From contig NZ_FXZB01000015.1 in the NCBI RefSeq assembly GCF_900169065.1, positions 1-64,000 on the forward strand: a stretch of DNA of 64,000 nt, written 5' to 3'. The notes beneath the pieces are model-generated. The model was not told the origin of the DNA. It was given only the letters and a program-made list of their open reading frames with translations, and did not search any database. Origin of the DNA: Brevibacterium aurantiacum. GTDB taxonomy: Bacteria > Actinomycetota > Actinomycetes > Actinomycetales > Brevibacteriaceae. Each line of letters begins with the position of its first letter. Position 1 is the stretch's first letter. Positions 1-64,000 of this stretch are shown here, piece by piece. Made by a program: the position numbers and the translations under genes.

Positions 1-32
1 GCACCTGAGAGGTGCCCCTTTCTTGAACGGGA

Positions 33-497
33 ATGTTGACTTCGAACATCATCATTTTCCCAGTTCAGAAGGGGCATTTCCATTTCACGCGCGGCTTGAT
101 CCGGCTACTCGCATCGGTGGATCAAGGCTTAGGTGCCGGAACTTTCGCGGACGACTCCGCCAGTCGGCTGGTGAGCATTGCCGAGGCACTGACGTCCCGC
201 GTTGAGTTCAATCACAGGCCGGTCGAGCTGGCGATGCTCTTGGATGTCAGCGCCGACCAGCAGCGCAGTGATATCGCCGAGGTGGCTGCGCAGTTCGCGT
301 ACTCACCGCGGCAGCTGCGGAGGCTCTCTGCCGACTGGTTCGGGTACGGGCCCAAGCACTTGGCGAAGGTTCTGCGTTGGCAGGCAGCTCGGGCGCACAT
401 CGACGCCGGGCGCACCCGTACAGCGGCCGCGGCGGCGGCAGGATACGCCGACGCGGCACACCTGTGGAGAGACGAGAAGTCACTGCTGGGGCTGTGA
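33..497 (+). pseudogene. AraC-type HTH protein, short or degraded
   Basis: The C-terminal half (about residues 75-150) reads as an AraC-type double helix-turn-helix, with the usual spacing of AEVAAQF...SPRQLRRL and AAAAAAGYADAAHLWRD. Full-length AraC regulators run 250-300 residues and carry an effector domain; this frame has 154 codons, a stop lies just upstream (24-26), and the first 70 residues match nothing I recognise. The end also stops short of the usual RxLTGLTP segment and runs into a 20-bp tandem repeat. I infer a decayed regulator; a short intact HTH protein is the alternative. It is convergent with the VOC gene, 2 nt away. Confidence 0.45.
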
Positions 498-530
498 AGT
501 CAGTGCTCGGGCTGCGAAGTCAATGCTGCG
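477..530. repeat. 20-bp imperfect tandem repeat across a stop codon
   Basis: Two full 20-bp units (477-496 and 497-516) and a partial third copy share AAGTCA-TGCT-GGGCTG. The array spans the stop codon of the AraC-type frame and the last codons of the convergent VOC gene, so the duplication has shaped both 3' ends. Confidence 0.7.
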
Positions 531-916
531 AAGAGGTCGATCGTGTTGTCATCGGGATCAGAGACCACGGCGTAACGCTGACCCCAGAACGCATCCCAGG
601 GTTCATGGACGACGCCGGCTACGGGATCTGAACCGGCGCCACCGGCAGTGAGCTGGGCGAATGTCGTATCGACAGCCTCGGCGTTGGAACAGTCGAAGGC
701 CAGGGACATTTTGTGACCACCGGTCGGCCACGTCCACTCAGGATCGATGCTGAGTATGACCGCCTCGGTGTCAAGCAGCAGGCGGAGGCTGCCGGAGGAG
801 AACTCCGTGTGCGGTGCATCCGCGCCGCCGTCGACGAGGTCGAGGCCGAGCGCGGAGTAGAACTGTACGGCGGAGGGCATGTCTGCGGTGATGATTGAGA
901 TCGCGTCGAGTTTCAT
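500..916 (-). CDS. VOC-family (glyoxalase/bleomycin-resistance fold) protein
   Basis: A 138-residue protein with the single-module vicinal-oxygen-chelate pattern: it opens MKLDAISIITADMPSAVQFY, continues YSALGLDLV, and ends in a second beta-alpha-beta unit with DPDDNTIDLFA. This fold binds a divalent metal and catalyses isomerisation, ring cleavage or drug sequestration, but nothing here fixes a substrate. The ATG at 916 gives the conserved first beta strand at once, so the start is comfortable. It stands alone on the minus strand, and its 3' end overlaps the tandem repeat. Confidence 0.8.
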   Translation of the reverse strand: MKLDAISIITADMPSAVQFYSALGLDLVDGGADAPHTEFSSGSLRLLLDTEAVILSIDPEWTWPTGGHKMSLAFDCSNAEAVDTTFAQLTAGGAGSDPVAGVVHEPWDAFWGQRYAVVSDPDDNTIDLFAALTSQPEH

Positions 917-1014
917 GCCTTCAGGCTATGCGCATGAGGACCGGCCGGGCATGAACAGAACGGCCATCTTGGCGCACCAATGTTGCACACGGCAGGGCCT
1001 CAGAAGGCACCGTC

Positions 1015-1416
1015 TCAGTCGGCTTCGGGGAGGTATTCCTCGAACACGGCTCGCAGCTGCGGGGTCAGAGGCGTGGGCTTCGCAGAATCACGATCGATGT
1101 GGACGAGCACGACGCTGTGGTCGAAGACCTGTCGTCCGTCCTGGTCACCGCGAGTGTTGATGGTGAACGAAGAGTTGCCGAGCTTCGTCACGGACACGCT
1201 CATCGTCAGTGTTGGTCCGTACATCACGGGCACCAAATAGTCGATGGACTGGTGTGCGACGAGGAGACCGCCGCCGGTGATGTGGCCGGCCTTGATCTCA
1301 TGCATCCATCGGATCCGACTCTCTTCGATGAGGGTGATCAGGCGAGCGTTGTTCACATGGCCGAGCATGTCCTGATCGGACCAGCGCACCTCGGGGGAAT
1401 ACTCGAACGTCTTCAC
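1015..1416 (-). CDS. Acyl-CoA thioesterase, hot-dog fold (4HBT family)
   Basis: The protein carries the 4-hydroxybenzoyl-CoA thioesterase signature WSDQDMLGHVNNARL near its N terminus, where the Asp before GHVNNA is the usual catalytic or metal-adjacent residue. It probably hydrolyses acyl-CoA thioesters in the cytoplasm; chain length cannot be read. An upstream TTG at 1440 keeps the frame open, but the GTG at 1416 has a GAGAGG ribosome site 6 nt before it, giving 133 residues, the family norm. It is a single gene, separated by about 155 bp from the end of etfA. Confidence 0.8.
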   Translation of the reverse strand: MKTFEYSPEVRWSDQDMLGHVNNARLITLIEESRIRWMHEIKAGHITGGGLLVAHQSIDYLVPVMYGPTLTMSVSVTKLGNSSFTINTRGDQDGRQVFDHSVVLVHIDRDSAKPTPLTPQLRAVFEEYLPEAD

Positions 1417-1572
1417 AAATGACCTCTCATCTCTCGGCAACCGGCACTCATCGTGTCAGATTATCGATAGGTGCCGAAATCGACCTCGGTACCGTCCTGA
1501 TCGATCGTTCTATAGTTAAACAGGACTGGTCGACGAAAGGAAATTCCGATGGCGTTCTCGGTCGTGGAGTTC

Positions 1573-2634
1573 TCAGCCGCGGCGGCTCCGGATCTCTTCG
1601 TTGACTGCGCCGACGACCTCGTGGAGGTCACCGATGATCGCGTAGTCGGCGCGCTGGACCATCGTCGACTCCTCATCGGTGTTGATCGCGATGAGCGTCT
1701 TCGCGCCTTCGATTCCGGCCATGTGCTGGATCGCTCCGGAGATTCCGCAGGCAATGTAGACGTCCGGTGAGATCCGGCTGCCGGTCTGCCCGACCTGCTC
1801 CGCATGTGGCCGCCATCCCAGACCGGTGACGACACGAGAGACACCCAATGCCCCGCCGAGGTGGTCGACGAGTTCGAGGACCTCGCCGAATCCGTTCTCC
1901 GAACCGACCCCGCGACCGGCGCCGACGACGGCCCTGGCCTGAGTCAGACCAGAGGTGTCATTGCCATCGACAGCTTGGACCTCGGTGCGGACCACACGTG
2001 TGCGCAGGTCATCGGCTGCAATGTCGAGTTCGTAGTCGAGCACTTCGGGGCTCGTTGCAGTGGTCTCCTCCGGAGTGCAGGCGTGACCGGCGATGGTGAG
2101 AACCTGCAGGTCACCGTCGAGGACGAGCCTTTCGAAGGCCGTCCCGCCGAGCACCTGCCGCAGCAGGCCCCCCTCATCGGCGGCCACGACATTGGCCGCC
2201 ATCCGCGCCCCGGTCCTCACCGCCACATGCGCCATGAGCTCCATCCCGCGAGGGGTGCCCGAGGCCAACACGGTCCCGGTCTCCGGCGCGATGTCGACCA
2301 GAGCCTGCGCCCAAGCAGCGGCCGAATACGCTTCGAGGTCGGGGTGTTCGAGGTGATGGATGCGGTCCACGCCGAGGGCTGCCAGCTGGTTGGTGGCGGC
2401 CTCGGTGAGCGCGCCGATCACGGCAGCCTCCACCCTGAGGCTTTCATCTGAGCAACCCTCCGGGCGCTGGGCAACCTCTCCCTGGGTTGCTGAGTGACCG
2501 GAAGGTTGCTCAGCGGGGAGAGGGGCAGCCAGCGCGGTGAGTGCCTCCGCGTTCGTGCGGGCGAAGGTGACCGCCTCGGCGGAGGTCAGCACCACCTGGC
2601 CGGTCTCATCTGTTTCGACGAATACGAGAGTCAT
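1573..2634 (-). CDS. etfA: Electron transfer flavoprotein, alpha subunit
   Basis: This subunit binds FAD and passes electrons from flavin dehydrogenases to ETF:quinone oxidoreductase. The FAD domain is clear in the last third: VVGAGRGVG, GWRPHAEQVGQTGSRISPD, YIACGISGAIQHMAG and INTDEESTMVQRADY. The protein has 353 residues against about 320 for the family; the excess is mainly a hydrophilic stretch at residues 40-62, encoded by a nested palindrome (separate entry). Its start overlaps the etfB stop (ATGA, 2631-2634), so the two are translationally coupled. Placement directly after an FAD/GcvT dehydrogenase suggests it accepts electrons from that enzyme. Confidence 0.93.
   Translation of the reverse strand: MTLVFVETDETGQVVLTSAEAVTFARTNAEALTALAAPLPAEQPSGHSATQGEVAQRPEGCSDESLRVEAAVIGALTEAATNQLAALGVDRIHHLEHPDLEAYSAAAWAQALVDIAPETGTVLASGTPRGMELMAHVAVRTGARMAANVVAADEGGLLRQVLGGTAFERLVLDGDLQVLTIAGHACTPEETTATSPEVLDYELDIAADDLRTRVVRTEVQAVDGNDTSGLTQARAVVGAGRGVGSENGFGEVLELVDHLGGALGVSRVVTGLGWRPHAEQVGQTGSRISPDVYIACGISGAIQHMAGIEGAKTLIAINTDEESTMVQRADYAIIGDLHEVVGAVNEEIRSRRG
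2448..2513. repeat. Nested palindrome inside etfA
   Basis: CTGAGCAACC at 2448-2457 is repeated as its exact reverse complement GGTTGCTCAG at 2504-2513. Inside these arms lie another GCAACC (2471-2476) and GGGTTGCTGAG (2484-2494), giving a second inverted pair. The 66-nt element is a multiple of three, keeps the etfA frame open, and encodes the part of the protein that departs from the family pattern. Confidence 0.7.
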
Positions 2635-3428
2635 GACCTGATCACTCCGATCTCTTCGAGAACATCGACCAGGGCGCCGGCCGCATCGGGGCCCTCGCCG
2701 AGGATGGTGACCTCGCTTGTCTTCTCCGGCGGCAGTTCGAGGCCGATGCGCGGATTTCCGGTACCAGGTTCGGGCGCCTCGTATTCGGCGATGCGAGCCT
2801 TCTTCGCCTTCATTCGCCCGGTGATCGAGGGGTAGCGTGGGTCGACGCCGCCTTCCTGCACGGCGATGACGGCAGGCAGTTCGAGGGCGAAGACCTCAGT
2901 CCCCGTCGGCCCGATCCCGCGTGCCTCAATCGTCCCCGATCCGCCGCTGCCTGCGCTGTCTCCACCGGAGGTCAGCGTTTGGATTCCCGTCAGCACGGGA
3001 TACTCCAGGTCGTAGGCCAGGCGGATGCCGACCTGGAAATCACCGGTGTCGGCGGCATCATTTCCCAGCAGCACAAGATCGAAGGACTGTCCCTGTTCGG
3101 CGCGGTCGCGGATGACATCGCCGATGATCTGGGCGATGTCCTCGGCGCCGAACGCACCCGGATCCTCGGCCTCGATGAGAATCCCGTCGTTGGCGCCCAC
3201 GGCCACTGCCGCGCGCAGCTGTTCGACCGCCTCGGCGGGGCCCACGGTCAGGACCGTGACGGTGCCATCGGTGGCCGCTGCCGTCTGGATGGCCAGCTCC
3301 ACCGCACATTCCTCGTGCGCCGAGGTGGTGTGGCCCAGGCTCGAGTCGTCGATGTCCGTGTCGGAAGCATCGAGCGTGACCTGGCCCGAGATGTCGGGGA
3401 TGCGTTTGATGCAGACGAGGATGTCCAT
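2631..3428 (-). CDS. etfB: Electron transfer flavoprotein, beta subunit
   Basis: A 265-residue ETF beta/FixA protein that opens MDILVCIKRIPDISG and has the AMP-binding-subunit features: GPAEAVEQLRAAVAVGANDG, LLGNDAADTGDFQVG, then PAVIAVQEGGVDPRYPS and GRMKAKKARI. It pairs with the alpha subunit that follows by a 4-nt overlap. A Gly/Ser-rich run (TSGGDSAGSGGSG, about residues 152-164) interrupts the usual beta-strand region. The FAD/GcvT gene ends 3 nt before it, so the three genes form one transcription unit running from 5945 to 1573. Confidence 0.93.
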   Translation of the reverse strand: MDILVCIKRIPDISGQVTLDASDTDIDDSSLGHTTSAHEECAVELAIQTAAATDGTVTVLTVGPAEAVEQLRAAVAVGANDGILIEAEDPGAFGAEDIAQIIGDVIRDRAEQGQSFDLVLLGNDAADTGDFQVGIRLAYDLEYPVLTGIQTLTSGGDSAGSGGSGTIEARGIGPTGTEVFALELPAVIAVQEGGVDPRYPSITGRMKAKKARIAEYEAPEPGTGNPRIGLELPPEKTSEVTILGEGPDAAGALVDVLEEIGVIRS

Positions 3429-3431
3429 GAC

Positions 3432-5945
3432 CTACCTCCGGATGCTCTCGTTGTCGGGGTCGAAGAGGGGAGTGGCGTCGATCGCGGCCACCGTGACGGG
3501 GTAGGACTCCTCCATGTAGACGACGGTGAGCTGGTTGCCCAGGACCGCCTCGACGGGAGGAAGGAAGGCCATGAGGACATGCTTGCCCAGGCTCGGGGCC
3601 GACCCCGCCGAGGTGACCCATGAGTGCCGTCCGTGCCCGTCGACGAGCGGCCCACCGTCCTTGGACAGGATGGGTTCCCCGCCGAGCATGTAGCGTTTCT
3701 CCCCGCTGCTGCTCGTGTGGTCATCGACCGTGAGTGAGCAGAGGACCGTCTTCGGTTCCTCCTCGCGATGGCGCAGGTGGGCTTCGCGGCCGACGAAGTT
3801 CTGCGACTTCACCTTCGGTCGGGCCATGCCGACCTCGATGACGCTGCGTTCGGAGTCGAGTTCGGCACCGAAGGCGCGGTAGCCCTTCTCGATGCGGCCG
3901 GTGGTTCCGTAGACGCCGAGCCCCACCGGCACGAGCCCATGCTCACGGCCTGCTACGGTGAGGACATCCCAGAGTCTGAGTCCGGATTCCATGGGGACGT
4001 AGAGCTCCCAGCCCAGATCGCCGACGTAGGAGATTCTGGAAGCCAGGACCGTCAGCGAACCGATCTCGATGGTCCGGGCCGTACCGAACTTGAAGCCTTC
4101 GTGGGACACGTCTGCCTTCGTGACCTGGGAGAGGATGTCCCGTGCTCGTGGGCCCCAGAGGCCGATCGTCGTCCATGACGAGGTGAGGTCGGCGATCTGG
4201 GCGCCGGTCTCCGGTAGCCGGTCGGTGAACCATTTGACGTCGACCATGCCGTGAGCGGCACCCGTGACCACGCGGAACCGGTCGTGGGCCAGCCGCATGA
4301 TCGTCAGGTCCGAGCGGAAGCCGCCGGCCTCGTCGAGGACCGGGGTGTAGACGACGCGGCCGATGCCCACATCCATCTGCGCCAGCACGATCGATTGGAC
4401 CGCGTCGAGGGCAGCAGGGCCGAACACGTCGAAGATGACGAAGCTCGAGAGGTCGACGAGACCGGCACGCTCACGCATCGCCAGATGCTCCGCGTTGGTG
4501 ATCGGTGACCACCAGCGTGAGTCCCATTCTGCGGTGCGATCCATGACGCGCTCGCCGAACTCTTCGAGCAGGGGTGCATTGGATTCGTACCATTGCGGGC
4601 GCTCCCAGCCGGCGACCTCGAAGAAGACGGCGCCGAGTTCCTTCTCGCGCTCATGCATGGGGGAGAGGCGGACGTTGCGATCGGAGGTCCACTGCTCGCC
4701 CGGGTGGACGATGCCGTAGGTCTTGATGAACGCTTCCGAGGTTCGAGCCTTCACGTGCTCGCGGGTGCGCTGATGCGGGTGGAAGCGGGCGATGTCGGCA
4801 CCTTGGACGTCGATCTCGGGCAGGCCGTTCGTCATCCACTCGGCCACGGCACGGCCCACGCCCGGGCCTTCCTTGACCCACACCGCAGCCGCCGACCACA
4901 GACCCTTGACCTCGGGTGATTCGCCAAGAATGGGGGCACCGTCCGGTGTCAGGGAAAGCAGCCCGTTGATGGCGTAGCGGATCTCGACGTCGGGGTTGGA
5001 GAGGACATCGGGCATGAGTTCGAGGGCCTGTTCGAGCTGCGGGTCGAAGTCATCATCGGTGAAGGGCATCTCCGTGGGGGAGAGCTTCGCGGCCTCGATC
5101 GAGGGGATTTCGTCAGGTTCGTGGAGGATCGCACGGTGGGCGTAGGAGCCGATCTCCACGTCCGAACCGTGCTGGCGTTCGTAGCAGAAGGTGTCCATGT
5201 CGCGCACGATTGGAAAGGAGATCTCACCCGTCTGCTCGGCCAGCTGTGGGACTGGGCCGACGCTGATCATCTGGTGCACGGCCGGGGTCAGCGGGATTGC
5301 GGCACCGGCCATGGCTGCGATGCGCGGACTCCAGACTCCGCAGGCGATGAGGATCTTATCGGTCTCGATCACACCCTTCGTGGTGTGCACTCGTGCGATC
5401 GCCCCATTCTCGACGTCGATGCCGGTCACCTCGGTGTTCGGTGACACCGTCAGTGCTCCCTTGGCCTGCGCGGATTCGCGCATCATGGTGCCCGCACCCA
5501 CGGAGTCGACGACGCCGACCGTCGGTGTCCAGAAGGCACCGACGATGACGGACGGGTCGAGGAACGGGACCTTCTCGACGACTTCTTCGGGGGTGACCAA
5601 GTGGGATTCGATGCCCCAGGCCTTCGCCGAGGCCATCCTGCGCCGCAGCTCCTGCATGCGCTCCTGGGTGCGGGCGACCTCGAAACCGCCGGACTGTGTG
5701 AAGACGCCGAGTTCTTTGTACTGACGCACGCTGTCGAGGGTGAGGTCGGTGATCTCGCGGGAGTGATCGACCGGGAAGATGAAGTTCGAGGCATGTCCGG
5801 TCGAGCCACCCGGATTGGGCAGTGGACCCTTGTCGACCTGGACCATGTCTCTCCAGCCGAGTTCGGCCAGATGATGGACGAGGCTGTTGCCGACGATGCC
5901 CGCACCGACGACAACGACACTGGCCTGAGTGGGAATGGAAGCCAT
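3432..5945 (-). CDS. FAD-dependent demethylating dehydrogenase with GcvT domain (dimethylglycine/sarcosine type)
   Basis: An 837-residue fusion. Residues 1-370 form a DAO-type FAD domain (VVVVGAGIVGNSLVHHLAE, then GGSTGHASNFIF, whose His sits where dimethylglycine dehydrogenases bind FAD covalently). Residues from about 430 form a GcvT-like tetrahydrofolate domain (RERAGLVDLSSFVIFDVFGP, GLWGPRARDILSQ, SYVGDLGWELYVP). Known relatives oxidise an N-methyl group and hand formaldehyde to tetrahydrofolate as 5,10-methylene-THF. Length matches dimethylglycine oxidases (about 830). Adjacent ETF genes suggest electrons go to ETF rather than O2. The ATG at 5945 is chosen for its GGAGAGGAG site and the immediate Rossmann strand. 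The exact substrate is open: dimethylglycine, sarcosine or another N-methyl amine. Confidence 0.85.
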   Translation of the reverse strand: MASIPTQASVVVVGAGIVGNSLVHHLAELGWRDMVQVDKGPLPNPGGSTGHASNFIFPVDHSREITDLTLDSVRQYKELGVFTQSGGFEVARTQERMQELRRRMASAKAWGIESHLVTPEEVVEKVPFLDPSVIVGAFWTPTVGVVDSVGAGTMMRESAQAKGALTVSPNTEVTGIDVENGAIARVHTTKGVIETDKILIACGVWSPRIAAMAGAAIPLTPAVHQMISVGPVPQLAEQTGEISFPIVRDMDTFCYERQHGSDVEIGSYAHRAILHEPDEIPSIEAAKLSPTEMPFTDDDFDPQLEQALELMPDVLSNPDVEIRYAINGLLSLTPDGAPILGESPEVKGLWSAAAVWVKEGPGVGRAVAEWMTNGLPEIDVQGADIARFHPHQRTREHVKARTSEAFIKTYGIVHPGEQWTSDRNVRLSPMHEREKELGAVFFEVAGWERPQWYESNAPLLEEFGERVMDRTAEWDSRWWSPITNAEHLAMRERAGLVDLSSFVIFDVFGPAALDAVQSIVLAQMDVGIGRVVYTPVLDEAGGFRSDLTIMRLAHDRFRVVTGAAHGMVDVKWFTDRLPETGAQIADLTSSWTTIGLWGPRARDILSQVTKADVSHEGFKFGTARTIEIGSLTVLASRISYVGDLGWELYVPMESGLRLWDVLTVAGREHGLVPVGLGVYGTTGRIEKGYRAFGAELDSERSVIEVGMARPKVKSQNFVGREAHLRHREEEPKTVLCSLTVDDHTSSSGEKRYMLGGEPILSKDGGPLVDGHGRHSWVTSAGSAPSLGKHVLMAFLPPVEAVLGNQLTVVYMEESYPVTVAAIDATPLFDPDNESIRR

Positions 5946-5983
5946 GGCAGGCTCCTCTCCGAAGGCATCTTCGCCTTCAACGG

Positions 5984-6008
5984 CACATGTTGCGTAATAA
6001 GCAACGTG
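5984..6008. promoter_or_regulatory. Candidate operator before the FAD/GcvT operon
   Basis: GTTGC (5989-5993) and GCAAC (6001-6005) form an inverted repeat around an AT-rich 7-nt spacer, with CACATG and CACG extensions on the outside. It lies 45-60 nt upstream of the ATG at 5945, in the gap before an IclR gene, which is where an IclR-type operator is expected. Assignment to either IclR is inference. Confidence 0.4.
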
Positions 6009-6100
6009 ACGCACCATGTGAAACTGAGTGCTTTGATCGTCCTCCGCTCGCCGAGGTGTGTCAAGGGTTTGTTCGGCAGTCGATCCTCAGTGCTGGAGGC

Positions 6101-6892
6101 TCAGCCCTCGCGCCACCCGAACCGTGAGGAGATGTCGGTCGCCGCAGCCACCAGCAGGTCCTTCGCAGCACCGACCTTTTCGTCGGTGAAGCGGAAGCCC
6201 GGACCCGAAGCCGAGATCGAGGCGATGACATCGCCGTGGGCATTGCGGACCGGGGCGGAGACGGCGGTGAGGCCGACCTCGAGCTCATCGATGACGATCG
6301 AGAATCCGGCGGCGACCACCTCGGCGACTTCAGTGAGCAGGCGGGGGATCGAGGTCACCGTGTGTGGGGTATAGGTCGGCAGCTTCGACTCGAGCACGGT
6401 GCGGATCCCGGCTTCGCTCAAGCCGGACAGCAGGACCTTGCCGTTCGAGGTCGCGTGCAGAGGGATGCGCTGGCCGACCCAGTTGTGGCTCTGGACCGAG
6501 GCGTTGCCCGATACCTGGTCGAGGTAGAGGGCTGCGCCATCGGAGAGGACTGCGACGTTGATCGTCTCGCCGGTGCGCTCGGCCAGAAGTTTGGCAATCG
6601 GGCGGGCCTCTTGGACGATGTCGAGACGGGCAGTGGTGGCTCCGGCAAGGCGGAGGATGCCCAGCCCCAGACGGTACTTTCCGCGATGCTGGTCCTGTTC
6701 GACGAGGCCGCGAGCCTCAAGCGTAGAGACGATGCGGGAGGCCGTTGACTTGTGCACGCCGAGTTCGGCGGCGATCTCGGTGACGCCTGCGAGCCCGGTG
6801 CGGGCGATGACTTCGAGGATCGTCACGGCACGGTCGACCGACTGCACCGAGCCGGAGTGCACGGAGCTGGAGTGCGTCTCGCTGTTGCTCAT
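6101..6892 (-). CDS. IclR-family transcriptional regulator (first)
   Basis: A 263-residue IclR protein with an N-terminal winged helix-turn-helix (about residues 15-75: SVDRAVTILEVIARTGLAGV, HKSTASRIVSTLEARGLVEQ) and a C-terminal ligand domain (NVAVLSDGAALYLDQV, HATSNGKVLLSGLSE, ASISASGPGFRFTDEK). IclR proteins control catabolic operons in response to a small acid. It lies just upstream of the FAD/GcvT-ETF operon in the same direction. Start: ATG at 6892, with TACAGT (6904-6899) 6 nt upstream as a leaderless -10; a longer in-frame extension to 7021 has no family similarity. Confidence 0.88.
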   Translation of the reverse strand: MSNSETHSSSVHSGSVQSVDRAVTILEVIARTGLAGVTEIAAELGVHKSTASRIVSTLEARGLVEQDQHRGKYRLGLGILRLAGATTARLDIVQEARPIAKLLAERTGETINVAVLSDGAALYLDQVSGNASVQSHNWVGQRIPLHATSNGKVLLSGLSEAGIRTVLESKLPTYTPHTVTSIPRLLTEVAEVVAAGFSIVIDELEVGLTAVSAPVRNAHGDVIASISASGPGFRFTDEKVGAAKDLLVAAATDISSRFGWREG

Positions 6893-7013
6893 TTCGAAAC
6901 TGTAGCTCACATGACACAACACGGACAGGGGCGAACCACGGGTGATGTAGGGTGAATGCCGCCGGAGTGCCGATGGTGCCGCGGCGTATCTTTCCCCGAC
7001 GGAGTTGAGCGCT

Positions 7014-7763
7014 ATGACCAATGGGACCCAGTCGATCGATCGTGCGGCAGAGATATTGTCGCTGGTGGTGAAGGCGGATGACCCGATCTCCTACACGGAG
7101 GTGGTGGAGTCGACGGAGTTGGCGCGCTCGACGGTCTCACGCCTGCTCTCCGCCCTCGAACGCAACGGGCTCGTCGAACGTGACGGGGACGGGCTCTATC
7201 GCGGCGGGTCGCTGTTCGCCACTTACGCGTCGCGTTTTGACCGGGTTGAAACTCTGGTGACCGCCGCCGATCCCACTCTCCAGCGGCTGAGTGAAGAGAC
7301 CGGTGAGACGGTCAACCTCGCCGTTCCCAGCTCCACCGGCGTCGTCCAAATCGCACAGGTCGATTCGACCTTCGTCCTCGGCGCCACGAACTGGGTCGAT
7401 GTCGAGGTGCCGCCGCACTGCTCGGCACTGGGCAAGATCATGTACGCCTTCGAGATCATTCCAGTACCCTCGGGCCGTTTGGAACGGCGCACCCCCTACA
7501 CATTGGGATCGCGGAAAGAGCTCATGGACAACCTCGCCGAGGTGCGCGAACGTGGGTATGCGATCGTGCACGAGGAGTTCGAGGAAGGCCTCGATGCTCT
7601 GGCCGCACCAGTATTCGGCCTCGACGGCAGGGTCGTCGCGGCCGTCGGCATCTCGGGTCCGACCATGCGCATCGCCGACCACCACGAGACCGTCGGCAAA
7701 CTCCTCGTCGACGAAGCCGGTCTGCTCTCCCGCAGCCTTAAACGCAAGGTCACTCACCGGTAG
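7014..7763 (+). CDS. IclR-family transcriptional regulator (second)
   Basis: A second, divergent IclR protein of 249 residues. The HTH covers about residues 5-65 (QSIDRAAEILSLVVKADDPI, ARSTVSRLLSALERNGLVER) and the ligand domain follows (VNLAVPSSTGVVQIAQVD, HCSALGKIMYAF, AAVGISGPTMRIADHH). The ATG at 7014 has GGAG 9 nt before it; a TTG at 7005 touches that site and is less likely. It is only distantly similar to its neighbour at 6101-6892, so the two probably sense different ligands. It is convergent with the MetF-like gene and may govern the 8666-8821 divergent promoter (inference). Confidence 0.88.
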   Translation: MTNGTQSIDRAAEILSLVVKADDPISYTEVVESTELARSTVSRLLSALERNGLVERDGDGLYRGGSLFATYASRFDRVETLVTAADPTLQRLSEETGETVNLAVPSSTGVVQIAQVDSTFVLGATNWVDVEVPPHCSALGKIMYAFEIIPVPSGRLERRTPYTLGSRKELMDNLAEVRERGYAIVHEEFEEGLDALAAPVFGLDGRVVAAVGISGPTMRIADHHETVGKLLVDEAGLLSRSLKRKVTHR

Positions 7764-7804
7764 ACACGGGCATGGTCTCGCGGGCCGGGCCCGTACCTAC
7801 CTCC

Positions 7805-8665
7805 TCAGGAGGTGCTTGGGACCTCGTCGTTGTGTCCAAGAGCCGCAAGCTGCCTGCGCCGCCAGATCTCCGTGTCTTTGATCTGATTGAACGTGTAGAT
7901 ATGCAGCCCGGCCACGCCCATGCTCGGGTTGTCCAGGACGGGAGCGAGCTTGTCGAGGAACTTCCGGGGGTTGTAGCCGCCGGGTTTGGCCATCTTGGTG
8001 AATGTGACGGTGTTCTTGCGCAGGAACCGCGTCGATTCGCCGACCCCGATCTTCGTTGCGACTCGGGCCAGCTTCGCCAGTTCTACCTTGCCTGCGATGC
8101 CGAGGATGAGCGGCAGGTCGATGCCTCGCGCTCGCACCCTGGCCAGCCAGGTGGCGATGGTTCCGGGGTCGAAGCACAGGTTCGACACGAGGTGGGTGGC
8201 GTAGTCGCGCTTGTCCCACATCGCTTGGACGGTGACATCGTCGGGGATGAGCGGGTGGGTCTCCGGATAGGCACCGACGCCGAGGTGCTGGATCGGTGCC
8301 GCCATGCTCGCGAGGTCGATGATGAGGTCGAGTGCCCCCGCATAGCCACCCGCTGGAGGGGTGGCGTCGCCGGCCGGGACGAAGATCCGATCGATGCCGG
8401 CCTGCGTCAGGCGGTCGACGATCTCCTCGAGTTCGGTTCTGCCTTGGACCATCCGTGCCGCGATGTGGGGGACGGCAGTGAAGCCGAGCGCCTGCAGCTG
8501 TTCTACCGTGGACAGAGTCGCCTCGAGAGTCAGGCCGGTCGAGGCGGTCACGGTGATCACGCGGCCGGGTACGACATATTCGTGGACACGGTCGACCACG
8601 CCCGCGGTGGGAAGGATTTCGTACCGCGCGGACTTCAGCAGTGAGGCCAGAACTTCCTGTGACAT
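7805..8665 (-). CDS. Methylenetetrahydrofolate reductase-like flavoprotein
   Basis: A 286-residue MetF-fold (TIM barrel) protein. Family features include FTAVPHIAARMVQGRTELEE, GIDRIFVPAGDATPPAGG, the HLGVGAYPETHP strand, and the late GGYNPRKFLDKLAPVLDNP and LHIYTFNQIKDTE segments. MTHFR interconverts 5,10-methylene-THF and 5-methyl-THF with FAD. It is divergent from a DmdA-like methyltransferase that should make 5-methyl-THF, so I infer that this copy runs in the oxidative, methyl-disposal direction rather than serving methionine synthesis. The ATG at 8665 is preferred over upstream in-frame codons, whose extension has no MetF similarity. Confidence 0.82.
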   Translation of the reverse strand: MSQEVLASLLKSARYEILPTAGVVDRVHEYVVPGRVITVTASTGLTLEATLSTVEQLQALGFTAVPHIAARMVQGRTELEEIVDRLTQAGIDRIFVPAGDATPPAGGYAGALDLIIDLASMAAPIQHLGVGAYPETHPLIPDDVTVQAMWDKRDYATHLVSNLCFDPGTIATWLARVRARGIDLPLILGIAGKVELAKLARVATKIGVGESTRFLRKNTVTFTKMAKPGGYNPRKFLDKLAPVLDNPSMGVAGLHIYTFNQIKDTEIWRRRQLAALGHNDEVPSTS

Positions 8666-8765
8666 CCTCGGCTCCCTTGAGAGGCTCCTGGGAAGTGGTC
8701 GACGAATGATGATTCTCTTCGGAAACCCTTGCGTCCGCCGATACTTCGATCCTACACTAATTGTA

Positions 8766-8801
8766 CCCATAATATGGGAATCCAGTTCCATATTATAGAA
8801 C
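8766..8801. promoter_or_regulatory. Overlapping palindromes in the MetF-like/DmdA-like divergent promoter
   Basis: Three overlapping dyads crowd 36 bp: CCCATAATATGGG (8766-8778, perfect), ATGGGAA-TCCAG-TTCCAT (8774-8791, one arm slightly unequal) and GTTC-N9-GAAC (8785-8801). The block is AT-rich against a GC-rich background and lies 21-56 nt before the DmdA-like ATG. This is the size and place of an IclR-type operator controlling both divergent genes; which regulator binds is not shown. Confidence 0.5.
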
Positions 8802-8821
8802 TGTTCGAGGCAGGGAACATC

Positions 8822-10126
8822 ATGGACAACAACGTTCCATCAGTGGACCAAAGCGACAGACTAGTCCCCATCAACCTACGCCAATCAGGCCCCACGCCGG
8901 TCGAGATGCTCATCGACACCCGGGTGCGAAAGTCACCGTACTGGGAGCTGTCCATGCAGGAAGGCTGCTGGCGGGCCTCGATCTACAACCGGATGTATCA
9001 CCCGCGCGGCTATGTGCCCCGCGAAGACGGCGGGATGATGGTCGAGTACCAGTCCCTCGTCAACGACGTGACCTTGTGGAACGTCGCCGTCGAACGTCAG
9101 ATTCAGGTCAAGGGCCCCGACGCCGAGGCGTTCGTGAACTATGTCATCACCCGCGACGCGACCAAGATCCCCGTCATGCGAGCGCGCTATGTGATCCTGT
9201 GCAACGAAGCCGGAGGCATCCTCAACGACCCGATCCTGCTGCGAGTGGCGATCGACGAATTTTGGTTCAGCCTCTCCGACACTGATCTCATGCTCTGGCT
9301 GCAGGGCGTCAACGTCGGCAAGGGATTCGACGTCACCATCGCCGAGATCGACGTCTCGCCGGTGCAGGTTCAGGGACCGAAGTCCGTCGACGTCATCGCC
9401 GACCTTGTCGGTGAAGAGGGACGCACGCTGCCCAGCTACGGACTTATGGAAGCCCAGGTCGGCGGGCACGACGTCATCATCTCCCAGACCGGGTTCACGG
9501 GGGAGAAAGGCTACGAGATCTACCTCAAGGACTCGACGAAGTACGCCGAGGACATGTGGAACGCGGTGCTTGCCGCCGGCATTCCCTACAACCTCAAGGT
9601 CGTTGCCCCCAGCCATCACCGCAGGATCGCCGCGGGAATCCTCTCGTGGGGCCAGGACATGGACTTCGAGACCTACCCGTTCCAGGTGAACCTGAGCTAC
9701 CAGGTGCCGCGGAAGAAGGAGGCCGACTACGTCGGCAAGGCCAAGCTCGAAGCTGTTCGTGAGCAGATCGCTGCCGGAACTCCACCGTTCAAGACGCAGC
9801 TCGTGGGGCTTCTGGTCGGCGGCAAACCGATCACGGACTACGCGCCGGACTTCTGGCTGGTCAGCGCCAGTGCAGATGGTGAGTCGGTCGGCTATGTGAC
9901 CTCACCGTGGTATTCGCCGGAGCTTGAGGCCAATATCGCGATGGCCCATGTGCCGGCTGGAGCCACGGCGTTGGGCACAGAGTACTGGGTGCACCTGCCC
10001 GAGCCTTTCGCCGACAACCCGGGAGAGCCCGTCCACGCCGAGGTGGTGGAGATGCCGTTCCGTTCGAGCGTCAATCCCAACCAGCGCGAACTGCTCAAGG
10101 GCCGGGGCCTCGACGCCGCCGTCTGA
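8822..10126 (+). CDS. DmdA/LigM-type tetrahydrofolate-dependent demethylase (GcvT family)
   Basis: A 434-residue member of the GcvT fold closer to DMSP demethylase DmdA than to glycine-cleavage T protein. From memory of DmdA, matching blocks are ASIYNRMYHPRGYVP, LWNVAVERQIQVKGPDAEAF, NEAGGILNDPILLRV and DVSPVQVQGPKSVDVIADLV, followed by QTGFTGEKGYEIYL. DmdA and LigM transfer an S- or O-methyl group to THF, forming 5-methyl-THF. The ATG at 8822 follows AGGGA by 5 nt; an upstream in-frame ATG would run through the operator. A divergent MetF-like gene supports a methyl-THF product. The substrate (DMSP, glycine betaine, methoxy-aromatic or other) cannot be read. Confidence 0.75.
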   Translation: MDNNVPSVDQSDRLVPINLRQSGPTPVEMLIDTRVRKSPYWELSMQEGCWRASIYNRMYHPRGYVPREDGGMMVEYQSLVNDVTLWNVAVERQIQVKGPDAEAFVNYVITRDATKIPVMRARYVILCNEAGGILNDPILLRVAIDEFWFSLSDTDLMLWLQGVNVGKGFDVTIAEIDVSPVQVQGPKSVDVIADLVGEEGRTLPSYGLMEAQVGGHDVIISQTGFTGEKGYEIYLKDSTKYAEDMWNAVLAAGIPYNLKVVAPSHHRRIAAGILSWGQDMDFETYPFQVNLSYQVPRKKEADYVGKAKLEAVREQIAAGTPPFKTQLVGLLVGGKPITDYAPDFWLVSASADGESVGYVTSPWYSPELEANIAMAHVPAGATALGTEYWVHLPEPFADNPGEPVHAEVVEMPFRSSVNPNQRELLKGRGLDAAV

Positions 10127-10189
10127 TCCGCGGCGGTGAGTGACTGTCTAGCGAGCGGTCTCTGCCTCGAGATTGCGTTCCCCTGATCC

Positions 10190-10227
10190 GAGCGCGGTCA
10201 CTGTGCGATATGCCGGTGGCCGCGCTC
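10190..10227 (+). terminator. Hairpin after the DmdA-like gene
   Basis: GAGCGCGGTCAC (10190-10201) pairs with GTGGCCGCGCTC (10216-10227), a 12-bp stem with one G-T pair and a 14-nt loop, 63 nt after the stop. No U-tract follows, as is common for terminators in high-GC actinobacteria. Confidence 0.5.
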
Positions 10228-10379
10228 GCCTCTGCCTGACACCCGCAACTCCAATTCCTCCCCGCGCCAATAGCAACCGCTGGTTTCACTCGAGGCACCG
10301 GAAGTGCCAATTCATACATGTGCGGCGGGGTGATTTGCTGCTTGTGGTGAGGGGTAGCCCGCCGGCGATCGCGCAAAGA

Positions 10380-10415
10380 AGTGCGGCCACCGGAGTTGTC
10401 TCCGATGGCCGCACT
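10380..10415 (-). terminator. Hairpin after the APC permease gene
   Basis: AGTGCGGCCA-CGGAG and CTCCG-TGGCCGCACT form a 15-bp stem with one internal mismatch and a TTGT loop. Read on the minus strand, TCTTTG follows, so it most likely terminates the permease transcript about 100 nt past its stop. Confidence 0.6.
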
Positions 10416-10511
10416 CTCATAAAACTGGAACCGTTCTGCACTGCGGTTCAGCCTCCGCGGATCAGTCTCTGTGTCTCAGGCTGCTCCTCACCGCGGTGGC
10501 CCCTCAGCGGG

Positions 10512-11969
10512 TCACTTCTTGCGCAGTGACTTCACCTTCGCGAGCAGTTCGTTCTCCGCATTGGGTCCTGCCTTGACGCCGGTGGGCAGACGGAACATGA
10601 AGACGATGCCGACGGCGAGCCAGAGTCCGAACATCGCCCACGACTGCCACGCCAGCTGCGCGGAGTACGGGGTGATGGGCAGATAGAGGATGAAGAGCGC
10701 CAAGGTGAGCACGGCCGAGATGATGCCGATGATCATGCCGCCATTGCCCTTGCCGCCGATGCGCAGAGGACGGTCCATCGCAGGTTCGCGCTTGCGCAGA
10801 ATGATGAACCCGACGCTGACGAGGAAGTAGGCGATGACGATCGCCGGTGAACCCGCGTCGACGATCCACCCCAGAGCGGCCGAGCCGAGGAACGGGGCCA
10901 GGGCCGAGAGGATTCCGATGAAGATGATCGAGTTGACGGGGGTGCGGTACTTGGGGTGCAGCTTGCCGAACCAGGCAGGGATCATGCCAGCCACGGCCAT
11001 GGCCCACATCAGGCGGGACGAGCCCATGAGGAATGCGTTCCACGAGGTGATGATGCCGGCGAGCCCACCGGCGATGACGAGCTTGCCCCAGAAGGCGGAA
11101 TTGAACATCGCCGCCAACGCGTCGGCCGTGACGAGGTCGTGGGTGGCCAGCTCGGAGGCCGGCATCGCCAGTGATGTCATCCAGATGATGATGACGTAGA
11201 ACGCGATCGCCATGAAGACAGAGACGACGACGAGCTTGCCGATCTTGGCCGGCGGGAGCTTGATCTCCTCCGCCGACTGCGGGATGACGTCGAAGCCGAC
11301 GAACAGGAAGGGCACAACGGCGACGACGGCGATGAAACCGGCACCGCCACCGGTGAAGAGCGGCTCGGCAGTGGCAGCTTCGCCGCCGGTCAGGCCACCG
11401 GCCAGTAGGAGGAACGCGACGATGATGAGGAACGAGACGACGAATGTCTGCACCAGCGAGGCGAGTTTGACGCCCCGAATATTGATCCAGGCGATGATGA
11501 TTGCGGTCACGGTGCCGACAAGCGCCCAGGTCAGATACACATCGGAATCGGCGATGGTCCACAGCTTGATGTGTTCGAGATTCGGAAACAGATACAGGGC
11601 GGTCTTCGGCACTGCGACTGCTTCGAACATGACAACGCTGATGTAGCCGCCGGTGATCGCCCAGGAGCCGAACAGCGAGACGCGCGGTCCCATCGCCCGG
11701 ATGAGATAGTTGTGCTCACCTCCCGCGTGCGGCATGGCAGCGACCATCTCGGAATAGACCGTACCGACGAAGCACATGATGATGCCGCCGACGACGAATG
11801 CGAGAATCGCACCCATTGTGCCGGCACCGCTGAGCCATTCTCCGGTGAGGACGACCCAGCCGAAGCCGATCATCGCCCCGAATCCGATGAATAGTGCATC
11901 GACTGAGCCAAGCGCCTTGACGAAACCGTGGCCTCGGTCATCGACCTCTGTCTGCTGCTGTTGCGACAT
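10512..11969 (-). CDS. APC-superfamily amino acid/amine permease
   Basis: A 485-residue integral membrane protein with about 12 hydrophobic segments. The first helix carries the APC substrate-site pattern FGAMIGFGWVVLTGEWL, helix 3 has MVAAMPHAGGEHNYLIRAMG, and helix 6 reads FLFVGFDVIPQSAEEIKLP, a typical amino-acid or amine permease motif. A single gene ending the methyl-catabolic region; by position it could import the methylated substrate or its product, but substrate class is not readable. The ATG at 11969 precedes a short Gln-rich tail and the first helix near residue 25. Confidence 0.85.
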   Translation of the reverse strand: MSQQQQTEVDDRGHGFVKALGSVDALFIGFGAMIGFGWVVLTGEWLSGAGTMGAILAFVVGGIIMCFVGTVYSEMVAAMPHAGGEHNYLIRAMGPRVSLFGSWAITGGYISVVMFEAVAVPKTALYLFPNLEHIKLWTIADSDVYLTWALVGTVTAIIIAWINIRGVKLASLVQTFVVSFLIIVAFLLLAGGLTGGEAATAEPLFTGGGAGFIAVVAVVPFLFVGFDVIPQSAEEIKLPPAKIGKLVVVSVFMAIAFYVIIIWMTSLAMPASELATHDLVTADALAAMFNSAFWGKLVIAGGLAGIITSWNAFLMGSSRLMWAMAVAGMIPAWFGKLHPKYRTPVNSIIFIGILSALAPFLGSAALGWIVDAGSPAIVIAYFLVSVGFIILRKREPAMDRPLRIGGKGNGGMIIGIISAVLTLALFILYLPITPYSAQLAWQSWAMFGLWLAVGIVFMFRLPTGVKAGPNAENELLAKVKSLRKK

Positions 11970-12185
11970 CGCATCCCTCTCTTCAACCTACTGTGCTGTT
12001 GTGCACAGTAGCAGGATTCTGAGAGTTTCCGGCCGGTAATCTCAACGTCAGCTCCGAAACGGACGCGGGTGCCATTGCGCAGCGCAAGTCGGCTTTCATC
12101 CAGCGCATGTGAAGCGGCGAGAACACGTGCTGTGAGTTTGCCGTGCCACGGTTTCGGTGGGTGTCTTGGTGCTAGATTTCTCGCT

Positions 12186-13520
12186 GTGCACAGCACTCAT
12201 CGTGATGCCATCACCCGTGTGGTGATCGGATACCTCACAGCCCTCGTGATCGGTACGGGACTGCTGATGACGCCTGCCGCTACGGTGGCACCGGGCGGCA
12301 TCTCGCTGCTGTCGGGACTCTTCACCGCCACCTCGGCGCTGAGTGTGACCGGATTGGCGGTTCTCGACACCGGAGGAGATTTCACCTTCTTCGGTCAGGC
12401 GGTCATCCTCGTCCTCATCCAGATGGGCGGCCTCGGCGTCCTCCTCTTCACCGCTCTCCTGGCGATCGTGGTGGCGGGCAAGGCGGGTCTGAGGCTTCGC
12501 CAGTCCGTGGCCACGGAGACCAGGAGCTCAACGATCGGAGGAATCGGACCCATGGTGCGGCGCATCGTCGCGCTTGCCGTGGGGGCAGAGCTCGTCGTCG
12601 CTGTGGCACTCTTCCTGCGCCTGCGCCTCTTCTACGACGAACCGCTGGGTGCTGCAATATGGAACGCGGTCTTCCACGCGGTCTCAGCCTTCAACAACGC
12701 CGGCTTCGGTCTGCGCAGCAACAACCTCATGGACTTCGTGGCGGACCCATTCATCTGCGGCCCGATCAGCTGCGCCGTCATCCTCGGCGGCCTCGGGTAT
12801 CCCGTGGTCATCGAATTGGCCAGACGCTACCGGTCACCGTTGACCTGGAGTCTGACCACCCGAGCCGTCGTCGTCATGACACCGGTGCTGCTCGTGGGCG
12901 GGACGATCTACATCGCGATGATCGAATGGAACAACCCGAACACCATGGGGACTCTCGACGCCTGGGGCAAGATCCAGGCCTCGGCATTCCAGTCCACGAT
13001 CACCCGCACGGCCGGGTTCAACTCGGTCGACATCTCGCAGATGCATCCCGCGACCTGGCTGGGACTGGACATCCTGATGTTCATCGGAGGCGGACCCGCC
13101 GGTACCGCCGGTGGTGTGAAGATCACGACCGTCCTCGTGCTCGGGGCCATGACCTGGACAGAGTTCACCGGCGGTCGAGCAGTGAACCTGCTCGGACGGC
13201 GAGTGTCCCGGTCCGTGCACAGGCAGGCGACGACAGTCATCGTGTTGGCCCTGACTCTCATCGTTGCCGCAACCATGATCATCATGCTCGATGCTCCGTC
13301 GCTTGGCCTCGATCGGATCCTCTTCGAGGTCATCTCAGGCTTCGGCACCGTCGGGCTGTCGACGGGGATCACGACAGATCTGCCGGGACTCAGTCAGGTG
13401 GTCATCATCATCACGATGGCCCTGGGGCGACTCGGCCCCGTGACAATCGCCTCGGTGCTGGCACTGCGAGTGCGCCCGCAACGATTCGAACTGCCGAAGG
13501 AAAGGCCGCTGATCGGCTGA
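12186..13520 (+). CDS. TrkH/KtrB-family potassium transporter, membrane subunit
   Basis: The 444-residue protein contains the four pore-loop repeats of Trk/Ktr channels: ATSALSVTGLAVLDTG, AVSAFNNAGFGLRSNN, TITRTAGFNSVDI and SGFGTVGLSTGIT, each ending at the selectivity glycine, between paired membrane helices. It conducts K+ when coupled to a TrkA/KtrA ring, encoded 40 nt downstream. I choose GTG 12186: TAGATT (12173-12178) lies 7 nt before it, fitting a leaderless transcript, and the first helix begins soon after. The frame stays open to 12069, but that Arg/Ser-rich extension is unlike the family. Confidence 0.92.
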   Translation: MHSTHRDAITRVVIGYLTALVIGTGLLMTPAATVAPGGISLLSGLFTATSALSVTGLAVLDTGGDFTFFGQAVILVLIQMGGLGVLLFTALLAIVVAGKAGLRLRQSVATETRSSTIGGIGPMVRRIVALAVGAELVVAVALFLRLRLFYDEPLGAAIWNAVFHAVSAFNNAGFGLRSNNLMDFVADPFICGPISCAVILGGLGYPVVIELARRYRSPLTWSLTTRAVVVMTPVLLVGGTIYIAMIEWNNPNTMGTLDAWGKIQASAFQSTITRTAGFNSVDISQMHPATWLGLDILMFIGGGPAGTAGGVKITTVLVLGAMTWTEFTGGRAVNLLGRRVSRSVHRQATTVIVLALTLIVAATMIIMLDAPSLGLDRILFEVISGFGTVGLSTGITTDLPGLSQVVIIITMALGRLGPVTIASVLALRVRPQRFELPKERPLIG

Positions 13521-13560
13521 TGGATGACAGTACCGTTGACAGTCCAGAGAGGACGTCGAA

Positions 13561-14295
13561 ATGAATGAGAAGTCATGGTTGTCTCGGCCCGCGGTGTTCT
13601 TCGCCGGAAATCCGAAACCTGCCGCCCGACATGGAGCGGTGGCCGTGATCGGCCTGGGCCGCTTCGGAGGATCCCTGGCGAGGGAGCTCGTCAAGCACGG
13701 GGTCGAGGTCATCGGCATCGATATCTCCGAGGAGGTCGTGTCGGAACACGCCGAGGTGCTGACCTACGTCTCCCGCGGTGATGCCACCGATGAGACGGTC
13801 CTGCGCCAGATCGGCATCGAGGAGGTCGACCGGGTCGTCATCGCTGTGGGCAGCGACCTCGAAGCGAGCATCCTCATCACCTCACGCATCCTGAAATTGG
13901 GCAATCAGCACATCTGGGCCAAGGCCATCACCGAACCCCACGCCGAGATCCTGCATCAGTTGGGGGTCAAGAATGTGGTCAGCCCGGAGAACGACATGGG
14001 TCGACGCCTGGCCCACCTCATCAAGGGACACATCTCGGACTTCCTGCCCATCGACGAGGATTTCGTCCTTGCCAGAACCACACCGCCGGTGCGAGTCGCC
14101 GACGTTCCGCTGGCATCGCTGGGTCTGCGCACGGAATACGGCGTCACGATCGTCGCCTTCAAACGCGATGGCGGCGGCTCATGGGACATCGCCGACCGTG
14201 ACGTCACGCTCTATGCCAACGATGAGATCCTCATCGCCGGCACCCCGCGGAACGTGGAGACCTTCAGCGAACTCGACAAGGACAACGACAGCTAG
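13561..14295 (+). CDS. TrkA/KtrA-family potassium uptake regulator
   Basis: A 244-residue cytosolic RCK protein. The RCK_N Rossmann fold starts near residue 27 (VAVIGLGRFGGSLARELVKHG, with GxGxxG and an acidic end at VIGIDI) and a C-terminal RCK_C ligand domain follows (about 170-235, ending ANDEILIAGTP). It gates the TrkH channel encoded immediately upstream in response to nucleotides. A GAGAGGACG ribosome site precedes the ATG. The roughly 25-residue N-terminal tail before the Rossmann strand is longer than in Bacillus KtrA. Together the pair makes a complete two-component K+ uptake system. Confidence 0.92.
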   Translation: MNEKSWLSRPAVFFAGNPKPAARHGAVAVIGLGRFGGSLARELVKHGVEVIGIDISEEVVSEHAEVLTYVSRGDATDETVLRQIGIEEVDRVVIAVGSDLEASILITSRILKLGNQHIWAKAITEPHAEILHQLGVKNVVSPENDMGRRLAHLIKGHISDFLPIDEDFVLARTTPPVRVADVPLASLGLRTEYGVTIVAFKRDGGGSWDIADRDVTLYANDEILIAGTPRNVETFSELDKDNDS

Positions 14296-14326
14296 CGCGA
14301 TCCGATGCCCTCGTCGACGGCGGTCG

Positions 14327-14623
14327 TCACTCGCCGAGGTCGACGACCTCGAACTCGAGGAGGTTGGCCTGTTCCGAGACCGGTTCTTTGCCGCTGGTCT
14401 CGTGTGAAGGCTTGCGGCCTTGGCGCCAGTTCTCGAAGTCTTCGCGTGTGGCCCACTGGGTGTAGACGAAGTACTGGTCACCGCCGGAGACCGGACGCAG
14501 CAGCTGGAAGCCTTCGAAGCCGGGTGAACCGTCGACGGAGTGCTTGCGCGCAGCGAAGCGCTTCTCGAGTTCGCCGCGTGCAGCTTCGGGAACGGTGAGG
14601 GTGTTGATGGCGACGACTGACAT
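14327..14623 (-). CDS. Antibiotic-biosynthesis-monooxygenase (ABM) fold protein
   Basis: A 98-residue ferredoxin-like ABM-domain protein (SVVAINTLTVPEAARGELEK, GSPGFEGFQLLRPVSGGDQY, VYTQWATREDFENWRQG), the small dimeric fold used by quinol monooxygenases and IsdG/HmoA-type haem oxygenases. The N-W-F-type pattern around TQWATREDFENW resembles the haem-degrading branch, but I cannot confirm the catalytic set. The ATG at 14623 follows TTTAGGAGCG; earlier in-frame codons add an Arg/Ser tail unlike the fold. It is convergent with trkA, with 31 nt between them. Confidence 0.75.
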   Translation of the reverse strand: MSVVAINTLTVPEAARGELEKRFAARKHSVDGSPGFEGFQLLRPVSGGDQYFVYTQWATREDFENWRQGRKPSHETSGKEPVSEQANLLEFEVVDLGE

Positions 14624-14697
14624 AGACGCTCCTAAAGAAGAGGGTTCGTGACGCCGAGGCGAGTCCGGAGACTGGGATCGACGTCGAGCTGTGGTTT

Positions 14698-14727
14698 CGA
14701 CCGGCAACCAGTGGCAATGGCCGGTCG
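14698..14727 (-). terminator. Hairpin after the FmdB-like gene
   Basis: CGACCGGC (14698-14705) pairs perfectly with GCCGGTCG (14720-14727) across a 14-nt loop, 43 nt beyond the stop of the minus-strand zinc-ribbon gene. Confidence 0.5.
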
Positions 14728-14769
14728 GTCTTCAGCCTACGATCCGATTCTGGATCTCCGCTGAAGTTC

Positions 14770-14976
14770 TCACCGGGTCAGTTCGTCCGCGGTCTTCTTC
14801 GTCGTGTCGATGACGCCGAAGGCAGTACCGGAACCGGCGCCGAGGTGGGGTGAGGTGAACGCGGAATCGGCAGTGCCGTGGCAGTCGGGGCACGTGACGG
14901 ATTCGGGTTTCCGGCTCATCGGAAAGTCCTGTTCGGTGTCGCCGCAGGTCGTGCATCGGTAGACGTAGGTGGGCAC
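14770..14976 (-). CDS. FmdB-type zinc-ribbon protein
   Basis: A 68-residue protein with the FmdB/CxxC regulatory-ribbon signature: MPTYVYRCTTCGDTEQDF and TCPDCHG give two CxxC knuckles for one zinc, followed by a short Gly/Ser-rich tail. Members are found beside many operons and are presumed regulators or RNA/protein-binding modules; none is well characterised. It stands alone, 106 nt beyond the end of the methyltransferase gene on the same strand, so read-through from that gene is possible. Confidence 0.85.
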   Translation of the reverse strand: MPTYVYRCTTCGDTEQDFPMSRKPESVTCPDCHGTADSAFTSPHLGAGSGTAFGVIDTTKKTADELTR

Positions 14977-15082
14977 AAGATCACTCTTCTCGAAATCATT
15001 GCCGACGGATCAGCGCCGACAGATCAGCCTTGATGTATTCCTACACCGCCACCGGGGAAGACTCAAGTGTGCTGGCGAGAAT

Positions 15083-16303
15083 TCACTGCTCGGCCACCGC
15101 GATTTCGGTGAAGCGAAGCTCGGGGTCGTGGCGTTTCGCAGCACGTCGGATCCGCTCCGCTGTGAGCCGGCTGATCTCGGGGAAACCGTCCTCGGAGTCC
15201 GCGCCGACCAGGCTGCGCGCGTTCTTCGTCTGCAGCGGTTCCGGGGTCTGGATGAGGATGAACGTGCGTGAGCCTGCATCGCGTTCGTTAGCCGCCATCA
15301 CCGCTTGCGCAGTTGTGCCAGAGCCGGCGAAGAAGTCGAGGACGATCGCCCCGGGGTCGAAGAAGGTCTGTGAGGCCACAAGTGTCTTGACCAGTTCGAC
15401 GGGCTTCGGATAGCTGAAGATCCCACCCAGCCCGAGATCCTCGAGATCGTTCTGTCCGCCCAGGGCCTTGATGATCGAGTAGAGCTTGGAGCTCGCCTTC
15501 TCTGCCGGCGTCACCCGCACCACGGCATGCTTGCCCGCAGGACCCCAGGGACGCAGAACATATTCGCCCGTGCCCAGCTTCGCATCCACCTCGGCGAGCT
15601 TCTTTGGGCCCTTGACCTCGAGGATGTCCTCGTACATGAGCCGACGTTCCTGCCCACGGGCGTAGCGGCCGAAGCCGGCGCGCAGCACATCGGTCTCGAC
15701 GAGCATGCGTTTGCCGTCGATGATCTCCAGCTTCGCCGGTGCCTTCTTCTCGGTCAGGAACGCACCCGCCTGATCAGCGACTTTGGCCCACACATGGACG
15801 TAGTCGTGACCGCGGACGAAGGAGGGGGAGTTGCCTCCGCCCTTCGCACGCTGATGGATCAGGGTGCCCAGCGAATTATCTTCGCCGAAGATCTCGTGCC
15901 CCAGCAGCTGCGCCCAGGCACTCTCACCATCGTCGAGGTGAATGAAGATCACACCGTCCTCGCGCATGAGTTCGCGTGCGAGCATCAGCCGCGGCGTCAT
16001 GAAGTTCAGCCAGCTCGCGTGATCGTGCCCGTGATCCTTATACGCCAGCGCATTGCCCGTGTTGTAGGGCGGATCGATGTAGACGACCTTGATCCGCCCC
16101 CGATGCGTGGCCAGCAGCCTGGTCAGCGCCAGCAGATTGTCCCCGACGACGAGCATGTTCTCATCGATCGTGGGCACGTAGGTGTCACCCTCGCGAAGAA
16201 AGTGCGGACCCTCGCCGAGGTGGCCGGAAGCATCCGTGGAGATCAGCCGTCGACCGAGTGCGAAGGCAGCGTCCTTGCCAGTCCAGTTCAGGGCCGTCGA
16301 CAT
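15083..16303 (-). CDS. Orphan site-specific DNA-methyltransferase (type III Mod-like)
   Basis: A 406-residue N6-adenine/N4-cytosine methyltransferase of the beta class: catalytic DPPYNTGNALAYKDHG comes first (about residue 78) and the SAM site DFFAGSGTTAQAVMAAN follows near residue 320, the order seen in type III Mod subunits. Typical Mod proteins run 550-650 residues, so this is a compact form. There is no Res, HsdR or other nuclease gene within the window on either side, so it may be a solitary regulatory methylase. ATG 16303 has AAGGAGAAGG just upstream. It is divergent from the LhgO-like gene with 37 bp between starts. Confidence 0.85.
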   Translation of the reverse strand: MSTALNWTGKDAAFALGRRLISTDASGHLGEGPHFLREGDTYVPTIDENMLVVGDNLLALTRLLATHRGRIKVVYIDPPYNTGNALAYKDHGHDHASWLNFMTPRLMLARELMREDGVIFIHLDDGESAWAQLLGHEIFGEDNSLGTLIHQRAKGGGNSPSFVRGHDYVHVWAKVADQAGAFLTEKKAPAKLEIIDGKRMLVETDVLRAGFGRYARGQERRLMYEDILEVKGPKKLAEVDAKLGTGEYVLRPWGPAGKHAVVRVTPAEKASSKLYSIIKALGGQNDLEDLGLGGIFSYPKPVELVKTLVASQTFFDPGAIVLDFFAGSGTTAQAVMAANERDAGSRTFILIQTPEPLQTKNARSLVGADSEDGFPEISRLTAERIRRAAKRHDPELRFTEIAVAEQ

Positions 16304-16340
16304 CCTTCTCCTTCTCCGCGATCGGTGCCAAGATTGCTGT

Positions 16341-17987
16341 ATGAGTATTTCACGAGTGGCCGTGGTCGGTGCCGGAATCGTCGGAGTGGCGCTCGCCCGC
16401 GAGATCACCAGCCGGTTCCCGGACGCCGAAGTCACCGTCTTCGACAAGGCCGAACGCGTGGCCGCACATCAGAGCGGGCACACCTCGGGTGTCGTGGATC
16501 CCGCCCTCGCCGCGCAGCCGGGATCGCCGGAGGCGAAGCTCGCCCACCGAGGTGTGGAGCTGTTGGTCCCGTTCGTGTCCGAACGCGGCATCCCCTACCG
16601 CGAGTGCGGTCAGCTGCTCGTTGCACAGAACACGGACGAGGCCGACCGGCTCGAGGAGATCCTCGCCCGGGCCGAAGCGAACTCGATCCCGGGAGTCCGA
16701 CTGCTTGACCGCAAGGAGATGCGGGAGATCGAACCTAACGCCAGGGGCGTCCTCGCACTGTACGCACCGCACACGGCCGTCACCGACTTCACGGCTCTGA
16801 CAGAGGCGCTCGCCTCCGATGTCAGCGCGGCCGGCGGCACGTTCCGCCTCAGCACAGAGGTCACCGGCTTCGATGTGATGAGCAACGAGGTGCGCCTGCG
16901 CATGCGCGCGGCAGCACCGGAGTCACACGACGGGGTGGAAGACGATGGCGATGCTGGTGGCGACGATGCCGCCGGCAGTAGCGATTCCGAAGGCCGTGAC
17001 GAATCTTCAAGCCGCGACGAGTCTTCTGAACGCAGCGATATCGACGATCAGGTGCACGAGGCTCCACGAACGTATCGCGGGGACAACACCACCGGACCGG
17101 TCATTGACTTCCGCGATGAGCTGCGCAGCCGCTTCGGCTCTCAGGACTGGTTCAAACAGGTCGAAGACACGATCGGCAACATCAGCGACCGGTTCACCAA
17201 TCCCGCTTCGGGGCGAGAACGCACGGGCTCGGGGAATGGGCGTTCAGCCAGCGAGAGCGAGCGTCCAACCTCGGGGCGTGAACGACCAGCGACCCATGAG
17301 CGTGAGCGCCCGCCCTGCGAGCATGAGCGTCCGGATCGTGCCGAGGGCACGGAGGTGTTCGACCTCGTCATCGTCTGCGCCGGCCTCCAAGCCGACCGGC
17401 TGGCGGTGGCCTCCGGCTTCGACGACGACCCCCGCATCGTCCCGTTCACCAGCGACTACTACGCCGTCGACGCCCCCGCCGAGGTGGTCCGGGGCATCAT
17501 CAGCACGGTTCCCGATCCGAGTTCCCCGTTCTCCGAGAGGTCCGTGGTCAGGGGCATCAACGACGGACTGGTCCTGGGGCCGAACACCATCGTGTCCCTG
17601 GGGCGCGAACGCTATGACAAGCACGGCTTCGACCTCGGCGATATGGGATCGACGGTCGGCTTCAAGGGGTTCTGGAAGTTCGCCGCACAGACAGCGAAGA
17701 CCGCCGCCCGTGGAGCTAAATCGGCCGTGAGCACCTCCGCCTTCGTCGAGGAGATCCGGAAGTTCGTTCCGGCCATCGACGCCTCGGCCGTCCGGGCAGA
17801 CTCCCGCGGTATCCGCGCACAGGCCATCGACGCCGAGGGCACACTCGTGGACGAGCTGCGGGTGACCACGCGCGGCAGGCTCACCATGGTCAGAAGCCTC
17901 CCGAAGTCAGGGGCCACCTCGGCGCTGGCGACGGCCGAACGCATCGCGAACCAGGTCTTCGACGGGCCTGCCGACGCGGACGACTGA
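16341..17987 (+). CDS. LhgO-like FAD oxidoreductase with a large internal insertion
   Basis: A DAO-family flavoenzyme resembling L-2-hydroxyglutarate dehydrogenase/oxidase: VAVVGAGIVGVALAREITS (GxGxxG), AAHQSGHTSGVVDPA, and a C-terminal RSLPKSGATSALATAERIA that recalls the FAD-closing segment of LhgO. Relatives have about 400 residues; this has 548. The excess is a hydrophilic block at about residues 190-333, first acidic (EDDGDAGGDDAAG), then rich in Ser-Gly-Arg-Glu-Arg repeats (SGRERTGSGNGRS, HERERPPCEHERPD), between two halves of the fold. The usual HAG after NSGVI is replaced by DPA, so substrate may differ. It is convergent with ramB. Confidence 0.75.
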   Translation: MSISRVAVVGAGIVGVALAREITSRFPDAEVTVFDKAERVAAHQSGHTSGVVDPALAAQPGSPEAKLAHRGVELLVPFVSERGIPYRECGQLLVAQNTDEADRLEEILARAEANSIPGVRLLDRKEMREIEPNARGVLALYAPHTAVTDFTALTEALASDVSAAGGTFRLSTEVTGFDVMSNEVRLRMRAAAPESHDGVEDDGDAGGDDAAGSSDSEGRDESSSRDESSERSDIDDQVHEAPRTYRGDNTTGPVIDFRDELRSRFGSQDWFKQVEDTIGNISDRFTNPASGRERTGSGNGRSASESERPTSGRERPATHERERPPCEHERPDRAEGTEVFDLVIVCAGLQADRLAVASGFDDDPRIVPFTSDYYAVDAPAEVVRGIISTVPDPSSPFSERSVVRGINDGLVLGPNTIVSLGRERYDKHGFDLGDMGSTVGFKGFWKFAAQTAKTAARGAKSAVSTSAFVEEIRKFVPAIDASAVRADSRGIRAQAIDAEGTLVDELRVTTRGRLTMVRSLPKSGATSALATAERIANQVFDGPADADD

Positions 17988-17997
17988 GACGTACGAC

Positions 17998-19449
17998 TCA
18001 GCCGGAGTGGCGTTCGAGGAACTCGTAGACCTCGGTGTCATCGACGCCTGGGACAGCGCCCGGGGGCACAGCCGCGAGCAGGGATGCGTGCATCTGCGCC
18101 GAGGGCAGCGCCTGGTTCTCCCACTTCTCGGCGAGGTCCTCCGGCGCCTGCCGGCAGCAGGCGGGATCCGGGCAGGCCGACTTCGACCGGATCGGTGATT
18201 CTCGTCCTTCGAACCACTTCACGTGGGCGAACGGAACGCCCACGCTGATGGCGAAGTCACCGCCGGGGAGCACGCGTGCGGTGCACCAGAACGATCCCTC
18301 CGGGGTGTCCGTGTACTGGTAGTACGGGCTGAACCTGTCGGCGACCCGGAACACCGTGCGCGAGGTGAACCGTTTGCACGCGAACTGCCCTTCGATGGCG
18401 CCGAGCGGGTCGGTCGGATAGGGCAGACCGTCATTCGAATACGCCTTGTGGATCGTGCCCGAGCGATGGACCTTCATGAAGTGCACGGGCAGCCCCAGAT
18501 GCTCGGTGGCCAGGTTCGTGAACCGGTGGGCGGCCATCTCATAGCTGACTCCGAACATATCGCGCAGGTGCTCGACCGAGATCTCACGCTTGCGCTTCTC
18601 CTCCACGAGCATCGGCACGGCAGCGCTCTGCGGCAGCAGCACCGCCGCGGCCAGATAGTTCGCCTCGACCCGCTGCTGGAGGAACTCGCTGAAGTCCTTC
18701 GGGGAATCATGGCCGAGAACGTGGGCGGCGAGGCTGGTGAGGAGATGGGAGCGCGGATCCGCGGCGGCATCGGCGTTGGGCAGGTAGAGACGGTTGTTCG
18801 CGGTATCGGAGATCGACCGGGTCGAATTCGGCAGGTCAGAGACATAGTGGAGGCTGAATCCCAGCTTCTCCGCGATCATCGCCGTCTGCCGCTGTGACAC
18901 GGTGCCGGACTCGTAGTCGGCTAAGCGCAGCAGCTCCGCGGCCTGGGCCTCCAGGTCGGCGAAGTAGTTGTTCTTCTCGCGCATCCTCTCGCGCAGCTCC
19001 CGGTTGGCCCGACGGGCCTCTTCCGGTGTCGCGGCCCGACGTTCGAGAACCTGGCCCAGCTGCCTCTGCAGACCCACGATCGCTTCGAGCGCATCGTGGG
19101 GCAGCGATTTGATCCGCACCTGCGGCAGACCCAGCGAGGAGTACATGGGGGAGGCCTGGTTGCGTTCGGCCTCGAGCTCAAGGGCCTGCCTGCCGTCGAC
19201 GGGGGTGGGGTCGATGAGCTCGGCAACCTCGGTGTGCAGGGCCTTCGCGATGGCGCTGAGCAGGGTGACAGAAGTTTCTCGCTTGCCGTTCTCAATCGTC
19301 GAGATCTGGGAGGCTGCACGCCCCACCTTCTCGCCCAGCTCGGTGAGGGTCAGTCCGCGCTGTTTGCGAAAAAACCGAATTCTTCTGCCGATGCTCAGGG
19401 TATCCGCTTCTGCTTCTGCATCCCTCAGATCGGTCTCGTTGCTTGTCAT
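17998..19449 (-). CDS. ramB: RamB-type regulator of acetate/glyoxylate metabolism
   Basis: A 483-residue regulator with an N-terminal XRE HTH (GRRIRFFRKQRGLTLTELGE, GRAASQISTIENGKRETSV), a central IrrE-like domain in which HExxH is replaced by AAHVLGH (so probably no peptidase activity), RVEANYLAAAVLLPQSA, and a Cys-rich C-terminal DUF2083-type domain (FWCTARV, CPDPACCRQAPED). This is the architecture of Corynebacterium RamB, which represses isocitrate lyase and malate synthase genes. Divergent placement from aceA strongly supports the same job. ATG 19449 is chosen over 19482 because it leaves a short tail before the HTH; both are possible. Confidence 0.85.
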   Translation of the reverse strand: MTSNETDLRDAEAEADTLSIGRRIRFFRKQRGLTLTELGEKVGRAASQISTIENGKRETSVTLLSAIAKALHTEVAELIDPTPVDGRQALELEAERNQASPMYSSLGLPQVRIKSLPHDALEAIVGLQRQLGQVLERRAATPEEARRANRELRERMREKNNYFADLEAQAAELLRLADYESGTVSQRQTAMIAEKLGFSLHYVSDLPNSTRSISDTANNRLYLPNADAAADPRSHLLTSLAAHVLGHDSPKDFSEFLQQRVEANYLAAAVLLPQSAAVPMLVEEKRKREISVEHLRDMFGVSYEMAAHRFTNLATEHLGLPVHFMKVHRSGTIHKAYSNDGLPYPTDPLGAIEGQFACKRFTSRTVFRVADRFSPYYQYTDTPEGSFWCTARVLPGGDFAISVGVPFAHVKWFEGRESPIRSKSACPDPACCRQAPEDLAEKWENQALPSAQMHASLLAAVPPGAVPGVDDTEVYEFLERHSG

Positions 19450-19626
19450 TGCGGCTCCAATCGTCATCGTGGCGTGGTTCACATGCGCTGAAAATCAGTA
19501 TGACAGAACGCCGGAATTTCTAAAACCGGAAAACTGCCGATTATTCATCGGAGAAATGTCTGTCGGGCCCCTTGCGGTCACGGCAGACTGATCTCACCAA
19601 CCCCGAACGAAGAGGAGTGAATGAGA
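19450..19626. promoter_or_regulatory. ramB-aceA divergent control region
   Basis: The 177-bp gap has an AT-rich core (19515-19560) with repeated AAAACCGGAAAACTGCC-type sequence, reminiscent of the A-rich RamB boxes of corynebacteria but not an exact match. It must hold both divergent promoters; I cannot place the hexamers with confidence. Confidence 0.35.
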
Positions 19627-20937
19627 ATGACTGAGAACACCACGCAGAGCAACTTGCACGATGCTGAGGCCATCCGCCGCGATTGGGCCACCAATGCCCG
19701 CTGGTCGGGAGTTGCTCGTGACTACGAGCCCGAGGATGTCGTCAAACTGCGCGGTTCGCTGATCGAAGAGCACACGCTGGCTCGCCACGGTGCCGAGCGC
19801 CTCTGGAACCAGGTGGCCTCCACCGACATCAAGTCCGGCGACTACGTCAACGCACTCGGTGCGCTGACCGGCAACCAGGCAGTGGAGCAGGTCAAGGCCG
19901 GCCTCAACGCCATCTACCTTTCCGGCTGGCAGGTCGCCGCCGATGCGAACAATGCCGGACAGACCTACCCTGATCAGTCGATCTACCCGGCCAACTCGGT
20001 GCCGCAGGTCGTGCGTCGCATCAACAACGCTCTGATGCGCGCCGACCAGATCGAGACCTCGGAAGGCAAGAAGAACGTCGACGACTGGTTCGCACCGATC
20101 GTGGCCGACGCAGAAGCAGGCTTCGGCGGTTCGATCAACGTCTACGAGCTCATGCGCTCGATGATCTCCTCCGGCGCAGCCGGTGTGCACTTCGAGGATC
20201 AGCTCGGTTCTGAGAAGAAGTGCGGCCACCTCGGCGGCAAGGTTCTCGTTCCGACCTCGCAGCACATCCGCACCCTCAACGCGGCTCGCCTCGCAGCCGA
20301 CGTCGAGAACGTGCCCAGCCTCGTCATCGCCCGTACCGACGCAGAAGCGGCAACGCTGATGACCTCGGACATCGACGAGCGCGATCAGCGCTTCGTCACC
20401 GGTGAGCGCACCTCCGAAGGCTTCTACAAGATCACGAACGGCATCGAAGCAGGCATCGCCCGCGGACTGTCCTTCGCTCCCTACGCGGACATGCTGTGGA
20501 TGGAGACCTCCACACCGGACCTCGAAGCTGCCAAGAAGTTCGCGGACGCCATCCACGCGGAGTACCCGGACCAGATGCTGGCCTACAACTGCTCGCCGTC
20601 GTTCAACTGGCGCAAGCACCTCGACGATGCCACCATCGCGAAGTTCCAGCGTGAGCTGGGAGCCATGGGCTACAAGTTCCAGTTCATCACCCTGGCCGGC
20701 TTCCACGCGCTCAACTACTCGATGTTCGATCTGGCTCACGGCTACGCCCGCAACCAGATGACCTCGTACGTCGAGCTGCAGGAACGCGAGTTCGCTGCCG
20801 AGGACCGCGGCTACACCGCAACCAAGCACCAGCGTGAGGTCGGAACCGGATACTTCGACCTGGTCTCGACCGCGCTGAACCCAGAGTCCTCGACGACAGC
20901 TCTGGCCGGTTCGACCGAATCCGCTCAGTTCAGCTGA
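19627..20937 (+). CDS. aceA: Isocitrate lyase
   Basis: A 436-residue isocitrate lyase that splits isocitrate to glyoxylate and succinate in the glyoxylate shunt. The catalytic loop [13 protein letters not shown] is intact, with the Mg2+/substrate regions [27 protein letters not shown] and YNCSPSFNW. Length matches the actinobacterial form (about 430). Two starts are possible: ATG 19621 lies only 3 nt from the GAGGAG site, while ATG 19627 lies 9 nt away and is preferred. Malate synthase follows in the same direction after 261 nt, and RamB is divergent upstream. Confidence 0.95.
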
Positions 20938-21067
20938 GCCCGCGGTGACCATCGCGGTCATCGGATGACAGGCACCGGCTCTGCCGGTGGACCGGTCACA
21001 TAGTACTCGGCGCGGGTCGACAGTGTTTTCACGGGGTTTGCACTGTTGATCCGCGCCGGCACACCGG

Positions 21068-21185
21068 TCATCTCAACACCAACCACAACCTCGGCGACAC
21101 AAGCAGCACCACCGAAGCACCGCACCACCGAAGTACCGAAGCACCGCCATCGCACCACACATCAGCAGCACACATTCCGACGGGT
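21068..21185 (+). promoter_or_regulatory. C/A-rich, G-poor leader of malate synthase
   Basis: About 115 nt before aceB is strikingly poor in G on the coding strand and built of short repeats around ACCACCGAAGCACCG and ACCGAAGTACCGAAGCACCG. Such unstructured C-rich RNA is typical of Rho-utilisation sites, so it may mediate termination or polarity between aceA and aceB. Upstream of it, GTTTTCACGGGGTTTGCA (21025-21042) is a possible promoter or RamB-type site. Confidence 0.4.
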
Positions 21186-21198
21186 GAGGAGAAGCCCC

Positions 21199-22803
21199 AT
21201 GTCTCACATCAAAATCAACGCCCCCATCGAACCAGGCTTCGACACAATCCTCTCGGAGTCCGCCCTCAACTTCATCGCGGCACTCCACGATCGCTTCAGC
21301 GACCGTTTGGGCAAGCTGCTCGGTGTCCGTGGACGTCAGGCGCAGAGCATCCGGAACGGCACGTTCCCGAGGTTCACCCCCGACACCGCAGGAATCCGGG
21401 CCGACACCACCTGGAAGGTCGCCGGCTCGACCGGAGCTCCCGGTCTCGAAGACCGCCGCGTTGAGCTGACCGGCCCCGTCTCCGAACCCGAAGTGATTGC
21501 GGCACTGAACTCCCGTGCGAAGGTCTGGCTCGCCGACCTCGAAGACGCGACCAGCCCGACCTGGGCCAACATCATCGGCGGACAGCTCAACCTGTTCAAC
21601 GCCATCCGCGGCAATCTGCCCGGCGTGAACAACCGCCAGCAGCCCACCATCGGACTGCGCCCCCGCGGCTGGCACCTGCCCGAGAAGCACCTGCTCCATG
21701 TTGACGGCCAGGGCAGGGAGACAGAGACCTCGGGCGCCATGGTCGACTTCGGTCTCTACTTCTTCCACAACGCACGCCGACTCGTCGACAGCGGCTCGGG
21801 ACCCTACTTCTACCTGCCGAAGCTCGAATCCTTCCGCGAAGCACGCCTGTGGAACGAGATCTTCGTCTTCGCTCAGGACTACATGGGTCTGCCGCAGGGA
21901 ACCATCCGAGCCACGGCACACATCGAGACGATCACCGCTGTGTTCCAGATGGAAGAGATCCTGTGGGAGCTGCGCGACCACTGTGCAGGACTCAACGCGG
22001 CCGGCTGGGACTACCTGTTCTCGCTGGTGAAGAACTTCCGCAACTCCCCGGAGTGGGTGCTGCCGGATCGTGAGCACCTGACCATGGGACTGCCGCTGCT
22101 GCAGGCATTCGCCGACCGTCTCGTCTCAACCTGCCACCGTCGCGGAGCACACGCGATCGGCACCATGAGCAACCTCATGACCACGCACCCGGACAAGGAA
22201 TTCGTGGCCTCAGAGATGGTGAAGATGCGCGAAGACAAGGCTCGCGAAGCCTCACGCGGCTTCGACGGCACCTGGGTGGCCGAGCCGGGACTCGTCGATG
22301 ACGCGCTTGAGGTCTTCGACGCAGCACTCGGCGACAAGCCCAACCAGCTCGACAACCGCCGCGTCGATGCCCACGCCTGCGCCGAGCACATGCTCGACGT
22401 GTCGGGACTGGACAAGACGGTCACCGAGGAAGGCGTTCGCCTCAACATCCGCGTGGCCATCGGCTACATGAACGAATGGTTGGGCGGCAACGGCAACGTT
22501 GCCCTCGAGAACCTGCTCGAGGACGCCTCGACCGCAGAGATCTCGCGGTCCCAGATCTGGCAGTGGATCCGCCACTCGGTGACCTTGGACAACGGCAAGC
22601 AGCTGACCCGCGACCTGGTCGAGCGCTACATGGGCGAGGAGCTCGCAGTCATCGAGCGCCACCCCGCCGACCACTACACCGAAGCGGTTGAGATCTTCCG
22701 CAAGAGCGCACTGGGTGAGGACTTCCCCGAATTCCTCACGATGCCCGCCTACTCCGACCACCTGGTCGACAGGGTGTCGAAGGGCGCGGTGTTCGCGGCC
22801 TGA
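21199..22803 (+). CDS. aceB: Malate synthase A
   Basis: The 534-residue isoform-A malate synthase condenses glyoxylate with acetyl-CoA to malate, completing the glyoxylate shunt with aceA. Visible family blocks are VWLADLEDATSPTWANIIGG, TIGLRPRGWHLPEKHLL (active-site Arg), YFYLPKLESFREARLWNEI, IRATAHIETITAVFQMEEI and the C-terminal SQIWQWIRHSVTL. The ATG at 21199 has GTGAGGAGAAG upstream; an earlier in-frame start at 21046 would translate the repetitive C-rich leader and is rejected. A strong hairpin follows the stop. Confidence 0.95.
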   Translation: MSHIKINAPIEPGFDTILSESALNFIAALHDRFSDRLGKLLGVRGRQAQSIRNGTFPRFTPDTAGIRADTTWKVAGSTGAPGLEDRRVELTGPVSEPEVIAALNSRAKVWLADLEDATSPTWANIIGGQLNLFNAIRGNLPGVNNRQQPTIGLRPRGWHLPEKHLLHVDGQGRETETSGAMVDFGLYFFHNARRLVDSGSGPYFYLPKLESFREARLWNEIFVFAQDYMGLPQGTIRATAHIETITAVFQMEEILWELRDHCAGLNAAGWDYLFSLVKNFRNSPEWVLPDREHLTMGLPLLQAFADRLVSTCHRRGAHAIGTMSNLMTTHPDKEFVASEMVKMREDKAREASRGFDGTWVAEPGLVDDALEVFDAALGDKPNQLDNRRVDAHACAEHMLDVSGLDKTVTEEGVRLNIRVAIGYMNEWLGGNGNVALENLLEDASTAEISRSQIWQWIRHSVTLDNGKQLTRDLVERYMGEELAVIERHPADHYTEAVEIFRKSALGEDFPEFLTMPAYSDHLVDRVSKGAVFAA

Positions 22804-22819
22804 TCTGAACTCACCGACT

Positions 22820-22880
22820 ACCCGGATGTCGGACAACAGCCACTCGACAGGCTGCGGTCCGACATCCGGGTTTCTCTGTT
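22820..22880 (+). terminator. aceB: Terminator after aceB
   Basis: ACCCGGATGTCGGAC (22820-22834) pairs perfectly with GTCCGACATCCGGGT (22857-22871) over a 22-nt loop that has a small inner stem, and TTTCTCTGTT follows. This 15-bp stem with a T-rich tail is the clearest intrinsic terminator in the window. Confidence 0.85.
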
Positions 22881-22904
22881 CTGGCTCAGCTCGAGCGGAA
22901 GAGC

Positions 22905-23501
22905 TCAGCTCCACTCAGCGGGAGGCCACGGCTGGCCGTCGGCCTGGGCATTGAGCTGGTAGGAGATCGCCCCATCGATGGACTCGCGGATGATGTCGGC
23001 ATGCCCGGCATGACGAGCGATCTCCGTGGTGAGATGGCACAGGATCCACCGGACATTCATGACGAAGTCCTTGGGCATCCAGGGATTGCCCGGCATCGGA
23101 ACCACGGTGCCCAGATCGGTTCCATTGACTGCGACAGCCTGACGAGCCAACTCGATTTCGGCGATGCTCTTCTCAAAAATCACCACCACCTCGGCGATGT
23201 CGAGGTCGGGAACCGCTGAACCATCGAACATTCCATCGAGTCCGAGCCCGTCGTTGATCGTCGGATACTCCTCTTCATCGATGTATCGCTCGGGCTCCTT
23301 CACCTGCAGCAGCCACCCGTTGAGGACCTGCGCCGCATGGGCCAGCAGACCCGCGATGCTCAACGGGCTCGTGGTCGGAGTGCTGCGAGCCTGTTCATCG
23401 GTGAGGTCGAGGGCCGTGAGCTTGAGCTGCGTGCACTGCTGCTCGAGGTAGGTGAACAGCGCGTCGGCTTCGGTCGTGACTGATGCGGCGAAGAATGCCA
23501 T
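22905..23501 (-). CDS. DinB/DUF664-family protein (mycothiol-transferase-like)
   Basis: A 198-residue four-helix DinB-fold protein of the DUF664 branch. The metal-binding histidines are visible: one in SIAGLLAHAAQVLNGW and the triad-like HLTTEIARHAGHADIIRE. Relatives include mycothiol- and bacillithiol-dependent transferases and isomerases, which suits an actinobacterium, but the reaction here is unknown. It is divergent from a WYL regulator over 88 bp, a common DinB neighbour, so that regulator probably controls it. Start ATG 23501. Confidence 0.82.
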   Translation of the reverse strand: MAFFAASVTTEADALFTYLEQQCTQLKLTALDLTDEQARSTPTTSPLSIAGLLAHAAQVLNGWLLQVKEPERYIDEEEYPTINDGLGLDGMFDGSAVPDLDIAEVVVIFEKSIAEIELARQAVAVNGTDLGTVVPMPGNPWMPKDFVMNVRWILCHLTTEIARHAGHADIIRESIDGAISYQLNAQADGQPWPPAEWS

Positions 23502-23569
23502 GAGAACTCCTGATCGTGTGTCGTCGATCCGGTCATCCCCGGATCACTGATACCAGTGTCTCCAGCGAT

Positions 23570-23588
23570 GCGGACATATAATGTCCGC
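23570..23588. promoter_or_regulatory. Operator overlapping the WYL-gene -10
   Basis: GCGGACATATAATGTCCGC is a perfect inverted repeat with 8-bp arms and a 3-nt spacer. Its centre contains TATAAT (23577-23582), which ends 7 nt before ATG 23590, so the dyad would cover the -10 of a leaderless WYL transcript. This fits autorepression and shared control of the divergent DinB gene. Confidence 0.6.
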
Positions 23589-23589
23589 T

Positions 23590-24588
23590 ATGACCGTTGA
23601 ATCTCGCCTGCTCTCCCTCTTGGGGATGCTCGCCGCGGGACGGACCTACACCGCGGGTGAGCTGGGCGCACACTTCGGTGTCACCCCACGCTCGGTTCGT
23701 CGCGATATCGCGAGCCTGCGGGAACTCGGCTATGTCATCGAATCCCTCCCCGGAGCGACCGGCGGATACCGCGCCCACTCGCGCACAGTCCTGCCTCCAC
23801 TGCAGCTGCAGACCGGTGAAGCGCTGGCCACGGCCGTCGGTCTGTCCCTGCTCAACGGAGCCGGGCTGAGCACGACTGATGTGGAGTCGGCCACCGCGAA
23901 GCTGCGCACAATGCTGCCTCCGGTCATGCACAGGACGATCGGAGACATCAGCACGGCGGTGTCCGTCCTCCCTGGTCACGAACCCGGAGTCGACATGACA
24001 GCGGTGATGACGACCACCTCGGCGATCGCGTCGAGAAACGTCCTCACGTTCGCCCATGAGAAACGACGCCCCACCAGATCCGAGACGAGATCCGAGACGA
24101 CGCAGCGCCGGGTGGAGCCGGTGCGCATGGTCGTCCTCGGCGGGCACTGGTACCTCTACGGCTGGGATCTCACCCGCAGCGATTGGCGAGTCTTCCGCCT
24201 CGACCGGATGAGTGAGATTCACGAAACGACGTTCGCCTTCGCCCCCAGGGACCATCCCGACGCCGAGGTGGCCGTGAGTTCCGCTGTCACCACCGCTGCG
24301 TACCGCCACACGGTGATCCTGGAGGTCGATGCCACCGTGGCCGAGACCAAGGCCTGGTTCCCGACAAGGACAGCGACGATTACGAATTCCGGCGACGGTG
24401 CCCGCGTGGAATTCGGGGTCGAGGACCTGGCGTGGGCGGCAGTGATCACGGCAGCGACTCCCGTGGACTTCCGGGTCATCGAGCCACCGGAACTGCTGGA
24501 TGCACTGCGCGATCTGGGACAGCGGGCGGCCCAAGTGAGCAGAACCGGCAGTACGGAAATGGTGGCAGCCGAACGGAGCGAGCAGTGA
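23590..24588 (+). CDS. HTH-WYL domain transcriptional regulator
   Basis: A 332-residue regulator of the YafY/PafBC-like class: an N-terminal winged HTH (LLSLLGMLAAGRTYTAGELG, TPRSVRRDIASLRELGYVIE) and a WYL ligand domain (GGHWYLYGWDLTRSDWRVF, RLDRM) with a C-terminal WCX-type extension. WYL proteins sense small ligands or nucleic acids. The ATG at 23590 is preferred to the one at 23581 because TATAAT lies 7 nt before it and 23581 falls inside the operator. It is divergent from the DinB gene, its likely target. Confidence 0.88.
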   Translation: MTVESRLLSLLGMLAAGRTYTAGELGAHFGVTPRSVRRDIASLRELGYVIESLPGATGGYRAHSRTVLPPLQLQTGEALATAVGLSLLNGAGLSTTDVESATAKLRTMLPPVMHRTIGDISTAVSVLPGHEPGVDMTAVMTTTSAIASRNVLTFAHEKRRPTRSETRSETTQRRVEPVRMVVLGGHWYLYGWDLTRSDWRVFRLDRMSEIHETTFAFAPRDHPDAEVAVSSAVTTAAYRHTVILEVDATVAETKAWFPTRTATITNSGDGARVEFGVEDLAWAAVITAATPVDFRVIEPPELLDALRDLGQRAAQVSRTGSTEMVAAERSEQ

Positions 24589-24704
24589 TGTGCGCCCGGA
24601 TTCGAAGCACAGCCGGTCTCGGGGTGCGGCGGCGGTGACCGTGGGATGTCCTGTGGATGATACGGGAATGAACGAATCAGGACCGAGCCAATATACTTGT
24701 TGTT

Positions 24705-25094
24705 ATGACGATTCTCATTGGCTATCTTCCTGCTCCTGAGGGTGAGGCGGCTCTGCGCGCGGGCTTCGCAGAGGCCAAACTTCGGTCGAGCAATGCTGTC
24801 GTGATCAACTCCCAACGACGCGGAGCCAGTGGAACCCCGACCGAGATCGACCAAGACGTCATCGACCGCATCGTCTCTCTCGGCAAGGATTCAGACGTCG
24901 AAGTTGAGGTGCTCCAGCCCGACCATGAGGACGACCTGCCGGGAACGCTCAACGAACTCGTCGAAGAGCACGACGCCCAGCTCATCGTCATCGGACTGCG
25001 CAAACGCTCGGCGATCGGCAAGTTCATCCTCGGCTCACAGGCACAGCGGATCCTGCTCGAGGCAGAGGTCCCTGTCCTCACTGCCAAGGCCTGA
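24705..25094 (+). CDS. Universal stress protein (UspA family)
   Basis: A 129-residue single-domain USP. The ATP-binding type motif is present near the end: GLRKRSAIGKFILGSQAQRI, the G-2x-G-9x-G(S) arrangement, followed by EVPVLTAKA. The first strand TILIGYLPAPEGEAALRAG is typical. TATACT (24692-24697) lies 7 nt before the ATG, with TGAACG 17 nt further upstream, so the message looks leaderless. It is convergent with the large oxidoreductase, whose stop is 2 nt away. The cellular role is usually stress or nucleotide sensing; nothing here narrows it. Confidence 0.9.
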   Translation: MTILIGYLPAPEGEAALRAGFAEAKLRSSNAVVINSQRRGASGTPTEIDQDVIDRIVSLGKDSDVEVEVLQPDHEDDLPGTLNELVEEHDAQLIVIGLRKRSAIGKFILGSQAQRILLEAEVPVLTAKA

Positions 25095-25096
25095 GC

Positions 25097-28081
25097 TCAG
25101 CCCCTCGCTGTATTAGCGGCTGGGTTCGAGACCCAACCCCAGGCGAGCAGCTCCGGCAATGACACGCCCTGGGCGTTGCTGAGGTCGGCGATCTGAGTGC
25201 GGCAGGAATAGCCATCGGCGAGAACGACCCGCGTCCGGTCACCATCGCCTTCAACGGCTCCCGTCCCGGCAGCTCCACCAGCCCCAACCGCATTCGGGGT
25301 CCGGTCACGCAGTGCCTCCTGCTCGCGCAACGCCGGCAGCAGAGCCACTTCGGCCACGGCGACCGAGGTCTCATAGTGGCCCTCTTCGACGCCGAAGTTT
25401 CCGGCCAGACCGCAGCAGCCGCCCAGGAACTTCGAGGCGGCACCGGTTCTGGCCAGGAGTTCCTTGTCTGCGGCGTTGCCGAAGATCGCCGACTGATGAC
25501 AGTGCGGCTGGACCAGAGCCTCGACCCCGTCCAGGCGCGGAAGTTCGGCGCCGACGCTGAGCAGGTATTGGGCGAAGGTCTGCACACGTGCCGCGACCCG
25601 GGCCGAGGCCTCATTCGCCAAGAGCTTCTGCGAATCGTCCTTCAGAGTCGCCAGGCATGAGGGTTCGACCCCGATGATCGGCACATCCCCGGTGGCATCG
25701 AGCGCGCTGATCGTCTGACCCAGATTCGCCTTCGCCGCGTCGAGCTGCCCGGTTGAGATCAGCGGCAGGCCACAGCACACGGTCTGGTCGATGACGCGCA
25801 CGGTGACACCCGCGCGCTCGAGCACGGCCACGGCGGCCGCGAGGATGCGCGGTGCGAAATGATTCGACCACGAATCGGCGAACAGAACGACTTCGCGTGT
25901 CTTCGTCCCGGCCCCCACCTCGGCGGGGGTGGAGCCTGAGGTCTTCCACCACTTGCGGAAGGTCGTGGCCGCGAACTGGGGGATGGACCTGCGGACATCG
26001 ATCCCGGCCATCTTCTTGGCCACGCTCGTCAGCCCAGGCAGCCCCGAGACACGGTTGATCACCGGCGCCAGGGGAGTGATGGCGCGCGCCAGCTGCGGGA
26101 GGAACCCGAGCGAATAGTGCTTCATCGGGCGCAGCCTGCCCTTATAGGACTGGTAGAGAACCTCGGCCTTATACGTGGACATGTCCGTCCCCGTCGGGCA
26201 CTCGGTGCCGCAGGCCTTGCAGGACAGGCAGAGATCGAGGGCGTCAGCGACCTCGGGGGACTGCCATGAGGAATCGAGGAGATCCCCGGACACCATCTCC
26301 TGCAGCACCCTGGCACGACCACGGGTGGAATGCCGTTCATCGCGGGTGGCCTGGTAGGACGGGCACATGACGCCACCGCTGTCGGCGGAATCGGCGCGGC
26401 ATTTGCCGACACCGGTGCACCGATGCACGGCCGAGGCGAACCCAGCGGACTCACCCTCGTAGCTCATCGCCAAACTGCCGGGCAGCTCCTCCCGCAGCGG
26501 CAGCTGGGTCAGTCGCAGCGACTCGGTCAGCGCATCGGGATCGACGATGACACCCGGATTGAGCAGATACTGCGGGTCGAAGAGCTCCTTGACCTCCTTG
26601 AACAGATCGAGCACCGCCGGCGGATAGACGAGACGCAGCAGCTCGGACCGAGCCCGACCATCCCCATGCTCACCGGAGACGGACCCGCCGTAGCGGGCCA
26701 CAAGCTTCGTCGCAGCGACCATGAACGTCCGCATCACCTCCGGACCGTCGGGATCCTCGAGCGGAAAGTCCACCCGCATGTGCAGGCACCCGTCACCGAA
26801 GTGCCCGTAGGGAATTCCCCACAGCCCATGCTCGGTGAGCAGTTCCATGAGATCACGCAGGTAGTCGCCGAGGTTGTCCACCGGAACCGCAGAATCCTCC
26901 CACCCGGCGTGGGCGTCACGACCATCCGGCGTCCGCGACACGAGACCGGCGCCATCGGCGCGGATCCCCCAGATCTCGGCGGCGGCCTGGGCACCCAGCA
27001 CGGCAGAGTCCAAGGCAGCAGACTCCCGGATCAGTCGTTTCGTCTCATCCACCAGCTCGGCTTCGTCCTCGCCGGTGAGCTCAACCACGAGCCAGCCGGC
27101 GCCCTCGGGCAGACGGGGGACAGCCTCGGCGCCCTTGGTCTCGATGACCCGATCGAGCATGCGCTTGTCGAGGCCCTCGCAGGCCGCAACCGGAAAGCCC
27201 TTGAGCAGGGGAGCGTCGTGTGCGGCCGCGACCATGTCCTCATATCCGAGCACCACTGCCGCGGTGTTGTCGGGGTCTTTGACCAGACGCATCTTCGCGG
27301 CAAGGACGATGCCCCAGGTGCCTTCGGATCCGGCGAAGGCCCGACGCAGGTCGAAGTCGTTCTCCGGCAGCAGGGATTCGAGTCCATATCCGGAGACCTG
27401 GCGAGAGAAGGTGCCCAGATTCGTCCGGATGGTGCCCAGCTGCCCGGCGACGAGTTCGTGCAGGCGCGGGAACGTCTCTGAGGAGTCGGTGTCGTCGAGG
27501 GTGACGACGGTGCCGTCGACGAGCATGACGACCAGGGCGAGGATGTTGTCGCCGGTGCGACCGTAGCCCAGCGCACGTGGTCCGCAGGCGTTGTTGCCGA
27601 TCATTCCGCCGATCGTGCAGCGCGTGTGGGTGGAGGGGTCTGGGCCGAAGCGCAGTCCGTGGGGTCGTGCCTGCGCCTGCAGGTGGGCGTGGATGCATCC
27701 GGCTTGGACCCAGGCCGACTGTGCGTCGGGGTCGAGTGAGAGGACCTCATTCATATGGCGGGAGAAGTCGAGGATGATGCCTGTGCTGATCGCATTCCCG
27801 GCGATCGAGGTGCCGGCCCCGCGGCTGGTGATGGGAACACCCAGTCGACGTGCGACTGCCAGTGTGGATGAGACGTCTGCTTCGTCGTGCGGGAACACGA
27901 TGGCCTGCGGAACCAGGCGGAACAGGGACGCATCCGAGGTATAGGCGGCACGATCGGTGTCATCGACGCTGAAATCACGCACGCCCGCAGTCCTCAGCTC
28001 GGTTGAGAGAACATCGGCGAGGGACATCTCTGTCTCCGCAGACGTTCGACGTGCACCAGTGCTATGAACCGAAGTCGTCAT
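25097..28081 (-). CDS. FAD-binding and Fe-S 2-hydroxyacid dehydrogenase (YdiJ type)
   Basis: A 994-residue fusion. The N-terminal FAD_binding_4 domain (PITSRGAGTSIAGNAISTGI, CTIGGMIGNNACGPRALGYG) and FAD-oxidase C domain (YGHFGDGCLHMRVDFPLED, SGEHGDGRARSELL) occupy about residues 30-540. Ferredoxin-type cysteines follow (CTGVGKCRA...MCPSYQ and CLSCKACGTECPTG), then two CCG domains (CCGLPLIST, CCGLAGNFG). E. coli YdiJ, with the same order and length, oxidises D-2-hydroxyglutarate; D-lactate is the other candidate. Electrons probably go to the quinone pool or a carrier. ATG 28081 is chosen over 28102 to give the short tail typical of the family. Confidence 0.85.
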   Translation of the reverse strand: MTTSVHSTGARRTSAETEMSLADVLSTELRTAGVRDFSVDDTDRAAYTSDASLFRLVPQAIVFPHDEADVSSTLAVARRLGVPITSRGAGTSIAGNAISTGIILDFSRHMNEVLSLDPDAQSAWVQAGCIHAHLQAQARPHGLRFGPDPSTHTRCTIGGMIGNNACGPRALGYGRTGDNILALVVMLVDGTVVTLDDTDSSETFPRLHELVAGQLGTIRTNLGTFSRQVSGYGLESLLPENDFDLRRAFAGSEGTWGIVLAAKMRLVKDPDNTAAVVLGYEDMVAAAHDAPLLKGFPVAACEGLDKRMLDRVIETKGAEAVPRLPEGAGWLVVELTGEDEAELVDETKRLIRESAALDSAVLGAQAAAEIWGIRADGAGLVSRTPDGRDAHAGWEDSAVPVDNLGDYLRDLMELLTEHGLWGIPYGHFGDGCLHMRVDFPLEDPDGPEVMRTFMVAATKLVARYGGSVSGEHGDGRARSELLRLVYPPAVLDLFKEVKELFDPQYLLNPGVIVDPDALTESLRLTQLPLREELPGSLAMSYEGESAGFASAVHRCTGVGKCRADSADSGGVMCPSYQATRDERHSTRGRARVLQEMVSGDLLDSSWQSPEVADALDLCLSCKACGTECPTGTDMSTYKAEVLYQSYKGRLRPMKHYSLGFLPQLARAITPLAPVINRVSGLPGLTSVAKKMAGIDVRRSIPQFAATTFRKWWKTSGSTPAEVGAGTKTREVVLFADSWSNHFAPRILAAAVAVLERAGVTVRVIDQTVCCGLPLISTGQLDAAKANLGQTISALDATGDVPIIGVEPSCLATLKDDSQKLLANEASARVAARVQTFAQYLLSVGAELPRLDGVEALVQPHCHQSAIFGNAADKELLARTGAASKFLGGCCGLAGNFGVEEGHYETSVAVAEVALLPALREQEALRDRTPNAVGAGGAAGTGAVEGDGDRTRVVLADGYSCRTQIADLSNAQGVSLPELLAWGWVSNPAANTARG

Positions 28082-28256
28082 GTTCGCATTGTGCCACTTC
28101 ACGTATGCCCCGTGTACTCCCCGCGCTCGGCGTGGGACAGTGCCGACTCCGGACAGAGCAGACCGACGTACAGAGGGCAGGAGGGAGCCGGGATGTTATT
28201 GAACTGTTATAAAACAGGACCGGGACAGTGCCTTCTCTTCTGTAATTCGGTAATTA

Positions 28257-28285
28257 TTGGATTATTGTCATATGCATGGTATTTA
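28257..28285 (+). promoter_or_regulatory. Promoter in an AT-rich stretch
   Basis: TTGGAT (28257-28262), a 17-nt spacer and TATTTA (28280-28285) make a good sigma-70-like promoter for the small HTH gene, inside about 140 bp (28190-28330) far richer in A and T than its surroundings. Confidence 0.5.
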
Positions 28286-28341
28286 ATGGAACTACACCAT
28301 TAGCTGGCATCGAGCCAGAGTCGTAAGCAAGGGAAGAAACC

Positions 28342-28599
28342 ATGTCGCGTCGAGCCCGTGAATTAACAGTTGACCAGACAGCCTTAGTTGGTGCAGTCCG
28401 GAAGGTTTCTCGTCAACGAGCAAAAATCAACACCGATTACGTGATGGCGATTCTTCGTGCCCGTGAAGAGGGTGCGACCTTCGGTTCCATCGCCGAAGCG
28501 GCAGGCACCTCATCGCAGGCGGTGCAGGAGATCGTGCGTCGGCATGGGCAGGTCCAGCGCCCCGATGCCGCCAAGTCCGTTCCAGCTCCCGCAAAATAA
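28342..28599 (+). CDS. Small helix-turn-helix protein
   Basis: An 85-residue protein. Its middle (YVMAILRAREEGATFGSIAE, AAGTSSQAVQEIVRRHG) reads as a single HTH of the kind found in small actinobacterial DNA-binding or sigma-like proteins, followed by a Pro/Ala-rich tail. AAGGGAAGAAACC precedes the ATG. It is transcribed alone from an AT-rich promoter and is followed by hairpins. I do not recognise a named family; a nucleoid-associated or accessory regulator is plausible, but its target is unknown. Confidence 0.75.
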   Translation: MSRRARELTVDQTALVGAVRKVSRQRAKINTDYVMAILRAREEGATFGSIAEAAGTSSQAVQEIVRRHGQVQRPDAAKSVPAPAK

Positions 28600-28607
28600 G
28601 GCCAAAA

Positions 28608-28626
28608 GGGTGCCGTGGAGGCACCC
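28608..28626 (+). terminator. Short hairpin after the small HTH gene
   Basis: GGGTGCC and GGCACCC pair around a 5-nt loop (GTGGA), 9 nt after the stop codon. No T-tract follows. Confidence 0.45.
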
Positions 28627-28642
28627 GAGCGCTGCAGGTCGA

Positions 28643-28704
28643 CCGAGGTGGGACAAGAGGCCCGCGCATCACAATGAGGTGATCAGCGCGGGCGCCCACC
28701 TCGG
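28643..28704. repeat. Nested hairpin built from an inverted pair of the CCGAGGTGG motif
   Basis: CCGAGGTGGG near 28643 pairs with CCCACCTCGG near 28695, and inside it GCCCGCGC...GCGCGGGC and ATCAC...GTGAT extend the structure. The outer arms are inverted copies of the oligomer that is over-represented through the whole window. Confidence 0.65.
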
Positions 28705-29040
28705 GCGTTGAGTCATGTGTGAAGTCATTCGTTTTATCACTATCTGATAACAAGACCTCTTTATTGTGGAAATCATGTGAAGAGCGTGCATGCGACATTA
28801 ATGGAGCGATTGCACTCGGGTAATGAAGACTCGTTCTGAATGCGAACGAATGTGATCGAAAAGTTTGCTTTCGGATCATCGATTTCTGTTCCCTGCAACG
28901 AGGCGCAGTCGGTCGAATTCTCCGTGGCAGTCGACCCTGACAGAGCGCCTGAGCGGCTTAGATACAAGAAGTACACACTCGCATCTGTATTGCAGTGTTG
29001 TTACACGAGGCGGTTGGCGAGGGCCGACTAGAGTTGAACC

Positions 29041-30006
29041 ATGAGCTCCGAGACAAACCTTCTGCCCAGTGATGTCAGTGAACTTCCCCTGATCCGGATC
29101 GCCTCGGATCTGGCCACGATGGCGTGGGAGCAGATGGTGGCCTGGCGCAGTTCCCTCGGTGCACAGCTTGACGCCTCCGTGGTGGACACGAAGACCTCAC
29201 CCAATGACCTCGTGACTCTCGCAGATGCGCAGATCGAATCACTGGTCCGCGGCTACCTGACGAAGGTTCGACCCGCTGACATCATGGTCGGCGAAGAGGG
29301 CGCCCCAGCGCTGGACCCCACCGGCTTCTTCGACACCCAGCTTCTGAGCCGACTCAACTGCTTTGATCCCGGCAGCAATGATCTGCTCGATACGAGCGAC
29401 CATGGTCAGCCCCTGGAATGGCACGTCGATCCCATCGACGGCACTGTCAACTATGTGCGCAACATCGAACACTATGCGTTCTCCGTCGGCGTCTGTGAGG
29501 CAGGCGAAGACCATGGCCGAGGACTGGGCGAGGAAGGATGGCTCATCGGACTCGTCGCATCCCCTGGGCTGAATGCCACGTGGCTCGGTGCGAAGGGTCA
29601 GGGCTCCTACCGCGTCGAGGGACAGCTGTCCGAGGCTCGAGGGTCGACGCTGGCCATCCCCGCTCGACGGCTGTACGGCACACCAGCCGGACTCTCCGGA
29701 AGACTGCTGGCAACCGGCTTCGCCTACACCGGGGACAATCGCGGTCCGCAGCTGGCGAAGCTGCTGACCCTCATGGACGGCTACGACGACATTCGTCGCT
29801 GCGGATCGGCGGCCATTGACCTGTGCATGCTCGCAGAAGGCAAGGTCAACAGCTATGCCGAACGAGGCCTGGGGATCTATGACTATGCCGGCGGCGGAGT
29901 CATTGCCGCCGAGGCCGGCGCTTCTGTGCACCGCGGTGGATCCGGTGGCCCCACGGCTGCCGCAGAATCCGAGCAGGAAGCGCGACGACTCATCGCCTCG
30001 ATCTGA
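29041..30006 (+). CDS. Inositol-monophosphatase-family phosphatase
   Basis: A 321-residue Mg2+-dependent phosphatase. The three metal motifs are present: GEEGAPAL (Glu), WHVDPIDGTVNYVRN (DPIDGT) and a C-terminal GLGIYDYAGGGVIAAEAG, where WD is replaced by YD. Relatives hydrolyse myo-inositol phosphate, histidinol phosphate, fructose-1,6-bisphosphate or PAP; insertions around residues 95-120 make the choice uncertain. TAGAGT ends 6 nt before ATG 29041, suggesting a leaderless message. No partner genes adjoin it, and the iron importer follows after 160 bp. Confidence 0.85.
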   Translation: MSSETNLLPSDVSELPLIRIASDLATMAWEQMVAWRSSLGAQLDASVVDTKTSPNDLVTLADAQIESLVRGYLTKVRPADIMVGEEGAPALDPTGFFDTQLLSRLNCFDPGSNDLLDTSDHGQPLEWHVDPIDGTVNYVRNIEHYAFSVGVCEAGEDHGRGLGEEGWLIGLVASPGLNATWLGAKGQGSYRVEGQLSEARGSTLAIPARRLYGTPAGLSGRLLATGFAYTGDNRGPQLAKLLTLMDGYDDIRRCGSAAIDLCMLAEGKVNSYAERGLGIYDYAGGGVIAAEAGASVHRGGSGGPTAAAESEQEARRLIASI

Positions 30007-30094
30007 CAGGCCCCTATCTGACAGGTCGATACGGCTGACTACTTCCGCCGTGAATGTGAGAAGAATAATGTTAGATTACTGTCACGTATTGTGT

Positions 30095-30113
30095 GAAGCT
30101 TAGGCTAAGCTAA
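30095..30113. promoter_or_regulatory. DtxR/IdeR-type iron box
   Basis: GAAGCTTAGGCTAAGCTAA matches the actinobacterial iron-regulator consensus TTAGGTTAGGCTAACCTAA at 15 of 19 positions, including the whole TTAGGCTAA core. It sits 53 nt before the siderophore-binding protein gene, where bound DtxR/IdeR would block transcription under iron sufficiency. Confidence 0.8.
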
Positions 30114-30166
30114 TTCACGGTTCGTATTCATCTGACATCAATGACATCTGCAGGAAGTAGATCACC

Positions 30167-31159
30167 ATGGTTTCGTCTCGCCTCCGTCTCAGCGCCCTGG
30201 CCGGCGTGGTCGCACTCGCTCTAGCCGGATGTGGCCAAGCTGCCGCCGAGGACACCGGCGCCGACGCCGATTCGAGCAGCACCATCGACATCGAAGACAA
30301 CAACGGAACGCAGACCGTGGTGAGTCCTCCCACCTCGGTGGTCGCCACGGACAACCGCACCTTCGAGACCCTGGACGCCTGGGACATCGAACTCAGCGCC
30401 GCCGCGGTCTCCCTGATGTCCGAGGACCTCAGCTACACGAAGGACGACTCGGTCCTCGACCTCGGCTCGCACCGCGAACCCGACCTGGAGAAGATCGTCG
30501 AGGCCAAGCCGGACCTCGTCATCAATGGCCAGCGATTCGCGCAATTCCACGACGACCTCGCGAAGCTAGCGCCCGAGGCCACGGTGCTCGAGCTCGATCC
30601 TCGCGACGGCGAGGACTTCGGATCGGAACTCAAGCGCCAGACGACCGTCCTGGGTGAAGTCTTCGGCAAACAGGACGAGGCGAAGAAGATCATCGACGAC
30701 TACGACGCCTCGGTGAAACGAGCCAAGGCGGCCTATGACAGCAGTGACACGGCCATGGGCCTCATCACCTCGGCGGGTGACATCGGCTATTCCGCACCCT
30801 CGACCGGACGCACCGTCGGACCGGTCTTCGACGCCCTCGGTCTCAGTCCTGCCCTTGAAGTCGAGGCGAGCAGCGAAGATCACCAGGGAGATGACATCTC
30901 GGTCGAAGCCATCGCAGACTCCAAACCCGATCTCATGGTCGTCATGGATCGCGATGCCTCATTCGCACCCGAGGAGCGCGATGAAGGCTCGGCGCCCGCT
31001 GCCGAAGTCCTCGAGGACTCCGAAGCGCTCAAGGACGTTCCCGCGATCAAGGACGACAAGATCGTCTACTTCCCGCAGGACACCTACCTCAACGAAGGAA
31101 TTCAGACCTACACCGAGTTCTACAACTCCTTCGCAGACAAGCTCGAAGAGCAGAAGTAA
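30167..31159 (+). CDS. Iron-siderophore ABC transporter, substrate-binding lipoprotein
   Basis: A 330-residue class-III binding protein with a lipoprotein signal peptide (Arg-rich start, ALAGVVALALAGCGQ; lipidated Cys about residue 22) and an acidic linker (EDTGADADSSS). FepB/CeuE-type blocks follow: LDLGSHREPDLEKIVEAKPD, LVINGQRFAQFHDDL, a helical backbone and DKIVYFPQDTYLNEG. It captures a ferric siderophore at the membrane surface for the two permeases and ATPase that follow. An iron box lies upstream. By ATPase similarity the system resembles the Bacillus YclNOPQ petrobactin importer, so a catecholate ligand is plausible but unproven. Confidence 0.9.
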   Translation: MVSSRLRLSALAGVVALALAGCGQAAAEDTGADADSSSTIDIEDNNGTQTVVSPPTSVVATDNRTFETLDAWDIELSAAAVSLMSEDLSYTKDDSVLDLGSHREPDLEKIVEAKPDLVINGQRFAQFHDDLAKLAPEATVLELDPRDGEDFGSELKRQTTVLGEVFGKQDEAKKIIDDYDASVKRAKAAYDSSDTAMGLITSAGDIGYSAPSTGRTVGPVFDALGLSPALEVEASSEDHQGDDISVEAIADSKPDLMVVMDRDASFAPEERDEGSAPAAEVLEDSEALKDVPAIKDDKIVYFPQDTYLNEGIQTYTEFYNSFADKLEEQK

Positions 31160-31189
31160 TGATTCCCAGCTGTAATTGAGATCGAGAGT

Positions 31190-32260
31190 ATGACGAGTAC
31201 ACGCAACGGCCCCACCACTCACGGTGGCGACGTCGGCCCGACGGCGACGGATACCGGTGTCTCCACAGGAGGTGGTGCCACCTCGGCGAGGAAGGGCTCT
31301 GCCGAGGTGAAGAGCCCGCTGCTGAGCTGGAAGCTCGCGGCGGGCGTCGTCGGTGTCCTGCTGCTGCTCGTCCTCTCCCTGTTGACCGGCGTCTACGACA
31401 TCTTCGGCGGTGACGGCGGAGCCGAGATGTTCCAGATCACCCGTGTGCCGCGCACCATTGCACTTGTCCTCTCCGGGGCGGCGATGGCGATGTGCGGTCT
31501 GGTCATGCAGCTGCTGACGCAGAACCGATTCGTCGAACCGACGACAACGGGCACCACCGAATGGGCCGGGCTGGGCCTCATGCTCACCGTCATCGTCTAC
31601 CCGGACGCCTCCATCCTGGCCCGAATGATCGGGGCCATCATCGCCGCCTTCATCGGCACACTCGTCTTCTTCCTGTTCCTGCGCCGGGTCTCGCTGAAGT
31701 CATCGCTCATCGTGCCCATCATCGGCATCATGCTCGGTGCGGTGGTCGGGGCGATCTCGACCTTCGTTGCCGTCCAGGCCGATATGCTCCAGAGCCTGGG
31801 CATCTGGTTCGCCGGCAGCTTCACCTCGATCCTGCGCGGACAGTACGAGATACTGTGGGTCGTCGTCATCGTCGTGATCGCGGTCTTCATCGCCGCCGAC
31901 CGGTTCACCGTGGCCGGTCTGGGCAAAGAAGTCGCGACGAACGTCGGACTCAACTACAACCAGGTCATCCTCATCGGCACCATACTCGTGGCCATCGCCA
32001 CGGGCGTCGTCACGGTGGTCGTCGGCAGTCTGCCGTTCCTCGGCCTCATCGTCCCCAACATCGTGTCGATGATCCGCGGCGATGACCTGCGCAGCAATCT
32101 GCCCTGGGTGTGCCTGCTGGGCATCGCCATCGTCACGATCTGCGACCTCATCGGCCGAGTCATCATTATGCCCTTCGAGCTGCCCGTCTCAGTCATCCTC
32201 GGGGTCGTCGGTGCCGCCGTGTTCGTCGGGCTTCTCCTGCGACAGCGGAAGCGGGGCTGA
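31190..32260 (+). CDS. Iron-siderophore ABC transporter permease (first)
   Basis: A 356-residue FecCD/BtuC-family permease with about 9-10 membrane helices after a 50-residue hydrophilic N-terminal tail. Family marks include RVPRTIALVLSGAAMAMCGL (a PRxxxxxxxGxxLxxxG variant), TTTGTTEWAGLGLM, LGIWFAGSFTSILRG and the C-terminal PFLGLIVPNIVSMIRGDDLR that contacts the ATPase. It pairs with the next permease. The start ATG 31190 follows GATCGAGAGT; the unusual length of the tail leaves some doubt over the exact start. Gene spacing (30 nt before, 8 nt after) supports a single operon. Confidence 0.9.
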   Translation: MTSTRNGPTTHGGDVGPTATDTGVSTGGGATSARKGSAEVKSPLLSWKLAAGVVGVLLLLVLSLLTGVYDIFGGDGGAEMFQITRVPRTIALVLSGAAMAMCGLVMQLLTQNRFVEPTTTGTTEWAGLGLMLTVIVYPDASILARMIGAIIAAFIGTLVFFLFLRRVSLKSSLIVPIIGIMLGAVVGAISTFVAVQADMLQSLGIWFAGSFTSILRGQYEILWVVVIVVIAVFIAADRFTVAGLGKEVATNVGLNYNQVILIGTILVAIATGVVTVVVGSLPFLGLIVPNIVSMIRGDDLRSNLPWVCLLGIAIVTICDLIGRVIIMPFELPVSVILGVVGAAVFVGLLLRQRKRG

Positions 32261-32268
32261 GGCGCACC

Positions 32269-33480
32269 ATGAGCGCAGAGACGACAGAATCCACGACCTC
32301 CCCGACGACGAGTCGCTCGGAGCAGGGGAAGACAACCACGTTCTCGAACGCCCCGTCGAAGACGGCGACGCGTGGGACCACGCCGACGAAGCGACGGACC
32401 GCGTCGACGAAGCGACGGACCACGCCGACGACGAAGCGACGGACCGCGTCAGCGTTGGCGCCGACCGGAGAACAGCCTCGGCGATCTTCCGGCTCTTTGG
32501 GGACTGCCAAGGCCAGGTGGCGTTACTGGTCGATCATGATCGGCCTCATCATCGCCTCGGCGGCCATCGCTCTGGGCCTCCTGGCCTGGGATAATCCGAT
32601 GCCGATCACCGACGACGGATTCTGGCTCATCGCGCAGCTGCGGATGAAGAACCTCGCCGTCATCGCGATCGTCGCCCTGTGCCAGGCGTTCGCGACCGTG
32701 GCGTTTCAGACGGTGACGAACAACCGGATCATCACGCCCTCGATCATGGGCTTCGAATCTCTGTACGTGGCCATCCAGACCGGGGCCATGTACTTCGTCG
32801 GGGTCACCGCGATCGTCGACCTCAAGGGGCTGGTGCCCTTCACCGTGCAGCTGCTGCTCATGGTCGGGCTCTCGTTGGCGCTCTACGGGTGGCTGCTCTC
32901 GGGCAGGTACGGGAACATTGCGATCATGCTGCTCATCGGCGTCGTCATCGGCGGCGGGCTCGGATCGATCGCGACGTTCATGCAGCGGACCCTGACACCG
33001 AGTGAATTCGACGTCCTCGCGGCCCGCCTCTTCGGCTCGGTCTCGAACTCGGACTCCAGCTATCTGCCGGTCTCGATTCCGCTGTGCTTGCTCGCCTGCG
33101 CTGCGATCTACTTGATGTCCTCGCGACTCAACGTCCTCGCTCTCGGCCGGGACACAACCAGCAACCTGGGGCTGAATCACAAGTTCGAAATGATGAAGGT
33201 CCTCTTCTTCGTCTCGATTCTCATGGCGGTGTCCGTGTCGATGATCGGGCCGATGATCTTCCTCGGCTTCCTGGTCGCAATGCTCGCCTACAAGTTCTCC
33301 GACACCTATGACCACAAATACGTGCTGCCGATGGCGGCCCTCCTCGGGTTCGTCGTCCTGGGCGGGGCGTACTTCGTCATGAAGAACCTGTTCTACGCAG
33401 AGGGCGTCGTGTCGATCATCATCGAGGTCATCGGCGGCGGCGCATTCCTCATCGTCATCATGAGAAAGGGACGCCTGTGA
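32269..33480 (+). CDS. Iron-siderophore ABC transporter permease (second)
   Basis: A 403-residue FecCD permease. The membrane part starts near residue 85 (YWSIMIGLIIASAAIALGLL) and carries VTNNRIITPSIMGFESLYV and IGPMIFLGFLVAMLAYKFS. Before it lies an 80-residue Thr/Ser/Arg/Lys-rich tail, made in part from a 16-bp perfect triplicate repeat; most FecCD proteins have 10-20 residues there. Another frame over the same DNA reads as an acidic DEATDRV repeat, so the tail might be frameshifted (see finding). Its stop overlaps the ATPase start by 4 nt (GTGA). Confidence 0.88.
   Translation: MSAETTESTTSPTTSRSEQGKTTTFSNAPSKTATRGTTPTKRRTASTKRRTTPTTKRRTASALAPTGEQPRRSSGSLGTAKARWRYWSIMIGLIIASAAIALGLLAWDNPMPITDDGFWLIAQLRMKNLAVIAIVALCQAFATVAFQTVTNNRIITPSIMGFESLYVAIQTGAMYFVGVTAIVDLKGLVPFTVQLLLMVGLSLALYGWLLSGRYGNIAIMLLIGVVIGGGLGSIATFMQRTLTPSEFDVLAARLFGSVSNSDSSYLPVSIPLCLLACAAIYLMSSRLNVLALGRDTTSNLGLNHKFEMMKVLFFVSILMAVSVSMIGPMIFLGFLVAMLAYKFSDTYDHKYVLPMAALLGFVVLGGAYFVMKNLFYAEGVVSIIIEVIGGGAFLIVIMRKGRL
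32385..32445. repeat. Triplicate 16-bp repeat in the permease N-terminal tail
   Basis: GACGAAGCGACGGACC occurs three times without change, at 32385-32400, 32406-32421 and 32430-32445 (periods 21 and 24 bp). Periods divisible by three keep every frame open; the called frame reads KRRT repeats. Confidence 0.85.
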
Positions 33481-34232
33481 TCACCCTGAACCAGGTCCGC
33501 AAGGCCTATGGCAACGACGTCGAGATCGGACCCGTCGACGTGGAGATCCCCGCCGGGGGAGTCACCGCGCTGGTCGGGCCCAACGGTGCCGGAAAGTCGA
33601 CGCTGCTGACGATGATCGGGCGTCTGCTGGGTATCGACGACGGGGCGATCGAGGTCGCCGGATACGACGTGTCGTCCACAAAGTCGAAGGACCTGGCGAA
33701 GATCGTGTCCATCCTGCGCCAGGAGAACCACTTCATCACCCGGCTCACGATCCGCCAGCTCGTCGGATTCGGCCGCTTCCCCTATTCCAAGGGGCGTCTC
33801 ACGACCGCCGATGAGGAGATCATCTCGCAGGCGATCGACTTCCTCGAACTGGCCGAACTCGAAGATCGGTTCATCGACGAACTCTCCGGTGGTCAGCGAC
33901 AGCGTGCCTACGTGGCAATGGTCCTGGCCCAGGACACCGACTACGTGCTGCTGGACGAACCGCTGAACAACCTCGACATGAAGCACTCCGTGCAGATGAT
34001 GGCTCACCTGCGTCGGGCCGCCACCGAAATGGGGCGGACCATCGTCATCGTCCTCCACGACATCAACTTCGCCGGTCACTACGCCGACCACATCTGTGCT
34101 GTGAAGACCGGCAGCGTGGTGGAGTTCGGAACGCCTGCGGAGATCATGACCGCCGAGGTGCTCTCCCGCGTATTCGACACCCCGGTCGAGGTCATCGACG
34201 GGCCCCGCGGCCGGCTGGCTGTTTACTACTGA
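33477..34232 (+). CDS. Iron-siderophore ABC transporter ATPase
   Basis: A 251-residue ATPase with all motifs: Walker A GPNGAGKST, Q-loop near LRQENHF, signature LSGGQRQRAYVAM, Walker B DYVLLDEPLNNLD and switch His in IVIVLHDINFAGHY. The segments FGRFPYSKGRLT and EPLNNLDMKHSVQMM are very close to what I recall of Bacillus YclP. It energises the two permeases. It starts at GTG 33477, overlapping the previous stop by 4 nt, so translation is coupled. It ends the importer operon; a convergent membrane-protein gene follows after 12 nt. Confidence 0.93.
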   Translation: MITLNQVRKAYGNDVEIGPVDVEIPAGGVTALVGPNGAGKSTLLTMIGRLLGIDDGAIEVAGYDVSSTKSKDLAKIVSILRQENHFITRLTIRQLVGFGRFPYSKGRLTTADEEIISQAIDFLELAELEDRFIDELSGGQRQRAYVAMVLAQDTDYVLLDEPLNNLDMKHSVQMMAHLRRAATEMGRTIVIVLHDINFAGHYADHICAVKTGSVVEFGTPAEIMTAEVLSRVFDTPVEVIDGPRGRLAVYY

Positions 34233-34244
34233 AGCGCTGTCGAC

Positions 34245-34736
34245 CTATGAGTGCGGGTTGTCGACGGCAGGCCGGACCCACACCCAGCGGCGAGCCGCCA
34301 CGATGAGCATGGTGACGAGGCCGAGGATGAGGATCCCGTCGGCGGCGATGTAGAACAGGTGCAAGCTCGACCCGCCGTCGTCGACACCGGCGAGGACAGC
34401 ATCCGTGCGGTTGTTGAGCAGGGGGCGGATGACGGTGACCTTGATGATGAGGACGGCGATCATGCCGCAGGCCAACCACCGGTACAACCGGCCCACATGG
34501 TCTTTGAGCACCGACCACAGCAGGATCACGGCGATGCCGATCTCCACCCAGTTCATGGCCGTGAAGACCAGTCGGCCGATGCCCAGGCCCAGCGGGATCG
34601 TGATGCCCGGGGCGGTGAACTTCAGCGGCGCCTCGATCAGCGAGATGCCGATGATGAGACCGAGCCAGATGGCGGGAAGTATGACGCGGGCACCAGCGGA
34701 GAGTCGGGTGTCCTGAGAGCTGAAAACATTGGCCAT
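34245..34736 (-). CDS. Four-helix membrane protein of unknown function
   Basis: A 163-residue protein with four likely membrane helices: VILPAIWLGLIIGISLIEAP, LVFTAMNWVEIGIAVILLW, LACGMIAVLIIKVTVI and IAADGILILGLVTMLIVAAR. The motif pattern (IEAPLKF in the first helix, LLNNR before the third loop) is consistent but belongs to no family I can name. ATG 34736 is chosen because the longer frame adds an Arg/Pro-rich non-membrane extension. It is divergent from the amidohydrolase gene and convergent with the iron importer, so it has no operon partner. Confidence 0.7.
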   Translation of the reverse strand: MANVFSSQDTRLSAGARVILPAIWLGLIIGISLIEAPLKFTAPGITIPLGLGIGRLVFTAMNWVEIGIAVILLWSVLKDHVGRLYRWLACGMIAVLIIKVTVIRPLLNNRTDAVLAGVDDGGSSLHLFYIAADGILILGLVTMLIVAARRWVWVRPAVDNPHS

Positions 34737-34863
34737 GCCCCGAATTCTACTCCCGGTAGAAAGTGTGCCGTGCGGAAGTGCGGCACCAGGGCCGGCGGGG
34801 CGGGGAAGAACTGCCGTGCACACCTGCCGGGAAGAGCGGTCCCTGCGCTCTAGACTGGTGCTC

Positions 34864-36813
34864 ATGCGTCTGTTCTCCAACGCCGTCGTGCGAAGTTTTG
34901 ACCCCGCCGCCCCTGACACCACCTCGGCGGTCGCACCCGACTCGATCCTCGTCAACGGCGAGAAGATCGTGGCCGTGGGAACCAGGGCTGAACTGCTCGA
35001 CATCGCCGCCACAGAATCCTCGACGGCGGCAGCGCTCGCCTCGGCGGGTGGAATCGGTGCCACCACGGTGATTCCAGGCCTCGAGATCGAAGAGATCGAC
35101 TGCGCCGGCCAGGTCATCCTGCCCGGCCTCGTCGACGCCCACATGCACTCCGTCCACTACGCGGACTCCCTGACCGACCTTGATCTTTCCAACGTCCGAT
35201 CCCTCGCCGAGGCGGTCGAGGCCATCCGTGAACGCGCCAGTCAGATGCCCTTCGGTGAATGGGTGGTCGGGTCCGGGTGGGACCTCAATAAGTGGGATGA
35301 CCCGCGATACCCCGATCGGCAACTGCTCGACCAGGCCGTGCCCGACCATCCCGTGGCGATGTGGTCGGTCGATCTGCACACGCTTTGGACGAACGCCCAT
35401 GGGCTCGAGATCGCCGGCATCGATGACCTCACTGCAGATCCGTTCGGCGGGGAGTTCGTGCGCGACGACGAGGGATGGCTGACCGGACTGGTCCGCGAAG
35501 ACGCCACCGACCTGGTGGCCCGCTACATTCCCGAACCCACGCGTGAGGAACAGGTCGAACGACTCGACCGCACCCAGAAGCTGTTCCTGTCCCAGGGACT
35601 GACCGGGATCCATGACTTCGACTCCATCGCCTCGACCCTGGGCTGGTATGACCTGCGCGAAGCCGACCAGCAGCACATTCGAGTCACGAAATACCTGCGC
35701 GGACCCGAGGTGCCCTGGGCGATCGAAACCGGATGGCACACCGGCGACGGCGATGACTGGCTGCACCGAGGCGGGCTGAAGCTCTTCTCCGACGGAGCCC
35801 TGGGCTCGCACACCAGCCACATGTCCTCACCGTTCCCCGACCCGAACGCACACGATGACGCACACGACAGCGAGCGGGACGTCGAAGCCGAGCAGGACGC
35901 CGAAGCAGTGGAGACGACGGACCGTGAGCGGGACGACGCATCCGGGGACCTCGGTGTCTCCGCAGAAGCATCCGAGCAGGAGTACTACACATACCCCGGA
36001 TCACTGCCCGAAGAGGCACTGAGCACCGAGGCGGTCGACGCCAACTACGGGATCGCCCAGATGTCAGAGGACGACCTCTTCGACAACGCCAGGCTCGCCA
36101 CCGAGGCCGGCATCTCGGTGGCCATCCACGCCATCGGCGACCAGGCCAACCACCACGTGCTCAACGTCTTCGAACGCCTCCGCGAAACCACGAAAGACGC
36201 CGAGGAGCGCTTCGAGCGACCCCTGCGTCACCGGGTCGAACACGCCCAGTTCATCCAACCGGACGATGTCGCCCGATTCGCCGAACTCGACGTCATCGCC
36301 TCCATGCAGCCACGCCACTGCATCTCTGATCTGCACCTGCTCCACCTCATCGACGAATCGGCCCAGCTCGCCGCCTACGCCTGGCCCGACCTGCTGAGCG
36401 CGGGAGCGCATGTGGCCTTCGGCTCCGACGGTCCGGTCGAACCAGCCAATCCCTTCGCCGCGATCTATGCGGCGATGACCAGGGCCAACATCTCCGGAGA
36501 TACGACGACGAGCTTCCAACCTCGGCGGCGGCTCTCTGCCACGGAAGCCATTCGGCAGCACACCTTCGGCCCCGCGTACGCGGCAGGACTCGATGATCGC
36601 CGAGGTTATCTGGCACCGGGCATGGACGCTGACTTCATCGTCGTCGACACCGACCCCTGCACCGCCGAGGGTCTGACGGAGCTGACCACGCTCGACCACG
36701 ACGGGCTGCTCGGCTATGAGTCCGAGGAAGCGCTCTTCGCCCACGCCGAGGCGATCCGTGACACCACGGTCGCACTGACCGTGGTCGGCGGCCAGGTGAA
36801 GTACCAGGCCTGA
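34864..36813 (+). CDS. YtcJ-type metal-dependent amidohydrolase
   Basis: A 649-residue member of the amidohydrolase superfamily: metal-binding GLVDAHMHSVHYADSLTD near residue 93, FGEWVVGSGWDLNKWDDPRY (YtcJ/NfdA signature), DGALGSHTSHMSSPF, AIHAIGDQANHHVLNVFE, RVEHAQFIQPDDVARFAEL and FGSDGPVEPANPFAAIYAAM. It probably hydrolyses a C-N bond; substrate unknown. Family length is about 530-550; extra residues include an acidic block at about 327-382 (DAHDSERDVEAEQDAEAVE). TAGACT (34851-34856) lies 7 nt before ATG 34864, so the transcript looks leaderless. Confidence 0.88.
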   Translation: MRLFSNAVVRSFDPAAPDTTSAVAPDSILVNGEKIVAVGTRAELLDIAATESSTAAALASAGGIGATTVIPGLEIEEIDCAGQVILPGLVDAHMHSVHYADSLTDLDLSNVRSLAEAVEAIRERASQMPFGEWVVGSGWDLNKWDDPRYPDRQLLDQAVPDHPVAMWSVDLHTLWTNAHGLEIAGIDDLTADPFGGEFVRDDEGWLTGLVREDATDLVARYIPEPTREEQVERLDRTQKLFLSQGLTGIHDFDSIASTLGWYDLREADQQHIRVTKYLRGPEVPWAIETGWHTGDGDDWLHRGGLKLFSDGALGSHTSHMSSPFPDPNAHDDAHDSERDVEAEQDAEAVETTDRERDDASGDLGVSAEASEQEYYTYPGSLPEEALSTEAVDANYGIAQMSEDDLFDNARLATEAGISVAIHAIGDQANHHVLNVFERLRETTKDAEERFERPLRHRVEHAQFIQPDDVARFAELDVIASMQPRHCISDLHLLHLIDESAQLAAYAWPDLLSAGAHVAFGSDGPVEPANPFAAIYAAMTRANISGDTTTSFQPRRRLSATEAIRQHTFGPAYAAGLDDRRGYLAPGMDADFIVVDTDPCTAEGLTELTTLDHDGLLGYESEEALFAHAEAIRDTTVALTVVGGQVKYQA

Positions 36814-36889
36814 CCTGCCGCGCACCCGCCGACCGTTGCGTTGCGACGGCCCACCCCTCATCTCGTCCTGCCGATAAGGATCCTTACGC

Positions 36890-38203
36890 ATGCCTCGTTC
36901 GTTCATGGCTCAGGCACAGAAGATCGATGCCGCCACCCCCGCTTCCCGCAACCGCGAGGTCGACTTCCTCCGTGCTGCTGCGATCACCGTCGTCGTGCTG
37001 GGACACTGGACGATCATCGCGGTCAGCTCCACCGGAGGCATCGAACCGCATGGACTCCTCGATGAAGCCCGCTGGACTCACCCGCTGACATGGGTGTTCC
37101 AGGTGATGCCGATCTTCTTCCTCGTGGGCGGCTACTCCAACGCACTGTCCTGGCGTTCGGCCAGGAGGAATAACACCGGCTACGCCGAATGGCTGCGGGC
37201 TCGCCTGCGCCGTTTGGGACTGCCGCTGATCCCACTGCTGCTCGTCTGGCTGGTCACCTGCATCATCGCCCTGAGCGCCGGCGCCGAGCCGGCCGCGGTG
37301 CAGTTGGCTTCACAGATGGCGCTGGTGCCCACTTGGTTCCTGGCCGCCTACCTGCTCGTCGCCATCGTCGCCCCACCCTGCCTGATGCTGTGGGAGAAGT
37401 GGGGTTGGTGGTCGATCATCCTCGGCATCGCCGCCACCGGAATCATCGACCTCATCAGCATCACCACTGGCAGCATCCTGGCCGGCTACCCCAACTATCT
37501 CCTCGTCTGGGCCAGCTTCCACCAGTTCGGCTACGCGTGGCTTGATGGCAGACTCTCGAGCCTGAAACGCTGCCTGCTGCTCTTCGCCATCGGTGCGATC
37601 GGGCTCGGACTCCTCGTCGGCTTCGGCCCCTACCCGGTCTCGATGATCACCGCCGGTACCGATGCGATCTCCAACTCGGCCCCGACCCGGGTGACCATGG
37701 CGTTCCTCGGAATGGCACAGGCAGGAATCGTGCTCATGCTGCAACGCCCGCTGGCGGCACTGCTGCGCAGCCCCGGACTGTGGATGCTCACCGTTCTGGT
37801 GAACCAGCGGATCATGACCTGGTTCCTGTGGCATCTCACCGCGCTGACGGCACTGGCCCAAGTGCTCCTGGCACTCGACGCCGAGGCACTTCTGCCCACC
37901 CCGCTGACCGGTGTGTGGTGGCTGACCCGTCCGCTGTGGTGCCTGGGGCTGCTCGCGATCACCGGCCTCCTCGTGGTGATCTTCGGCCGGTTCGAGACAC
38001 CGCAGCCTGATGATCGCCCAGCACCGAAAATTTGGATGCCGATCCTCGCCGCCGCATCGATCTGTGCGGGACTGGCGATCATGGCAGACGTGGGAATGGT
38101 CGACGCCAACGGTGTGACCTGGATCTGGCCGCTGCTGCCGTTGGCGGGCATGCTCGTCTTCGGTGTGGTCAAACTCCCACGTACATTCTCCCGCCGAGGT
38201 TGA
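36890..38203 (+). CDS. Acyltransferase-3 family membrane protein
   Basis: A 437-residue integral membrane O-acyltransferase with about 10-11 helices. It opens with the family core REVDFLRAAAITVVVLGHWT, which holds the catalytic-type His, then PIFFLVGGYSNALSW, and a Trp-rich helix TWFLWHLTALTALAQVLLA. Such enzymes acylate surface glycans, lipids or peptidoglycan; the acceptor is not readable. AAGGAT lies 8 nt before ATG 36890. It follows the amidohydrolase in the same direction and is closed by a perfect palindrome. Confidence 0.85.
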   Translation: MPRSFMAQAQKIDAATPASRNREVDFLRAAAITVVVLGHWTIIAVSSTGGIEPHGLLDEARWTHPLTWVFQVMPIFFLVGGYSNALSWRSARRNNTGYAEWLRARLRRLGLPLIPLLLVWLVTCIIALSAGAEPAAVQLASQMALVPTWFLAAYLLVAIVAPPCLMLWEKWGWWSIILGIAATGIIDLISITTGSILAGYPNYLLVWASFHQFGYAWLDGRLSSLKRCLLLFAIGAIGLGLLVGFGPYPVSMITAGTDAISNSAPTRVTMAFLGMAQAGIVLMLQRPLAALLRSPGLWMLTVLVNQRIMTWFLWHLTALTALAQVLLALDAEALLPTPLTGVWWLTRPLWCLGLLAITGLLVVIFGRFETPQPDDRPAPKIWMPILAAASICAGLAIMADVGMVDANGVTWIWPLLPLAGMLVFGVVKLPRTFSRRG

Positions 38204-38217
38204 CCCCACACAGCGAA

Positions 38218-38247
38218 GAGCCGACGTCCCCGCGGGGACGTCGGCTC
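38218..38247. terminator. Bidirectional terminator between convergent genes
   Basis: A 30-bp perfect palindrome: left arm GAGCCGACGTCCCCG, right arm its exact complement. It lies between the ends of the acyltransferase (38203) and the SDR gene (38289) and could serve both. Confidence 0.75.
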
Positions 38248-38288
38248 ACCTCGGCGCCGGTGATCTGCTGATCAGTGACGCGCGACGA

Positions 38289-39086
38289 TCAGATGTGGCG
38301 ACCGCCGGAGATCTCGGTGACGGTGCCGGTGAGGTAGCTGGAGAGGCCGGAGGCCAGGAACAGCACTACCGAGGCGACCTCTTCGGGCTCACCGGGACGG
38401 CCCAGGGGGATCTCGGCGAGCTTCGAGTCGATGGCGTGCTGGGGCATGGCCGCGGTCATCGCGGTGTTGATGAAACCGGGCTGGATCGCGTTGATGCGGA
38501 TGCCCTTGAATGCGACCTCCTTGGCCACGGCCTTCGTCATGCCGACGATGCCGGCCTTCGCTGCCGAGTAGTTCGACTGGCCGAGCATGCCGACCTTGCC
38601 GCTGATGGAGGAGACGTTGACGATCGCGCCGCCGCGGTCCTGTTCGCGCATGAGACCGGTGGCGACCTTGAGCCCGTTCCAGGTTCCGCGCAGGTGGACG
38701 GAGATGACGTCGTCGAACTCCTTCTCGGTCATCTTCCGGATCGTCGCATCGCGGGTGATTCCGGCGTTGTTGACCCAGATGTCGACGCCACCGAAGGTCG
38801 TCGTGGCCGCCTCGGCGAGTTTCTCAACGTTGTCCAGTGAGGCCACATTGCACACGACCCCGGCAGCAGAGTCGACACCGCCGAGTTCGGCGACGGCTGC
38901 CTGCAGGCTCTCCTCATTCATGTCGCCGAGGACGACCTTTGCTCCGGAGTTGACGAGGCTGCGGGCCATGGCCAGGCCGAGTCCCTGGGCGCCGCCGGTG
39001 ACGACGGCGACCTTGCCGGTGAGCAGGCCGGGGATCTCGGAGATGCCCTGGGTGGTGGAGGCGGTGGTGGCTGGTGCGTCGGTCAT
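38289..39086 (-). CDS. SDR-family 3-hydroxyacyl (FabG-like) dehydrogenase
   Basis: A 265-residue classical short-chain dehydrogenase: cofactor site [24 protein letters not shown] in [13 protein letters not shown], catalytic Ser in [20 protein letters not shown] with the Tyr-x3-Lys pair, and a C-terminal [13 protein letters not shown]. Gene context (acyl-CoA dehydrogenase and CoA-transferase immediately upstream in the same direction) suggests it acts on a 3-hydroxyacyl-CoA in a degradation pathway rather than in fatty-acid synthesis. ATG 39086 with GAAGGAC upstream is preferred to ATG 39107. Confidence 0.88.
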
Positions 39087-39137
39087 CAGGTCCTTCTTTC
39101 CTTGCATGAGGATGTGTCTTCTCAGCGTGTAGACGAG

Positions 39138-40301
39138 TTACAGGTTGAACTGTGGTTTGTGGGCGCCCTTGAGCAGCTGTCGGGCAACGACGACGCGCTG
39201 GACTTCCGAGGTGCCCTCATAGATGCGGAAGAGACGAGCGTGACGGTAGAAGCGCTCGACGGCGGACTCGCGCATGTAGCCCGTTCCGCCCTGGATCTGG
39301 ACACCCTTATCGGCGATGCGGCCCAGTGCTTCGGAGGCGAAGAGCTTCGCAGAACTGGGGCCAAGCTTCCGATCCTCCTCGGCATCCCAACGTTTCGCAG
39401 CCGCGAGCACCAGGGCCTTGGCGGCGGCGGTTTCGGTGTACATATCGGCGAGCATGGCCTGGACCAGCTGGAACCGGGCGATGGGCTCTCCGCCCTGTTT
39501 CGCCTCGGCGGCGTAGTTCACGGACTCATCGAGGATGCGGGTGGCCTGGCCCACGCAGATCGCGGCGATGTGCAGGCGACCCTTGTTCAGTGAGGCCATC
39601 GCGGCGTAGAAGCCCTTCTCCTCCTCTCCGCCGATGAGGTTCGCGGCGGGGATGCGGACGTCGTCGAAGAAGATCTCCGAGGTCCACGCTCCGGCCTGTC
39701 CCATTTTGTTGTCATGTGTTCCGACGGTGACGCCGGCAGTTTTCGTCGGGACGAGGAAGACGGAGATGCCCTTCGAGCCCTTTGCGTTCGGGTCGGTGCG
39801 GGCGAAGACCATGAGGACATCGGAGGACTCGGCGTTGGTGATGAAGCGCTTGCTGCCGTTGATGACGTAGTCGTCGCCCTCACGCACGGCGCGGGTGCGC
39901 ATGCCCGAGGGGTCGGACCCGGCCTCAGATTCGGTGAGAGCGAATGAGGCCACGACCTCGCCGGAGGTCAGCTTCGGCAGCCACTGGCTCTTCTGCTCAT
40001 CTGTGCCGTAGTTGACGAGCACCTGCCCGGCGATGCCGTTGTTCGTGCCGAAGACGGACCGGAAGGCCGGTGTGGTGTAGCCGAGCTCCATCGCCAGCTG
40101 CGCGTCCTGTTCGGCATTCATGCCCAGGCCGCCGTATTCCTCGGGCAGCGCCCAACCGAAGAGTCCCATCTCTGCGGATTCCTTGATGATCGTCTCCGGG
40201 ATGGCGTCGTTGGCCTCGATGTCGAGTTCGATGGGCACGACCTTCTCGCGGACGAATTCGCGGACGATCGAGAGGACGTCGTCGAGTTCCGAGGTATCCA
40301 T
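39138..40301 (-). CDS. Acyl-CoA dehydrogenase
   Basis: A 387-residue acyl-CoA dehydrogenase, the FAD enzyme that introduces the alpha-beta double bond and passes electrons to ETF. Signatures: FALTESEAGSDPSGMRTRAV, KRFITNAESSDVLMVFARTD, GQAGAWTSEIFFDDVRIPA, and the C-terminal GVQIQGGTGYMRESAVERFY and RIYEGTSEVQRVVVARQLL, where the Glu of YEGT is the usual catalytic base. It sits between the SDR and CoA-transferase genes (51- and 73-bp gaps). Substrate chain length or branching cannot be read. Confidence 0.92.
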   Translation of the reverse strand: MDTSELDDVLSIVREFVREKVVPIELDIEANDAIPETIIKESAEMGLFGWALPEEYGGLGMNAEQDAQLAMELGYTTPAFRSVFGTNNGIAGQVLVNYGTDEQKSQWLPKLTSGEVVASFALTESEAGSDPSGMRTRAVREGDDYVINGSKRFITNAESSDVLMVFARTDPNAKGSKGISVFLVPTKTAGVTVGTHDNKMGQAGAWTSEIFFDDVRIPAANLIGGEEEKGFYAAMASLNKGRLHIAAICVGQATRILDESVNYAAEAKQGGEPIARFQLVQAMLADMYTETAAAKALVLAAAKRWDAEEDRKLGPSSAKLFASEALGRIADKGVQIQGGTGYMRESAVERFYRHARLFRIYEGTSEVQRVVVARQLLKGAHKPQFNL

Positions 40302-40374
40302 TCTTCGTTCTCCTTGTGGTTGAGGTGATGTCTGTGTGGTCGCCGAGGTGGCTGCCGGGTTTCGCCGAGGTGGT

Positions 40375-41604
40375 CTAGAGGCTGTCGAGCCAGGCTCGGA
40401 CCCGATCGGAGTCGGCCCCTAGTTCTGGCGGGGCGAGGTCGTAGGAGACCTCGGACTTCGACAGGGTGATCGGATTGCGGATCGTGGGGATGACGCGCTC
40501 GCCGCCGCCGGTGTCGACGATGGGTTCGAGGCCGAGGTCCTTTGCGCGTTCGACTCCCTGGGCGATGGAGTTGATCGGTGCGCAGGGCAGGCCGACGGCA
40601 GTGAGTTTCTCGAACCACTTCTGAGCCGTGTGGGCTTGGAGGGCCTCGAGAAGTTCGGGTTCGAGCTGGTCGCGATTGGCGTTGCGGGTCTTGGCCTTGG
40701 CGAAGCGTTCGTCCTCGGCGAGGTCCGGCCGTCCCAATGCGGTGGCGAGCTTGGCGAACTGACCGTCATTGGCTGCAGCCACGATGAGTTCGCCGTCCTT
40801 GGTCGCCATCGGCTGGTAGGGGTAGAGACTCGGGTGGGCGTTGCCCATGCGGGTCGGCGTCACACCCGCCGCTGCGTAGGCGCCCGACTGGTTGGCTAGG
40901 CCGGACATCGCTGAGGACATGAGATTGGTCTGGACCAGCTGGCCCTCGCCGGTGAGGTTCTTGTGCTGGATCGCGGCCATGATGCCGATCGTCGTGTGCA
41001 GGCCGGTGATGACGTCGAAGATCGCGACACCGGCGCGGAAGGGCGAGCCATCCGGGTCGCCGGTGACGCTCATGAATCCGGACATCGCCTGGACGAGCAG
41101 GTCGTAGCCGGGCAGGGCATTGTGGGCGCCGAAACCGGTGACCGAGGCGTAGATGACCTCGGCATTGGTCTCTGACACCGAGTCGTAGTCGAGGCCGAAC
41201 TTCTTCAGCCCACCGGGTTTGAAGTTCTCAACAATGATGTCGGCCCGGGCGGCGAGCTTCTGGGCCACGGCGAGGTCATCAGCGTCAGAGAAGTCGAGGA
41301 CGATGTCGTATTTGTTGCGGTTGATCGACAGATAGTAGGTGGCATCGTCATCGCGGACCGGGGGTGCCCAGTGCCTCGTGTCGTCGCCACTCGGGCCCTC
41401 GACCTTGATGACGGTGGCGCCGAGGTCGGCGAGCATCATCGTCGAATACGGGCCAGCGAGGACTCGAGAGAAGTCGACGACGAGCTGACCGCTCAAGGGG
41501 CCATTGCCGGTGCGGGGGAGGAAGCCGGCGATGGACTCGGCCCGATTGCTTGCGGTCTTACCCTGATCCGCTGGTGCCTGGCTCGCGGCTGACTCGCCAT
41601 TCAT
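40375..41604 (-). CDS. CaiB/BaiF-family CoA-transferase
   Basis: A 409-residue class-III CoA-transferase: QLVVDFSRVLAGPYSTMMLA, LGATVIKVEGPSGDDTRHW, SINRNKYDIVLDFSD, and AVGLPCAPINSIAQGVER late. These enzymes move CoA between a donor acyl-CoA and an acid via an aspartyl-CoA intermediate (Asp expected around EVIYASVTGFGAHNALPGYD). As first gene of the minus-strand cluster it would activate an organic acid that the dehydrogenase and SDR then oxidise. The gap to the next gene holds two copies of GCCGAGGTGG. A LysR gene is divergent upstream. Confidence 0.9.
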   Translation of the reverse strand: MNGESAASQAPADQGKTASNRAESIAGFLPRTGNGPLSGQLVVDFSRVLAGPYSTMMLADLGATVIKVEGPSGDDTRHWAPPVRDDDATYYLSINRNKYDIVLDFSDADDLAVAQKLAARADIIVENFKPGGLKKFGLDYDSVSETNAEVIYASVTGFGAHNALPGYDLLVQAMSGFMSVTGDPDGSPFRAGVAIFDVITGLHTTIGIMAAIQHKNLTGEGQLVQTNLMSSAMSGLANQSGAYAAAGVTPTRMGNAHPSLYPYQPMATKDGELIVAAANDGQFAKLATALGRPDLAEDERFAKAKTRNANRDQLEPELLEALQAHTAQKWFEKLTAVGLPCAPINSIAQGVERAKDLGLEPIVDTGGGERVIPTIRNPITLSKSEVSYDLAPPELGADSDRVRAWLDSL

Positions 41605-41669
41605 CGATGAACGCTCCCGGTGATTCTGCTCGTCTCTGAGGTTTCTCAGAGTGTTTCACCCCACAATAT

Positions 41670-41720
41670 AGCAATGTGAGCAATAATGAGAAGCAATTGT
41701 TATCGGAATTGATATTTAAG
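41670..41720. promoter_or_regulatory. Operator region between the LysR and CoA-transferase genes
   Basis: This AT-rich segment has three AGCAAT repeats (41670-41675, 41679-41684, 41692-41697) and a perfect CAATT-N8-AATTG dyad right after the third copy. A LysR-type activator usually binds such a region between itself and its divergent target. Confidence 0.45.
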
Positions 41721-41743
41721 AGGACGGCGGAGGAGATCGGAAC

Positions 41744-42643
41744 ATGATGGATATTCAGCAGGTGCGTGCCTTTCTCGCCGTCGCCGAGGAACTGCACTTC
41801 GGTCGCGCCGCCGAGCGACTGGGAGTGCTCCAGCCCCCGCTGAGTCGCACGATCCGGGCGCTCGAGGACGAGCTCGGGGTCTCGCTGTTCCAGCGCACGA
41901 CCCGGAATGTGAAACTCTCCCCGGAGGGCGAGGCGCTGATCGAACCTGCCCGGAAAATGCTCGAATACCAGAGCCTTGCCGTCGATTCCGTCCAGCGGGC
42001 GGCGTCGGGGGAGACCGGGCGCATCAGCTTCGGCTTCGCCAGATCCTCCTCGCGTGCTCTGGCTGCGGCACTGGTGGCAGCCTCGCGGAGGCGGAATCCG
42101 GGAATCGTCTTCAGCCTCGAGTCCAATGTCTTCGCCGAGGAGGGGCTGGCCCGACTCGTCGACGGAACCCTCGACCTCGCACTGGTCAGATGGGACAAAC
42201 AGCCGCCGGGAGTGACGGGACGAACGGTCATGATCGAACGCCTGTGCGCAGCTCTGCCCGAAGACCATCGGCTGGCAGGGCGCTCCTCCCTGCGTGTCGA
42301 CGAACTCGCCGACGAAGACTTCATCACACTGCCCGCCCATCCCAGTTCGACGCTGCGCGAGAACACGCTGCGATTGTGCCACGATGCCGGCTTCACGCCT
42401 CGCGTGGCGCAGGTGGCCCCGGACTCGCAGACGATTGGAGCCCTCGTCGCCGCAGGGTTGGGGATCTCAATCACCTTCGACTCGGTCTCGGCGAATACGC
42501 GTGAGGCCGGAACCGTGGCCGTGCCGCTCGACATCGAGCAGGAACCTTCGACGCTGTACCTGGCGCACCGAACCGACCATGGGAAGACGTCACTGGATGC
42601 GGTGCTGGCCCTCGCCGAGGATGTGCTGCCGACCGTGGAGTGA
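41744..42643 (+). CDS. LysR-family transcriptional regulator
   Basis: A 299-residue LysR regulator: winged HTH over residues 1-60 (DIQQVRAFLAVAEELHFGRA, QPPLSRTIRALEDELGVSLF, QRTTRNVKLS) and a periplasmic-binding-like effector domain (GRISFGFARSSSRALAAALV, PEDHRLAGRSSL, VAAGLGISITFDSVSA). The motif set matches the BenM/CatM/AlsR branch that senses small organic acids. It is divergent from the CoA-transferase cluster, its likely target. ATG 41744 or 41747 both follow GGAGGAGA. Its 3' end overlaps the convergent DUF1990 gene by 54 bp. Confidence 0.92.
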   Translation: MMDIQQVRAFLAVAEELHFGRAAERLGVLQPPLSRTIRALEDELGVSLFQRTTRNVKLSPEGEALIEPARKMLEYQSLAVDSVQRAASGETGRISFGFARSSSRALAAALVAASRRRNPGIVFSLESNVFAEEGLARLVDGTLDLALVRWDKQPPGVTGRTVMIERLCAALPEDHRLAGRSSLRVDELADEDFITLPAHPSSTLRENTLRLCHDAGFTPRVAQVAPDSQTIGALVAAGLGISITFDSVSANTREAGTVAVPLDIEQEPSTLYLAHRTDHGKTSLDAVLALAEDVLPTVE

Positions 42644-43165
42644 ACTGGGCCCAGGCGAGGGGAGCCGCTGCAGCATCCGCTTCAGTCCGGTCGCATAGCG
42701 TGCGGCCATCATCTTCTGCGCCGCGACCGACAGTGGGGCAAAGGCCTTCAGCAGCGGATGCCCGGGAACCGATTCGGACGTGATGGTGACGCGCAGGCGG
42801 TCGTCCGAACTGACCGTCACAAGAAAGGTCTGTTCCCCGGACTCCAGGTGACCCGGCAGAGTGCGATAGACGAAGCCCGCCGCTCGTTGAAACTGCCGTT
42901 CCTCGTCAGTCACTTCGGTGTCGATGACCTCGACGACTTCGCACGGGCCGACCGGAACCGAAAGCTCGCGACCGCGCAGGCGCACCGCTCGACGCGGCCA
43001 GACCGGGTTGAGCCAGAGATCGACGATCTGACCGACATGCGCTCGCCGCACCGGACGCGCAATGACTCCGGCAGATTCCTGGAGCTTCCACGTCAGAATC
43101 GCCTCCCGCGCCAAGGGAAACAGCTCGGCAGATCCGAGATCGAGGGTGTGCTCCAAACGGTTCAT
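42590..43165 (-). CDS. DUF1990-like protein
   Basis: A 191-residue protein that resembles DUF1990 in pattern: WKLQESAGVIARPVRRAHVG, VGPCEVVEVIDTEVTDEERQ, FVYRTLPGHLESGEQTFLVT and a final AQKMMAARYATGLKRM. The fold is thought to be START/SRPBCC-like and to bind a small hydrophobic ligand; no activity is established. The C-terminal 18 codons run antisense to the end of the LysR gene, an uncommon overlap. The start ATG 43165 is divergent from the SDR that follows. Confidence 0.7.
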   Translation of the reverse strand: MNRLEHTLDLGSAELFPLAREAILTWKLQESAGVIARPVRRAHVGQIVDLWLNPVWPRRAVRLRGRELSVPVGPCEVVEVIDTEVTDEERQFQRAAGFVYRTLPGHLESGEQTFLVTVSSDDRLRVTITSESVPGHPLLKAFAPLSVAAQKMMAARYATGLKRMLQRLPSPGPSSLHGRQHILGEGQHRIQ

Positions 43166-43240
43166 CCGCGAACTCCTTCTGCTTTCCGTCGACTTCTCCT
43201 TGTGATCCTCGCCTGCTCCTGCCTACGATACAAATACCGC

Positions 43241-43258
43241 ACTGAGCGAACGCTCGGT
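43241..43258. promoter_or_regulatory. TetR-type operator before the second SDR gene
   Basis: ACTGAGCGAACGCTCGGT is an 18-bp near-perfect palindrome (one mismatched pair per arm) of the form bound by many TetR regulators of lipid catabolism in actinobacteria. It lies 28 nt before ATG 43286 and 76 nt before the divergent DUF1990 start. No TetR gene is in the window, so the regulator is probably encoded elsewhere. Confidence 0.55.
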
Positions 43259-43285
43259 TTCCTTCACGAACGACGGAGTTCACAC

Positions 43286-44086
43286 ATGACAGAACACGCC
43301 ACCACGGACGCCCAGGCTCACCTCGGCAAGCGCTTCGCAGGCCAGGTCGCACTCATCACCGGTGCCAGCCGCGGCATCGGCCTCGGCATCGCCCAGAGGC
43401 TGCAGGCCGAGGGTGCCACCGTCGTCCTCACCGCACGTAAGCCCGAGGCCCTCGCCGAGGCGGTCGCGCAGTTCCCCGAAGGCACCGCGCTGGCCATCGC
43501 CGGGAAGTCGGACAATCCCGAGCACCGTGCAGAGGTCTATGACACGATCGCGGAGAAGTTCGGTCGCCTCGACGTGTTGGTCACCAACGTCGGCATCAAC
43601 CCCGTCTACGGTCCGCTCATCGACCTCGACCTCGACGCGGCCCGCAAGATCCTCGACGTCAACGTCCTCGGCACGCTCGCCTGGGTCCAGGAGGCTGTCC
43701 ACCACGAGAGGCTGAACTTCCGTGAGAACAAGGGACGCGTCGTGAGCATCTCCTCCGTCGCCGGGGAGCGGCCGAGCCCGGGTATCTCCTTCTACGGCAT
43801 CTCGAAGGCAGCGGTCTCACACCTGACCCGGTCCCTGGCCGTCGAACTCGGCCCGGACATCAGGGTCAACGCCGTCGCTCCTGCCGTGGTGAAGACGGAC
43901 TTCGCCACCGCGCTCTATGAAGGCAGGGAAGAGGAAGTCTCGGCTGCTTACCCGGTCAAGCGCCTCGGAACTCCCGAAGACATCGCCGCTGCCGTGGCCT
44001 ACCTCGCGTCCTCCGACGCGGATTGGATCACCGCCCAGGTGCTCACCGCCGACGGGGGAGTCATCACCGCCGGAGGCAATGCCTGA
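43286..44086 (+). CDS. SDR-family oxidoreductase
   Basis: A 266-residue classical SDR: ALITGASRGIGLGIAQRLQA, NVGINPVYGPLIDLDLDAAR (NVG in place of NNAG), VSISSVAGERPSPGISFYGI with Ser and Tyr-x3-Lys (YGISKAA), and RVNAVAPAVVKTDFATALYE. It reduces or oxidises a hydroxyl/carbonyl group with NAD(P)H; substrate unknown. It is different from the SDR at 38289-39086. A TetR-type palindrome lies just upstream and a terminator hairpin overlaps the stop codon. ATG 43286 is supported by ACGGAG upstream; the open frame extends much further 5' without SDR similarity. Confidence 0.88.
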   Translation: MTEHATTDAQAHLGKRFAGQVALITGASRGIGLGIAQRLQAEGATVVLTARKPEALAEAVAQFPEGTALAIAGKSDNPEHRAEVYDTIAEKFGRLDVLVTNVGINPVYGPLIDLDLDAARKILDVNVLGTLAWVQEAVHHERLNFRENKGRVVSISSVAGERPSPGISFYGISKAAVSHLTRSLAVELGPDIRVNAVAPAVVKTDFATALYEGREEEVSAAYPVKRLGTPEDIAAAVAYLASSDADWITAQVLTADGGVITAGGNA

Positions 44087-44110
44087 TTCTCCTCGTTCGC
44101 TGAGGAGAAT
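44086..44110 (+). terminator. Terminator after the second SDR gene
   Basis: ATTCTCCTC (44086-44094) pairs perfectly with GAGGAGAAT (44102-44110) over a 7-nt loop, with TTGGCCTTTCT following. The left arm begins on the last base of the stop codon. Confidence 0.7.
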
Positions 44111-44125
44111 TGGCCTTTCTGGCTG

Positions 44126-44187
44126 AATTGACTGTGGAGGAATGGTCGCCGGAACCGTGTTCGGACGACCATTCCTCCACATCAATT
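44126..44187. repeat. 62-nt long hairpin
   Basis: AATTGA plus TGTGGAGGAATGGTCG (44126-44148, one bulged C) pairs with CGACCATTCCTCCACA plus TCAATT (44166-44187). The 17-nt centre has a further CCGGAAC/GTTCGG stem. It follows a separate terminator and precedes the gcv promoter, so it is not simply the end of the SDR transcript. Confidence 0.75.
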
Positions 44188-44290
44188 GCCGTTGCTCCGC
44201 TATAAGGGGCTTTCAGGCCGGATCCCGCGGATCCGCGAATCGCGCTGAAGGCGCTCTCCGACTGCTGGTATTCGAGTCCCATCACGGTGT

Positions 44291-44319
44291 TTGTCCGCCG
44301 TGATCCCAGCCACTAGACT
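44291..44319 (+). promoter_or_regulatory. Promoter of the gcv operon
   Basis: TTGTCC (44291-44296), a 17-nt spacer and TAGACT (44314-44319) form a sigma-70-like promoter. The transcript would start near 44326 and carry a leader of about 285 nt that includes a C/A-rich stretch (44335-44395) and the glycine aptamer. Confidence 0.6.
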
Positions 44320-44410
44320 TAGCGCCATAAGTACATAGCCACACCAGCAACACGCAACACCTGACAAGCAACAAGCGAAACCACACAATTGAATACTGCC
44401 GTTAAGACAT

Positions 44411-44484
44411 GACGTGGGAGAGCTGCTTCAAGCAGCGCCGTAGGTGCAATTCCCTCCCCGGGAAACTCTCAGGCCCAGTACCAC
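44411..44484 (+). promoter_or_regulatory. Glycine riboswitch aptamer
   Basis: The conserved glycine-aptamer blocks appear in order: GGGAGAG, a short CTGC/GCAG stem, CGCCGTAGGTGCAA, a TTCCC/GGGAA stem, and ACTCTCAGG; GTGG (44414) and CCAC (44481) close P1. It lies about 125 nt before gcvP, the classic target, and should raise expression when glycine is abundant. Only one clear aptamer is seen; sequence after it lacks a second core. The downstream hairpins at 44527-44541 and 44547-44576 are candidate expression-platform elements. Confidence 0.88.
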
Positions 44485-44546
44485 CGATTGCAGGCATATC
44501 TGAAGGACCGCCACCGCGCTCGCGCGCTGTCAGTCTGACAGAACGG

Positions 44547-44576
44547 GGAGGACCACCACTGCTCAGTGCGTCCTCC
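44547..44576 (+). promoter_or_regulatory. Candidate expression platform of the glycine riboswitch
   Basis: GGAGGAC (44547-44553) pairs with GTCCTCC (44570-44576) over a 16-nt loop, preceded by the perfect CTGTCAG-T-CTGACAG hairpin (44527-44541). There is no U-tract, so control through ribosome access or Rho is as likely as intrinsic termination. Confidence 0.4.
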
Positions 44577-44609
44577 ATAGGCGGGCGCGACACCGACCCG
44601 AGGACGGCA

Positions 44610-47560
<2,951 letters not shown>

Positions 47561-47561
<1 letters not shown>

Positions 47562-48844
47562 TGAGTACTGAGAATTCGCCGCGGGAGACCCCGCTGCACG
47601 ATATCCATGCCCAGCTGGGCGCATCCTTCACCGACTTCGGCGGCTGGGACATGCCGCTGAAGTACGGGTCCGAACTGGCTGAGCACCGTGCCGTGCGCGA
47701 AGCCGCAGGCATCTTCGACCTCTCCCACATGGGCGAAGTCCGCCTCACCGGCTCCGACGCTGCGGCATTCCTCGACTACGCGCTCGTGGCGAAGTACTCG
47801 AAGATGAAGATCGGCAAGGCCAAGTACGGTGTGCTCGTCAACGAGGCAGGCTACCTCCTCGATGACCTCATCACCTACCGGATCGGAGACGAAGAGTTCC
47901 TCATCGTCCCCAACGCCTCGAACACTCCGACCGTGGTCGCAGCATTGAAGGAACGGCTGCAGGCCTTTCTGCGTGACGAGTCCCCGGGCGCCGATGCCAA
48001 ACTCTTCGACGAGTCCGAAGACACTGCCCTCATCGCCGTGCAGGGGCCGAACTCCGAGGCCATCATCCTCCGTGCCCTCGACGAGGGTGCACATGGGGAA
48101 TTCGTGCCAGCGACCACCTCGGCGGACGGATCTGCGGCTAACGATGCAGCCGTCGACGGATCCGCGGATGATTCCGCGGTGAACTCGACCGGAATCACCG
48201 TCGGCGAGGCGGTCCGGGAGCTGAAGTACTACGCGTGGATGCCGCTGACGATCGCGGGCATCGACCTGATGCTCGCACGCACCGGCTACACCGGCGAGGA
48301 CGGCTTCGAGCTCTACATTCCTAACATCGCCGCGCCGCGTCTGTGGGAGACCCTGACGACTGCTGGTGCCGACTACGGCCTCGTGCCCTGCGGCCTGGCC
48401 TCGCGTGACTCGCTGCGCTTGGAAGCGGGTATGCCGCTCTACGGCAACGAACTCAGCCTCGAGACTTCGCCCTTCGACGTCGGACTCGGCCGCATGATCG
48501 GGTTCACAACGAAGGAGAACTTCGCCGCCCGCGACGCGTTGGCCAAGCTGGGGGAGACCGAGCCTCCGCGGGTGCTCGTCGGACTCACCTCCGCGGGTCG
48601 TCGTGCCGCACGATCCGGGGCGAGCGTCTTCGCCTCGGCAGACGAGGTCGGCGCCGAAGGCGGGACGACCGTCGGGACCATCACCTCCGGACAGCCTTCG
48701 CCGACGCTGGGCCACCCGATCGCTCTGGCGTTCCTCGACCGCGGACTCGCCGACCCAGGCACGCCCGTATTCGTGGACATCCGCGGCAAGGCACATGAGT
48801 TCTCCGTGACCGAGCTGCCGTTCTACAAGCGCGGCGAGAACTGA
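47561..48844 (+). CDS. gcvT: Aminomethyltransferase, glycine cleavage T protein
   Basis: A 427-residue T protein that releases ammonia from the GcvH-bound aminomethyl group and forms 5,10-methylene-THF. Blocks: GASFTDFGGWDMPLKYGSEL, GIFDLSHMGEVRLTG, VQGPNSEAIILRAL, ARTGYTGEDGFELYIP, GLASRDSLRLEAGMPLYG. The usual length is about 365-375; an insertion at residues 183-213 (ADGSAANDAAVDGSADDSA and flanks) explains part of the excess. Its ATG overlaps the last base of the gcvP stop (TGATG), indicating coupling. ATG 47561 is preferred to an upstream in-frame start inside gcvP. Confidence 0.94.
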
Positions 48845-48864
48845 TCCGTCGATCCTGATGCTGT

Positions 48865-48893
48865 TGCCCCCGGTGGCTCGTACACTGGGGGCA
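48865..48893. terminator. Hairpin between gcvT and gcvH
   Basis: TGCCCCC-GTG and CAC-GGGGGCA form a 10-11-bp stem with one mismatch over a 7-nt loop, 20 nt past the gcvT stop. gcvH follows after 43 nt, so this may be a partial terminator or processing site that sets relative gcvH levels. Confidence 0.5.
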
Positions 48894-48936
48894 CCTGCTC
48901 ACCAACTAGCTGTCAATTAAGCAGAAAAGGACAATC

Positions 48937-49335
48937 ATGGCTGAATTGCCCCCGCTCCCACAGAACTTCACCTACTCCGCTGAGCACGAGTGGATCAACG
49001 CCGGAGCCGACGCCATCGTCGGCAACACGGTGAAGATCGGCATCACCGCGGTCGCCGCTGACGCCCTCGGCGAGGTCGTCTACGTGGACCTGCCAGAGGT
49101 CGGCGACACCGTCACCGCAGGCGAGACCTGTGGCGAGGTCGAATCGACCAAGTCGGTCTCCGACCTCTACTGCCCGGTCACCGGCGAGGTCACCGCCATC
49201 AACGAGGCCGCCACGGACAACCCCGGCGTGCTCAACTCCGACCCCTACGGCGACGGCTGGCTGTTCGAAGTCAACGTCACCGAACTGGGCGAAGTCATGG
49301 ACGCAGCAGGCTACGCAGAGGCCAACTCCCTCTGA
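48937..49335 (+). CDS. gcvH: Glycine cleavage H protein
   Basis: A 132-residue lipoyl carrier. The lipoylated Lys is in [15 protein letters not shown], within the flattened beta-barrel (YSAEHEWI at the N terminus; [20 protein letters not shown]). It shuttles the aminomethyl group from GcvP to GcvT and electrons to lipoamide dehydrogenase, which is not encoded in this window. AAAGGAC precedes ATG 48937. It lies third in the gcvPTH order, then sdaA. Confidence 0.95.
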
Positions 49336-49348
49336 CACACCCTCCGAC

Positions 49349-49421
49349 CGATGGGACCGACCACGGCTGGAGTCATCCGGCCTGACTGGGCCGGAACGAC
49401 CCGGCCCGGTCGGTCCCATCG
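49349..49421 (+). terminator. Long nested hairpin between gcvH and sdaA
   Basis: CGATGGGACCGACC (49349-49362) pairs perfectly with GGTCGGTCCCATCG (49408-49421); inside, CCGGCC and GGCCGG form a second stem. The 73-nt structure ends 29 nt before the sdaA ATG and lies in the only gap between gcvH and sdaA, so it could terminate or attenuate transcription into sdaA. Confidence 0.6.
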
Positions 49422-49450
49422 ATCACCCGAAAAGAATCGGAGTATCTTTC

Positions 49451-50929
49451 ATGCCATTGAGCGTCTTCGATCTCTTTACCGTCGGCATCGGCCCGTCGAG
49501 TTCCCACACCGTCGGCCCGATGCGAGCGGCATCGAGCTTCCCCACACTTCTGGGCGACAAGCTGGGATCCGTTGCAAGCATCAAGGTTGATGTCTTCGGA
49601 TCCCTCGCCGCCACCGGTGCCGGACACGGCACCTTCGACGCCATCCTGATCGGCCTGGAAGGCTGTGCACCCGACGCTGTCGAAGCCAATGAACTCACCG
49701 CCCGCCGGACCCGTATGTCCGAAACCGGGACGATCCTCCTCGGCGACGCAGTCGGGCACGGCGTCGAGATCGCCTTCACCGAGGACGACATGGTCAAGCG
49801 TCCCCTGACCATCAAGCCTCGCCACACGAACGCCATGACCATCACAGCCTTCGACGCCGAAGGCCAGACCCTGGCCGAAGAGACCTACTATTCCGTCGGC
49901 GGCGGCTTCGTCACCTCCGAGACCGAGTTCCTGGAGAAGGAGCAGGCCGCCGAGGTTGTTGCTGAGTCGGGAGAGGACGACACCAGCGAGTTCGCCGTTG
50001 CCGATGCTGTCGTCGACGCCGAGCTGCAGTCCTACAGCGAAGAGCTCCCGTACCCGTTCCACTCGGCCGTCGAACTCCTGCAGCGCTGCAAGGAAAGCGA
50101 CATGTCGATCGCCGAGATCATGCTCGCCAACGAGAAGTCGATGCGCGATGAGGACGAGATCCGTCACGGCCTCCTGCACATCTACTCCGTGATGGAAGAG
50201 TGCGCTTCGGCGTCCCTGGACCGCTCGGGCTACCTGCCGGGCGGGCTCAACGTGCGCAGGCGCGCCCACGACTGGTACCTCAAGCTCAAGGCCGAGGATC
50301 CCGACCGCGACCCCGGCTACTACCTGGAGTGGGTCAATCTCATCGCCATGGCCGTCAACGAGGAGAACGCCTCGGGCGGACGCGTCGTCACCGCACCGAC
50401 GAACGGCGCTGCCGGCATCATCCCCGCAGTCCTCCACTATGCGCTCAACTACGTGGATTCCGTGGTCAAGGGCGGCGAGGCTGCCAAGCACGCGGCGATC
50501 GTGGACTTCGTGCTCACCTCGGCGGCGGTGGGTGTCCTCTATAAGGAGAGAGCATCCATCTCCGGCGCCGAGGTGGGCTGCCAGGGCGAGGTCGGATCCG
50601 CCTCCTCGATGGCTGCCGGGGGACTGGCCGCGATCATGGGCGGCACCCCGGAGCAGATCGAGAACGCCGCCGAGATCGCCATGGAGCACAACCTGGGCCT
50701 GACCTGCGACCCGATCTCCGGGCTCGTGCAGGTCCCCTGCATCGAACGCAACGCGATCGCGGCAGGCAAGGCCATCAACGCCTCCCGGATGGCCCTGTGG
50801 GGCGATGGCCAGCACAGGGTCAGCCTCGACGAGGTGATCGAGACGATGCGCCAGACAGGTGCGGACATGAGCTCGAAGTACAAGGAGACAGCGCAGGGCG
50901 GCCTCGCCGTCAACGTCGTCGAATGCTGA
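49451..50929 (+). CDS. sdaA: L-serine ammonia-lyase (iron-sulphur, single chain)
   Basis: A 492-residue serine dehydratase that turns L-serine into pyruvate and ammonia using a 4Fe-4S cluster. The beta domain leads ([20 protein letters not shown]) and the alpha domain follows ([59 protein letters not shown] with cluster cysteines). Usual length is about 455; an acidic insertion at residues 160-196 ([20 protein letters not shown]) accounts for the rest. Position after gcvPTH suits conversion of glycine to serine to pyruvate. ATG 49451 gives the conserved N terminus. Confidence 0.94.
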
Positions 50930-51020
50930 GGTAGCCCGCGGGGCTGTCGTATGGGCGGCCCTTCCAGCGTCCTCGAGGCTGCCGCGCTAGGTTTTCACCC
51001 TCCGGTGCCGTCGAAACCCC

Positions 51021-51070
51021 GCCTGCGCGTCGAAACATCGCTGTGGGCATAGGGGCTTCGACACGCAGGC
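51021..51070 (+). terminator. Hairpin downstream of sdaA
   Basis: GCCTGCGCGTCGAA (51021-51034) pairs with TTCGACACGCAGGC (51057-51070), 13 of 14 positions, over a 22-nt loop. It lies about 90 nt past the sdaA stop and is the likely end of the gcv-sda transcript. Confidence 0.5.
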
Positions 51071-51270
51071 GCTGTCTCGGTGAAAAGTCGCTTCCTGCTG
51101 CCTGTTTCAGCTGCGTGAGAGGCCGGTATCTGACACCCGCTGCCCTCACCCGCATCCATGCATTGCCCTATCCAGCAACCCTCCCTGCCTTTCCCGCCGT
51201 CCAGCCGGATGGCTGTCTCCGGCACCCCGAATAGTCATCCGGAAGTCATGCCCCGAGGTGGCGTCGAAAC

Positions 51271-51298
51271 GTGGAACAACCGTGGAACCGCTGTTCCA
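51271..51298. promoter_or_regulatory. GTGGAAC repeat cluster upstream of ectA
   Basis: GTGGAAC occurs at 51271-51277 and 51282-51288, and TGGAAC-CGCT-GTTCCA (51283-51298) is a perfect inverted repeat. It is about 165 nt before the ectA -35, a plausible upstream operator for osmotic control; no binding protein is known here. Confidence 0.35.
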
Positions 51299-51463
51299 AA
51301 AGTGCTGAAATGTAACGAAACGATAACGAAGCTCTGCCCCGGAATGAGCGCGGAAGAGCGCCCTGGCGCATCCCAGAGATGCCATGGGGAAACCCCGGTT
51401 CGTGACGTCGGGAACACGCGCGGGAATCACCACTGAATGGGGCGTGAATCACCGGTTTTCGAG

Positions 51464-51491
51464 TTGACGCTCATCCTCAGGTCGTTAGGTT
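51464..51491 (+). promoter_or_regulatory. ectA promoter (leaderless)
   Basis: TTGACG (51464-51469), a 16-nt spacer and TAGGTT (51486-51491) precede GTG 51499 by 7 nt, so transcription should begin at or next to the start codon. No ribosome-binding site is visible before that GTG, consistent with a leaderless message. Confidence 0.65.
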
Positions 51492-51498
51492 TGAAGGC

Positions 51499-51993
51499 GT
51501 GAGAAACGCAGTCGCTGAACCTCAAACAGAAACCGATGTCCGTGTTCCAACTATGGAAGACGGTCAACACATGTGGAGACTGGCTAAAGATTCGGCCGTT
51601 CTCGACCTGAACTCCTCGTACTCCTACATTCTGTGGTGCCGAGACTTCTCGGCCACCTCGACGATCGCGCGAATCGGCGGAGAGCCCGCCGGGTTCGTCA
51701 CCGGCTACACCCGCCCGGATCGGCCTAACACGCTGATGATCTGGCAGGTCGCAGTCTCGTCGGACTTCCGCGGACACGGATTGGCGAAGACCATGCTCAA
51801 CGAGCTGGCCGATCGCACCAATGCGCTCCGCCTGGAGACGACGATCACCGATGACAACGACGCTTCAAACCGTCTGTTCCAGTCATTCGCTGAGCAGCGT
51901 GACGCTAATTGCGAACGAAGCGCGCTGATCACTCCGGATCTGTACCCGGACGGTCACGACACAGAATACCTGTACGAGATCGCACCACTGTGA
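51499..51993 (+). CDS. ectA: L-2,4-diaminobutyrate acetyltransferase
   Basis: A 164-residue GNAT enzyme that acetylates L-2,4-diaminobutyrate at the 4-amino group, second step of ectoine synthesis. EctA blocks are clear: DLNSSYSYILWCRDFSATST, GFVTGYTRPDRPNTLMIWQV, the acetyl-CoA loop VSSDFRGHGLAKTMLNEL and TITDDNDASNRLFQSFA. GTG 51499 is chosen because TAGGTT lies 7 nt before it. ectB follows after 167 nt and ectC after that, the usual order. Expression is expected to rise with salt, though no regulator gene is adjacent. Confidence 0.95.
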   Translation: MRNAVAEPQTETDVRVPTMEDGQHMWRLAKDSAVLDLNSSYSYILWCRDFSATSTIARIGGEPAGFVTGYTRPDRPNTLMIWQVAVSSDFRGHGLAKTMLNELADRTNALRLETTITDDNDASNRLFQSFAEQRDANCERSALITPDLYPDGHDTEYLYEIAPL

Positions 51994-52160
51994 TGCACCG
52001 CTGAAAAGCCTGGTGCCACCTGGCGTCCGAGGGATCAACTGATTCCGTCTGAGGGTGCCGACCGGCGACAGCCGTACCCGATGTTGATCGGTCGCGGCCA
52101 CCGCCTAGGCGCTTGCTCACGAGGCAAGTGCGTAATCCAGAAGTCGAAAGGACTCAAGTG

Positions 52161-53459
52161 ATGACCGAAAACTCTAAGACCACGAAGCCCGACATCTTTG
52201 AAACCCGCGAATCAGAGGTGCGAGGATACTCGCGCTCCTGGCCCGCCACCTTTGCCAAGGCACAGGGTGCGAAGCAGTGGGGCGAAGACGGCAAGGAATT
52301 CATCGATTTCTTCTCCGGCGCCGGAGCACTCAACTACGGGCACAACAACCCCGTCGTGATGAACCCTCTCATCGAGTACCTCCAGTCGGGTGCAGTCCTG
52401 CACTCGCTGGACATGAAGACCCCGGCCAAGCGTGAGTTCCTCGAGACCTTCCAGGACCTCATCCTCAAGCCACGCGGACTCGACTACACCGTGATGTTCC
52501 CCGGACCAACGGGAACCAACACCGTCGAGGCTGCCCTCAAGCTGGCTCGTAAGGTCACCGGACGTCAGCACATGCTGTCCTTCACCAACGCATTCCACGG
52601 CATGACCCTGGGATCGCTGTCGGTGACCGGCAACTCGATGAAGCGCGAAGGCGCAGGCATCCCGCTGACCAACAGCTCGAAGATTCCCTACGACGACTAC
52701 TTCGACGGAGAGATCCCAGACTTCCTGTGGCTCGAGAAGGTCCTCGAAGACTCCGGCTCCGGCGTCGACAAGCCAGCCGCTGTCATCGTTGAGACCGTGC
52801 AGGGTGAAGGCGGCCTCCGCGCCGCACGCGCCGAATGGCTGCGCGCCCTGTCCGAGCTGACCAAGAAGCACGACATCCTCCTCATCGTCGATGACGTGCA
52901 GGCCGGCTGTGGCCGTACCGGATCCTTCTTCAGCTTCGAAGAGGCCGGCATCGAGCCAGACATCGTCTGCCTGTCGAAGTCGATCTCCGGTTCGGGTCTG
53001 CCGATGGCACTGACCCTCTTCCGCCCCGAGCTCGATGTTTGGGAACCGGGCGAGCACAACGGAACCTTCCGCGGAAACAACCCCGCATTCGTCACGGCGA
53101 CCGCCGCGATCAAGAACTTCTGGGCCGACAACACCTTCCAGAACGAATTGGCCGACACCATCGCCGCACTGCACCAGCGCCTCGACTCGATCGTGGAAAA
53201 GGCAGAGGGAGCATCCATCCGTGGACGCGGACTCCTCGCCGGACTCCACTTCGCCGATGACGAGGTCGCCGGCAAGGTGGCAGCAGAAGCCTTCGAAAAC
53301 GGCCTGCTCCTCGAGACCTCGGGTCCCAAGGATGAGGTCACGAAGATCATGCCTCCGCTGACCATCTCCTCGCACGATCTGGAACAGGGTCTCGACATCA
53401 TCGAGGCTGCTGTGCTGAAGTTCGCTCCGGCCACCAACGCAGAATCTGCGGCGGTCTGA
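52161..53459 (+). CDS. ectB: L-2,4-diaminobutyrate aminotransferase
   Basis: A 432-residue class-III PLP aminotransferase making L-2,4-diaminobutyrate from aspartate semialdehyde and glutamate, the first committed step to ectoine. It opens [20 protein letters not shown], typical of EctB, then [59 protein letters not shown] and the PLP lysine in [23 protein letters not shown] 52161 follows GAAAGGACTCAAGTG; earlier in-frame codons add a tail absent from the family. A strong hairpin separates it from ectC. Confidence 0.96.
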
Positions 53460-53539
53460 GCCTGCTCCCAGCTGAGCGCGAGAGCCTGGAAAGCCGAGTT
53501 TCGGTTCGCTGAGACTCAACCATGAAACTTGAATGACGC

Positions 53540-53583
53540 GTTGCCGGTGGATCGGTCGACATTTCGACTGATGCATCGGCAAC
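53540..53583 (+). repeat. 20-bp-stem hairpin between ectB and ectC
   Basis: The arms 53540-53559 (GTTGCCGGTGGATCGGTCGA) and 53564-53583 pair over all 20 positions except one G-G, with two G-T pairs, around a 4-nt loop. It lies 31 nt before ectC. A stem this long in mid-operon suggests processing, attenuation or mRNA protection rather than a normal terminator. Confidence 0.75.
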
Positions 53584-53614
53584 CCGTCTGATATGCCAAT
53601 TGAAAGGACCACGA

Positions 53615-54007
53615 ATGTACGTAGTCAACCGCGATGACCTCAATGACACCGACCGCGATATCAAGTCGGAGACCTGGCGCAGCCGCCGCATGGTGCTGGG
53701 CAAGGAGCGCGTCGGATTCTCGCTTCACGACACCGTGATCTACGCCGGAACCACCTCGACTTTCCACTACCAGAACCACGTCGAAGCCGTGTACTGCGTG
53801 CAGGGCAAGGGCACTCTGACCGATCAGGAGACCGGCGAGACCTACGAGCTCTCTGACGGCACCATGTACCTGCTCGACGGACACGAGAAGCACACCGTGG
53901 TCGCCGAGGAAGAGCTGCGCATGGCCTGCGTCTTCAACCCGCCGGTCACCGGTCGTGAGACTCACGACGAGAACGGCGTCTACCCGCTCATCGTCGAAGA
54001 GGACTGA
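53615..54007 (+). CDS. ectC: L-ectoine synthase
   Basis: A 130-residue cupin that cyclises N-gamma-acetyl-diaminobutyrate to ectoine. Metal/cupin residues lie in [40 protein letters not shown] and [20 protein letters not shown]. Length matches the family (about 130). ATG 53615 follows GAAAGGACCACGA. It completes ectABC; no ectD hydroxylase gene follows in the window, so 5-hydroxyectoine would need a gene elsewhere. A hairpin with a T5 tail ends the operon. Confidence 0.96.
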
Positions 54008-54095
54008 GATCCTCTCCTGAGCTGAAAAGCTCCATCGCCGAGGTGGCTGATCCGTTGATCAATCACCGAGGTTGAGTCCGGCCTCCGGACCCCAT

Positions 54096-54169
54096 AGCTG
54101 GTGGTCACGGAACTGAGGTAGATCCGCAATCTGCGGGTTTTGCCCCAGTTCCGTGGCCACCAGCTTTTT
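54096..54169 (+). terminator. Terminator of ectABC, long and nested
   Basis: AGCTGGTGGTCACGGAACTG and three more bases (54096-54118) pair with 54143-54165 over 23 positions with two G-T-type differences; CCGCA-ATC-TGCGG forms an inner stem and TTTTT ends it (54165-54169). A small perfect GTCCGG/CCGGAC hairpin (54076-54090) precedes it. Confidence 0.8.
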
Positions 54170-54207
54170 GTATGGAACGCGATGCTGGTGAGCGATAAGA
54201 TTGCCTT

Positions 54208-54681
54208 GTGACGCTGGTGGCGGAGTACAACGATGCCCGGCGCGCAGAGGGGATTGCCCGCGTGCGCAGGGTCATCGTCTTGCGCGCGATGAATGTGCTT
54301 GGGCTGAGTCAGCGCGAAATCGCAGCTTCTCTGGGAATAAGCCAGCCAGCCGTCAGCCAGCAAGTCGCGGCATCCACTAATTTCGGCAACTTGTCAGCCG
54401 CGGAACTGCTAGAAGCGGCAGCGCCGATTTTGCGGCTCGTCGCTGAGAAGTATCGATACACCGAGCTGGCAGTCTTCGGGTCCGTGGCTCGAGGGGACTC
54501 TCGTGCGGAATCGGATATAGATCTATTAGTGCAACCGCCTCCGGGCACCTCTTCGTTCGACTTTGTCGAGTTCAAGCAGCTAGTTGAGAAGGTTCTCGGT
54601 CGTGAGATCGATTTGATCTCCTACGGCGGCCTTGACCCTGTGCTCGACGCGGACATCCTGCACGATAAGAGGCTCCTCTGA
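54208..54681 (+). CDS. HTH plus MNT-type nucleotidyltransferase (orphan antitoxin-like)
   Basis: A 157-residue fusion: an XRE-like HTH at residues 18-55 (RVIVLRAMNVLGLSQREIAA, SLGISQPAVSQQVA) and a minimal nucleotidyltransferase domain from about residue 78 (ELAVFGSVARGDSRAESDID, with GSxxRG and the D-x-D pair; then LGREIDLISYGGL). MNT proteins usually pair with a HEPN ribonuclease and inactivate it by AMPylation. No HEPN gene lies on either side. TAAGAT (54196-54201) ends 6 nt before GTG 54208, with TGGAAC 17 nt further upstream, so it appears leaderless. Confidence 0.8.
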   Translation: MTLVAEYNDARRAEGIARVRRVIVLRAMNVLGLSQREIAASLGISQPAVSQQVAASTNFGNLSAAELLEAAAPILRLVAEKYRYTELAVFGSVARGDSRAESDIDLLVQPPPGTSSFDFVEFKQLVEKVLGREIDLISYGGLDPVLDADILHDKRLL

Positions 54682-54721
54682 TGCTTGTCGCTGTCGCCAA
54701 GGATCTCCTGCATATGAAGAC

Positions 54722-54850
54722 ATGGCCAGAGCGGCCAAGAAGGGCAAGGCCACGTACAAGGTCAAGACGAAGAGCAAGAAGACCTACCGCGTGACCTTCG
54801 GCCAGTCGAGCTGGGCGACTGGCGCCACCTCGAAGTCGGCCAAGCGCTGA
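54722..54850 (+). CDS. Small basic protein, hypothetical
   Basis: A possible 42-residue protein, 15 of its residues Lys or Arg, beginning MARAAKKGKATYKVKTKSKK and ending TSKSAKR. It has no clear ribosome site (GAAGAC only) and no family match; its last codons are duplicated just downstream. It could be a small nucleic-acid-binding protein or a remnant of a larger gene that once followed the MNT gene. Confidence 0.35.
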   Translation: MARAAKKGKATYKVKTKSKKTYRVTFGQSSWATGATSKSAKR

Positions 54851-54883
54851 CCATCTGCGAATGAGGTCGGCCAGGCGCTGACC
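54835..54883. repeat. 18-bp direct repeat around the end of the small basic frame
   Basis: GTCGGCCAAGCGCTGACC (54835-54852) recurs as GTCGGCCAGGCGCTGACC (54866-54883), one difference in 18. The first copy contains the stop codon of the small basic frame. Confidence 0.8.
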
Positions 54884-54904
54884 TCCCTGGGCAGTACACC
54901 GAGG

Positions 54905-55204
54905 TCACTCGCGGATGATCAGGTCTGTCCCGTGCATATATCCGCGAGACCCTTCGAACGGACCTAGTGCTTCGCAGAGAGGCAGCCCCAACACACCGAG
55001 ATCGGCGGTCTGACGGGCTCCGGCCGACTTGGCCATGAGGTTCTGGCTGTAACGGAGTTCGCCGATCTCAGCATCGGTGACCGTCCAGATGACCACCTGC
55101 GGTGGATCATCATTGGTGAACGTCACTCGATGGGCATCGGCCGTGACCGACCACCCGGTCGCCTCGGCGAGGGAATCGGCCAACTCTGTGCGATCCACAG
55201 TCAT
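54905..55204 (-). CDS. Hypothetical protein
   Basis: A 99-residue soluble, acidic protein (DRTELADSLAEATGWSVTAD, VVIWTVTDAEIGELRYSQNL, LPLCEALGPFEGSRGYMHGT). I do not recognise a family. ATG 55204 is preceded by CTAGGAGGAAGGCCC, a good ribosome site, which is the main reason to call it. It follows the AGCS symporter on the same strand but is separated from it by a perfect hairpin, so it is probably expressed on its own. Confidence 0.6.
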   Translation of the reverse strand: MTVDRTELADSLAEATGWSVTADAHRVTFTNDDPPQVVIWTVTDAEIGELRYSQNLMAKSAGARQTADLGVLGLPLCEALGPFEGSRGYMHGTDLIIRE

Positions 55205-55241
55205 GGGGCCTTCCTCCTAGGTAGAGAACAGTGAAAGCCAC

Positions 55242-55272
55242 ATCGGGCGCCCCCAGGGAAGGGGCGCCCGAT
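55242..55272 (-). terminator. Terminator after the AGCS symporter
   Basis: ATCGGGCGCCCC (55242-55253) pairs perfectly with GGGGCGCCCGAT (55261-55272) over a 7-nt loop, 29 nt past the symporter stop on the minus strand; GTGGCTTTCAC follows on that strand. Confidence 0.7.
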
Positions 55273-55301
55273 ACGCATTCAGGATCAAACTGCCGACAGC
55301 A

Positions 55302-56795
55302 TCAATCGTCGTCCGGGCGCACCTTCTTGCCGCGGTCCTGCCAGAACTTTGCAGTGGTGACTTCGTCTGTGCCGTCCCAAGCGTCGATGTCGGTGTTGAT
55401 GCGCTTGAACGTGGGCAGATCGGAACGGTGGAAGACCGGCTCAAGTCCCTGTCGACGCTGCTGCTGGTAGTTCTTCAGCAGGTTGAACACCAGCGGTGAG
55501 AGCATCAGCAGAGCGAAGAGGTTGATGAGAGCCATGATCGCCATGAAGATGTTCGCCGCGGTCCAGACGATGTCCAGTGCCGCGATCGCCCCGATGAAGA
55601 CCGACACCATCACGATCACCTGGTACACCCGCATGGCAACTTTGCTGGTGGTCAGATGCTCGATATTGGCTTCGCCGTAGTAGTAGTTGCCGAGGATCGA
55701 GGAGAAGGCGAAGAAGAAGATCGCGAAGGTGAGGAAGTGGATTGCCCACTGGCCCAGCTGCCCGCTCAGCGCCGTCTGCGTCAGCTGGATTCCTTCGGCA
55801 GAGCTGCCGTATTCGGGGTTCGACAGCAGGATGATGAACGCTGTGATCGAGCAGACGAGGATCGTGTCGAAGTACACGCCCAGTGCCTGCACGAATCCCT
55901 GTTTGGCCGGGTGAGATGCCGATGCTGTGGCTGCGGCATTCGGGACGGAACCGATTCCGGCCTCGTTGGAGAACAGGCCGCGCTGAACGCCGATGAGCAT
56001 GATCGAGCCGAGCGTTCCACCGGCGATGGAATCCATGCTGAACGCATCGGTGAAGATGGTGAGGATCATGTCGGGGACGGCGCCGAGGTTGAGCACCACG
56101 ACGATGATCCCGACGATCAGGTAGAGACCGGCCATGATCGGCACGAGGTAGGCGGAGATGTTCGAGATGCGCTTGGCTCCGCCGACGAAGATCAGGTAGG
56201 CGCCGACGGCGATGACCACACCGGCGATTGCTGAGAATGCGAAGTTCGAGTCCTCGACATTGAACGATGCACCGACCGCGTCGACGATCGAGTTCGACTG
56301 CACCGTGTTGAACACGATGCCGTAGGTGATGGCGACGATCACGGCGAAGACCAGGCCGAGCCATTTCATGTTCATTCCGTGCCGGATGTAGTAGGCCGGG
56401 CCGCCGCGGAAGTTCGGGCCGTCCTTCATCTTGTAGACCTGGCCGAGAGCGGACTCGGCGAACGCGGTGGCACCGCCGACGACGGCTGTCAGCCACATCC
56501 AGAACACTGCACCGGGGCCGCCCAGCGAAATGGCCAAGGCCACGCCGGCGATGTTGGCCGTGCCCACTCGCGAGGCAGCAGAGATGGAGAAGGCGCGGAA
56601 CGGGGAGATGTTCTTATTGCCCTCGGAGTCTCGTCCACCCGGCTCGGCGAGCGTGCGGAACATTTCGGGGAGCATTCGCACTTGGATCACTCCGGTGCGG
56701 ATGGTGAAATACAGACCAGTGGGAATCAGGACTGCAACGAGTACATAGGACGATACGGAATCGATCCCGTTGAGTGCGTTCTGCAGCATCTCCAT
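55302..56795 (-). CDS. Alanine/glycine:cation symporter (AGCS family)
   Basis: A 497-residue membrane protein with about 10-11 helices and AGCS signatures: IPTGLYFTIRTGVIQVRMLP, SPFRAFSISAASRVGTANIA, GVALAISLGGPGAVFWMW, GGPAYYIRHGMNMKWLGLVF, GVQRGLFSNEAGIGSVPNAA, and ILGNYYYGEANIEHL. It imports alanine or glycine with Na+ or H+. Such genes often carry glycine riboswitches; none is visible upstream. With gcvPTH and sdaA in the same window, glycine uptake would feed that pathway. ATG 56795 follows GGAGGCTCAGTTCC. Confidence 0.93.
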   Translation of the reverse strand: MEMLQNALNGIDSVSSYVLVAVLIPTGLYFTIRTGVIQVRMLPEMFRTLAEPGGRDSEGNKNISPFRAFSISAASRVGTANIAGVALAISLGGPGAVFWMWLTAVVGGATAFAESALGQVYKMKDGPNFRGGPAYYIRHGMNMKWLGLVFAVIVAITYGIVFNTVQSNSIVDAVGASFNVEDSNFAFSAIAGVVIAVGAYLIFVGGAKRISNISAYLVPIMAGLYLIVGIIVVVLNLGAVPDMILTIFTDAFSMDSIAGGTLGSIMLIGVQRGLFSNEAGIGSVPNAAATASASHPAKQGFVQALGVYFDTILVCSITAFIILLSNPEYGSSAEGIQLTQTALSGQLGQWAIHFLTFAIFFFAFSSILGNYYYGEANIEHLTTSKVAMRVYQVIVMVSVFIGAIAALDIVWTAANIFMAIMALINLFALLMLSPLVFNLLKNYQQQRRQGLEPVFHRSDLPTFKRINTDIDAWDGTDEVTTAKFWQDRGKKVRPDDD

Positions 56796-57122
56796 GGAAC
56801 TGAGCCTCCTTCGGCAATCATGCGGTCAGAGGTTCGGGCGGAAGAGTGCCTGAACGTCCGCTGTGTATGCCTTCAGTCTGCCACTAACCCACTCCTGCAG
56901 TGCGCAGGCAGGCGGCGTTTGGCTCATTACCGACCACGAGGCAGTCGAGCGAGCATACGGAATCACGGCCGCACTTGTGAGCGCCTGCTCTGCCAGGGTT
57001 CACGTCACGTCTACCCAATCATCATCCTGCCCTTGCTCTGGTTGCTTAGTCTGATCCGCAACGAACTGCGCCACCGGCCGCTCACCGTCGCTCTGAGCCG
57101 CCACCCCTGAGGAGTCCTCGCC
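56796..57122. other. Divergent intergenic region, AGCS symporter / GDPD
   Basis: The 327 bp must hold two divergent promoters, but I cannot place confident hexamers. A plus-strand open frame near its end reads hydrophobic residues (about 57010-57110) but has no usable start codon close by. No hairpin or repeat of note. Confidence 0.5.
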
Positions 57123-57938
57123 ATGCCAATCACTCTCTTGAACCAATCCACCGCCGAAGTCACCCACACCCGTGTTCCCCCGCTGGTCATCGCTCACCGA
57201 GGAGCGTCCGAGCAGCATCCCGAGAATACGATCCCCGCCTTCGTCGCCGGCATCGATCAGGGTGCGGACATGATCGAGATCGACGTCCACATGAACAAAG
57301 ACGGCGACCTCATCGTCATCCATGACGACACCCTCGACCGCACCACCAACGTCGGCACGATCTACCCCGACCGTGCCGATACCAGCGTGAGCGCCATGAC
57401 GACTGCTGAGATCGCCGCCCTCGATGCGGGCTCGTGGAGGGGGCAGGTGTACAACGGCGTCAGGGTCCCTCACCTCGCCGAGGTGCTGGATCTGGTGCAC
57501 GTGACCCGCACCGGGCTGCTCCTCGAGGTTAAGAAGCCCGCCCAATATCCCGGAATCGCCGAGGTGCTCGTTGAGTCCCTGACTGCCGTGCCTGAATATC
57601 TGGACCGGGCTTTGGCCGCGGGAATGCTCGTCGTCCAGTCCGGCGACTGGGCCTTCGTTCGCGAGTTTCACGCTTTGGCCCCAGAAATCCCTGTCGGTGT
57701 TCTGGGTCGGCCCTGCCCCGATGAACTGCTCGACTTTGCTACCTGGGTCGATCAGATCAACCCGCAATACACCGCAGCCGACGCGACCTTCCTCGGCCAC
57801 GTCCACGGGCTGGGAATGTCGAGCCTGGTGTGGACCGTCAACAGTGTCGAGGACATGGAGAAGGCCATCGACCTCGGCGCCGACGGCATCATCACCAACA
57901 GGCCCGACCGACTTCTCGAGGTCGTCGAAGACCTCTGA
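57123..57938 (+). CDS. Glycerophosphodiester phosphodiesterase
   Basis: A 271-residue GDPD TIM barrel that splits glycerophosphodiesters into sn-glycerol-3-phosphate and an alcohol. Catalytic and metal residues are visible: VIAHRGASEQHPENTIPAF (HRG, ENT), GADMIEIDVHMNKDGDLIVI (ExD) and HDDTLDRTTN (HD), with LEVKKPAQYPG later. No signal peptide, so cytoplasmic. GAGGAGTCC lies before ATG 57123. It stands alone, convergent with a membrane-protein gene; a short tandem repeat follows the stop. Confidence 0.93.
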   Translation: MPITLLNQSTAEVTHTRVPPLVIAHRGASEQHPENTIPAFVAGIDQGADMIEIDVHMNKDGDLIVIHDDTLDRTTNVGTIYPDRADTSVSAMTTAEIAALDAGSWRGQVYNGVRVPHLAEVLDLVHVTRTGLLLEVKKPAQYPGIAEVLVESLTAVPEYLDRALAAGMLVVQSGDWAFVREFHALAPEIPVGVLGRPCPDELLDFATWVDQINPQYTAADATFLGHVHGLGMSSLVWTVNSVEDMEKAIDLGADGIITNRPDRLLEVVEDL

Positions 57939-57970
57939 GGCGGGCTTCAGAACAGCCGGGCTTCAGAGCA
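57939..57970. repeat. 16-bp tandem duplication after the GDPD stop
   Basis: GGCGGGCTTCAGAACA (57939-57954) is followed by GCCGGGCTTCAGAGCA (57955-57970), two differences in 16, in the 40-bp gap between convergent genes. Confidence 0.75.
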
Positions 57971-57978
57971 GCTGGCCC

Positions 57979-58872
57979 TCAGGATCGCCGAGACTTCGCC
58001 ACTGCCGCAGAGACGAACAGAGCCACTGCGCCGATGAAGAGCCCCAGCACTGCTCCCTGCCACAACACCGGGATCAGGGCGCCAAGAGGTAAGAAAGCCA
58101 CCAGCTGGCCTGTGGCGAGATTGCACAGATACATTCCGCAGACCAGGGTGATGAAGCCGGAAGCTCTGATGGCCAGCGACCATCCCGGTGACGAGGCGTT
58201 GACCTGTGCGCGCAAAAGCAGGAACACTGCGGCGACCGTGGCGACTGCAGAGCTCAGGGCGATCGGCCACTCCGACCGATACCACGAGGGCAGCGCAATC
58301 TGTTCGAAGGTTTGGAACATCAGCGCGTGGCAGCAGAACACGATCACCACGCAGGCGAGGAGAACGAGTCCCGGGCCGGTTGTCGCCCGGTCTGCCGCCG
58401 CAGCCTTGCCCATTACAGTAACGAGGACCCCCGCGATGACGAACGGGAACACGAACGCGCCGATGAGCAGTGCGGATTCTGTGAAGGTCAGCGCCAACAT
58501 TTCCGGCCTCGGTCGTTCGATGCTTCCGACGACCTCGGCGATGGCCGAGATTCCGAAGATGGCGATGCTGAGCACGGTGATGATGCTGCGCGGGATGGGC
58601 GAGAGCTCGCGTGCGATGACGATGGCAGCGGCGCCGGCCAGGCAAGCCAGGGCGGACATGGCAATTCCGGCTGGCAAGCTCTGGGCTGAATAGTACTCAG
58701 CCTTCGCGTACATGAGAGCACAGAAGCCGACCCAGGCGACGAAATGAACGATGAACGCGAGTGCGACGATCGTGAAGCGCATCGGAGACGGGCCAACGTC
58801 GGTTGCCGAATTCTGGCCGTCGTCAGGGGAGGCCAAGCGGTCTGCTTCCTGCGAATATGTCAGCTCATCCAT
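57979..58872 (-). CDS. Multi-helix membrane protein of unknown function
   Basis: A 297-residue protein with a hydrophilic 35-residue start (DELTYSQEADRLASPDDGQN) and about eight membrane helices, for example IVALAFIVHFVAWVGFCALM, ALACLAGAAAIVIA and LIGAFVFPFVIAGVLVTVMG. No signature of a transporter or enzyme family is apparent. ATG 58872 follows TGAGAGGATTCCCCC. It is convergent with the GDPD gene and divergent from the HTH gene; no operon partner suggests a role. Confidence 0.7.
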   Translation of the reverse strand: MDELTYSQEADRLASPDDGQNSATDVGPSPMRFTIVALAFIVHFVAWVGFCALMYAKAEYYSAQSLPAGIAMSALACLAGAAAIVIARELSPIPRSIITVLSIAIFGISAIAEVVGSIERPRPEMLALTFTESALLIGAFVFPFVIAGVLVTVMGKAAAADRATTGPGLVLLACVVIVFCCHALMFQTFEQIALPSWYRSEWPIALSSAVATVAAVFLLLRAQVNASSPGWSLAIRASGFITLVCGMYLCNLATGQLVAFLPLGALIPVLWQGAVLGLFIGAVALFVSAAVAKSRRS

Positions 58873-59012
58873 GGGGGAATCCTCTCATGGGAGTCGCATT
58901 TTGTGGCCACTTTCCTTGCTGGAATAGGGAGGGCTGGCTGTGGTGGTGTCCTGAAGTCCGTCGATGTAGAAGCTGGGAGTTTGGACTGGCGGCTTCCGGT
59001 TAAAGATTCATT

Positions 59013-59044
59013 TATATCTGGAAGCGATTTACACTTATATCTGA
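59013..59044. promoter_or_regulatory. Direct repeats before the excisionase-like gene
   Basis: TTATATCTG occurs at 59013-59021 and again at 59036-59044, 23 bp apart (about two helix turns), in an AT-rich patch directly upstream of the ribosome site. It is a likely promoter/operator, possibly autoregulatory. Confidence 0.45.
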
Positions 59045-59059
59045 AAGGTGGAGGTTGAG

Positions 59060-59470
59060 TTGACTGGAAATCGCGAAATGACGTTTGACTCAGCGACGTC
59101 TGCATCCGTTGCAGAACTGCTGGATCGAACGACGAGGACCGACAACGAGTGGGTCATCCGGAAATCTGATTTGGCTCCCCGCGTCGCTGACCTCATTGAA
59201 GCCGTGCTTGAGTCGGTTGCTCACGGTGATGCCATCACCGTCGGGCGAGTACCAGAAGTGCTGACGACCACTATGGCGGCGAAGATACTGGGAATGTCGC
59301 GTCCGACGCTGATGAAGCACATCCGCGATGGCCGCCTGACTTCACACTCTGTTGGCACTCACACTCGCCTGCGGCGTGAAGACGTCGTGGAATTCAGGCG
59401 TTCGCTTCGGGCAGATTGCGCTCGAGCGATTCAAGACCTCATGGAGTTGGAAGACGAACTCGGGATCTGA
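59060..59470 (+). CDS. Excisionase-type HTH protein (antitoxin-like, orphan)
   Basis: A 136-residue DNA-binding protein. The C-terminal half is a MerR/excisionase-type HTH (VLTTTMAAKILGMSRPTLMK, HIRDGRLTSHSVGTHTRLRR, EDVVEFRR); the N-terminal half is a helical region (ELLDRTTRTDNEWVIRKSDL). Proteins of this form commonly serve as antitoxins before a PIN-domain toxin gene, but the next gene here is a thioredoxin-fold protein, so the partner is missing or never existed. TTG 59060 is 5 nt from GGAGG; GTG 59048 overlaps that site. Confidence 0.75.
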   Translation: MTGNREMTFDSATSASVAELLDRTTRTDNEWVIRKSDLAPRVADLIEAVLESVAHGDAITVGRVPEVLTTTMAAKILGMSRPTLMKHIRDGRLTSHSVGTHTRLRREDVVEFRRSLRADCARAIQDLMELEDELGI

Positions 59471-59514
59471 GGCACAGCTTCTCAACTCGGGCCGCCCAAT
59501 GAGACGCTGGGGGC

Positions 59515-61773
<2,259 letters not shown>

Positions 61774-61776
61774 GCG

Positions 61777-63507
61777 TCATTCGACGAGCTGCAGCCCCCG
61801 GAAGCGGTTGAGAGCGGCCGCGATCTCCTGGGCTCGCGGTCGGGCGACATGTCCCGGATGGTCGCGGTTGCCGGTCAGGCCATCGACGCCCTGCGCATCG
61901 AGCATGTCGTCGATCTCGGCCAGCGCCTCGGTCAGTGAGGTCCGGTTGTCGAAGATCTCTGCCATGTACTCCAGCGCCTCGGCGATGCCCGCCGTCTGCT
62001 GCACATCGACGAGCTGAGACACGGCGCTGAGGTCGATGAATGCCTTGCCGAACTGGACCTGGCCGAGGCCCTTCGCCTTCGCTGACTTCGTCTTCGAGCT
62101 CGGGCGCAGTGCCTTTGCCGTCGGTATTCGGGGCCGAGGCGTTGCAAATGTGTCGCTGCTGCCACCGGCTGAGTCGGACTTGTCATCGCCTGAGCCGGCT
62201 GGGCTCGTACTCGCGAAATCTGCCGGGTTCACACCGACGAGCTCATGCGCCTTCTCGGTGACCTCCTGCGGTACGTAGGCGTCGAGGGCGATGACGTGGT
62301 CGGCGACTTCGAAGAACGCACTCGATCCACCGGCGACTAAGACCGTGGACACCCCTCGTTCGGAAAACAGCGGGCGGATGCGGTCGACGAACGGTGTGAT
62401 GGGTTCGCGGTCGGCCGGGATCAGCGCACGCATGCGCTCATCGCGGATCATGAAGTTCGTCGCCGAGGTGTCTTCGTCGATGAGCAGTGAACGTGCACCG
62501 ACCTCAACAGCCTCGACGAGGTTGGCCGCCTGCGAGGTCGAGCCGCTCGCATTCGTTGTGGTGAAGGATCCTGTGTCAGTGCCGGATGGGAGATTGTTGA
62601 TGAAGGGCGAGATGTCGTCGCCGGTCACGGCGCGACCGTCCTCGGCCCGGATGGAGGTGGCGCTGGGTTCAGTGATGACCCATTCGCGTCCGTCGCCTGC
62701 GATGTGCGGGTAGACGCCGCGTTCGAGAGCACGCAGGATCGTCGACTTGCCGTGGTACCCGCCGCCGACGATGACGGTGACGCCATGCGGGATCGCCATG
62801 CCCGTGAGGCTGCGTCCGCTCGAGAGCGTGACGGTGTGTTCAAGTGAGGTGGGGCTGGTGAACGCCACAGCGTGAGAGTCCATGGGCAGATCCGAGTCTC
62901 CCGAACGCCTCGGCAGGATCGAATCGTTGCCGATGAACGCGAGGAGCCCTTCCTCGCCGAGGTGGTTCTGCAGTTCCAATTGATCCCGGTGGAGCTGGAC
63001 GTGCTCGTGTAGGCCATCAGCGCGCAGATTGGAGTGAACGAACATGGCCTGAGCGAGCTCGGGCACATCGCGGGTGAGGATGTCGGCTGCCTGATGGCCC
63101 AGGATGCGCCGGCCGCGAGCAGGGAGATTGACGAGCAGGCGAGCTTCGAAGCCGTCATCGTCGATGACGACATTGGTGCGCTCAAGAACTTCTTGGCCCG
63201 GACGTCCGAGGATGATCGAGCGCCGGTCGTTGCGGTGCAGGAACGAATCACCGACGCGGAAGAGGAAGTCAGAGGCGGCGATGCGATCTGCCCGTTCGGT
63301 GGTGATGTCAGTGGGGAACCCCGCCTCGGCGCGGTTGATCCTGATTCGGACCTTCGACGGGGAAGCAAAGGGGTCGACCTGGACTCGATCGATGAACACG
63401 GTGACCGGCCCGAACTCGTAGCTGCCGCGGATCTGCTTGTAGTTTCCGTAGCTGCGGCCATCGAGGTTGTGCAGGGTGGATGCAAGATTCGATCGTGGGG
63501 AGTTCAT
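61777..63507 (-). CDS. Predicted ATPase of the ABC class (PF09818-like)
   Basis: A 576-residue P-loop ATPase, not a transporter subunit. Walker A is GVTVIVGGGYHGKSTILRAL (about residue 250), Walker B SLLIDEDTSATNFMIRDERM, with the typical N-terminal domain (LDGRSYGNYKQIRGSYEFGP, LPARGRRILGHQAA) and a C-terminal AQEIAAALNRFRG. A Ser/Lys-rich low-complexity linker spans about residues 436-480. Function is unknown for the family; an RNA- or DNA-related role has been proposed. It is convergent with the YyaL-type gene, 3 nt away. Confidence 0.88.
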   Translation of the reverse strand: MNSPRSNLASTLHNLDGRSYGNYKQIRGSYEFGPVTVFIDRVQVDPFASPSKVRIRINRAEAGFPTDITTERADRIAASDFLFRVGDSFLHRNDRRSIILGRPGQEVLERTNVVIDDDGFEARLLVNLPARGRRILGHQAADILTRDVPELAQAMFVHSNLRADGLHEHVQLHRDQLELQNHLGEEGLLAFIGNDSILPRRSGDSDLPMDSHAVAFTSPTSLEHTVTLSSGRSLTGMAIPHGVTVIVGGGYHGKSTILRALERGVYPHIAGDGREWVITEPSATSIRAEDGRAVTGDDISPFINNLPSGTDTGSFTTTNASGSTSQAANLVEAVEVGARSLLIDEDTSATNFMIRDERMRALIPADREPITPFVDRIRPLFSERGVSTVLVAGGSSAFFEVADHVIALDAYVPQEVTEKAHELVGVNPADFASTSPAGSGDDKSDSAGGSSDTFATPRPRIPTAKALRPSSKTKSAKAKGLGQVQFGKAFIDLSAVSQLVDVQQTAGIAEALEYMAEIFDNRTSLTEALAEIDDMLDAQGVDGLTGNRDHPGHVARPRAQEIAAALNRFRGLQLVE

Positions 63508-63600
63508 CCGTGGAATGCTACTTGATAGAGGTCAACGCAGGCCAAGAGTCAGCCCGTGCTGGGTGCGTTCACCAGGGTCGGCTACACGCATGCCGCAGGG

Positions 63601-64000
63601 TCAGTCGCGTGCGCGTCCCAGGTAGAACTTGGCGGCGTTGTCCCAGAACACTGCGGTGAGCTCGTCGGGTGACAGGGTGTCTCGGATGATGTCGAAGTCT
63701 GCGTTCTCGAACGGTCGAGGTGCCCTGGTCGATGGCAGGTCGGTGCCCACCATGAGTGCCGAAGGATCGACGTCGACGATTGCTCGCATCGTGGTGGCCG
63801 GGTCGAGTTCGACACGACCGAAACCTGTGGCCTTCACCTTCACACCCCGTTCAACCAAGCGCAGAAGCGCAGGCAGTCCGTCGCGGTGCATGCCGAAATG
63901 GTCGATGCTCACCGAAGGCAGTCCGGCGATGCGCTCGCCCAGGTCGTCGTCGATGCTGCGGGAATCGATGTAGAGCTCAGAGTGCCATCCGGCGAGGTCA
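63601..64000 (-). CDS. Amidohydrolase-2 family protein, cut by the window edge
   Basis: The C-terminal 132 codons of a TIM-barrel metal hydrolase; the open frame runs off the end of the window, so the 5' part is missing. Visible blocks are VSIDHFGMHRDGLPALLRLV, VKVKATGFGRVELDP, LMVGTDLPSTRAPRPF (metal-binding Asp in GTD) and FWDNAAKFYL, which match 2-pyrone-4,6-dicarboxylate hydrolase/amidohydrolase-2 proteins. Substrate unknown. Confidence 0.8.
   Translation of the reverse strand, partial: DLAGWHSELYIDSRSIDDDLGERIAGLPSVSIDHFGMHRDGLPALLRLVERGVKVKATGFGRVELDPATTMRAIVDVDPSALMVGTDLPSTRAPRPFENADFDIIRDTLSPDELTAVFWDNAAKFYLGRARD

Follow-up and report, generated by a model that had tools for sequence, protein, structure and literature searches.

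The gap between ectB and ectC in the ectoine operon of Brevibacterium aurantiacum holds a strong RNA hairpin, and across the genus the same junction carries hairpins that are unrelated in sequence between clades. Structure, constraint, strand asymmetry and recurrence with turnover are all observed here, and what interests us most is that hairpins have turned over repeatedly at a single junction of an operon that is well studied. The reading we prefer, to which we would give an even chance, is that the hairpin acts as a leaky transcript boundary and decay barrier that uncouples ectC from ectAB; end formation, protection and altered stoichiometry at the stem are what we infer from the observations described below. 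All coordinates refer to the window, i.e. the whole stretch of 64,000 nt that was analysed.

The ectoine operon and its surroundings

The identities of ectA (51499-51993; TIGR02406, 1.4e-52), ectB (52161-53459; TIGR02407, 3.5e-195) and ectC (53615-54007; NF009806, 2e-57; also PF06339), all on the forward strand, were confirmed by NCBIfam models. The start of ectA is uncertain (GTG 51499 or ATG 51553, the latter being picked by a simple gene caller). By eye we noticed in the region 51464-51499 the hexamers TTGACG and TAGGTT with 16 nt between them, a pair that the promoter scan did not list; they would place the RNA start near GTG 51499, and hence ectA may be leaderless. The closest relatives of EctC, at 98% identity, include the proteins of B. 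antiquum DSM 21545 and B. aurantiacum XU54. Downstream of ectC we found a terminator-like hairpin (54096-54165, forward strand), an inverted repeat with 30-nt arms that are 83% complementary, supported by the fold and followed by TTTTT. Farther on, the region 54208-54850 encodes a nucleotidyltransferase with an N-terminal helix-turn-helix that resembles the MntA antitoxin, with a score below that model's cut-off, and the short frame that comes next (54722-54850) shows no Pfam match; the region 54208-54850 may be what is left of a type VII toxin-antitoxin pair.

The hairpin between ectB and ectC

The ectB-ectC gap is 155 nt long. Its main stem-loop (53535-53588, forward strand) comprises 23 pairs (4+10+9) interrupted by the mismatches C.C (53539/53584) and G.G (53550/53573), with a loop of 4 nt (53560-53563). 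This 54-nt element has a predicted energy of -38.2 kcal/mol (z -7.8) and none of 200 shuffles folded as well, which bears out the existence of the hairpin noted here in a preliminary description. The 20-bp stem at 53540-53583 reported there corresponds to the inner part of the structure (19 pairs and the G.G mismatch), while the full stem is longer, and the 31 nt said to remain before ectC must be corrected: the distance from the 3' end of the stem to the ATG of ectC (53615) is 26 nt (53589-53614, forward strand). This spacer contains the GAAAGGA ribosome-binding region of ectC, which in the fold lies 3' of the stem and is not covered by it. A fold of the 141 nt around the stem gives z -4.2, and the opposite strand of 53535-53588 folds more weakly (-30.3).

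Upstream of the main stem lies a smaller hairpin (53496-53517, forward strand), which folds with 9 pairs in the window and is partly broken in relatives. The two are joined by an A/U-rich linker (53518-53534, forward strand) that could serve as a candidate endonuclease site. Just 5' of the main hairpin, ATGAAACTTGAATGA (53522-53536) forms a frame of four codons plus a stop; by eye, its start and stop are kept in 11/11 window-type sequences, and no ribosome-binding site is evident.

No second full copy of the hairpin was found in the 4.15-Mb draft genome, and the 21 other matches of the gap to its own genome span 14-31 bases each (best E 0.025). With one full copy in the genome, we ruled out a dispersed, REP-like or mobile palindromic repeat. 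A search of Rfam over the hairpin yielded nothing above the gathering cut-off, the sole match being to a microRNA model (20.3 bits vs 52), and no match above cut-off appeared at 10 related loci. The hairpin is also absent from the list produced by a terminator scan. It is GC-rich, as expected of intrinsic terminators, but no U run directly follows the stem and the maximum near its end is 3 T in any six bases.

We also ran a simple codon-usage gene caller over 864 kb of this genome, made up of the window and 800 kb from further contigs, and scored the best hairpin of each gap that is 40-400 nt long. By strength, the hairpin between ectB and ectC comes 17th among the 222 co-directional gaps. Best hairpins at -30 or below are found in 41/222 co-directional, 36/71 convergent and 5/108 divergent gaps, the median best hairpin of convergent gaps being -30.0; this concentration in convergent gaps implies that such hairpins mark gene ends in this genome. 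The earlier statement that the stem is longer and better paired than most terminators is therefore roughly right, but the stem is not exceptional: it is real and strong, yet of a sort that is ordinary for this genome. Among hairpins of -25 or stronger, at least 4 T in six bases were found in 17/92 strand views of convergent hairpins and 10/53 of co-directional ones, compared with 11.4% of 1203 background samples. Since strong hairpins here are barely T-richer than background, the missing T run was largely dropped as an argument against a terminator. By eye, stems like CGCCGAGGTGG / CCACCTCGGCG are shared by several strong intergenic hairpins of the same genome, which perhaps represent a type of terminator that recurs.

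Constraint on the stem

Hairpins of the window-like type were compared in an alignment of 11 distinct sequences (A3). The number of changes per site, counted by parsimony, is 0.28 and 0.60 in the two stem arms and 1.75 in the loop, with four-fold sites as reference at 1.00 in ectB and 0.98 in ectC. In the spacer 3' of the stem the first 13 nt reach 1.85 and the last 13 nt, with the ribosome-binding site, 0.15; values of 0.46 in the 5' flank, 0.50 in the small hairpin and 0.59 in the A/U-rich linker point to moderate constraint there as well. In the main stem, 11/15 changes from a paired state preserve pairing where 6.7 are expected (P 0.022, a rough value, as the preference of ancestral tie-breaking for C-to-T and A-to-G affects observed and null counts alike). 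In a second clade, characterized by hairpins of the GGGCCGGCG type (alignment A4, 18 sequences), pair-keeping changes make up 6/8 (P 0.096) and 11/20 (P 0.084) in two helices. The small hairpin at 53496-53517 has 90.9% of its cells paired in the 11 clade members, and 2/4 events give no evident pair-keeping selection there.

For the kind of imperfect pair we relied on a count that is free of direction. In the window-type stem, Watson-Crick/G-U variation is found at 7 pairs and Watson-Crick/A-C variation at 1, and for this stem together with three helices of the second clade the totals are 28 for G-U vs 6 for A-C, the small hairpin (2 vs 1) and the f22 hairpin described below (11 vs 6) being kept out of these totals. 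Such an excess of G-U over A-C argues for an RNA element rather than a DNA palindrome. The unpaired columns show C/T and A/G variation at 15 each in the window's clade and at 33 and 17, respectively, in the second clade, which makes the G-U bias of the latter less clean. A directional count of G-U vs A-C changes was discarded, because ancestral tie-breaking favours C-to-T and A-to-G.

The covariation that the preliminary description suggested looking for is weak in the window's clade, where 0/23 pairs of the main stem show two-sided changes among the 11 members, but it is clear in the f22 group (see below). For the main and small helices together, the covariation measures are equalled by 152 to 491 of 500 shuffles; in the second clade, where two-sided changes are found at one pair of the first helix and at four in all, there is no excess over shuffles (58 to 139 of 500 equal it). 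The slow arms, the pair-keeping changes and the G-U bias indicate that the main stem is under evolutionary constraint in the window's own clade.

Turnover within Brevibacterium

EctC was sought in 57 Brevibacterium genomes; 49 matched, two of them at 39% identity were left out, and the ectB-ectC gaps of the remaining 47 were all read. A hairpin of -20 or stronger is present in 39/47 gaps. In 36/47 it is equalled by at most 1/40 shuffles, and in 3 further gaps by 2, 5 and 17 of 40, while the other 8/47 gaps are short (40-66 nt) and lack a hairpin. These 8 hairpin-free gaps, along with the 3 in which shuffles do as well more often, show that the ectB-ectC hairpin is dispensable. The stems of the 36 shuffle-beating gaps have 13 to 27 pairs, as counted in the best hairpin, and by eye their types are unrelated between clades: besides the window-like and GGGCCGGCG types there are several others confined to single lineages.

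On a quick ectB+ectC tree (50 rows, including 4 outgroup rows) we counted at least 6 changes between long and short gaps; presence and absence were coded by gap length for this count (6), with L063, L064, L066 and L128 scored as present. A count of 15 changes of stem type on this tree was set aside, as four rows (L032, L054, L119 and L135) carried wrong type labels, which do not enter the count of 6. By eye, the short gap of L024/L048 still has the beginning of the GGGCCGGCG type, a sign that a deletion may have removed its hairpin. Within the genus Brevibacterium such hairpins have been lost or replaced several times. The gene ectD is present in 22/36 hairpin genomes vs 3/11 others (Fisher P 0.083, relatedness being ignored).

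Other actinobacteria and the ectA-ectB gap

Among 393 genomes drawn from the class, 103 have ectC; 89 loci were read and 5/89 mis-called gaps left out, giving 84 usable ectB-ectC gaps. With the loci of relatives found through EctC added, 38/131 distinct gaps outside Brevibacterium contain a hairpin of -20 or stronger. Covariation is strong in genus g48 (family f22), whose ectB-ectC hairpin shows two-sided changes in 9/20 pairs (27 cells), a result equalled by 0/500 shuffles. This hairpin (L178-L190) has the form CGGGGCCGG...CCGGCCCCG and by eye is unrelated in sequence to those of Brevibacterium. Its alignment (A7) covers 13/14 loci of L177-L190, L177 being left out for its missing anchor motif even though it bears the hairpin; the rows were trimmed by the anchor, which biases the outer pairs and leaves the inner ones unaffected. 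In genus g35, taken as Streptomyces, 7/60 gaps were mis-called and left out, and a hairpin of -20 is present in 10/53 usable rows and missing from 43/53 (one genome is counted twice). Because so few of these presumed Streptomyces rows have a hairpin, the processing reported for Streptomyces lividans (see below) may need none.

The ectA-ectB gap (51994-52160, forward strand, 167 nt) served as a control. It is structured too, with its last hairpin just 5' of ectB. In 37 distinct Brevibacterium sequences, hairpins of -20 are found in 33/37 ectA-ectB vs 29/37 ectB-ectC gaps, and those of -30 in 13/37 vs 27/37, respectively; in other actinomycetes the -20 counts are 17/80 for ectA-ectB vs 15 of the same 80 for ectB-ectC. 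At the -20 threshold, these counts rule out ectB-ectC as the sole structured junction of the operon. Two-sided changes fall on 3 predicted pairs of the last ectA-ectB hairpin (a raw count of 16 cells over 20 rows), and all of these 20 rows have an unchanged AGTCGAAAGGACT, a stretch of this gap that places a ribosome-binding site in a small stem-loop. Of the RNA elements in this operon, the ectA-ectB gap hairpin may be the better one.

Possible role of the hairpin

We propose that part of the ectABC message ends or is cut between ectB and ectC, and that the hairpin would shield the 3' end of the ectAB part against exonucleases. After a cut in the A/U-rich linker, the hairpin would cap the 5' end of the ectC part. 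The remaining message would continue through ectC, so that the level of ectC would differ from that of ectA and ectB, in a mode of action that can be likened to that of the intercistronic decay-barrier stem-loops of puf or malEFG. A stable stem would matter in such a mechanism and its sequence hardly at all, which would explain the unrelated stems of different clades. A complete terminator is unlikely, because it would silence ectC: a promoter of its own would have to fit into the 26 nt that remain, and half of these evolve fast. We therefore favour a leaky boundary. The suggestion made in the preliminary description, that the stem sets EctC stoichiometry, can be kept in this form: the stem is constrained in its clade and is best read as a site of processing or a leaky 3' end, from which an effect on EctC would be deduced.

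The closest competitor is a partial terminator (attenuator), at which the polymerase would sometimes stop and leave ectC below ectAB, with no role in decay; we consider it possible, if somewhat unlikely. The stem resembles the hairpins of convergent gaps, i.e. those at gene ends, and these are hardly T-rich themselves, hence the missing T run does not single out the ectB-ectC stem. Transcript ends of S. lividans that lack a U-rich motif also show more read-through, according to the available text of PMC6742748. Against the attenuator, the stem end, with its at most 3 T per six bases, differs from the hairpin downstream of ectC with its TTTTT. One study cited in PMC10937400, to go by its title, reportedly finds that mycobacterial polymerase requires a U-tract, which also counts against it.

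That the element plays no part in the message, being a neutral palindrome or what is left of a mobile repeat, agrees with its patchy presence, with the differences between the stems of different clades and with the abundance of hairpins of similar strength. It fits poorly with the absence of a second full copy from the genome, with the slow arms beside a fast loop and with the bias of G-U over A-C, and we judge it improbable. A substrate of RNase III would be cut inside the 23-pair stem, the cut deciding the fate of both halves. RNase III sites are about two turns of near-perfect helix, and the length and pairing of the stem come near this, but the range of 13 to 27 pairs among the shuffle-beating gaps means that stem length is not kept, and we find this explanation quite unlikely.

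A promoter of ectC's own, in or beside the gap, has a precedent in Halomonas elongata, where a 5' end 47 bp upstream of ectC coincides with a sigma-54-like sequence (PMC3187862, available text). We regard it as very unlikely in our case: no sigma-70-like match was found in 46000-60000 (a weak argument, as the scan is not actinobacterial and passed over the region upstream of ectA too), the 13 nt 3' of the stem evolve faster than four-fold sites, and from a promoter 5' of the stem transcription would still cross the stem. Finally, an osmosensing or ligand-binding RNA that switches state with salt, an idea for which the function of the operon alone speaks, deserves hardly any credence, as the structure is a plain stem of clade-specific sequence with no Rfam match; the osmotic response envisaged in the preliminary description accordingly finds no support, and by eye the clades have no sequence core in common.

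To return to the leaky boundary and decay barrier, if the junction is a natural point at which stoichiometry is set, a direct test would be to exchange stems between Brevibacterium clades, and the outcome would give insight into how actinobacteria partition the expression of an operon by hairpins without a U run. For producer strains of ectoine, a compatible solute of industrial use, EctC dosage relative to EctAB is a natural design variable. As a tentative and rather doubtful extension, actinobacterial lineages may have repeatedly and independently evolved unrelated ectB-ectC hairpins, and this junction may serve ectoine operons in general as a point of post-transcriptional control. Equally speculative is the corollary that ectoine synthase would here be uncoupled from EctA and EctB, as a parallel to the RNA ends reported at this junction in Streptomyces, Marinococcus and Halomonas.

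Comparison with known systems

Among the articles listed by a literature search there was none on an ectB-ectC hairpin in Brevibacterium. The ectABC genes have been described in Brevibacterium genomes (PMC5719810), with no RNA element named in the available part of that article, and a term search of an ectoine review (PMC5924519) gave neither "intergenic" nor "polycistronic". A further article deals with MtrA at the ectABCD promoter of S. venezuelae (PMC13189361, available part). It is not quite so, however, that no RNA element has been described at this place, as the preliminary description had it: RNA ends are reported from S. lividans (PMC6742748), Marinococcus halophilus (PMC2562377) and H. 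elongata (PMC3187862), whose accounts we cite here from the accessible portions of these articles. In S. lividans, Term-seq and dRNA-seq map a transcript 3' end, together with numerous 5' ends, to the ectB-ectC gap, the RNA level changes across it, and the authors infer an endonucleolytic cleavage that separates ectAB from ectCD, the two parts differing in stability (PMC6742748). This boundary, mapped in strain TK24, is at the same junction of the same operon as ours; it differs in that its RNA ends have been mapped and no hairpin is named for its gap in the available text (PMC6742748).

In Marinococcus and Halomonas, too, RNA ends lie shortly 5' of ectC. The end in M. halophilus, 83 nt upstream of ectC, was considered either a structure artefact or a product of processing (PMC2562377), and the authors of the H. 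elongata study attributed the 5' end there to a putative sigma-54 promoter (PMC3187862). With intrinsic terminators the Brevibacterium stem has in common a GC-rich hairpin resembling those in the convergent gaps of its own genome, but it lies inside an operon, has no T run, and ectC begins 26 nt later.

Hairpins of the ectB-ectC sort are an already known kind of element. In comparison with the decay barriers of puf, malEFG and papBA, the putative one of Brevibacterium is not a repeated sequence, and the nucleases of actinobacteria differ too. These three, puf being that of Rhodobacter, are named, in the available text of PMC5927463, as examples of RNA structures that set stability within operons. 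The likeness to the ectB-ectC hairpin consists in a strong stem that bounds one segment of an operon (co-transcription of ectB and ectC being presumed), and the stem-loops of these systems are thought to protect that segment from nucleases and to set stoichiometry (PMC5927463).
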